34,128 nt of DNA from Candidatus Peregrinibacteria bacterium (lineage in GTDB: Bacteria; Patescibacteriota; Gracilibacteria; CAIRYL01), in NCBI GenBank assembly GCA_016220175.1, contig JACRHZ010000066.1, forward strand, positions 1 through 34,128. Direction: 5' to 3'. Positions 1-34,128 of the stretch are shown piece by piece. The notes under the pieces were generated by a model. That model searched no databases, was not told the origin of the DNA, and saw only the letters and a program-made list of their open reading frames with translations. Numbering within the stretch: position 1 is the first letter of the stretch; every line of letters starts with the position of its first letter. The translations under genes were made by a program, and so were the position numbers.

Positions 1-60
1 TGTTCTGCTTTGAATAGTATGACTGCTCTCGGAATGCCAAAAAGTTACAAAATAGTATGA
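1..60 (+). CDS. Possible C-terminal tail of an upstream gene (partial)
   Basis: Frame 1 is open from the first base to a TGA at 58-60 and would encode 19 residues ending SYKIV. The other two plus-strand frames hit stops within the first 15 bases. The tail is too short to identify, and it could be non-coding. Confidence 0.25.
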   Translation, partial: CSALNSMTALGMPKSYKIV

Positions 61-79
61 AAACCTTAGAAAAAGAAAA

Positions 80-109
80 TTGCTCTTTCCTGAGTCTCTA
101 TATTATGAT
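80..109 (+). promoter_or_regulatory. Putative promoter of pth
   Basis: A TTGCTC box (80-85) lies 18 bases before TATGAT (104-109), and TATTAT overlaps it at 101-106. Transcription would start near 116, giving a leader of about 30 bases that contains two copies of the word ATTCGTAAT. There is no convincing Shine-Dalgarno sequence before the ATG at 146. Confidence 0.35.
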
Positions 110-145
110 TTGTGCAACAAAGCCATTCGTAATTCGTAATTGACT

Positions 146-679
146 ATGAAGCTCATCGTCTTTCTCGGAAACATCGGAAAGAAGTATGAATCGACTCGCC
201 ACAACGCGGGATTTCTTTTCGGTGAATATCTTCGAAAAGAATGGGGATTTCCCGAGTGGGAAGATCAGCCAAAATTTTTTGGGGAGATAAGTGAAGGAAC
301 TCATCACGATGAAAAATTTATTTTTTTGAGACCTTCAACATTTATGAATCTCTCGGGAAAATCGGTGAGTGCTGTTCAGAAGTTCTACAAAATTCCCCTG
401 AAAAATATTCTCCTCTGTCACGATGACAAAGATATTCCATTCGGAACGGTACGCTATCGAGAAAAAGGAAGTTCTGGCGGACAAAAAGGGGTGGAAGATG
501 TGATTCGAGTTTTCGGAACTAAAGAAATTCAGCGCATGAAAATTGGAATTGCAAATGAAGAGATAGGAAAATTTACGGAAACAGCAGATTTTGTACTTTC
601 GAGATTTTCGGAAAGTGAAATAGAAAAGCTCCCAGAAATTTTTGAGGAGGCAGGGAAATTATTGAGAATCAATTCTTAA
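146..679 (+). CDS. pth: Peptidyl-tRNA hydrolase
   Basis: Cytoplasmic enzyme that cleaves the ester bond of peptidyl-tRNA released from stalled ribosomes, recycling tRNA. The 177-residue product has the family's N-terminal signature, with Asn9 in LGNIG and the catalytic His19 in TRHNAGF, the FMNLSG segment around residue 66, and HDDKD with Asp93. The ATG at 146 is preferred over the in-frame TTG at 140 because the product then begins MKLIVFLGN like other Pth proteins. One oddity is the usual GGHNG loop, which reads GGQKG (residues 111-115), so the His/Asn pair that contacts substrate in the E. coli enzyme is replaced. Length is slightly short of E. coli Pth (194). The identification is secure from motif order; activity with the changed loop is inferred. 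Confidence 0.93.
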   Translation: MKLIVFLGNIGKKYESTRHNAGFLFGEYLRKEWGFPEWEDQPKFFGEISEGTHHDEKFIFLRPSTFMNLSGKSVSAVQKFYKIPLKNILLCHDDKDIPFGTVRYREKGSSGGQKGVEDVIRVFGTKEIQRMKIGIANEEIGKFTETADFVLSRFSESEIEKLPEIFEEAGKLLRINS

Positions 680-779
680 TTTTGAAATTGCGTGAGAGTC
701 ATCTCCCCAGAGATAACCTCGAAGCTCTCTTGTAAGTCATAATAGGAAGTTTTCGATTCATGGTACTCGCAGGAACCCA

Positions 780-806
780 GTCACGCCAGGAGGCGTGACC
801 CGCACG
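780..806. repeat. GTCACGCC hairpin repeat, copy 1
   Basis: GTCACGCC (780-787), loop AGGA and GGCGTGAC (792-799) form a perfect 8-bp stem, followed by CCGCACG. The 15 bases at 792-806 are the exact reverse complement of 2618-2632, so a second copy lies in opposite orientation beyond der. A T-run about 20 bases further on (near 820) might let it act as a terminator for pth. Confidence 0.7.
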
Positions 807-824
807 GTGATGAGGGATTTTTTC

Positions 825-860
825 ATTCGTAATTTGTAATTGATCATTCGTAATTGATTC
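825..860. repeat. Iterated-word spacer element (ATTCGTAAT)
   Basis: The words ATTCGTAAT, TTGTAATTGAT and ATTCGTAATTGAT follow one another between pth and rpsU. The same word occurs twice at about 126-142 directly before pth. The remainder of the 680-914 spacer holds the GTCACGCC hairpin and the rpsU promoter; I see no gene in it. Confidence 0.6.
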
Positions 861-863
861 CCC

Positions 864-892
864 TTGCCTTTCCCATTCACTTTTGTAATAAT
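864..892 (+). promoter_or_regulatory. Putative promoter of rpsU
   Basis: TTGCCT (864-869), a 17-base spacer and AATAAT (887-892, or TAATAA one base earlier) suggest a start near 899, about 16 bases before the ATG at 915. No Shine-Dalgarno sequence is visible between them. Confidence 0.4.
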
Positions 893-914
893 CCCCAAGC
901 TCTTAGCAATTCCT

Positions 915-1124
915 ATGGCTATTTATGCGGTTAGAAGGGAAGGCGAAACTAATGAAAGGCTTATTAAGCGCTTCAAAAAGCAAGTCCAAAATGCCCGAAT
1001 TCTTCAAGATCTTCGAGAAAAAAGATATTGGGCTCATTCGCCAAAAAAACGCGTAATTCGAAAGAAAGCGCTCAAAAGAGCTATGTTTCGGGAAAAAAGA
1101 GCACGAGAGCAGTTCTACGCGTAA
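915..1124 (+). CDS. rpsU: Small ribosomal subunit protein bS21
   Basis: Bacteria-specific protein of the 30S platform, near the anti-Shine-Dalgarno end of 16S rRNA. The 69-residue product starts MAIYAVRREGETNERL, runs into FKKQVQNARILQDLREKRYW and ends in a strongly basic helix rich in Arg and Lys, which is the normal bS21 layout and length. The reading frame continues upstream to a TTG at 864, but that TTG is the apparent -35 box and the extra residues do not resemble bS21, so the ATG at 915 is used. The gene converges with der across a spacer of only 28 bases that contains a hairpin-forming word repeat. Confidence 0.88.
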   Translation: MAIYAVRREGETNERLIKRFKKQVQNARILQDLREKRYWAHSPKKRVIRKKALKRAMFREKRAREQFYA

Positions 1125-1192
1125 AAGTACAAAATACAAAATACAGTGGATATCACTTATGTTTTGTACTTTGTACTTTGTGCTTTGTGCTT
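1125..1192. terminator. Inverted iterated-word hairpin between rpsU and der
   Basis: The left arm (1125-1144) repeats the word ACAAAATAC; the right arm (1161-1192) repeats TACTTTG and TGCTTTG. Their complementarity gives a long imperfect hairpin between two convergent genes, in the position of a bidirectional terminator. It extends into the 3' end of der, where the right arm encodes the last dozen or so residues. Confidence 0.5.
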
Positions 1193-2577
1193 GCATACGG
1201 ATTTTCCTGCGTGGTCATTTCGATTTGCACTGGCGTTCCGATAAATCCGAACGTGTCACGAATACGATTTTCCAAATATCTCCTTGATGAAAAATGTATA
1301 TCGTCGAGCCGAGATCCTTTGAAAATAAAGTGTGGTGGAGAAATACCAATTTGCGCTCCATATTTGATCCGAGGATGAGTATTCCTCATTCCCGCCATGG
1401 CGTGAATATGCTGAACTTCCTGGAGAAACGCATTAAATTCTGGTGTGGGAATCCTTTTTTTCCGTTCCGCAAAAATTTCTTGAGAGATCATAAAAATTTT
1501 CTGCACATTTTTTCCTGTAAGAGCGGAAGTGAAAATTGCCGGCGCCCACGGGAGAAATGAGAGTTCTCCTTTGAGATGATGGAGGAATATTTTTTGAGCT
1601 TCTTCACCAGAATCGCGTAAATCCCATTTATTTACGACGAGTACAAGCCCTGTTCGGGCTTCGAGAACTTGTTCAATAATATATTTATCTTGATGCGTAA
1701 CGCCTTCTTCCGCATCGAGGAGCAGAAGCGTGACGTCTGATCTCTGAAGACTCGCAAGCGCTCTCATCACGGAATATTTTTCAATATATTCTTCCACTTT
1801 TGCTCTCCGGCGAAGTCCTGCGGTATCGATGAGACGGAAAGTCGTTCCTTCGTGGACCATTTCAATATCAACCGAATCTCGAGTAGTTCCGGCAATATCG
1901 GAAACAATGAGTTTTTGGGTATTTGTGAGTTTGTTCACGAGTGAAGATTTTCCCACATTCGGTCTTCCGATAACAGCAATGCTGATAATCTCATCATCTT
2001 TTTTCGGATCTTTGCGAAATCCATTTTTCTTGAGAATCTTTTCCGAAGCATCAAGGAGCTCATCAATTCCAGAATTATGAATTGCAGAAATGAGGAAAGG
2101 ATCAGTTTCGCCAATGCCAAAAGAAAGAAGATCCATTTCATCCGTTTGCTGAGTTTTTCCCTCATATTTTGTTCCGACAAGGAGTACTGGCTTATCACCC
2201 GACTTTTTCCGAAGAAGCCGAACCACTTCTTCATCTCCTGGGGTAACTGGCGCTTTGGTATCCACACAGAAAATAATGAGATCAGCTTCTGCTATCGCCA
2301 TTCTTGCCTGCAATTGCACATCTTCTTCTATTGAACCTCCTCCGTGATTCTCCGATCTTTTTTCTTTTTTCTCTTTTCTCTTTTCTCTTCCAAACTCAAG
2401 TCCTCCTGTATCGATAAAAAACATATCCACTTTTTTCCCGCGATACAGAGCGGTTACGGGATCACGCGTAGTTCCAGAAACTGGACTTTCAATCGCAATT
2501 CTTTCCCCAAGAATACGATTAAAAAGTGTGGATTTTCCGACATTTGGACGACCGATAATGGCGACGACAGCTGGCAC
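1153..2577 (-). CDS. der: Ribosome biogenesis GTPase Der (EngA)
   Basis: Double-GTPase needed for 50S subunit assembly. The 474-residue product has G domain 1 with GRPNVGKS (9-16) and DTGG (56-59), G domain 2 with GRPNVGKS (204-211), DTAG (251-254) and NKWD (316-319), then the C-terminal KH-like domain (about 355-455). The start codon is GTG, giving MPAVVAIIGRPNVGKS as in other Der proteins, with no clear Shine-Dalgarno sequence. Three oddities are visible. The G4 motif of domain 1, normally NKxD, reads TKYE (136-139). A Lys/Arg/Glu-rich insert of about 20 residues (63-82) follows the first DTGG and is encoded by iterated CTCTTTTC words. The extreme C terminus (about 462-474) is encoded by the ACAAAGT word repeat that also forms the intergenic hairpin. 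Confidence 0.95.
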   Translation of the reverse strand: MPAVVAIIGRPNVGKSTLFNRILGERIAIESPVSGTTRDPVTALYRGKKVDMFFIDTGGLEFGREKRKEKKEKRSENHGGGSIEEDVQLQARMAIAEADLIIFCVDTKAPVTPGDEEVVRLLRKKSGDKPVLLVGTKYEGKTQQTDEMDLLSFGIGETDPFLISAIHNSGIDELLDASEKILKKNGFRKDPKKDDEIISIAVIGRPNVGKSSLVNKLTNTQKLIVSDIAGTTRDSVDIEMVHEGTTFRLIDTAGLRRRAKVEEYIEKYSVMRALASLQRSDVTLLLLDAEEGVTHQDKYIIEQVLEARTGLVLVVNKWDLRDSGEEAQKIFLHHLKGELSFLPWAPAIFTSALTGKNVQKIFMISQEIFAERKKRIPTPEFNAFLQEVQHIHAMAGMRNTHPRIKYGAQIGISPPHFIFKGSRLDDIHFSSRRYLENRIRDTFGFIGTPVQIEMTTQENPYASTKHKVQSTKHK

Positions 2578-2581
2578 AAAA

Positions 2582-2644
2582 GAAATTTTGAATTATGAAT
2601 TTTAAATTTTGAATTATCGTGCGGGTCACGCCTCATGGCGTAAC
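2582..2644. repeat. Word repeat plus GTCACGCC hairpin, copy 2
   Basis: The words GAATTATGAATTTT and AAATTTTGAATTAT (about 2585-2617) lie directly upstream of the der start. They run into CGTGCGGGTCACGCC (2618-2632), loop TCAT and GGCGTAAC (2637-2644). This is the inverted second copy of the element at 780-806, with one A-C mismatch in the stem. The two copies flank the rpsU-der segment. Confidence 0.65.
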
Positions 2645-2716
2645 TTCTTCTATGAGGAACTTCTCTAAAAAATCTGCACGAGTATCGCACGGACGAACAA
2701 AAATCGCAATTTGGGC

Positions 2717-2745
2717 TTTCAAAATAACCTAAAATAGTGTATAAT
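2717..2745 (+). promoter_or_regulatory. Promoter of the first giant surface-protein gene
   Basis: A consensus TATAAT (2740-2745) is preceded by TTTCAA (2717-2722) with a 17-base spacer. The expected transcription start is about 2752, only five bases before the TTG start codon at 2757, so the mRNA would be almost leaderless. Confidence 0.55.
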
Positions 2746-2756
2746 TCCCTGATACA

Positions 2757-5700
2757 TTGACACATTCTTCTCCAAAGATAACTTCTTTCCCGTTGTTCCA
2801 TCTTCAATATTTGAAACGGCTCCGTGAAAAATACACCCAAACAGGACTCATTTTCGGGATTTTCCTGTTGTTGCTCATCGGAACAGGATTTTCCCTTTTC
2901 CCTAAAAATGATGCTTTTGGATATGGATATACGGTCGATCTTGCCTACGATATGGCAGCAAATCCTTCCGCGATCAATAATGGTGAAACTACGACCTACA
3001 CGATAAATATTAAAAACAAGAGTGATGGACCACTTGATACCGTAGGTATAATTTTTAGCTTTGATGCAACACATCTCCAATTTGTTACTGCCACTGCAGG
3101 ATCCTGTAGAGTCGTCCAAGGCTCGAAAGTTGATTGTGCGAATGGTCCACTTGCTCAGGATGCGACATTAAGTTTCGGAATTACAATGCGAGCGATAAAA
3201 TCAGGATCTCCGGACAGCACAATTATCGTATATCATTCAAACCATGTGGAATATGGTAATGACAGCACTTCTGTTGATATTGAGCCAGCCGCAGATCTCT
3301 CCGTTACGAGAACTGTGGACAAATCGGCCGTTGTTCCCGGAGAAACAGTTGAACATACACTTACTATAAAAAATAATGGTCCAGATATTGCAGAGACCTT
3401 CTCTCTCTCTGACTCTTATAATGAAACCCTTTTTGCCGTTGATTCGACAACAGTTCCTGCAAATTGTGAGATAATTACTGCTGCCATATTCTGCGATTTT
3501 ACAAATTTGGGAGTGGGAGCGAGTACGGTAATAACATACCAAACGCTCGCGCGTGATACCGGAACTTCTGGATCTGCCCAATTTACTCTTGTCCTCGAAC
3601 CTAATACTCCAATAGATCTCAATTCGGCAAATAATTCTGCAACAAATACCGTAAATGTGAGTTATCGTACCATTCGAACTTCAGAAGAAAATTTTTGGAA
3701 AATTGATGGCGTAAAAACATACCAAATCACCGCTGCTGTAGCGAACGGCACAACTGGTATGCAAAATATACGCGTCCTTATCAATTACCAAGGAAGTAAT
3801 TCTTCAAATCGCCGAGGTTACTTTGCTTGGAATGAGGGAACTACTTACACTTTTGATCCTAATTCTACAGATCAGCTTCCGTGTGGAACTGGAAAGGTTG
3901 ATAAATACAATGGCACTACCAATGGCGGATTTGGAAAAGATTTTATTGATCTCGTGGGGTGTTCTACTTCCGTCACTTCTCAGGGGCAACGCACAGTGAC
4001 TTTTACTGTTCGTCCTCGAAGTAACTTTGGTGATTTCGCTCGTATTAATGATATTTCACTTTGGACGACGGATACCGCCGGAAATGTACTGGATTGGCAA
4101 AATTATGATATCAACTTCGGAAGCGATGGAACTCCTCCCTCAAAAGACGCTCTCTCAATAACAACAATAGCAAATAACTATTTGAGAATTGATGGAGTCA
4201 CTTCATATACGATCACCGCAAAGGCAACAGACATGGGAAGTGGTATTCAAAATATGAGAACTCTTATTAATTACCAAGGAAGTAATTCTTCAAATCGCCG
4301 AGGATACTTCGCCTGGAATGAGGGAAGTACTTACACTTTTGGCTCTGATTCCACCGATCAATTCCCGTGTGGAACTGGAAAAGCTGATAAATACAATGGC
4401 ACTACCAGTGGCGGATTTGGAAAAGATTTTATTGATCTCGTTGGGTGTTCCACTTCCGTCACTTCTCAGGGACAACGCACAGTGACTTTTACTGTTCGTC
4501 CTCGAACTAATTTCGGCGATTTCGCTCGTATTAATGATATCTCGTTTTGGACGATGGACACAGCTGGAAATGTTACCGATTCTAGCAATGGTTCCAGTGG
4601 TTGGGATAATTATGATATTAACTTCGGAGCTACGAAATATAATCCGATTCCGGAGTCTATATCTTTCTTCCCTTCAAAGACAGAGTATTATACCATAGAA
4701 AATCCAAATCTCATCTGGCAATCTTCTCAGTTTACCGAGTATGTTCAAATACTTGGAGAAAATATTACAAATCCCATTCAAACAGGATCTTCTGGGCAGT
4801 TAGAATTAGACGGACCTCTTTCTCCCGGAACATACACCTATTCCATTACTCCTTACGGACCAGATGGTATTATAGGCGAATCTCGAACCATCGATCCTTT
4901 GCTTAAAGTCATTCCTACGCCTCAGTGTACGGAAGACAACAGAGTGGAAAAGTGCGGAACGTATGCCTGCGTCGGATCTCAGAGTTGTGACACTCTATGT
5001 ACAACGGAAAACAAATGCGCCGTTTCTACAAATTGCTCGTCTGTGAAAGGACGATGCGGAGCGCAGTGTTCACTCAACTCTGACTGCCAAAATTCGAAGG
5101 AAGTGTTCTGTAATGCAAACCATGAAGTCTGCACGCCGATATGCTCCACAGAAACAGCAACAAAAGGGCAATGTGTTGCGGGAACAACAGACTGTCACAC
5201 TGAATCTGGATTTTGCAACGTGCCAGAAGCGCTTTCCGTAAATATTCCAGCTCAAACCATTCTTTTTGGAACAAAACCAACTGATATCGTCATATCTGGA
5301 GGAACACCTGGGTACAGCATTACTTCCGTGGAAGAAACTCCAAAATCTGGAAGTACTGGGCTGAGACCGACTCTTAATGCCGATGATGCCACGATCTCAT
5401 TCCCGTCTCCTGCCATTGGAACAGGAGAAATGAAAATAACGATTAGGGATTCTCTCGAACAATCAATCGAGGTAACTATTGTCGTGTATGCTCGCCCGAA
5501 TCTTGCAAATTATAAAACCTTTACCATTGATTCCACTTGCGATAAAAGAACCGGAAACAATGCTGCTCTCGTTGGAGAAATTTGCACACTTGTAGCTACG
5601 GTAACATTTGATGATGGAAGTTCTCAGGATGTTTCTCGAGAAGTATTTTGGGATGGAACCAAAGGAGCGGGAGTGTTTCTCGATGGAGACACGAACGGAA

Positions 5701-7703
5701 AGCCAGATGGAAGATCTGATATTTTTATTCTTCCCGCACCACTCACAAGTGACACGCCGAGATACGTCGACATCTCCGCATCGCTTCTTATTTCAGACGA
5801 TCCCGAAGATCCAGATGCCGTATATGTCCGAAATGATGATGAACCGATTCGATTTGAAATTAAGGATCCGGGAAGACTTTCTTCCCTTGAAATTTCTTCT
5901 GAATGTGACACAAAAACAAAATCTGTGGGAGATGATTGTACGTTAAAAGCCAATGGAAAATTTGCAGATGGAACTCTTCACGATCTTTCGAATATCGTGG
6001 AATTCCTCGGATATCAAACCATCGGAAAACTTCTTGGAACAAAGGCTGGAGATCCGAAAAATGGTATTTTGGAAATTACAAAACGCGGTATTGCGACGAT
6101 TACCGCATATATGCCATTTTCCATTTTTGATGGAAATCCGGGAATTTCGGGAGATGATACTAACAGCATTGCAGATGTCATCTACAAAAATAGAGGAGAT
6201 GGAGTTTCCTCAGAAACGTCTGTCGTTATTACCGCAGTTGATCCGACAAGAATTACCTCAATCACTGTTTCGTCACCAAATTGCGATGGAAAAGAAGTAC
6301 CAATTGGAACCGTCTGCGTACTTCAGGCATCAGGAATCTATGAAGATGGAACTTCCTATGATATTTCGAATTTGGTTACGTGGATCGGACATGAAGCGGT
6401 TCTTGGCGATAAAGGAAAACTCGGTGAAAATGGCGTCCTTACGACAGGAAAAGCAGGAACTGCCGTTATTCATGCAACGCTTGTCGTGAATCCAAAAGAT
6501 TCTTCAGGAGGAAGTATTTCTTCAACTTCATCTGACAGTATTACGATCACCGTAATAAATCCGGGAATTTTGAAATCAATTACTGTTTCTTCAAATTGCA
6601 GTGGTATAAAAATCATTGGAGATGTCTGTACGCTGAGGGCAATGGGAACATTTGCGAGCGGCGAACGTGATATTTCTGATCAAGTCACATGGAACGGTAT
6701 TTCTGCTCTTGCTGGTGCGATTACAGGTATGAGTGACATGGTGATTACAAAAGCAGGCGTTGCGACCATAAGCGCAACTCGAGCCATTGATCCAGAAAAT
6801 GCTGGAGCAGGAAGTGTTTCTTCAAATTCCATCGAAATTTCAGCCGTAGATCCAGGAGAAATTGACTCTATTGCGATTAGTTCTCCATGCAGCGGACTCC
6901 AGAAAAAAATTGGAGAATACTGTCAACTCAAAGCAGAAGCGACATATAAAGGTGGAGAAAAGGGCGATGTTTCGGAAAAAGTGACATGGACGGGGTTTGA
7001 TCAAATTGGCGTGGTGAATGGTTCACTTCTCGAGATTAATAAGCGCGAAAATCGAGCTCAAACGGAAGCGCTCATTTTTGCGCATATTTCTCAAACAAGT
7101 GGCGATATTCGTTCTCCAATGAATGCTCCCATTCGAATTATTGTGGTGGAAAAACTCCCTGAAATTAGGAATATTTACACGATCGGAAATCCAGAAATTT
7201 CCAGAAATACTCATACGGATTTGTATATTGATGTCTTCAGCGAAAATGGAATTTCAGAACTTGGGAAAATTCATGCATTCCTGTACGAAGGAATGTTTGG
7301 AACGCCTGAAGAAATTCCAGCCGCGCAGAATTCATTTACCATTATTGAAGATGATAAGGCTTCAGAAGTGACAGAAGGAATAAATTCTGCTCTCATTAAA
7401 CTTCCGATCTACATTCCCGTGTTTGCGGACATGCAAGATGGACCATTTACTTTCCTCGTAAAGATAGATACCAATTCCGGAAATACTATTTCCAAAGTAT
7501 ATACCACCTATCTCGGAATGCGTCCTTCTGGAGATGTGAGTGGAAATGGATTCCTTGACAAAGCTGATATTTCGATGATGCTCAAAATAGTAAATAGCGA
7601 AATTCAAGCTTCAGAACAGCAGATAAAACGTTCTGATTTTAATGGAAATCGTCAAGTTGATCTCATTGATGCTATCTTTGCGCTCAGAAAATACGCTGAG
7701 TAA
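2757..7703 (+). CDS. Giant secreted DUF11/Ig-repeat protein with C-terminal dockerin-like domain (surface protein A)
   Basis: Predicted exported protein of 1648 residues with no catalytic domain that I recognise. In order: basic N terminus and hydrophobic signal/anchor (29-50); two DUF11-like beta domains (about 60-300); two near-identical 162-residue repeats (about 304-625); an Ig-like segment; a Cys-rich region with 16 cysteines (722-820); five BIG-like Ig repeats (about 915-1465), each with a Cys pair near its start and the pattern C-T-L-x-A-x-G-x-F; a conserved domain shared with the next gene (about 1466-1590); and a dockerin-like pair of calcium loops (1592-1648), beginning GDVSGNG and SDFNGNR with Asp at position 12 of each loop. 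TTG is the first available start because a TAA lies in frame at 2742; no ATG precedes the signal sequence. Its likely role is structural, on the cell surface, held by cohesin partners encoded just downstream. Confidence 0.85.
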   Translation: MTHSSPKITSFPLFHLQYLKRLREKYTQTGLIFGIFLLLLIGTGFSLFPKNDAFGYGYTVDLAYDMAANPSAINNGETTTYTINIKNKSDGPLDTVGIIFSFDATHLQFVTATAGSCRVVQGSKVDCANGPLAQDATLSFGITMRAIKSGSPDSTIIVYHSNHVEYGNDSTSVDIEPAADLSVTRTVDKSAVVPGETVEHTLTIKNNGPDIAETFSLSDSYNETLFAVDSTTVPANCEIITAAIFCDFTNLGVGASTVITYQTLARDTGTSGSAQFTLVLEPNTPIDLNSANNSATNTVNVSYRTIRTSEENFWKIDGVKTYQITAAVANGTTGMQNIRVLINYQGSNSSNRRGYFAWNEGTTYTFDPNSTDQLPCGTGKVDKYNGTTNGGFGKDFIDLVGCSTSVTSQGQRTVTFTVRPRSNFGDFARINDISLWTTDTAGNVLDWQNYDINFGSDGTPPSKDALSITTIANNYLRIDGVTSYTITAKATDMGSGIQNMRTLINYQGSNSSNRRGYFAWNEGSTYTFGSDSTDQFPCGTGKADKYNGTTSGGFGKDFIDLVGCSTSVTSQGQRTVTFTVRPRTNFGDFARINDISFWTMDTAGNVTDSSNGSSGWDNYDINFGATKYNPIPESISFFPSKTEYYTIENPNLIWQSSQFTEYVQILGENITNPIQTGSSGQLELDGPLSPGTYTYSITPYGPDGIIGESRTIDPLLKVIPTPQCTEDNRVEKCGTYACVGSQSCDTLCTTENKCAVSTNCSSVKGRCGAQCSLNSDCQNSKEVFCNANHEVCTPICSTETATKGQCVAGTTDCHTESGFCNVPEALSVNIPAQTILFGTKPTDIVISGGTPGYSITSVEETPKSGSTGLRPTLNADDATISFPSPAIGTGEMKITIRDSLEQSIEVTIVVYARPNLANYKTFTIDSTCDKRTGNNAALVGEICTLVATVTFDDGSSQDVSREVFWDGTKGAGVFLDGDTNGKPDGRSDIFILPAPLTSDTPRYVDISASLLISDDPEDPDAVYVRNDDEPIRFEIKDPGRLSSLEISSECDTKTKSVGDDCTLKANGKFADGTLHDLSNIVEFLGYQTIGKLLGTKAGDPKNGILEITKRGIATITAYMPFSIFDGNPGISGDDTNSIADVIYKNRGDGVSSETSVVITAVDPTRITSITVSSPNCDGKEVPIGTVCVLQASGIYEDGTSYDISNLVTWIGHEAVLGDKGKLGENGVLTTGKAGTAVIHATLVVNPKDSSGGSISSTSSDSITITVINPGILKSITVSSNCSGIKIIGDVCTLRAMGTFASGERDISDQVTWNGISALAGAITGMSDMVITKAGVATISATRAIDPENAGAGSVSSNSIEISAVDPGEIDSIAISSPCSGLQKKIGEYCQLKAEATYKGGEKGDVSEKVTWTGFDQIGVVNGSLLEINKRENRAQTEALIFAHISQTSGDIRSPMNAPIRIIVVEKLPEIRNIYTIGNPEISRNTHTDLYIDVFSENGISELGKIHAFLYEGMFGTPEEIPAAQNSFTIIEDDKASEVTEGINSALIKLPIYIPVFADMQDGPFTFLVKIDTNSGNTISKVYTTYLGMRPSGDVSGNGFLDKADISMMLKIVNSEIQASEQQIKRSDFNGNRQVDLIDAIFALRKYAE
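3667..4630 (+). repeat. Tandem 486-bp coding duplication
   Basis: Two copies of a 162-codon unit lie head to tail inside surface protein A. Cores starting at 3783 and 4269 are nearly identical at the DNA level, including the stretch encoding GSNSSNRRGYFAWNEG, while the edges have diverged. This indicates a fairly recent duplication or gene conversion. Confidence 0.85.
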
Positions 7704-7734
7704 AAAGAGTATGAGATCCATTCTCCTCCCTCCC

Positions 7735-7864
7735 TTTGTCATCCCGCGCTTGACGCGGGATCTCAATTGTCACCAAGAGTGAAGAAAAAACAAAAGCGTT
7801 ATTTTCAGGTATTTCTTTATTATTGGTTGTGTTTGAGACCCCGGATCAAGTCCGGGGTGACAAA
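7735..7864. repeat. Inverted pair of 32-bp hairpin repeats
   Basis: The left copy (7735-7766) and right copy (7833-7864) are reverse complements of each other at 26 of 32 positions. Each folds into a 7-bp stem with a five-base loop (TCAAG or its complement). The six differences fall in three stem pairs and preserve pairing every time. The rest of the 7704-8005 spacer contains no gene that I can support. Confidence 0.85.
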
Positions 7865-7992
7865 AAAAGGTAGGGAGAATATAAGCCCAATTTCTCCTTG
7901 TCCTATTTTTCCCCATTCGTCAAGGACAAACCAGCGAAAAAAATCCGAAAAAATGGTAAAATATACAGAATTTTTGTAAGATTTTTTCGGAG

Positions 7993-7998
7993 TAAACT
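7993..7998 (+). promoter_or_regulatory. Possible -10 box of surface protein B gene
   Basis: TAAACT at 7993-7998 would place transcription start at about 8005, one base before the ATG at 8006. The match is 4 of 6 and no good -35 box is seen, so it is supported mainly by the same leaderless spacing as at other genes here. A GGAG at 7989-7992 lies 13 bases before the ATG, far for a Shine-Dalgarno sequence. Confidence 0.25.
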
Positions 7999-8005
7999 CC
8001 TCAGC

Positions 8006-11000
8006 ATGTTCTTGCTATCTCACAACAAAAAACACCGATCTTGGGGAAATATGATTCTCGTGGGAATTCTGGGGATTTTTTTGATGGGAATTTTTTCAAA
8101 CGTATCGTTTGCAGACAATATAGTTTTTTTCCCCCCGACAGGAGGATTACTACAATTTTATGATGCCACAACAGCAAATGAATGGGATGGAAGTGGAAAT
8201 TTTTTGGATATTAATATTGTTGATGGCTTTACTGGGTTTGTACAAAATTCATGTGCCGCGCATAATAATGATGCGTACATTATCTCACAGGGATGGGCTG
8301 TAATTGTAATGATAATGAAACCTGGCTATGCAATTTTTAATGCAACTGGACAAGTTGTAGGAAGTGGTAATTTGGGAGATGTTGACATAACAAGCGACGG
8401 TCAAAATGGAACATGTGTATCAGGTTCAAGTTTTTCTTTTGGAGAGAAGGGGCGTTATGAACAGGCTCGAAATGACTCTATAAATGTTTCTCAATTAGCC
8501 AATGGCACCTATGTGGTCTCTGTTGTTGTGACGGCTACATACAATGGAACAACAAGGATGCATACCTTCTTCAAAGATCTTGTGATAAATCGAGCTCAAC
8601 AAGATCCACAAGTTGATCAATGCCCCAGCGGCAATAATTCTGAATGCCCGTCCTACTGCGGGAATATTGTGAATGGAAGCCGTGAATATTGTTCTGGAGT
8701 ATGTAACTCGGATAAAACTTGTGGAAAAACTTGTACATCAAATCCAAATGATTCTTGCGATGTAAAAGAAGATGGTTGTCCCTACACTTACTGCCGAAGC
8801 GGAGGAAAATTTTGTGATATGAAGCCCAGTGATATTGCCAATGTTCATTGGTGTGTTGAAAAAAGCTGTAGTGCGCCAGGAGATCCACGATGTAAAGCAG
8901 GAGGAACTTGTAGCGCAACTTCACCATGCACTGGAAGTGTTTGCAACAACAAAGGCGAATCTTGCACTCAAAAATGTACAGGAACACAATGTGTTGAAGA
9001 TAAGTGTACTCCAGATCCTGTTCATTGTGCGGGTGATCCGAATGAAAATTCTTGCCTCAGCTTAAAACCCGCAAGACAGAGCCCTGATTATGACACAAAT
9101 GAACCTCCTACTTTACAGTGGACAACTGGAGCGAAAACGACAAAAGTTAAAATAGCGGGTCCCAAAATTTCCGTTGATCCACCTGATCCGCTGCCGCCGA
9201 TAGAAGGCAAGTATTTTGGAAAAGATGGGACTCTAACACTTCCTATCCATACTCCAGCAGGGAATTACAACTATACACTTACTCCCTTTGATGATGCAAC
9301 GCCCACTCCAAATCAAGGAACACCACTCTGCACTCTTACTCTTCCTATAACTGCTGCCCCAGCGTGCAGTGCGACAGATCCTCGATATCCGTGTGACCCG
9401 AATCGCGATTATTGCGTTGGCACAAAAAGTTGTTCTCCAAAGTGCGTAAGTAATGCTTGTATTCCGAATCCTGACGACTGTTCTTTCAAAAAAGGAAAAT
9501 GCGGAGCTCAGTGCGGGAAAAATGAAGACTGTCCTGTCTTTCCAGACGGAGTGTATTGTGGCGGAGATGGTGGAAAACAAGTGTGTGCGCCTCAGTGTGA
9601 TCTCACTACGGGAAAATGCATAGCTGGACCGACAGGAACATGTTGGTATGAAGATGGTCAATGTGGATTCTATAATCCCCTGTCTCTTTCTCCACCGGCA
9701 CAAACAGTGCTCGTGGGCGATCCGCCAACAAATATTTCTATTTCTGGAGGGAAAAAAGCCTACACTATTACGTCAGTAGAAGAAGCTATCCGTCCAGGCG
9801 CAACAGGACTGACGCCCACGCTGGATTCCAATTCCGATCTTATAAAATTTCCCAAAGCAGCATCTGGCGAAGGAATTATGAAAATCACAGTAAAAGATGC
9901 GCTCGGAAAAGAAGCCATCGCGAATATTACAACTCTTTCACTTCCTCCTCTTTCCTCAATTGATAAATTCTGGGTGGAAAGCAGTTGTACGGGAGACAAG
10001 AGTGATCCGGTAAACTATGACGATGATTTTGATGGCGTTTCTGATAGTAAAGACAACTGCCCACTTGTGTATAATCCAGGACAAGAAGACTCGGATGGCG
10101 ATAAAGTTGGTGATGCTTGCCAAAACGGAAAGAAAGTCACCGTGGGCGAAGTGTGCACGCTCTTTGCCAAAGTACAGTATCCGGGAAAAACGGTTGGAGG
10201 AAATTCAATTCCCGGAGTTATTCGCGACGTTTCTCGCCTCGTTTATTGGGAAGGCTTTTTTGAAGTTGGGGTTTTTGTGAACGGGAACGAAAAAGGTCAA
10301 ACTCCTGGCGGTTCTGATCTCTTTATTATTCCACGATCACTCGCCACTGATACTCCAACATTTGCAAATATTACCGCTCTTCTCGTTCTCTCCGGTGAAG
10401 ATCCTGCTGATCCAGAAGCAGTTACGGAACGAAGTTCCAATCAAATTCGGCTGGAAGTGAGTGACCCCGGAAAACTGGAATCTCTTGAAATTTCTTCCGA
10501 GTGTGATGAATACAGAGCTCCTCCAGAAAGTGCAGGAGCAGATGATGACAGAGATGGCATTTTGAACGGAGTTGATAATTGTCCGTATGTTTCAAATCCA
10601 CGAGTAGATGGAAAACAACCGGATACCGATAATGATGGAATCGGTGATGCGTGTGATAAAAAACCAAAAATTCTTGGAGATATCTGTACACTCAAGGCTG
10701 AGGGAACATTTGATGATGGCACAAAACATACCATTTCTCATCTTGTGGAATGGCTTGGGTATCAAAACATTGGAAAAATGGTGAATGATGCAAAGCCCGG
10801 AGACAGTGGCAACGGACTCCTTGAGATCGAAAAGCGTGGAAGAGCCACAATTACGGCTGTTATGCCTTTTTCAATTTTTGATAAAAATCCAGGAATTCCA
10901 GGGGACGATATCAGTAGTATCGAAGATATTTTGTACAAAGAACGCGGAGACGGCGTTTCTTCTCCTGAAAATGATCCCATTATTATTACCGCTGCGAATC

Positions 11001-12607
11001 CAGGAAAACTCGTTTTGATTTCAGTAAGTTCCCCAAATTGTGGAAGAGTACAAAATGGAAGCGTTGAGAAAAATCTTGTTGGACAAACATGCGTTCTCAT
11101 TGCGAAAGGAACTTTTGAAGATGGGAGTGAATATGATATTACTCCGCAAGCGGATGTAACATGGATCGGTTTTGAATCAGTTGGAGATGAAGTAAATGAA
11201 ACAGGAATTTTGAATCTGACAAAAAGCGGAATGGCGAGTATTCGCGCAACACGAAGAGTGTATCTCGAAGATTCTGAACCAGAAGGCGGACCTGCGCCAG
11301 GAATAATTTCTTCCTCAAATAATATTTCGGTAACTGTTCTTGATCCTCAAAAATTGGAATCAATTGCCGTTTCTTCAGAAGGATGCGATGGAAAACAGAA
11401 ACTCATTCATGATATTTGTGTTCTCAGGGCAATGGGAACATTTCAAGATCTGGATCCGAATACTCCCGGAAATACAAATATTCATGATATCTCCCATGAA
11501 GTTACTTGGAATGGATTTTCTGCCGTTGGAACTGAAATCAAACCGGTTGCGGAACTCGAAATTACGAAAACGGGAATCGCCACAATTACGGCAAGTCGTC
11601 TTCTTGATCCCGATGATGATTCCAAGGGACTCATTTCTTCAGATCCGGCAAAACCAATTGTGATCACTGGAGTCGATCCCGGTGAGGCTCTCAAAATCAC
11701 CGTGGATTCTGATTGTAACAACAAAGACCCTGTTCAGAATCCCATTCAAAAACATATTGGAGAGTATTGCGAACTCAGGGCTACTGCAACGTATCAAGGA
11801 CGTGGACAAGGCTGTGATACAAATCCCGAAAGCTGCAAATTTCTGGCGGATGTTTCTAGTCAAGTTCTTTGGAGAGGATATGAAGGAATCGGCGTGATCG
11901 ATGCGAGCAATAAATCACTTCTGGAAATTACGAAGAGAAATTCTGCTCCAGAAACAATTGCGAATATCACTGCAATTTTTGAGCAATCTCTTACTCATGA
12001 AACATATCACGACATCGTTTCCGAAAATCCTCCGATAAAAATTTCTATCGTTGAGAAAAAACCAGAAATTCGCGGAATTCATACAGTGGGAAATTTTGGA
12101 ATTGGAAGGAATACACATGAAAAACTTTTTGTCGATATTTTCACTGAACCGGGAGATGCCACTTTCGATACGATTCAAGCGCATCTTTACGAAGGAAGTT
12201 TTGCTTCTCCGGCAGATATCACTGGAGATGCCTTCCCGATTATCATTGAGGAAACTGCACCACTTATTACCGCGGGACAAAACGCAGTGATGATTGAACT
12301 CCCAATTCTTATTCCCGACTTCGCTGGAATGGATGAAGGACCATTTACTTTTCTGGTCAAAATTACTACGAATTCCGGAAATGTTATTTCTGCAGTTCAT
12401 CCGACGTATCTTGGCACTGCTCCCACAGGTGATTTTAATGGAAATAAATATGTGGAACTTTCTGATATCATTTCCATGATGCGAATAGTGAACGGAGAAA
12501 TCTCTCTTGCAAATGAAGAGCAGCGCAAAAGAATCGATATGAATTTTGATCGAGTTATTTCACTTCTCGATGTTCTCCTCGCATACAGGAGATTTACATC
12601 ATTATAG
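8006..12607 (+). CDS. Giant secreted Cys-rich/Ig-repeat protein with TSP3 inserts and C-terminal dockerin-like domain (surface protein B)
   Basis: Exported protein of 1533 residues, paralogous to surface protein A over its C-terminal two-thirds. In order: signal peptide (hydrophobic 16-31, likely cleavage after SFA at about 36); an N-terminal domain that I do not recognise (37-200); a long Cys-rich region (about 205-352); a beta segment; a second Cys-rich region (about 452-555) similar to that of protein A (shared KGKCGAQC or close variants); five BIG-like Ig repeats (about 650-1349) with paired cysteines; the shared C-terminal domain (about 1350-1474); and a dockerin-like pair of calcium loops (1475-1533, GDFNGNK and DMNFDR). 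The first two Ig repeats carry thrombospondin type 3-like calcium inserts between their cysteines. The ATG at 8006 gives a clean signal peptide, whereas the upstream open frame does not. It is probably a product of duplication of gene A with a replaced N terminus. Confidence 0.87.
9991..10140 (+). other. TSP3-like calcium-binding insert 1 in Ig repeat 1
   Basis: Residues about 671-709 of surface protein B contain [15 protein letters not shown] and [11 protein letters not shown], the Asp-rich DxDxDGxxDxxDNCP pattern of thrombospondin type 3 repeats. It sits between the two cysteines of the Ig repeat, where protein A has only a short loop. Confidence 0.8.
10504..10675 (+). other. TSP3-like calcium-binding insert 2 in Ig repeat 2
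   Basis: Residues about 846-887 contain [15 protein letters not shown] and [12 protein letters not shown], again between the two cysteines of an Ig repeat. The equivalent repeat of protein A (SSECDTKTKSVGDDCTL) lacks it. Confidence 0.8.
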
Positions 12608-12633
12608 ACTTATTTCTTCGCCTGTTTTATAGT
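12605..12633 (+). promoter_or_regulatory. Leaderless promoter of surface protein C gene
   Basis: TAGACT (12605-12610, overlapping the TAG stop of gene B), a 17-base spacer and TATAGT (12628-12633) predict transcription starting at 12640, which is the A of the ATG. No Shine-Dalgarno sequence is present. Confidence 0.5.
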
Positions 12634-12639
12634 GTTCCC

Positions 12640-15600
12640 ATGAAATTTCGAAGCCCCATCGTCATTCTTATCATTCTTCTCCTTGGAGTAGGTGTGTTTG
12701 GAATTATTCTGCAGACAAATTTCTTCAAAGCGACCTTATTTCAGGGCGGAAATGAACCTATCGCTGGTATAGCTCAGCAAATATATATTCCGAATAATTA
12801 TAGGGCTGCTCCAGGACAAATTGGGGAAATTGAAGTAAGAAGCAATTTTGAAAAAGCAAACGTGACAGGACTGAGATACTTAATTTATTGGGATGCCACT
12901 CAATTAAAATATAGAGGATATGTACGGGAAAACTTGCCTTGGACAAGTGACTTCACTATTAACGCATTTCTGGCAAATCAAGAAACAGAGACCGATAATG
13001 CGAAAAACATGATTGCAAGATTGCGACAAACTATTCCAGATCTTCCTGAAAATTTGGAATTGCTCCTCTTTACTGTCCAAGGAGATTCGTTTATCTCCGT
13101 ATCAAAAAATGCAATCCTTTCTCGACTACAATTCGAAGTAATGTCCGGACTTGCTGAGAATATTCCTCTTCATCTTTCTTTTTATGCTGACGAGACCGCC
13201 GTAGCCTCATTAGGTTCTGCACAAGAAAAAGAAATAATTGCAACGAAACTTTCCCCCAGAAATGGTCTCATAACTGTTGACTTTGGAGCCAAATTGCAAA
13301 ATGAAACTGCTGCAGATGCATTCTTCGTCATGCCCGGACAAACCGGAAAAGTAACGCTCACAGCTCCAACAGAAGGAACTTTATCGAATGTCGTTGGTCT
13401 TTCTTTTACAGTAGAGTGGAATGCTCTACAAGCAACTTTTCTTAAAGATATTCCAAAATCCGTTCAAGAAACTCCTTTTGTGAATAAAGATTTCCTCATC
13501 GAAACATTCCAGAGAGATCCTTCCGTGGGAGTTTTGAATGTTTCCATGGTAACAGCGAAAGAAGGAGTAAATCTGGCGAGTGGAGCTCCGATCATGAATT
13601 TTGATATGCAATTCGCACAAAATTTGGTACTGGGGAGTTCTGTTCCTTTCACATTTAAAAATATTACATTTGTCTTTGAAAATCCTGAACCGGAAAATAA
13701 TATTCTCACGCCAACAGAGAGTCCTCCAAAAACTGTTCGCATCACTGTTGATAGCGCTGGAGTCATGAAGCTTCTGAGCGTACAACCGATTTCAGGAGCA
13801 AAACTTGAACTTGGATTTTCGGATTATCTCGATGCAGCAGTTCTTTCAGATATTACAATTACGCCAAATATTATTACAGCTGATACTACCCTTCGTATTG
13901 AAAATAAAAAACTCATTCTCGAGAATCTTGGAACGGATCTAAGCCCAGATGCAAAAACAATTTATCGAGTGGATGTTTCTTCGAGCGTAAAAGGAAATTC
14001 TGAAGGAGGAGTTCATCCAAGTTTCTCTACGGGATTTTTTGAAGAATTTACTGATCCTGATCCAGAAGACAATGCTTTCGGGCTCCAAAGTGCCGTGCCT
14101 TCGTCTCCAAGTTCTCTCATTCTTACATTTTCTGCGAACATATCGTCCCCAGAAATGAATACAAATTTTGTAAAAATTTATTATGCTGATGAGGCGAAAG
14201 CGATGAGAGAACTCAATATTTCGAAAATCGAAAAACAAGGAAATACGCTTACTCTTACGACGAGAGAGCAAACTCCGGGGAGAGAATATTTCGTCATTGC
14301 GCTTCAGGACAAGTGGAAAAATGCAGACAATAAATTCTTGACTTCTCAAAATGGACTTTCGTTTTTTGGATATACGGAAAATCGCCCAAGGATTACTTCA
14401 GTCTCCTCTCAGCCGCCAGTAATAATAAATTCCGCAGCGTCGCAAATTACGCTTCTCGGTCAGAATTTCGCAGCAGGAAGCATGCTCCTTGTTGGAGACG
14501 CTGTCATTGTTCCCACATCCATTACGAGTTCACAGATAGTATTTTCTCTCCCCGCTGAATTTCCAGCAGACACGTATACAATTCTCCTCAGAACTTCGAG
14601 TGGAGATATTATCACCGCGCCAACTCAGCTTATTGTCAATGAACCAGAACTGGAATTTAAAATTCTTTCCGATCAAAGCCGTGCAAGTCCATCAGCAATA
14701 GAAAATGACGGGATTATGAAAACAAAACTCTGGGTACTTGTGGTGAATGATATCGATGGTGTTTCTGATATTGAAAAAGTTACCGGAGATCTTGAGCTTG
14801 TTGGTGGATCTCGAATTGCAGAATTTACATCAAGCGACGAGTTTATCACTGGAAATCAAAGGTGGTATTCACTCGAAATTACCGTTCCTTCGAGCGTTCA
14901 TACTTCTGAAACGCCATACCTGATTCCTGTTAAAGCTGAAAGCAGAAGAACGGAACGAACTGCAGCAGGAACGGTTTCTTTCTCGGTCGTAAAAGATATT
15001 AAAGCTGGTACTGCTCCTCAAATTTTGAGCGCGAGTGTGAGCAGGACAACGGTTGCTCCAGACGCAGGAACTCCGCTTACTATCAGTGTGGAAGCGAGAG
15101 ATGAAGATGGCGCTTCTGATATTTACAGAGTTATTGTGGATCTCAGCAAAATCGGATTGCCGAATATGCTCTTAAGTCCACTCTCAGAAAAAATTCCTGC
15201 CCCAACTCCTCAGCAGAAAAGAGCATGCACGGCGGATGATTACACAGTAACCGAGTACGGAGCATGTACAGATGGAACGCAAACACGAAGCGTGCAACGT
15301 AAAACTGGAATTGATTGTGTTGATGGCGCTTCAAAACCACCGAGTTCAAAAACATGTACGGCGCAAATACGAGCATGTACGGTCGATGATTATAATGTAG
15401 GGGAATATGGAACTTGTACAAATGGAACCCAATCACGAAGTGTTACTTTAAAGAGCGGAGTGACCTGTATTGAAGGGGCTTCAAAACCGCAAAACTCAAG
15501 AACTTGTACACCGCCAACATCATTTTGGGAGAATCTCTTTCCGAAGGCATTTGCAGAAGAATCTTCATCTGTAGATGTCGCTACTCAATGGTTTGAGAGT

Positions 15601-17574
15601 GATGAAATTATGATCCCAAAAGATATTGTTCCCGGAACATACACTCTTCCAATTACCGTGATCGACACGCAAAGTAAAGAAGCGCGAACTTCTGTTACGA
15701 TAAATATTCAGAGAAACACAGGAGGAACGCCAACAATTGCGGAAAATATTTTTGTGTCCCCTTCCAAAAGTATGATTAAAGACGGAAAAACAAAACACAT
15801 TTTTTCTGCAAAAGCAACAGATCGAGTTGATGGAGGAAAAGATATCGAATCTATGATCGCTGATCTTTCTGATCTCGATCTTCCTCCTACTCCGATGAAA
15901 TTGACGTTAGTGCAAGGAGACAGCGCGTTCTTCACGCTCGATAATATTGTCATTCCGGAAAAAACAATTCAAGGATTCAAGGCAATTAAATTTAGCGTGA
16001 GTGATAAATCTGGAAATACTTCTGAAGTAAAAATGATTGTGGAAGTTGTACGACTCGTAGATTCTCCTGACGCAGCGACGCCTGAGATCAAATCTGATCG
16101 CGGATATATGACACCGGTATATGCGCCAAATGATGGGAAAACTCGATTTACTGTATACGTTTTCGCCAGAGATGGAAACGGCTACAAAGATATTGATTAC
16201 GTCACTCTTGAACTCGGAAATGTGGCACGCTTCGTGGGAAAAACTTCGAGTCAGTATAATCCGTCCGTGGATTATAGCCCTGCAAAGGGAGATAATGGAG
16301 CTCAGGAAGAGAAAGCAAAAGATGATGGGAATCAAAATAATAATGATGGCAATGATGGTGCATCACTTTTGTTCTTTTCAAAAGCTTCTGCAGCAGCAAC
16401 TCCTCAAGATAACAAATGCGTCACAACTGACACTATTATGTGTTTGTCTCCATCAGTGAGTGAAGGCGAATTTGGACGATGGTTTTACGCACCAGATTTG
16501 GTAATTCCAAAAACTACTCCAGTTCCCGCAAATGGCGAACCATTTGAGCTCCGAGTTTCCGTGACAGATTCTGTCGGAAGAAGTGGGAATGGAATTGCAA
16601 AGATTTTTGTCAGCGATGGAAATACACCTGATCAGCGTGAGCCAGCGCCATATTTAAAGCAAGCGGTTGCAGTCGGTCCTGATGTCATCGAAACTATTTT
16701 TTCTGCACCAGTCGAAGCATCGAGAATTTCAGACGGAGCATTTACAATTGTCGAAGCAAAAAATATTAAAAATACACTCGACATCGAGGACATCGATATT
16801 TCAAGCAGTGGTCTCTTAATTACGATTCATACCGAACAAATGACCGCAGATGAACCCTACACGCTCATTGTGGACGCAGAAAAACTCAAGCTGAATAATC
16901 CCCGATTCTCAACAGACCGCGTAAACTTCCTGGGATTTTCCGCTGAGAAAGCGAAGAATTCTCGCGATCCGAGCGCACTCGTGGCAAGGGCAGTAGGAGA
17001 TAAGCGTGTGGAAGTACAATTCAATGTGGATATGAAATTTTCTACACTTGATGCAACCGGAAAAGAGTGGTTCCGCATTTACGGTCGCGATGATATCACC
17101 GATCGTCTCCCCATTACTCACGTGGAAATTGGAAAAAATTCAAAAACAGTTCTCGTGTACACGGAGCAGCAAATTTCTGGAAAAGAATATGCGCTCGAAC
17201 TCAAAAACATTGAGAGCATATTCGGAAAGAAAAGACCTTATTCTAAAGCGCTTTATTTCCTCGGATATAAAAATACCGAAAAAACAGAAGCAGACGCTCG
17301 TACAAAGTTGAGTGGTCTCGAAAAAGAAATGGACGCAAATGGAGATGATGAAATTAATTTCTATGAATTTTCTAAATTTGCAGCCACATATGGTCAAACG
17401 GCTTCGGACGGGAAACCACTCTATGGTGATTACAATAAAGACTCCAAAGTTGATTTTGAGGACTTTATTATCCTGGCGGCACATTATGGAATCACTCCGC
17501 CAAAAGATACGAAAAATGTTCCTCCATTTCCGCAGGATGAAGTGGAAAAAGAAGAGCAGAAATTCCCTGCCTGA
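12640..17574 (+). CDS. Giant secreted scaffold-like protein with N-terminal cohesin-like modules and C-terminal dockerin-like domain (surface protein C)
   Basis: Exported protein of 1644 residues. Visible order: signal peptide or anchor (about 5-28); two cohesin-like beta modules (about 40-213 and 214-370), each with a PGQxG...V start, an L.Y..YWD/SFTVEWN strand followed by a bulky hydrophobic position, and a closing N-G-L-I-T-V-D or R-I-T-V-D strand; SbsA/BIG_5-like domains (about 380-575); an IPT/TIG domain (about 577-668); repeats with D-x-D-G-x-S-D-I loops; two TSP1-like Cys modules (about 862-955); further Ig-like repeats; two more BIG_5-like domains (about 1337-1545); and two EF-hand/dockerin-type loops (about 1565-1626, DANGDDEINFYE and DYNKDSKVDFED). 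A cohesin-like start with a dockerin-like end is the layout of an adaptor or polymerising scaffoldin. The cohesin assignment is by pattern only; the dockerin loops are clearer. Proximity to genes A, B and the lipoprotein suggests one assembly. Confidence 0.82.
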   Translation: MKFRSPIVILIILLLGVGVFGIILQTNFFKATLFQGGNEPIAGIAQQIYIPNNYRAAPGQIGEIEVRSNFEKANVTGLRYLIYWDATQLKYRGYVRENLPWTSDFTINAFLANQETETDNAKNMIARLRQTIPDLPENLELLLFTVQGDSFISVSKNAILSRLQFEVMSGLAENIPLHLSFYADETAVASLGSAQEKEIIATKLSPRNGLITVDFGAKLQNETAADAFFVMPGQTGKVTLTAPTEGTLSNVVGLSFTVEWNALQATFLKDIPKSVQETPFVNKDFLIETFQRDPSVGVLNVSMVTAKEGVNLASGAPIMNFDMQFAQNLVLGSSVPFTFKNITFVFENPEPENNILTPTESPPKTVRITVDSAGVMKLLSVQPISGAKLELGFSDYLDAAVLSDITITPNIITADTTLRIENKKLILENLGTDLSPDAKTIYRVDVSSSVKGNSEGGVHPSFSTGFFEEFTDPDPEDNAFGLQSAVPSSPSSLILTFSANISSPEMNTNFVKIYYADEAKAMRELNISKIEKQGNTLTLTTREQTPGREYFVIALQDKWKNADNKFLTSQNGLSFFGYTENRPRITSVSSQPPVIINSAASQITLLGQNFAAGSMLLVGDAVIVPTSITSSQIVFSLPAEFPADTYTILLRTSSGDIITAPTQLIVNEPELEFKILSDQSRASPSAIENDGIMKTKLWVLVVNDIDGVSDIEKVTGDLELVGGSRIAEFTSSDEFITGNQRWYSLEITVPSSVHTSETPYLIPVKAESRRTERTAAGTVSFSVVKDIKAGTAPQILSASVSRTTVAPDAGTPLTISVEARDEDGASDIYRVIVDLSKIGLPNMLLSPLSEKIPAPTPQQKRACTADDYTVTEYGACTDGTQTRSVQRKTGIDCVDGASKPPSSKTCTAQIRACTVDDYNVGEYGTCTNGTQSRSVTLKSGVTCIEGASKPQNSRTCTPPTSFWENLFPKAFAEESSSVDVATQWFESDEIMIPKDIVPGTYTLPITVIDTQSKEARTSVTINIQRNTGGTPTIAENIFVSPSKSMIKDGKTKHIFSAKATDRVDGGKDIESMIADLSDLDLPPTPMKLTLVQGDSAFFTLDNIVIPEKTIQGFKAIKFSVSDKSGNTSEVKMIVEVVRLVDSPDAATPEIKSDRGYMTPVYAPNDGKTRFTVYVFARDGNGYKDIDYVTLELGNVARFVGKTSSQYNPSVDYSPAKGDNGAQEEKAKDDGNQNNNDGNDGASLLFFSKASAAATPQDNKCVTTDTIMCLSPSVSEGEFGRWFYAPDLVIPKTTPVPANGEPFELRVSVTDSVGRSGNGIAKIFVSDGNTPDQREPAPYLKQAVAVGPDVIETIFSAPVEASRISDGAFTIVEAKNIKNTLDIEDIDISSSGLLITIHTEQMTADEPYTLIVDAEKLKLNNPRFSTDRVNFLGFSAEKAKNSRDPSALVARAVGDKRVEVQFNVDMKFSTLDATGKEWFRIYGRDDITDRLPITHVEIGKNSKTVLVYTEQQISGKEYALELKNIESIFGKKRPYSKALYFLGYKNTEKTEADARTKLSGLEKEMDANGDDEINFYEFSKFAATYGQTASDGKPLYGDYNKDSKVDFEDFIILAAHYGITPPKDTKNVPPFPQDEVEKEEQKFPA
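15223..15515 (+). repeat. Tandem TSP1-like Cys modules in surface protein C
   Basis: Two successive modules share the pattern R-A-C-T-x-D-D-Y, E-Y-G-x-C-T-x-G-T-Q-x-R-S-V and G-A-S-K-P-x-x-S-x-T-C. This resembles the CxxG-TQTR core of thrombospondin type 1 repeats. The copies are similar in both protein and DNA, so they arose by duplication. Confidence 0.7.
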
Positions 17575-17605
17575 TTTTTGAGTAATTTTTCTATTTTTTT
17601 TCTGT

Positions 17606-18181
17606 ATGATGAAACGATTTCTCGCAGCACTTTCGATTGTTTCTCTCGTTGTTTTTGGATCAGGTTGTGCACTACTTCCGAAAAAAAATACTTCGGGAGA
17701 TGCACTTATAAAGCTCATTGAAGCAGAACGAAATCTCAAAAAAGATGTTTCTCTTACGCTTCAAACTCTTTCAAATACCGCCGAAACTTCTGAAGTTGAA
17801 ATTTTGCTCAAAAATCCTTCGCTGCAAAAAATTGAAAGTGTTCGGGCATGGGTAAATTTTCCTCCAAAAATTGTTGAGGGAAAAAATATTGCGTTTGCGG
17901 AGAACATTGTACTTGCAGCTCCGGGAGAAGATACGATTGATAATGAAAATGGGATTGTAAAAATTGGTGTTTCTCTTGATCCTCAAAAAAATTCTGCTTC
18001 AGAAATTTCATTAGGAAAAATCACGTTCTCTAAAAAATCTTCTGAAACTGTTGCCCTTTCTTTTTTCGATGCGCGCACAGATGGTCACACCTTTGTTCTC
18101 ATTGAGTATAATGGTGATCTCAGAAATATTCTCGACACTGAATCCCTCGAACCACTCATGATTCTCGGGAATACAGAATGA
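17606..18181 (+). CDS. Small lipoprotein with a cohesin-like domain
   Basis: A 191-residue protein with a basic start, a hydrophobic helix and a likely lipidated Cys21 in VVFGSGC (Gly at -3 is less usual than Leu). After a short linker comes one beta-rich domain (about 45-170): a first strand SEVEILLKN, then IESVRAWVNFPPKIVEG, a G-I-V-K-I-G-V-S-L strand, and L-G-K-I-T-F-S-K-K-S followed by V-A-L-S-F. That order resembles cohesin-fold domains. It starts 31 bases after surface protein C on the same strand, so it may share its transcript. The natural reading is a membrane-tethered cohesin receptor for the dockerins of proteins A-C. The lipoprotein call is firm; the cohesin call and its partners are inference. 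ATG ATG gives two possible starts one codon apart. Confidence 0.75.
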   Translation: MMKRFLAALSIVSLVVFGSGCALLPKKNTSGDALIKLIEAERNLKKDVSLTLQTLSNTAETSEVEILLKNPSLQKIESVRAWVNFPPKIVEGKNIAFAENIVLAAPGEDTIDNENGIVKIGVSLDPQKNSASEISLGKITFSKKSSETVALSFFDARTDGHTFVLIEYNGDLRNILDTESLEPLMILGNTE

Positions 18182-18257
18182 AAAAATTCTAGATTATATA
18201 TTCAAAACTTTTTCGAAATTCGTCACGTGTAATTGCCTGCGAATGTTCAGACTTTTC

Positions 18258-18285
18258 TTTTCACGAACTCGATTTGTGATAGAAT
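18258..18285 (+). promoter_or_regulatory. Extended -10 promoter of ppsA
   Basis: TTTTCA (18258-18263), a 16-base spacer and TAGAAT (18280-18285) preceded by TG at 18277-18278 form an extended -10 promoter. The start would be near 18292, 21 bases before the ATG. The leader has no Shine-Dalgarno sequence. Confidence 0.5.
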
Positions 18286-18312
18286 CGGGGTCGTACTTTT
18301 ACACATGTTTCT

Positions 18313-20733
18313 ATGCTTGAAAAACTCTTCTCCCGAAAAAAGCGCAACACTGCCCTTGTGCTCTGGTTTAAGGAACTTGGAATTTCGGATGTTCCGCTCG
18401 TAGGAGGAAAAAATGCTTCTCTCGGAGAAATGTATCAAAAGTTGACGCGAAAGCGGGTGAACATTCCGAATGGATTTGCAATAACGGCATACGCATATCA
18501 TTATCTTCTCGAAAAGGCTGATGTGAAAAAAAAATTGGAAAAAGTATTGAAAGGACTTGATGTCCATGACATTGAGGATCTCCAGCTTCGTGGGCATCAG
18601 GCGAGATCTCTTATTCTTCATACAGAATTTCCATCTGATCTCGTGGAAGAAATACTTGCTTCGTACAAAAAAATGGAAAAAATGTATGGGAAAAATTGTG
18701 ATGTTGCGGTTCGTTCGTCAGCAACAGCAGAAGATTTGCCGGATGCTTCTTTTGCCGGACAGCAGGAAACGTTTTTGAATATTCGCGGAAATTTTGCTCT
18801 CCTTGATGCGTGCAAACGGTGTTTCGCTTCACTCTTCACTGATCGTGCTATCGCGTATCGAGCGGAGAAAGGATATGATCATTTTTCCATCGGACTTTCT
18901 ATCGCTGTACAAAAAATGGTGAGGTCGGACGTCGGAACTTCTGGAGTCATGTTCAGTATCGATACAGAGACGGGATTTCGTGAAGCAGTATTTATCACGG
19001 CAGCGTATGGACTTGGAGAAAATGTCGTGCAGGGCGCCGTGAATCCTGATGAATTCTATGTTTTTAAACCGACTCTTAAAAGTGGATATAGACCAATCAT
19101 CAACAGAAAAATCGGAGAAAAACAGATAAAAATGGTGTATTCAGCAGGGGGCAGTAAATCTCCCACAAAAAATATTCCCGTTCCAAAAGATGACCGTATG
19201 CGATTTTGTGTTTCCGATGAAGACGTTTTGACTCTTGCAAAGTGGGCAGCCATTATTGAAGATCATTACAGTCAAGAGGCGAAGCACTTTAAGCCAATGG
19301 ATATGGAATGGGCGAAGGATGGAATTACGGAGGAACTCTACATCGTCCAAGCTCGTCCCGAGACAGTACAATCTCGAAAAGATCTTACGGTTCTCGAAGA
19401 ATATAAACTTCAGCAGAAAGGGCCCATTTTGGCTCAAGGCGCTCCTGTTGGCGGGAAGATTGCATCTGGAAGAGCAAGCGTTATTCTCCATCCAAATGAG
19501 ATTACGAAATTTGAGGCAGGAGACGTTCTTGTAACAGACATGACCGATCCTGACTGGGTTCCAATTATGAAAATTGCTTCTGCGATTGTTACCAACCGTG
19601 GAGGAAGAACATGTCATGCCGCTATCGTTTCTCGTGAGCTTGGAATTCCGTGTGTCGTTGGAACAAATACCGCTACTCGTGTCATTAAGAATAAACAGAA
19701 AGTCACGGTAGCGTGTGAAGGTGAAACAGGAAATGTGTATGACGGTCTTTTGAAATTCACGGTGAAAAAAACTGATCTGAAAAATTTGAAAAAACCAAAA
19801 GTAAAAATCATGATGAATATCGGAAATCCAGAAATTGCATTTGAAAATTCATTTATTCCAAACGATGGGGTGGGACTTGCTCGGCTTGAATTTATTATTA
19901 ACTCGGCAATTCAAATTCATCCGCTTGCGCTTCTTAATTACAAAAAACTGACTGATCGCCATGTGATAAAACAAATTGATGATCTTACGCGTGGATATAA
20001 AAATAAGTCTGATTTTTTCGTCGATAAACTTGCAGAGGGAGTGGGAACGATTGGCGCTGCATTTTATCCAAAAGATGTTATTGTCCGAATGAGTGACTTT
20101 AAAAGTAATGAATACGCAAATCTCATCGGTGGAGCAGAATACGAACCACATGAAGAAAATCCCATGATTGGGTGGAGAGGTGCGAGCAGATATTATGATC
20201 CAAAATATCGTGACGCATTTGCTCTCGAGTGCAAAGCTCTTCGAAAAGTTCGCGAAGAAATGGGACTTACGAATGTGAAAATTATGATCCCCTTCTGTCG
20301 AACCATCGAAGAGGGAGAAAATGTGATGAAGGAGCTCGCAAAAAATGGACTTGAACGTGGGAAAAAAGGACTTGAGGTGTATGTCATGTGCGAAATTCCG
20401 AGTAATGTCATTCTCGCAGATGAATTCTCCAAGATTTTTGATGGATTTTCTATCGGATCGAACGATCTTACTCAGTTAACTTTGGGAGTTGACCGTGATT
20501 CCGCTCTCGTGAGTCATGTCTATGATGAACGAAATGACGCCGTAAAAATACTGATTCGAAGTGTTATTTCTATCGCCAAGAAGAATAAAAGAAAAATTGG
20601 TATTTGCGGGCAAGCTCCAAGCGATTATCCGGAATTTGCAAGATTTCTCGCCGATGCCGGAATTGATAGTATTTCCCTGAATCCTGATACGATTATCAAA
20701 ACGACTCTCGACCTCACCACGAGAAATTCGTAA
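18313..20733 (+). CDS. ppsA: Phosphoenolpyruvate synthase
   Basis: Cytoplasmic gluconeogenic enzyme converting pyruvate, ATP and water to PEP, AMP and phosphate. The 806-residue product (E. coli PpsA is 792) has the N-terminal ATP-grasp/pyruvate-phosphate dikinase domain, beginning with VPLVGGKNASLGEM and containing the AVRSSATAEDLPDASFAGQQ loop. The swivelling phosphohistidine domain follows, with His435 in GGRTCHAA, then the C-terminal PEP-binding TIM barrel with GSNDLTQ and the conserved Cys765 in GICGQAPSDYPEF, ending SLNPDT. All key residues are present. It stands alone with its own promoter. The enzyme may feed carbon from alanine and pyruvate toward sugars, in line with the nearby alanine dehydrogenase. 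Confidence 0.96.
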   Translation: MLEKLFSRKKRNTALVLWFKELGISDVPLVGGKNASLGEMYQKLTRKRVNIPNGFAITAYAYHYLLEKADVKKKLEKVLKGLDVHDIEDLQLRGHQARSLILHTEFPSDLVEEILASYKKMEKMYGKNCDVAVRSSATAEDLPDASFAGQQETFLNIRGNFALLDACKRCFASLFTDRAIAYRAEKGYDHFSIGLSIAVQKMVRSDVGTSGVMFSIDTETGFREAVFITAAYGLGENVVQGAVNPDEFYVFKPTLKSGYRPIINRKIGEKQIKMVYSAGGSKSPTKNIPVPKDDRMRFCVSDEDVLTLAKWAAIIEDHYSQEAKHFKPMDMEWAKDGITEELYIVQARPETVQSRKDLTVLEEYKLQQKGPILAQGAPVGGKIASGRASVILHPNEITKFEAGDVLVTDMTDPDWVPIMKIASAIVTNRGGRTCHAAIVSRELGIPCVVGTNTATRVIKNKQKVTVACEGETGNVYDGLLKFTVKKTDLKNLKKPKVKIMMNIGNPEIAFENSFIPNDGVGLARLEFIINSAIQIHPLALLNYKKLTDRHVIKQIDDLTRGYKNKSDFFVDKLAEGVGTIGAAFYPKDVIVRMSDFKSNEYANLIGGAEYEPHEENPMIGWRGASRYYDPKYRDAFALECKALRKVREEMGLTNVKIMIPFCRTIEEGENVMKELAKNGLERGKKGLEVYVMCEIPSNVILADEFSKIFDGFSIGSNDLTQLTLGVDRDSALVSHVYDERNDAVKILIRSVISIAKKNKRKIGICGQAPSDYPEFARFLADAGIDSISLNPDTIIKTTLDLTTRNS

Positions 20734-20763
20734 AATCTGAAAAATATTCTTATTTCCTTCGAT

Positions 20764-21213
20764 ATGCAGAGAAAAAGATTATGGAATCAAGGATTTACAG
20801 TTCTCGAAATGATACTCATCATCGCCGGAATTTCTGTGCTCATTGGGATTGTTGTTTTTATCATCAATCCGGGGAAGCAAGTTTCGGAATCACGAAATTC
20901 TGAGAGACAAGAGGAAATTAATGACATTATTCTTGCCGTCTACAAGTATGCATTAGAACATGAGGGACGTTTTCCCGAAAATATTTCTTCAGAGTTAAGA
21001 GAAATTTGTGATATTTCTGGTGAAGAATGTCGTAATCTTGTCGATTTAGGAGTGCTTTTTTCTGAGAAAAAATATTTAGAAAAAATCCCAGTTGATCCAA
21101 AAGGTTTTTTTGAGCATGGAGTTGGATATAAAATTCGTATAACAGATGATGGGAAAATTACCGTAACCGCTCCTCTTGCAGAAAATGGTGAAACGATTGA
21201 AATAACTCGATGA
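20764..21213 (+). CDS. Type IV pilin-like protein (prepilin/pseudopilin)
   Basis: A 149-residue protein with a short basic leader ending in Gly10, then Phe11-Thr-Val-Leu-Glu15, the prepilin peptidase site with the invariant Glu at +5. A hydrophobic N-terminal helix follows (about 11-35). The globular part has a YALEHEGRFPENI segment and a Cys pair (DISGEEC and upstream EIC), and it ends in short strands, as in PulG-like pseudopilins that package type IV pili or competence pili. No pilus assembly genes are in the window, so the machinery must be elsewhere. A TATTCT at 20745-20750 would give a leader of about seven bases. Confidence 0.85.
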   Translation: MQRKRLWNQGFTVLEMILIIAGISVLIGIVVFIINPGKQVSESRNSERQEEINDIILAVYKYALEHEGRFPENISSELREICDISGEECRNLVDLGVLFSEKKYLEKIPVDPKGFFEHGVGYKIRITDDGKITVTAPLAENGETIEITR

Positions 21214-21235
21214 TCTCTTATTTCCGTTGCACAAT

Positions 21236-21241
21236 TATATT
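21236..21241 (+). promoter_or_regulatory. Possible -10 box for tRNA-Arg
   Basis: TATATT lies 35 bases upstream of the mature tRNA-Arg 5' end, placing a start near 21248. No convincing -35 box is seen; read-through from the pilin gene is the alternative. Confidence 0.25.
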
Positions 21242-21275
21242 TTTTCTGAGAAGATTCCTGCCGCGTTCGAAGCGT

Positions 21276-21352
21276 GCCCGCGTAGCTCAATTGGATAGAG
21301 TTCCTGGCTTCGAACCAGTAGGTTGGGGGTTCGAGTCCCTCCGCGGGCACCA
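21276..21352 (+). tRNA. tRNA-Arg (anticodon TCG)
   Basis: A cloverleaf can be drawn. The acceptor GCCCGCG (21276-21282) pairs with CGCGGGC (21342-21348), followed by A73 and an encoded CCA (21350-21352). The D arm is GCTC with AATTGGAT. The anticodon loop is CTTCGAA with TCG at 21310-21312, and the T arm holds the loop TTCGAGT. One mismatch closes the anticodon stem (C21303/T21319). It reads CGA, and perhaps other CGN, arginine codons. Confidence 0.93.
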
Positions 21353-21359
21353 GACATAC

Positions 21360-21378
21360 CTAGCTTCGAATCAGTAGG
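21360..21378 (+). repeat. Partial copy of the tRNA-Arg anticodon arm
   Basis: The 19 bases here match the anticodon arm of the adjacent tRNA-Arg (CTRGCTTCGAAYCAGTAGG) with two differences. It starts eight bases after the CCA end. It cannot fold into a tRNA and looks like a remnant of duplication or integration. Confidence 0.6.
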
Positions 21379-21471
21379 AACAAAAATACCATAAACGTGC
21401 AACTCCAAGAGTTTGACTTCTTCTTTTGAAACTCATAGCATTGTGGAGAAGCTTCTATTTCACATGTGCCT

Positions 21472-22062
21472 ATGAGAAGCAGTGTAAAAATTCACATCGT
21501 CGCCATTGCTCTCCTTATTGGCGGCGTGTTTGGGTTTATTGCAGGAGCTTTTAATTTGGGCTGGGTAATTCATGCATTTCAGAGTGCAGAATGGAGTATC
21601 CCTGAAAATCAGTTTCTGTGGCACCGTATCGTGCTTGGAATTTTTTGTCTCAGCATCGGGTTTCTTGATTTCGCTGTCGCTCGGGCATTGCAAAAGCGAA
21701 AAAAATGGGCATTTATAGCGGCATTTATCCAATTTTACCTCGTCACTCTCGGAAATTTGGTGTCAATGCTCCTCATTGATGTATTCGCCGCAATTCCGCT
21801 CATTATAGATACCATTCTTCTGATGTTTTTATTGTGGGAAAGGAAACAATTTTTTCATCATATTTCACGAAAGCAAGAACATGCCAGTATTGTTATCATT
21901 ATTGCACTTCTCATTATCGTACTCTTAGGCGCATACTCGGTCTGGCAAAAAAAACTACTACATGAATTTGGTCTCGATAAATACTCTGCGTATCCCCCAG
22001 CTATTTTTTTTTCTCAAAATGAGTTGGAAATAGTTGTCTCTAAGTACTTTTTTCTTTCCTGA
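21472..22062 (+). CDS. Small multi-pass membrane protein of unknown function
   Basis: About 196 residues with four to five predicted membrane helices: about 8-28 (IVAIALLIGGVFGFIAGAF), 50-70, 78-98, 100-120 and 143-160 (IVIIIALLIIVLLGAYSVW). Short basic loops lie between them, and a soluble C-terminal tail ends YFFLS. I do not recognise a family. ATG at 21472 is chosen; a GTG two codons earlier is possible. It is a lone gene after tRNA-Arg, converging with the transporter-HEAT gene. Confidence 0.7.
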   Translation: MRSSVKIHIVAIALLIGGVFGFIAGAFNLGWVIHAFQSAEWSIPENQFLWHRIVLGIFCLSIGFLDFAVARALQKRKKWAFIAAFIQFYLVTLGNLVSMLLIDVFAAIPLIIDTILLMFLLWERKQFFHHISRKQEHASIVIIIALLIIVLLGAYSVWQKKLLHEFGLDKYSAYPPAIFFSQNELEIVVSKYFFLS

Positions 22063-22129
22063 CTGCCGACAACTGATCCCAGTTCTCAATAAAAATGCTG
22101 TATATTTTCTTATATGCAAATAAGAACAG

Positions 22130-22206
22130 GGAAGCAATAAGCAATAGGCAATAAGTATTGAAAAAATTAAGCTTACTGCTGATTGCTTAGCGCCTACTGC
22201 TTCTCA
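22130..22206. terminator. Inverted iterated-word hairpin between convergent genes
   Basis: The left arm repeats GCAATAAG/GCAATAGG (about 22134-22156), and the right arm carries the complementary words CTTACTGCT, GATTGCTTAG and CCTACTGCTTC (about 22173-22203). It would fold into a long imperfect hairpin, in the right place for a bidirectional terminator. The remainder of 22063-22254 holds no gene that I can see. Confidence 0.5.
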
Positions 22207-22254
22207 CCTGAAGGAATATATCCGCAATATTTCTAAAGCGAATCGGTAGTAATA

Positions 22255-24759
22255 TTATGTGCAGAGTTCTTCCAGAGAAATTTCCTGGAGACATTCACGT
22301 TCTTCTTTTTCTTGTGCTTTTTTATCACGTTCGAATTTTTTTTGAGATGATTTTTTCTCAAGAATATCCGTAATCATGAGTGTGTATTGTTCCTCTTTCA
22401 GAATAGTGTAGGCATGGAGAAGTTCCTTTAAAATATCCTCCTCCATATCTTCTAAAATTGGGGTCCGTGCTTTTTTAAGAACAGAGAATACCTCTTCTGA
22501 AATTCTCTGAGTAAGACTCCTCATGATAATACTTTTTATTCCGTCATCAATTTCCTCTACCAGTCGAAGAATTTTTGTCATTGTCTCTTTTGAAGAAGAC
22601 AAAAGAGCATCTACAATGTACTTTACAGACGAGGCATCTCCCAGTTTTGCAATAGCTATCGCAGCATGGAGACGAATATCTGCGTTCGGATGTTCCAGCA
22701 TCTCTTTCAATTTTGAAATCTCTTCTTTAAGGGATATTTCCCCAACAGCGTACACCGCATTTACCACAACCTCTGGATCAGCGCTCCTCAGCATCTCATT
22801 GAGGCGCAGAAGAAGCCGCAGACGATATGGTATAAATTTCCAAAGAGCGATAAGCGCATTCGCCCGAACCATTGGATGGGGATCATCAAGACATTTTTCC
22901 AAATAATAAGCGCTAGAATAATCATGAAAAAGACTACAAACGTGTACGGCATCTGATCGAATTTTCGGATCTGAAGACTGAAGAAGTTCGAGAAGAAAAG
23001 GAACCACACTGCTCTTTTTTATATTTTTAAAAAGCAGTATCACCTCTGATTTGAGCTGTTTTGATGTACTTGTAAAAATCAGAGATTTCAGAGCTTCTAC
23101 AACACGATACTCAGAAAACGTATCTGTTTCCGGAGTATTTGCAAGGTTGTCATAGCGTCCAATCGCCTGTACTGCAGCAAGCTGCACCTCCTTTTTTTCA
23201 TGATGCAAAAACTTGAGAATTTCCGGAATTGCCATTGGGTCTCGAAGCATTCCGAGGGTTCTCAAAATTTTTATTTGTACTTCTGGTCTTTCTTTGCGGT
23301 ACAAAAGTGATTTAATAAGGTGTGAAGTTGCGCTATCATGTCCATTTTGGGCTAAGATTTCAATGGCATCAAATTTTTCAGGAATATTTCCTTGTGTTTC
23401 CAAACTCTTTTTTGCCAGAAAAGTGTATTTTTTTCGGAGTTTGTAAGCCTCAAAAAACATGATGAGAAAAACGATCATAAGAGTTCCTGCAATGAGGTGA
23501 TCACCCCATTCCTGAGGAAATATTTTTTGTATGAGGAGGAGGACAACTGTTCCCGCCATCATTCCCATCGGACGCGCAATCCCTTCCAGAAACTCTTTAG
23601 CAAGTTCCCGTACTTTTGGACGTAATGCATAAAATGAGGCGTTATAGGCATTTTTCTTGAGTCCTCCAATAATTTCATATGTTGCCTTTGCTCCAACCGC
23701 AGTAAAAAAGTTGTATCGAAAAAACATCGATACGGCGGCAAAAAATGAAGTGAGCGGATGGAGAAGAATGCTCCTCATGAGACCCAAGTGTTTGAGAACT
23801 CGACTCGCAAGAATAATTTCAGAAAGAAGAAACAAGACAGAAATGATAATCTGATAGGATCCGAATCCTTCAGCAAGAGCATCGACTTCTTGATAGGATT
23901 CTCCGAGATGTTTTGCGTTTTGGACAAATTCTAAATTAATTGCTTTTGTGAACTGAAATTCGATGAAATTAGATCCAAACCAATGGAGAAATATAACCAC
24001 CAGAAGCCCTTTTAAAAAAGGAATATTTTTTACGTATTCGATCATTTCTTCAAATTCTTCTTTCTTTGAGTTTTTTTCACGAATGTGCGCCTTGGATTTT
24101 GGAATAGGAACTGGTCTCAGTTTTCTTTCGAGAAGCAAAAATATGGGAACAATAGCGCCCATAATTCCAGCCCACAAAACGAGAAGCTGTGAAACATGAA
24201 AACCAAAAAGAGAAATTCCTATCACGGCAATAAGTCCTGAAAAAAGCGTGCCGAGCGGTTCGGCGGATTCCACTATGGGAAATGTTCTCTCACTCTCAAG
24301 CGGACTAAAGAGCTCTTCAATAAAGAGAAGGAGCAAAATGTTCATTTGCCCCAAAAAAATGGAAAATGTTGCGAGGAGAAGGAGCCAAAACGTATTCACA
24401 TTCTCCTGCAAAAAGAATGCAATTATGAGGAAAATGGCTCCAAGAAGGCTTGAAGTAAGAAAAAGTATATTTTTTGATACTTTTTTCAATATTTCAGAAA
24501 ACAGCAGTGTTCCTGTTATGGCAAAAAGTGATTGTAAGATAAAGAGCATCGGTAAGCGGGGAATCCCATTTTTCTCTATAAAAAACACGGTAAGGAGCGT
24601 AAATCCCAAAACGGTAGCAATTTGAGTGAAAAATCTCAAAAACCAAGCAGAAACTACTCTGCCCCACTCGTGTTTTGCGAGGTTTAAAAGCCTGTTTACG
24701 AAGAATTGCCCGAAAAATGAAAGAATTTTTGTTTTTATCTGGTTTGGAAAAGGTTCCAT
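22255..24759 (-). CDS. MFS-like transporter fused to HEAT repeats
   Basis: An 834-residue protein. Residues about 30-470 contain roughly 12 hydrophobic helices with the spacing of a major-facilitator-type carrier, including VLGFTLLTVFFIEKNGIPRL, LFSEILKKVSK and ESAEPLGTLFSGLIAVIG. Residues about 480-760 are a series of two-helix HEAT repeats such as AIPEILKFLHHEKKEVQLAAVQAIG and DIRLHAAIAIAKLGD. A charged, probably coiled tail ends the protein. Bacterial carriers of the nucleotide (ADP/ATP) translocase group are sometimes fused to HEAT repeats, so that is one candidate role, but I see no motif that fixes the substrate. It has its own strong promoter and a virtually leaderless start. Confidence 0.75.
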   Translation of the reverse strand: MEPFPNQIKTKILSFFGQFFVNRLLNLAKHEWGRVVSAWFLRFFTQIATVLGFTLLTVFFIEKNGIPRLPMLFILQSLFAITGTLLFSEILKKVSKNILFLTSSLLGAIFLIIAFFLQENVNTFWLLLLATFSIFLGQMNILLLLFIEELFSPLESERTFPIVESAEPLGTLFSGLIAVIGISLFGFHVSQLLVLWAGIMGAIVPIFLLLERKLRPVPIPKSKAHIREKNSKKEEFEEMIEYVKNIPFLKGLLVVIFLHWFGSNFIEFQFTKAINLEFVQNAKHLGESYQEVDALAEGFGSYQIIISVLFLLSEIILASRVLKHLGLMRSILLHPLTSFFAAVSMFFRYNFFTAVGAKATYEIIGGLKKNAYNASFYALRPKVRELAKEFLEGIARPMGMMAGTVVLLLIQKIFPQEWGDHLIAGTLMIVFLIMFFEAYKLRKKYTFLAKKSLETQGNIPEKFDAIEILAQNGHDSATSHLIKSLLYRKERPEVQIKILRTLGMLRDPMAIPEILKFLHHEKKEVQLAAVQAIGRYDNLANTPETDTFSEYRVVEALKSLIFTSTSKQLKSEVILLFKNIKKSSVVPFLLELLQSSDPKIRSDAVHVCSLFHDYSSAYYLEKCLDDPHPMVRANALIALWKFIPYRLRLLLRLNEMLRSADPEVVVNAVYAVGEISLKEEISKLKEMLEHPNADIRLHAAIAIAKLGDASSVKYIVDALLSSSKETMTKILRLVEEIDDGIKSIIMRSLTQRISEEVFSVLKKARTPILEDMEEDILKELLHAYTILKEEQYTLMITDILEKKSSQKKFERDKKAQEKEERECLQEISLEELCT

Positions 24760-24768
24760 CTATGTGAC

Positions 24769-24797
24769 ATTATAGCATATTTATATATTTTTGAAAA
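24769..24797 (-). promoter_or_regulatory. Extended -10 promoter of the transporter-HEAT gene
   Basis: On the minus strand, TTTTCA (24797-24792), a 17-base spacer and a perfect TATAAT (24774-24769) preceded by TGC predict a start at about 24762, three bases before the ATG at 24759. This is the best promoter in the window. Confidence 0.6.
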
Positions 24798-24816
24798 CGA
24801 AATACTCCTGATTATT

Positions 24817-24845
24817 TTGGAAAGAAAAAGAACGTTGAGTAGAAT
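24817..24845 (+). promoter_or_regulatory. Promoter of the beta-CASP hydrolase gene
   Basis: TTGGAA (24817-24822), a 17-base spacer and TAGAAT (24840-24845) predict a start near 24852, 28 bases before the ATG at 24880. The in-frame TTG at 24817 is therefore the -35 box and not a start codon. Confidence 0.45.
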
Positions 24846-24879
24846 AAAGCATGATATTTTCACACTTTTATCGGAATCA

Positions 24880-26301
24880 ATGAAAATTCACTTTCATGGT
24901 GCTGCACATGGAGTTACCGGATCAAAACATCTCATTGAAATAAACGGGAAAAACATCTTGCTCGACTGTGGATTCTTTCAGGGGAAACGAAAGCTTTCGT
25001 ATGAAATGAACAAGTATTTTTCATTCGACCCAAAATCAATTGATGCCATGATCCTTTCACATGCTCATATTGATCATTCCGGAAATATTCCTGGGCTTGT
25101 AAAGAATGGGTACACCAAGAAAATTTATTGCACTGACGCCACAAAAGACCTCACTCTGCTTATGCTTCTCGATTCTGCACACATCCAAGAAAGTGACGCT
25201 GAATTCTTCTTAAAGCACCAAAAAAGTCTCCAACCAGAAATCCCTATAGAACCGCTTTATACAATGGAAGATGCGGAAAAATCTAGCACGCTGCTTGTTG
25301 GGAAAAAATACCATGAGCGCTTTGAAGTTCTTCCCGGTATTTTTTGCACATTTTATGATGCCGGACATGTTCTTGGATCAGCTGTTATTCTTCTCGATTT
25401 TCTTGAAAATGGGAAAGAAAAACGCCTTATATTTACTGGTGATCTCGGGAGAGAAGGAAAAGTTATTTTGCGAGATCCTGAAGCCCCCGACTCAGCAAAT
25501 TACATTATCACAGAAAGTACTTATGGAGATCGATTCCACGAGCCATTCCCAGAAATGCGAGGAGAAATGGGAAAGGTGGTTTCTGAAACAGCTCAAAAAG
25601 GAGGAAAAATTATTATTCCGTCCTTTTCTCTCGAACGAACACAAGAAATAGTGTACGACCTCCATATGCTCTACAAAGAAAATCGCACCCCAAAAATTCC
25701 TATTTACGTTGATTCCCCGCTTGCCACAAATCTCACAAAAATTTTTCAGTCGCATCCAGAATGTTATGACGAACAAACCCGAAAAGACTTTTTGAATGTG
25801 GCCGAGGATCCATTCCAATGCCTTGGATACTTAAAATACACTCGTTCAGTCGATGAATCAAAGGCTCTGAATTTTCATCAGGGACCATGCATTATTATCT
25901 CGGCATCAGGAATGTGCGAAGCTGGACGAATTCGTCATCATCTCAGAAATAGCGTAGAAGACCCAAAAAACACCATTCTTATCGTGGGATATCAAGCAGA
26001 ACACACATTAGGAAGGAGAATTGTTGAGCGAAGACCTTTCATCAAAGTATTTGGAGAAATGCTGAGGCTCCGTGCAGACGTAAAAATTCTCAATGGATAC
26101 TCAGGGCATGGTGATGCAAATGACCTTGTTTCCTTTATTCAAAAAGTTAATGGTCTTTCCTGCATTTTTATTGTACATGGAGAAATATCTCAAAGCGAAG
26201 GGCTCTTAAAACGCCTCCGGAAAGTGAATCCAAAATGGATAATAGAAATCCCCAAAATGGGAGATGTTCTTGATCCAGAGACACTCTTAAGTAGTGTATA
26301 A
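24880..26301 (+). CDS. Beta-CASP metallo-beta-lactamase-fold RNase (YSH1/CPSF73-like)
   Basis: A 473-residue zinc-dependent hydrolase, most likely an RNA exo/endonuclease. It has the MBL signature HAHIDHSG (61-68), a later H-V-L-G-S segment, the metal-bridging Asp in FTGDLGRE, and the beta-CASP part with PSFSLERTQEI, DSPLATNLTKIF and SASGMCEAGRIRHHL. GYQAEHTLGRRI and GYSGHGDANDL supply the remaining conserved His residues. The product starts MKIHFHGAAHGVTGS, which is normal for this family; the longer frame back to 24817 is rejected. The family (COG1236) is broader than RNase J, lacks that enzyme's C-terminal domain, and resembles eukaryotic and archaeal cleavage factors. The gene is divergent from the transporter-HEAT gene, and the RNA target cannot be read from the sequence. 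Confidence 0.9.
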   Translation: MKIHFHGAAHGVTGSKHLIEINGKNILLDCGFFQGKRKLSYEMNKYFSFDPKSIDAMILSHAHIDHSGNIPGLVKNGYTKKIYCTDATKDLTLLMLLDSAHIQESDAEFFLKHQKSLQPEIPIEPLYTMEDAEKSSTLLVGKKYHERFEVLPGIFCTFYDAGHVLGSAVILLDFLENGKEKRLIFTGDLGREGKVILRDPEAPDSANYIITESTYGDRFHEPFPEMRGEMGKVVSETAQKGGKIIIPSFSLERTQEIVYDLHMLYKENRTPKIPIYVDSPLATNLTKIFQSHPECYDEQTRKDFLNVAEDPFQCLGYLKYTRSVDESKALNFHQGPCIIISASGMCEAGRIRHHLRNSVEDPKNTILIVGYQAEHTLGRRIVERRPFIKVFGEMLRLRADVKILNGYSGHGDANDLVSFIQKVNGLSCIFIVHGEISQSEGLLKRLRKVNPKWIIEIPKMGDVLDPETLLSSV

Positions 26302-26309
26302 ATCCAAAT

Positions 26310-27479
26310 TTACGAGTGAAGAGCGTCTTTTGCTGGAACATATTTTTCTATCATTTGCAGATCTTTCGCGACGGATTCATAAGTGATATGACCACGGTAG
26401 GTATTGAGTCCTTTCAAAAAGTGCGCATCTGCGAGAAGCGCCTTTTCTCCTCCTTGATTTGCAAGTTTTTCAATATAGGGAAGCGTCGCACTGGTGAGTG
26501 CCTGTGTAGATTGATGTGCCACTTGTCCCGGCATATTTGCAACACAACAATAAATTTTCCCATCCAGTTCAAAAATAGGCTTGCTGTGCGTTGTCGCTTT
26601 TGATCCCCAAACGCAACCTCCTTGGTCAATAGACACATCTACAACCACTGACCCTTCTTTCATCAGGTGAATCTGCTCTTCCGAAACTACTTTTGGAGCA
26701 CGAGTTCCGGCAACAAGCACTCCTCCAATGAGAAGATCTGCCTCTGCCAAAGCCGCACATGCAACTTTATGTTCTGGTTTTTCAAAAGTGACGTTTTTTG
26801 AGAGATGTTCTCCGAGATACGCCTTTACCTCTTTTTCTGCCTCACGAAGAGAGATCTCATTAATGTCAAAAAGTGTTACCAAACTTCCGAGTCCTGCAGC
26901 TGATTTTGTAGCTGTTTTTCCGACAATTCCTGCGCCATAGACCACAACCCTTGCACGACTTGTATTCTTTATTTCTCCAAGAGTCTTTCCTCTTCCCCCA
27001 TATTTTCTTTGCAAATATTCCGCTCCATATTGCACGGAAAGCACTCCTGCAATTTCACTCATGGGCGAGAGAAGCGGGAGTTTTCCATGTGTGTCTTCTA
27101 CCGTTTCATAGGCAATTCCTGATATTTCGCATTCGAGAAGCCTCTCTGTAAGAGCCTTCGGAGCAGCAGAAAGATGGAGATACGTAAACAGCGTTTTTCC
27201 ATTCATATGACCGAGCAACGGGTATTCTGATTCCAGTGGCTCTTTTACCTTCACGAGAATATCAACTGCAGGAACTATTTCTTCAGGCGTTATTCTTATT
27301 TCGGCTCCAGCTGCAATATATTCGTGATCATGAAAACCAGCGCCTTTTCCTGCATGTCTTTGTACAAAAACACGGTGACCATCCTCTACTAATTTCTTCA
27401 CTCCTTCAGGAGTAATGCCGACTCGATTTTCATTATCCTTAATCTCAGCAATTGTTCCAATAATTTTAGGAGAACTCAT
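26310..27479 (-). CDS. ald: Alanine dehydrogenase
   Basis: Cytoplasmic NAD-dependent enzyme interconverting L-alanine with pyruvate and ammonia. The 389-residue product matches the family in length. It has N-terminal KDNENRVGITPEGV, the substrate-binding Lys79 in VKVKEPL, His102 in FTYLHL, the Rossmann fingerprint VVVYGAGIVGKTA followed by the Asp of LFDIN, and SIDQGGC carrying the catalytic Asp. Nothing is missing. It ends eight bases after the beta-CASP gene, which it faces tail to tail. Paired with PpsA it could link alanine catabolism to gluconeogenesis, or run in reverse to store pyruvate as alanine. Confidence 0.95.
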   Translation of the reverse strand: MSSPKIIGTIAEIKDNENRVGITPEGVKKLVEDGHRVFVQRHAGKGAGFHDHEYIAAGAEIRITPEEIVPAVDILVKVKEPLESEYPLLGHMNGKTLFTYLHLSAAPKALTERLLECEISGIAYETVEDTHGKLPLLSPMSEIAGVLSVQYGAEYLQRKYGGRGKTLGEIKNTSRARVVVYGAGIVGKTATKSAAGLGSLVTLFDINEISLREAEKEVKAYLGEHLSKNVTFEKPEHKVACAALAEADLLIGGVLVAGTRAPKVVSEEQIHLMKEGSVVVDVSIDQGGCVWGSKATTHSKPIFELDGKIYCCVANMPGQVAHQSTQALTSATLPYIEKLANQGGEKALLADAHFLKGLNTYRGHITYESVAKDLQMIEKYVPAKDALHS

Positions 27480-27486
27480 GGGGAAA

Positions 27487-27492
27487 ATAATA
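27487..27492 (-). promoter_or_regulatory. -10 box of ald with leaderless spacing
   Basis: On the minus strand, TATTAT (27492-27487) predicts a start at 27480, one base before the ATG at 27479. The -35 region is weak (TTACTT at 19-base spacing). No Shine-Dalgarno sequence can fit. Confidence 0.45.
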
Positions 27493-27580
27493 AAAGAATA
27501 AAAATTACTCGAAGTAAAGTTCGCCGAGATTGTAGAAGGAAAATTGCCAAAAAAACAAGAAAAAATAAAAAGAAATTCTC

Positions 27581-27609
27581 TTGCATTTTTTAAAAAAACT
27601 CAGAAGAAT
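27581..27609 (+). promoter_or_regulatory. Possible promoter of tRNA-Ile
   Basis: TTGCAT (27581-27586), a 17-base spacer and AAGAAT (27604-27609) predict a start near 27616, 24 bases before the tRNA. The -10 match is only 4 of 6. Confidence 0.3.
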
Positions 27610-27639
27610 GAGGCGCACATCCTTGGAGCATCACGTTTT

Positions 27640-27716
27640 GGACCTGTAGCTCAGTTGGTTAGAGCGCACGACTGATAATCGTGAGGTCGGAAGTTCAAGT
27701 CTTCCCAGGTCCACCA
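27640..27716 (+). tRNA. tRNA-Ile (anticodon GAT)
   Basis: The acceptor GGACCTG (27640-27646) pairs with CAGGTCC (27706-27712), with A73 and an encoded CCA (27714-27716). The D arm is GCTC/GAGC, the anticodon stem CACGA/TCGTG encloses the loop CTGATAA with anticodon GAT, and a T arm with TTCAAGT is present. It reads ATT and ATC. Confidence 0.96.
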
Positions 27717-27837
27717 TTCGACTCGTCCGCCTTAGGCGGACTCGCTCATGGTCTTCGACCAAGATGAAATAGTTGTGGAAAAAGAGTCGAATGCCCTGAG
27801 CGGAGGCTGAGCTTGCCGAAGCCGAAGTCGAAGGGCA
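27716..27837. repeat. Composite palindromic repeat downstream of tRNA-Ile
   Basis: ATTCGACTC (27716-27724) and GAGTCGAAT (27784-27792) enclose a perfect hairpin, GTCCGCC-TTA-GGCGGAC (27725-27741). A second element follows, TGCCCT at 27792-27797 pairing with AGGGCA at 27832-27837, with GAGC/GCTC and GGCT/AGCC words inside. GC content is clearly above the surroundings. It begins on the last base of the tRNA. I see no gene in 27717-27946. Confidence 0.65.
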
Positions 27838-27891
27838 TTATTGTAAGAAATTGGGAGCAGGTTTTTAAAAAAATTTTCCCCTCCCCCTTGC

Positions 27892-27940
27892 TTGCAACAT
27901 TTGAAGAAATTCCGTATCCTTATCATCGATTTTTTTAGGA
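27892..27940 (+). promoter_or_regulatory. Promoter and Shine-Dalgarno of secG
   Basis: TTGCAA (27892-27897), a 17-base spacer and TATCCT (27915-27920) predict a start near 27927. AGGA at 27937-27940 lies six bases before the ATG at 27947, making this the only clear Shine-Dalgarno sequence in the window. Confidence 0.5.
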
Positions 27941-27946
27941 AATATT

Positions 27947-28177
27947 ATGGAAACAACGCTTTTAGTTATTCAAGTCGTTACCTCTATCTTTATGGGGCTT
28001 TTTATTCTCCTGCAAAGTAGAGGAGAGGGGCTCTCGGGAGGAATTGCCGGCAGCGGAGGTGGTGAGTTTTATGCGACGAGACGGGGCGTGGAAAAATTCC
28101 TTTTTCGAGCAACAGTGGTTTTGGCTTTTATTTTTGCCATGAACGCACTTGTTTTCGCGTTTCTTCCAAGAGGATAG
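27947..28177 (+). CDS. secG: Protein translocase subunit SecG
   Basis: Small membrane subunit that stimulates the SecYEG channel. The 76-residue product has the expected two helices (about 2-22 and 53-72) joined by a loop with LLQSRGEGLSGGIAGSGG, close to the family's LLQ-x-G-K-G-x-G...G-G signature. Length is typical. It precedes the oligopeptide-binding protein gene by 21 bases on the same strand, so the two are probably co-transcribed. The window's many Sec-exported proteins depend on this machinery. Confidence 0.92.
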   Translation: METTLLVIQVVTSIFMGLFILLQSRGEGLSGGIAGSGGGEFYATRRGVEKFLFRATVVLAFIFAMNALVFAFLPRG

Positions 28178-28198
28178 TACTTTGATCTCTTCCTTCAC

Positions 28199-30391
28199 AT
28201 GAAAAGAATCTTTTGGCACTTTTCGAAGACACAAAAGGCTCTCTTGGCTGCCCTTGCTTTCGTATTTATTTTCTCGTCAGCAGGTCTTTTGTGGAATTTT
28301 TATAAAGACCATACCATTGCATTCGCCGCAGAGGGCGGGACTTTTATTGAAGGGGATGTTCGAACGATTGATCAAGGATTTGTGCTGAATCCACTTCTTG
28401 TGACAGCAAACAGTAAGGCTGGTTCAGTGGAAGCGAGCATCTCTCGAGTAATCTTTGCCGGACTTATGAAATTTGAGGCAAAGACGGGGGAAATTATTGA
28501 TCATCTCGCAAGTCATACCCTTTCCGAAGACAAGAAAAAATATGTATTTACTCTTAAAGAAGGAGTGAAGTGGCATGACTCTATTCCGATTACTGCTGAT
28601 GATGTTATTTTCACCTATCAAACACTCATTCAAAATCCGCTTTTCCCCAATTCAAGCCTGCGTGATACATTTATCGGCATTGTTATAGAAAAAGTGGATG
28701 ATCGCACCATAAGTTTCACACTTCCGAAACCTTATAAATTTTTTCTGACGAATTTTACTATTGGACTTGTTCCAAAACATATTCTTGAACTTACTCCCCC
28801 TGAGAATATTGCGCTTGATGATTTCAATTTGAATCCTATCGGAGCAGGACCGTATCGTTTCTCCAAAATTTCCTACTCTGATGACAAGGAAAGTGCGGTT
28901 ATCGATCTGGAAGCTTTTCCGGAATATATTGGCGGGAAACCAAAAATATCATTTCTCCAGTTCAAGCTCTATCCAAACAATGAAATTCTTGCGAAAAATA
29001 CGAGTGGACTCAACGCACTCTATCCAAAAATTAAGAACGAATATGACTTTCTTTCACAAAATGATGGCTATACGCTCCGAGATTTTACTCTTCCTCAGTA
29101 TGTTGCTGTCTTTATCAATATGGATTCGCCAAAACTCGCAGGAACGGGAAATCAAAGTGTTCGTTTAGCACTCCAACTCGCTACGAATAAAGAAGAAATT
29201 CTCACGAAAGTTTCAGGAAAAAGAATTGATACGCCACTCCTCGAAACGGATACCTCTGAATGGCTCTTTGAATACGACCCCGTAAAAGCGGCTGGTGCTC
29301 TTAAAGATTCAGGATGGTTTCTCTTAGCGAGCACTCCTCCGGAACCAGTTCCTGCAAAAGCCGAAGAGACGCCTCCTCAAGAACCTCCTCCACAAGGAGA
29401 AACTCCTAAAAAATTGCGCTTTATATATCATCCAGGTGATACGCCTGAAGTACAAACGAGTCTCACTGATGACTATCTTTTGGGGACATTTCCCGCGAGC
29501 ACAATTCGTGTTTCTGTAAATGGGTATTTCCTCCAACTTTTTGATTCTTCGAGCGAACGCTTTTCGTATCGGATATCATCGGATATTGGAACACTCAAGA
29601 AAGGAGAGAATGTGTACCATGTAGAATTTTTTGGAAAGGATGGAAAAATTGATGAAGAGGATATTCGTGTTTATTTTGGGGAGAAAATTCCAGAAGTCAC
29701 GAAAAAAGATGCGAAGGACAATGATGGAATACCTCCATCTCCAGAAGGTACTCCGCCGAAGGAATCCGAAGTGCCTTCCGTCCAAATTCCAGACAATATT
29801 CGTCGAGACAAAGAAGGAAAACCTCTTGTCTTTGATCTCGTTACAGTAGATACTCCAAGTTTTTATCCGATTATTGCAGAAAACCTCAAGAAAGAGTGGG
29901 CTGATGTCGGAATTGAACTCAACGTTGAAGTTCTGACTCAGGAGAATTTTGCAGAGCGGGCTCTCGTGCGGAAAGATTATGATCTCTTGCTTTACGGCGA
30001 GAACATGGGCTACAATCTTGACGCTTTTCCGTTCTGGCACTATAGCCAGGGAGACACAGGGTCAAATCTCTCCAAATATAAAAGTTTTGAAGCGGGAGTT
30101 TTGCTGGAGGAGATCAGACAATCTCATGATGGAGAGCTGAGACTTGATCGGCTGAAAAAGCTTCGCGATCTTATAAAAACTGATGTTCCCGCCGTGTTTC
30201 TTCTGAGCCCATATTACACAATGCCCATCGACCCAAAGATTCAGAATGTCGATATTAAAGGCATGGCGCTCGTACCAGACAGATTTTCCGATATAGAGCA
30301 ATGGTACATTCGTGAAGCACGTTCATTCCGTCCTGGATCAGGATGGCTCGATTTCTTTCCTTGGTTTTTCTCACAAATTTTCGGGAATTGA
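28199..30391 (+). CDS. Extracellular oligopeptide-binding protein (SBP family 5) with inserted domain
   Basis: A 730-residue exported solute-binding protein of the peptide/nickel ABC-transporter family. An N-terminal helix (about 14-33) and an AFAA site serve as signal or anchor. The first lobe has family features such as VFTLKEGVKWHDSIPITADDVIFTYQ, PIGAGPYRF and VRLALQLATNKEEI. The second lobe has A-D-V-G-I-E-L-N-V-E and the DYDLLLYGENMG segment. Between them, residues about 376-533 hold a Pro-rich linker, a beta domain of about 110 residues, and a second Pro/Glu-rich linker, none of which belongs to the usual fold. No ABC permease or ATPase is adjacent, so its transporter is elsewhere or it works as a surface receptor. 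Likely substrate: peptides; not certain. Confidence 0.87.
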   Translation: MKRIFWHFSKTQKALLAALAFVFIFSSAGLLWNFYKDHTIAFAAEGGTFIEGDVRTIDQGFVLNPLLVTANSKAGSVEASISRVIFAGLMKFEAKTGEIIDHLASHTLSEDKKKYVFTLKEGVKWHDSIPITADDVIFTYQTLIQNPLFPNSSLRDTFIGIVIEKVDDRTISFTLPKPYKFFLTNFTIGLVPKHILELTPPENIALDDFNLNPIGAGPYRFSKISYSDDKESAVIDLEAFPEYIGGKPKISFLQFKLYPNNEILAKNTSGLNALYPKIKNEYDFLSQNDGYTLRDFTLPQYVAVFINMDSPKLAGTGNQSVRLALQLATNKEEILTKVSGKRIDTPLLETDTSEWLFEYDPVKAAGALKDSGWFLLASTPPEPVPAKAEETPPQEPPPQGETPKKLRFIYHPGDTPEVQTSLTDDYLLGTFPASTIRVSVNGYFLQLFDSSSERFSYRISSDIGTLKKGENVYHVEFFGKDGKIDEEDIRVYFGEKIPEVTKKDAKDNDGIPPSPEGTPPKESEVPSVQIPDNIRRDKEGKPLVFDLVTVDTPSFYPIIAENLKKEWADVGIELNVEVLTQENFAERALVRKDYDLLLYGENMGYNLDAFPFWHYSQGDTGSNLSKYKSFEAGVLLEEIRQSHDGELRLDRLKKLRDLIKTDVPAVFLLSPYYTMPIDPKIQNVDIKGMALVPDRFSDIEQWYIREARSFRPGSGWLDFFPWFFSQIFGN

Positions 30392-30443
30392 TGCGTATTT
30401 TTTCTTTTTCATTTTAATTATTTTTTCTTTTTCATTTTTGGTT

Positions 30444-30953
30444 ATGAAAGTTGTACTCACTTCTGATGTAAAAAAATTAGGATACCGAGGAGATATTTTG
30501 GAAGTATCTCATGGATATGCGCGTAATTTTTTAATTCCAAAGAAATTTGCTGTGGCAGCCGATACTGAGGCAATGCTTCATGCCAAAAAGGTCCAAGCAG
30601 AACGAATAAAATCGAAAGCGGAAATTGCTTCAAAAGCAAGCGATATTGCGAAGAGTCTCATAGGGACTACTCTCACTTTTGTGGAAAAAATCTCTACGGG
30701 GAAACATTTGTATGGATCCGTTTCTGAGACTGACATTGCTCAAGCTCTCAAAAAACAGGCAAAGATCGAAGTAGAGAAAAAACAGATAGAAATGAAATCT
30801 CACATTAAGGAAGTGGGAACATATGAAGTTATTCTCAACTTGTACGAAGGAGTCGCTGTTCCTCTGAAAATTGAAGTGCAGGGGAAGGAGGAAGATAAGA
30901 CCGAAAAGAAGACGGTGAAAAAAGTGGCAGCGAAGAAAACGGTGAAAAAGTAG
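30444..30953 (+). CDS. rplI: Large ribosomal subunit protein bL9
   Basis: A 50S protein at the base of the L1 stalk. The 169-residue product starts MKVVLTSDVKKLGYRGDILEVSHGYARNFLIPKKFA, the bL9 N-terminal domain signature. A helical connector and the C-terminal domain follow (ISTGKHLYGSVSETDIAQAL, IEMKSHIKEVGTYEVILNLYEGVAVPLKIEV). A Lys-rich tail of about 20 residues (KKTVKKVAAKKTVKK) is additional. ATG 30444 is chosen because it gives the canonical start; the frame upstream overlaps the preceding gene and reads through a T-rich spacer. Confidence 0.95.
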   Translation: MKVVLTSDVKKLGYRGDILEVSHGYARNFLIPKKFAVAADTEAMLHAKKVQAERIKSKAEIASKASDIAKSLIGTTLTFVEKISTGKHLYGSVSETDIAQALKKQAKIEVEKKQIEMKSHIKEVGTYEVILNLYEGVAVPLKIEVQGKEEDKTEKKTVKKVAAKKTVKK

Positions 30954-30960
30954 GAGTTGA

Positions 30961-31106
30961 TTTTAGATTTTAGATTCTCTTCGAGAGCCTGAGGCTCCTC
31001 AGAGCCGAATGGCTAAATTTTAGATGAATAGAGAACTCAAGAGTGAAGTGAAAAATGTTTGAAAAATAATTTAAAATTCAAAATTTAAAATTTAAAATTA
31101 TTCTTT
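30961..31106. repeat. Word repeats and hairpins between rplI and fumC
   Basis: TTTTAGATTTTAGATT (from 30961) and TTTTAGATGAATAG (from 31019) flank alternating GAGCC and GGCTC words (30985-31006) that can form either of two 5-bp hairpins. Further on, the AT-only stretch 31067-31103 is built from AAAATTCAAAATTT words and is nearly palindromic. No gene is present. Confidence 0.55.
31077..31104 (+). promoter_or_regulatory. Leaderless promoter of fumC
   Basis: TTCAAA (31077-31082), a 16-base spacer and TATTCT (31099-31104) predict transcription starting exactly at the A of the ATG (31111). The boxes lie inside the AT-rich word repeat. Confidence 0.4.
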
Positions 31107-31110
31107 TTCT

Positions 31111-32478
31111 ATGCCTGAGTTTCGAACAGAAAAAGACGCAATGGGGGAAATAAAAGTTCCGAAAAATGCTTTGTATGGAGCTCAAACGGAACGTGCTGTT
31201 CGGAATTTTCAAATGAGCGGGATCCGGTTTTCCCGAGATTTTATTGCAGCACTGGGAATGGTAAAACTCGTGGCTGCTCAGGTGAATTTTTCACTGAAAC
31301 TTCTCGACAAACGTATTTTTGAAGCAATTCAAAAAGCAACAGAAGAAGTTCTTCAGGGGAAATGGGATGCGGAATTTCCTCTCGATATTTTTCAAACGGG
31401 ATCGGGAACATCAACAAATATGAATGCAAATGAGGTGATCGCGAATCGGGCGATGCAGATTTCAAAATTGAAGATTCATCCAAATGACCATGTAAATCTG
31501 GGACAAAGTTCGAATGATGTTATTCCGACGGCAATTCGAATTGCGGGGGTTCTGATGATAACGAAAAAATTGTTGCCAGCTCTTCACACTCTTGAGAAAG
31601 CATTTCAAAAAAAATCGAAAGAATATCGGTACGTGATTACCACTGGAAGGACGCACCTCATGGACGCAACTGCGATTACTCTGGGACAACGGTTCAGCGG
31701 ATATGAAAGGCAGATGGAACTTTCGAGAGAGCGAATTCAGGATTCACTAAAGAGGCTTCGCGAACTTCCTCAAGGCGGAACGGCGGTGGGAACAGGAATA
31801 AATACGCATCCAAAATTTGGAAAAATGTTTGCGGAGGAACTTTCCAAACTTACGAAGCAGGAATTTTTTGAAGCAAAGAATCATTTTGAGGCTCAGGCGA
31901 GTATTGGTGCAGTTCACGAAATGCATACTGAGCTCAAAATACTTGCTACAGAACTTATAAAAATCGCGAATGATATTCGCTGGATGAATTCCGGTCCGAA
32001 TGCCGGACTTGGAGAAATTCAACTCTTTGCGCTCCAGCCGGGATCATCCATTATGCCGGGAAAAGTAAATCCGGTGATTGAAGAATCGGTCATCATGACC
32101 GCTATGAAAGTTCTCGGAAATGATTTGACCATCGAACTCGCAGCTCAGTCTGGAAATTTCGAATTGAATACCGCGCTGCCCGTAACGGCTCATGCACTCC
32201 TCGAATCCATTACTCTCCTCACAAATGCTTGTGATACGTGGACAAGGAAATCCATTGAAAAACTCACCGTTCGAAAAAATCGAATACTCGATTTACTTCA
32301 TAAAAATCCAATTCTCGCTACTGCACTAAATCCCCTGCTCGGATATGAAAATGTTGCAAAAATTATCAAAACAGCAATCAAGGAAAATCGTTCTATTTTG
32401 GATGTGACGAAAGAAATGCATCCGAAAATTCCAGAAAAAAAACTGAGAGAGCTTCTCGATCCGAGGAGGATGACATAA
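31111..32478 (+). CDS. fumC: Class II fumarate hydratase
   Basis: Cytoplasmic, cofactor-free enzyme interconverting fumarate and L-malate. The 455-residue product has the superfamily's three conserved regions: GSGTSTNMNANEV near residue 97, TTGRTHLMDATAITLGQRFSGY near 178 and the signature GSSIMPGKVNPVIEE near 314. The GRTH-x-x-DA segment favours fumarase over aspartase, which has GRTQ-x-x-DA. The catalytic Ser of GSSIMPGKVNP and the Lys and Asn of GKVNP are present. No other TCA-cycle gene lies in the window, so it may serve a branched C4-acid pathway. Confidence 0.9.
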   Translation: MPEFRTEKDAMGEIKVPKNALYGAQTERAVRNFQMSGIRFSRDFIAALGMVKLVAAQVNFSLKLLDKRIFEAIQKATEEVLQGKWDAEFPLDIFQTGSGTSTNMNANEVIANRAMQISKLKIHPNDHVNLGQSSNDVIPTAIRIAGVLMITKKLLPALHTLEKAFQKKSKEYRYVITTGRTHLMDATAITLGQRFSGYERQMELSRERIQDSLKRLRELPQGGTAVGTGINTHPKFGKMFAEELSKLTKQEFFEAKNHFEAQASIGAVHEMHTELKILATELIKIANDIRWMNSGPNAGLGEIQLFALQPGSSIMPGKVNPVIEESVIMTAMKVLGNDLTIELAAQSGNFELNTALPVTAHALLESITLLTNACDTWTRKSIEKLTVRKNRILDLLHKNPILATALNPLLGYENVAKIIKTAIKENRSILDVTKEMHPKIPEKKLRELLDPRRMT

Positions 32479-32489
32479 TACTCATACCT

Positions 32490-32507
32490 CGTCATTCCTG
32501 CATGACG
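32490..32507. repeat. CGTCAT hairpin after fumC
   Basis: CGTCAT (32490-32495), loop TCCTGC and ATGACG (32502-32507) form a perfect 6-bp stem 12 bases after the fumC stop. There is no T-run directly after it. Confidence 0.5.
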
Positions 32508-32522
32508 GAACAGGGGGAATTC

Positions 32523-32554
32523 AAAAAGGAGCCACACAACTCGTGCATGGCTCC
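32523..32554 (-). terminator. Intrinsic terminator of the SLH protein gene
   Basis: Read on the minus strand, GGAGCCA and TGGCTCC (32554-32528) form a 7-bp stem around a 13-base loop, followed directly by TTTTT (32527-32523). It lies 28 bases beyond the stop of the SLH gene. Confidence 0.75.
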
Positions 32555-32581
32555 CTGAAGAATCTTTGCTTTTATTTATTT

Positions 32582-34128
32582 TTATAATTCCAGCGCTTTC
32601 ACAATCATCATCACTACTTCTGCTCTCGTTACTCGTACATTTGGTCCGAACGACTTTCCCTTCACTTCAACAATTCCATTCTTTACCGCATAAGCGACAT
32701 ACGGATTCAGTGCATTTTTGACAGGAACATCTTTAAAGTCAGATGTGGATTCTTTGGAAACATTCACTCCTGCCGCGATAAGAATTGCTTTTAGGACTTC
32801 TCCTCGAGTAACTGGTTTCTTTGGTTGTAATTCAGAGCTTCTTTTTCCCGTGAGAATTTTCTTGCTTACCGCTGCGCTAATATACGGTGCATATTTATCC
32901 TTTGGAGAAACATCTTTAAATGGCTTTTGGGTGATAGTTTTTGGAACGTCTATTTTAAATGCAAGAACAACCCACTTAATCATTTCATCACGAAGAAGGG
33001 TATCATTTGGTTTAAAGAGCACTGCTGTTTTTCCAGTAACAATTTTCTGTTCCCAAAGCATGGCAATAGCTGCTTCAGCAAGATGACCAACGATATCTTT
33101 GAAAGGAGTTTTTGAAGGCTCTTTCTTCTTATCATCTTTCTTCCCCTCTTCCTTCTTTCCTTCATCTTTCTTTATGTCGTCTTTTTTCACTTCATCCTTC
33201 TTCTCTTCTTCTTTCTTCACATCTGGGACGACAGGTGGTGGTGGCGTTGCTGCAGGCGGAGGAGTTGGAGTCGCTGGAGGAGGAGACGCCGGTGGGTTAC
33301 TTCCACCTCCGCTACTTTGAACTCGACTAATGGTAATCGGAACAGTCGCAACTTGTACACTTGCATTAAGTCCGGCTGAAGAGTCAACAACAACTCCAGC
33401 TGCAGAAAATCGTATGGTATCTGTCCCTACATTTGAGAAACCAATAGGACCAGTAATTACTACTATTGCATCCGTTCCTGTTCCATCAACACCAACAGCA
33501 ACTACCGTAGTTGTTCCCAAGTCATTACTCGCATCATCTGCTACCGTAAAATCACCAGCAAGAAGCTGAGCTCTGCTTATGGTTTCACTGAAGTTTACAA
33601 GGATATTATTGGGAGAAGGCGTTGTTGCAGAGGCAGAAACAATGATTGGTCCAGCGCCATCTGTTAGAGTTACCGCTGCATTTGTCCCAGCAACATTCGT
33701 TCCATCTGTGACACTTCCATTCGCATCATCATTATCATAGGCAATTGTTGGAGCAGTAGCAGAACTTGTTTCATTTGCATCCGCAGTAACGGTCACATCA
33801 AGTGTTGTGCCAGCTGCCGCATCATTACCAGCTGCAGAAAAAACAGCGCTAATGCTTCCTGCTGTTATTGTCCAATCTGCTGCTCCTGAACCATTCATAG
33901 TTACAGCCTCCGACCACGTTGTTCGAATTGTTTCTACTGCTCCGTTTCCACCTACATCAAGATACTGTGCGCTTACGAGTGTCGGAACTTGCCCATCAGT
34001 AATCGCTTTCGCGTTGAATGCTACAGTCGAATTATTAGCCGCGTCTCGAATAACTCCTGATGCCGTGGCAAATGCAAAGTCAGCTGCTGTAAAGGCTGTA
34101 TTGCCCAAGGCACCAACTGTCAAATCAA
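32582..34128 (-). CDS. S-layer protein with three C-terminal SLH domains (5' end off the window)
   Basis: The C-terminal 515 or so codons of a surface protein; the frame is still open at the window edge, so the TTG at 34123 is not accepted as a start. The visible part has Ala/Thr/Asp-rich Ig-like repeats, one resembling BIG_5 (GPIIVSASATTPSPNNILVNFSE). A Pro-rich linker, a linker of Lys, Glu and Asp only (about 35 residues), and three SLH domains with the F-K-D-V...A-V...G-x-x-x-G...F-x-P...R-x-E pattern follow, ending VTRAEVVMMIVKALEL. SLH domains bind cell-wall polymers, so this protein is probably held at the wall, with its Ig repeats outward. A good terminator follows. Confidence 0.9.
   Translation of the reverse strand, partial: DLTVGALGNTAFTAADFAFATASGVIRDAANNSTVAFNAKAITDGQVPTLVSAQYLDVGGNGAVETIRTTWSEAVTMNGSGAADWTITAGSISAVFSAAGNDAAAGTTLDVTVTADANETSSATAPTIAYDNDDANGSVTDGTNVAGTNAAVTLTDGAGPIIVSASATTPSPNNILVNFSETISRAQLLAGDFTVADDASNDLGTTTVVAVGVDGTGTDAIVVITGPIGFSNVGTDTIRFSAAGVVVDSSAGLNASVQVATVPITISRVQSSGGGSNPPASPPPATPTPPPAATPPPPVVPDVKKEEEKKDEVKKDDIKKDEGKKEEGKKDDKKKEPSKTPFKDIVGHLAEAAIAMLWEQKIVTGKTAVLFKPNDTLLRDEMIKWVVLAFKIDVPKTITQKPFKDVSPKDKYAPYISAAVSKKILTGKRSSELQPKKPVTRGEVLKAILIAAGVNVSKESTSDFKDVPVKNALNPYVAYAVKNGIVEVKGKSFGPNVRVTRAEVVMMIVKALEL

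Follow-up and report, generated by a model that had tools for sequence, protein, structure and literature searches.

A small lipoprotein with a predicted cohesin fold as a candidate membrane receptor for giant surface proteins in Candidatus Peregrinibacteria

Introduction

A contig from a Candidatus Peregrinibacteria bacterium (JACRHZ010000066.1 of assembly GCA_016220175.1; positions 1–34,128, referred to here as the window) encodes three giant proteins, termed A, B and C, and directly after them a small lipoprotein. This raises the question of how proteins of such size are held at the cell surface. Cohesins are the 'sockets' that grip dockerin 'plugs' in cellulose-degrading machines, and a sequence-only reading of the locus proposed that the lipoprotein is a lipid-anchored cohesin which fixes the dockerin proteins to the membrane.

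The lipoprotein and its lipid anchor

The lipoprotein is encoded by an open reading frame of 191 aa (positions 17606–18181, plus strand), and is assigned a cohesin domain on the basis of an AlphaFold2 model, Foldseek searches and a family alignment. The spacing of 31 bases first read between it and protein C is correct, as protein C ends at 17574 and the lipoprotein starts at 17606; promoter and terminator scans of this gap gave nothing above chance. The N-terminus, MMKRFLAALSIVSLVVFGSGC, is a signal peptide with a lipobox (17606–17668, plus strand), in which the GSG-C21 motif places Cys21 as the lipid-anchored residue. The lipobox Cys is invariant in the alignment (25/25 lipoprotein homologues). 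The lipidation enzyme Lgt (PF01790, 75.7 bits) is encoded in the same genome at G000:C21, and thus both hallmarks of a bacterial lipoprotein, the N-terminal signal with its lipobox Cys and the enzyme, are present. The protein would be exported, lipidated on Cys21 and displayed on the outward-facing side of the cytoplasmic membrane. Neither SLH repeats nor an LPXTG sorting signal was found in it by Pfam scan, sequence inspection and membrane-segment prediction.

Proteins A–C likewise show no C-terminal membrane segment and no SLH match in Pfam scans and membrane-segment prediction. The first reading of the locus had seen no LPXTG, sortase or SLH signals in these three proteins, and this stands for LPXTG and SLH, but not for sortase, as the genome encodes one (PF04203, G000:C11:4871-5308).

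A predicted divergent cohesin

The cohesin domain spans residues 54–191 (17765–18178, plus strand). Residues 40–191, aligned with 26 domains from Candidatus Peregrinibacteria, Patescibacteria and Gracilibacteria records, were modelled with AlphaFold2 at a mean pLDDT of 88.7 and a pTM of 0.83. Foldseek matched the model to 62 PDB chains at E ≤ 0.001, and the best 50 of the 62 are all cohesins. The top match is Ruminococcus flavefaciens ScaC (5lxv, E 3.2e-7), followed by type II cohesins; TM-scores are moderate (0.5–0.64). The predicted fold is thus the cohesin beta-sandwich, as had been suspected from three strand-like strings. These strings are present at residues 64–70, 76–85 and 136–145, and fall on model strands 61–69, 76–84 and 133–143.

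At the sequence level the relationship is more distant. The window protein on its own has no Pfam or NCBIfam match, and the family is reached via its homologues, by means of a 25-row lipoprotein alignment, a 13-row subset of which was used to scan the genome collection for members. Searched against the PDB, the 25-row profile has as its best matches the anchoring-scaffoldin cohesins 4uyp and 4ums, both weak (E 0.012 and 0.024). Pfam Cohesin (PF00963) matches 11 of the 25 lipoprotein relatives and 32 of 38 membrane paralogues at E ≤ 0.01. Against the curated cut-off of 24.1 bits the window protein gives no match, and a paralogue on contig C13 of the same genome scores 30.3 and 33.5 bits, the latter in the genome search. 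Going by the model, the one domain of the lipoprotein is a divergent cohesin, with a likeness well beyond chance. The lack of a direct Pfam or NCBIfam match in the window protein itself would also suit an unrelated beta-sandwich lipoprotein that lies near dockerin genes by chance. This is extremely improbable, and we consider it refuted by the homology to proteins above the Pfam Cohesin cut-off, such as the paralogue, by the Foldseek cohesin matches and by the conserved gene order described below.

The giant proteins

Protein A (1648 aa; 2757–7703, plus strand) is exported and ends in a complete dockerin (7506–7682). Protein B (1569 aa; 7898–12607, plus strand) also has a complete C-terminal dockerin (12404–12583) and is 40% identical to A over ~1190 aa. 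The two are paralogues, and dockerin giants have therefore expanded here by duplication. In the genome search both dockerins lie above the PF00404 cut-off of 22.9 bits (29.6 for A and 27.7 for B); whole-protein scans place them just below it (22.3 and 20.4). In protein A, a weak N-terminal match to PF00963 (14.5 bits) was discounted, as that region is DUF11-like.

Protein C (1644 aa; 12640–17574, plus strand) is a giant surface protein homologous to the C-like proteins whose genes precede that of the lipoprotein in relatives (blastp E values from 2e-7 to 2e-166). Residues 1562–1622 (17323–17505, plus strand) form a C-terminal pair of F-hand/dockerin loops, DANGDDEINFYEF and DYNKDSKVDFEDF. Both Pfam scores are below cut-off (PF00404 20.1 bits against 22.9; EF-hand_1 24.1 bits against 25.4). 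A dockerin HMM made for this analysis recognizes the C-terminal modules of A, B and C. In a search of the genome a dockerin profile matches protein C with E 1.7e-19, but protein C itself is one of the profile rows. Peregrinibacterial (f10) C-like proteins have a single F-hand (ADLNGDGKVDFIDFTMFSAVYG and similar), followed by a proline-rich tail.

At its other end protein C carries two cohesin-like domains. Domain 2 (residues 231–348; 13330–13683, plus strand) was modelled at a pLDDT of 75 and has cohesins as its best PDB matches (E 3e-5), with pilins and integrins lower. At the same place a relative (G004:C24) has a Pfam Cohesin match above cut-off (PF00963, 26.9 bits). Domain 1 (residues 56–216; 12805–13287, plus strand) is recognized by the profile of the domain 2 model (47 bits) and by alignment. 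An hhalign comparison of the lipoprotein profile with domain 2 is weak (probability 16%, E 3.6e-4), and the two are thus similar by fold, not as demonstrated close relatives.

Residues 6–24 of protein C form a strongly hydrophobic N-terminal segment, by which the protein may stay in the membrane rather than be released. The N-termini of C-like proteins are atypical for a cleaved signal peptide: in L090, L097 and L101, for example, a long hydrophilic tail precedes a TM segment and then a conserved FRAAITE/FKATLFQ-like pattern. Pfam scans detect no enzyme or CBM domains in A, B or C; the matches are to DUF11, CARDB, TIG, TSP_3 and DUF4625.

Gene order in relatives

Homologues of the lipoprotein were expected from the first reading to lie next to dockerin genes, and they do so rather than being consistently found away from them. 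At 20 of the 25 lipoprotein loci a C-like gene is immediately upstream on the same strand, and a C-terminal F-hand or dockerin is visible in the C-like protein at 19 of these 20. The 20 loci are the window, L078, L079, 14 loci of family f10, L105, L103 (read with code 25) and L104 (C-terminus masked). Among the remaining five, G001 has its C-like gene one gene away, and in four members of genus g3 it is elsewhere or was not found. In genus g3 the lipoprotein adjoins purC or a transporter, at a distance from the C-like gene, and its conservation is low.

In f10 (Peregrinibacteria) and f2 the order is an A-like dockerin protein, the C-like protein, the lipoprotein, a membrane cohesin with fn3 and a bitopic protein of ~300 aa. 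The genes are on one strand with short gaps; the A-like protein has a complete C-terminal dockerin, and the C-like protein is 1300–2500 aa where complete. Some contigs end before A, and one f2 locus has no A at the expected place. The ~300-aa protein has N-terminal and C-terminal TM segments and no confident family match. Sortase-like tripartite tails (QPQNGP, VPGETG or SGPE, then TM and Arg/Lys) are seen on two consecutive genes, those of the membrane cohesin and of the ~300-aa protein. The operon of L103 (2069-12039; G018), with its 1513-aa C-like protein and 372-aa membrane cohesin, stays open throughout only if TGA codes for an amino acid (table 25; glycine). The gene order thus outlasts a change in the genetic code.

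Most f5 loci examined have another arrangement instead, in which an exported or membrane-bound dockerin protein of ~109 aa is directly before the membrane cohesin. This small protein (e.g. L107:10253-10579) joins a signal/TM segment to a complete dockerin through a conserved QPVSLIEAGS-like linker and contains little else. Counting all genomes that bear the family, a PF00404 dockerin is upstream on the same strand within 1 kb in 34/83 and within 7 kb in 44/83.

It could be argued that the cohesin fold has been kept for another ligand, such as a glycan, peptidoglycan or one of the domains of the adjacent membrane cohesin, and that the protein is a general adhesion or chaperone-like lipoprotein. 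Cohesin-like folds do match adhesive proteins that are not dockerin receptors, as protein C domain 2 does with pilins and integrins, and the lone F-hand of Peregrinibacterial C-like proteins is an incomplete dockerin. The adjacency of dockerin and cohesin, however, recurs throughout the class in two arrangements, C-like protein before lipoprotein and 109-aa dockerin before membrane cohesin, and another ligand is improbable.

Probable partner of the lipoprotein

The lipoprotein is found in 25, the C-like core in 27 and both in 23 of 288 genomes, which are related by descent. Among the family-bearing genomes 23 have both, two and two have one without the other, and 56 have neither. The genomes with the lipoprotein only are G006 (81% complete) and G088, whose contig is cut and whose upstream fragment is C-like; those with the C-like protein only are G002, G019, G122 and G285. 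In f5, G179 is the sole genome with the lipoprotein and also the sole genome with a C-like protein, and perhaps its operon moved en bloc. Co-occurrence, counted without correction for shared descent, and the G179 case favour C as the partner.

The best reading of these sequence patterns is that the lipoprotein is a membrane receptor for protein C through the C-terminal F-hands of C. The module bound by its cohesin, presumably in a calcium-dependent manner, would be an F-hand of the dockerin type, most likely that at the C-terminus of protein C, and protein C would thereby be kept non-covalently on the cell surface. For f10 C-like proteins we infer that the single F-hand would be enough for binding. 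Several points go against this reading. The C-like proteins of Peregrinibacteria have one F-hand, and the proposed partner thus does not consistently keep a complete dockerin. The lipoprotein of genus g3 lies apart from the C-like gene, the Foldseek TM-scores are moderate, and the window protein by itself has no family match. The N-terminal hydrophobic segment may keep protein C in the membrane, which would reduce the need for a receptor.

An alternative is that the lipoprotein is a cohesin receptor for the complete dockerins of A and B, with C anchored by its own N-terminal segment. A and B have two-loop dockerins above the Pfam cut-off and no C-terminal membrane segment, A-like genes are in the same operon in relatives, and C has the hydrophobic segment at residues 6–24. 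Yet f5 has complete dockerins with the membrane cohesin only, without the lipoprotein, and the lipoprotein tracks the C-like protein; we therefore think this choice among the three dockerins unlikely, less so than another ligand. Returning to protein C as the partner, it carries cohesin-like domains of its own, and the network may therefore be layered, not one receptor for all three. For A and B, protein C may serve as an adaptor, with cohesin-like domains at its N-terminus and F-hands at its C-terminus, and A and B would also be retained through these domains or through the membrane cohesin of contig C13. We consider it fairly probable that the lipid-anchored divergent cohesin holds C, and via C or the C13 paralogue A and B, non-covalently at the cell surface. 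As a whole the finding holds up, and the receptor interpretation is supported.

Membrane cohesins and anchoring routes

The C13 paralogue is the only one in the genome (414 aa; cohesin, fn3 and a C-terminal TM). Family members occur in 83/288 genomes of the class and have two forms, a lipoprotein of ~190 aa and a membrane cohesin of 340–660 aa with fn3. In a tree the two forms are nearly separate, with two label changes (2–3 over bootstrap trees) and weakly supported deep branches. Named records of the class and its TGA-recoded members suggest that the organism of the window likewise belongs to GTDB class Gracilibacteria. At their C-termini the membrane cohesins carry a sortase-like motif (QPQNG in f10, VPGETG in f5), a TM and a basic tail. 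With a sortase and the C13 membrane paralogue in the genome, the lipid anchor is not the sole anchoring route but one among two or more, and lipid and sortase/TM anchoring probably coexist.

Elsewhere in the same genome, contig C78 (L155:1-2853, minus strand) encodes a 460-aa protein with a dockerin end (PF00404, 25.0 bits). It is directly followed by a protein of at least 461 aa in which two stretches look cohesin-like by eye, with no Pfam match. The two are a possible further pair.

Comparison with known systems

ScaE of R. flavefaciens, a single cohesin, resembles the lipoprotein in being a surface-fixed cohesin that would take dockerin-bearing proteins. ScaE is attached covalently to the wall by sortase/LPXTG (PMC12484212), whereas the lipoprotein has a lipobox but lacks a sorting signal at its C-terminus, and no enzyme domains are seen in its neighbours. 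A nearer analogue of ScaE is the C13 paralogue, which has a sortase-like/TM tail. SdbA, OlpA and ScaC (Clostridium thermocellum, Acetivibrio) share the cohesin fold, and the PDB matches include SdbA (2bm3), OlpA (3ul4) and ScaC. Scaffoldins of this type attach to the wall via SLH repeats, which the lipoprotein does not have. It would work like an anchoring scaffoldin, yet fits neither the SLH nor the LPXTG anchor type. ScaG (CohG) of R. flavefaciens is also a small stand-alone cohesin, its structures 4n2o and 4wkz having matched protein C domain 2, but its operon differs. We know of no lipoprotein character for ScaG.

A cellulosome has dockerin-bearing carbohydrate-degrading enzymes on a scaffoldin. 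Pfam scans show no such enzymes in A–C, and the system is thus not a cellulosome. Cohesin–dockerin linkage without cellulose degradation has been described for noncellulosomal modules of the archaea Archaeoglobus and ANME (PMC9012536). These modules belong to a different lineage and have different partner proteins, and the passages on them describe no lipid-anchored cohesin next to giant surface proteins.

Genomes of Peregrinibacteria (class Peribacteria) are reported to encode large exported proteins in considerable number, together with sortase A and several copies of Lgt, and the words cohesin and dockerin do not occur in that paper (PMC4736985). In the open-licence dockerin literature on Peregrinibacteria, Gracilibacteria, CPR and Patescibacteria we found no description of the system.

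Significance

A review of cellulosomes names SLH and sortase as the only typical anchors, does not mention lipoproteins, and considers new anchoring mechanisms a key open challenge (PMC12484212). A lipid-anchored cohesin, if true, would be an additional route. The lipoprotein probably holds giant surface proteins to the cell, and this offers a concrete, testable answer to how ultra-small bacteria retain giant exported proteins that have no C-terminal membrane or wall anchors.

The essential genes of a cultured Saccharibacterium include one for a dockerin protein (PMC10633639), and such systems may therefore matter for the epibiotic life style. More tentatively, and with some doubt on our part, the locus might represent a layered, non-enzymatic scaffold conserved in several Gracilibacteria/Peregrinibacteria, in which the lipoprotein holds C, and C together with the sister cohesin (sortase/TM) holds A and B. 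If so, this scaffold would be the outer surface by which tiny, presumably host-dependent cells contact other cells.
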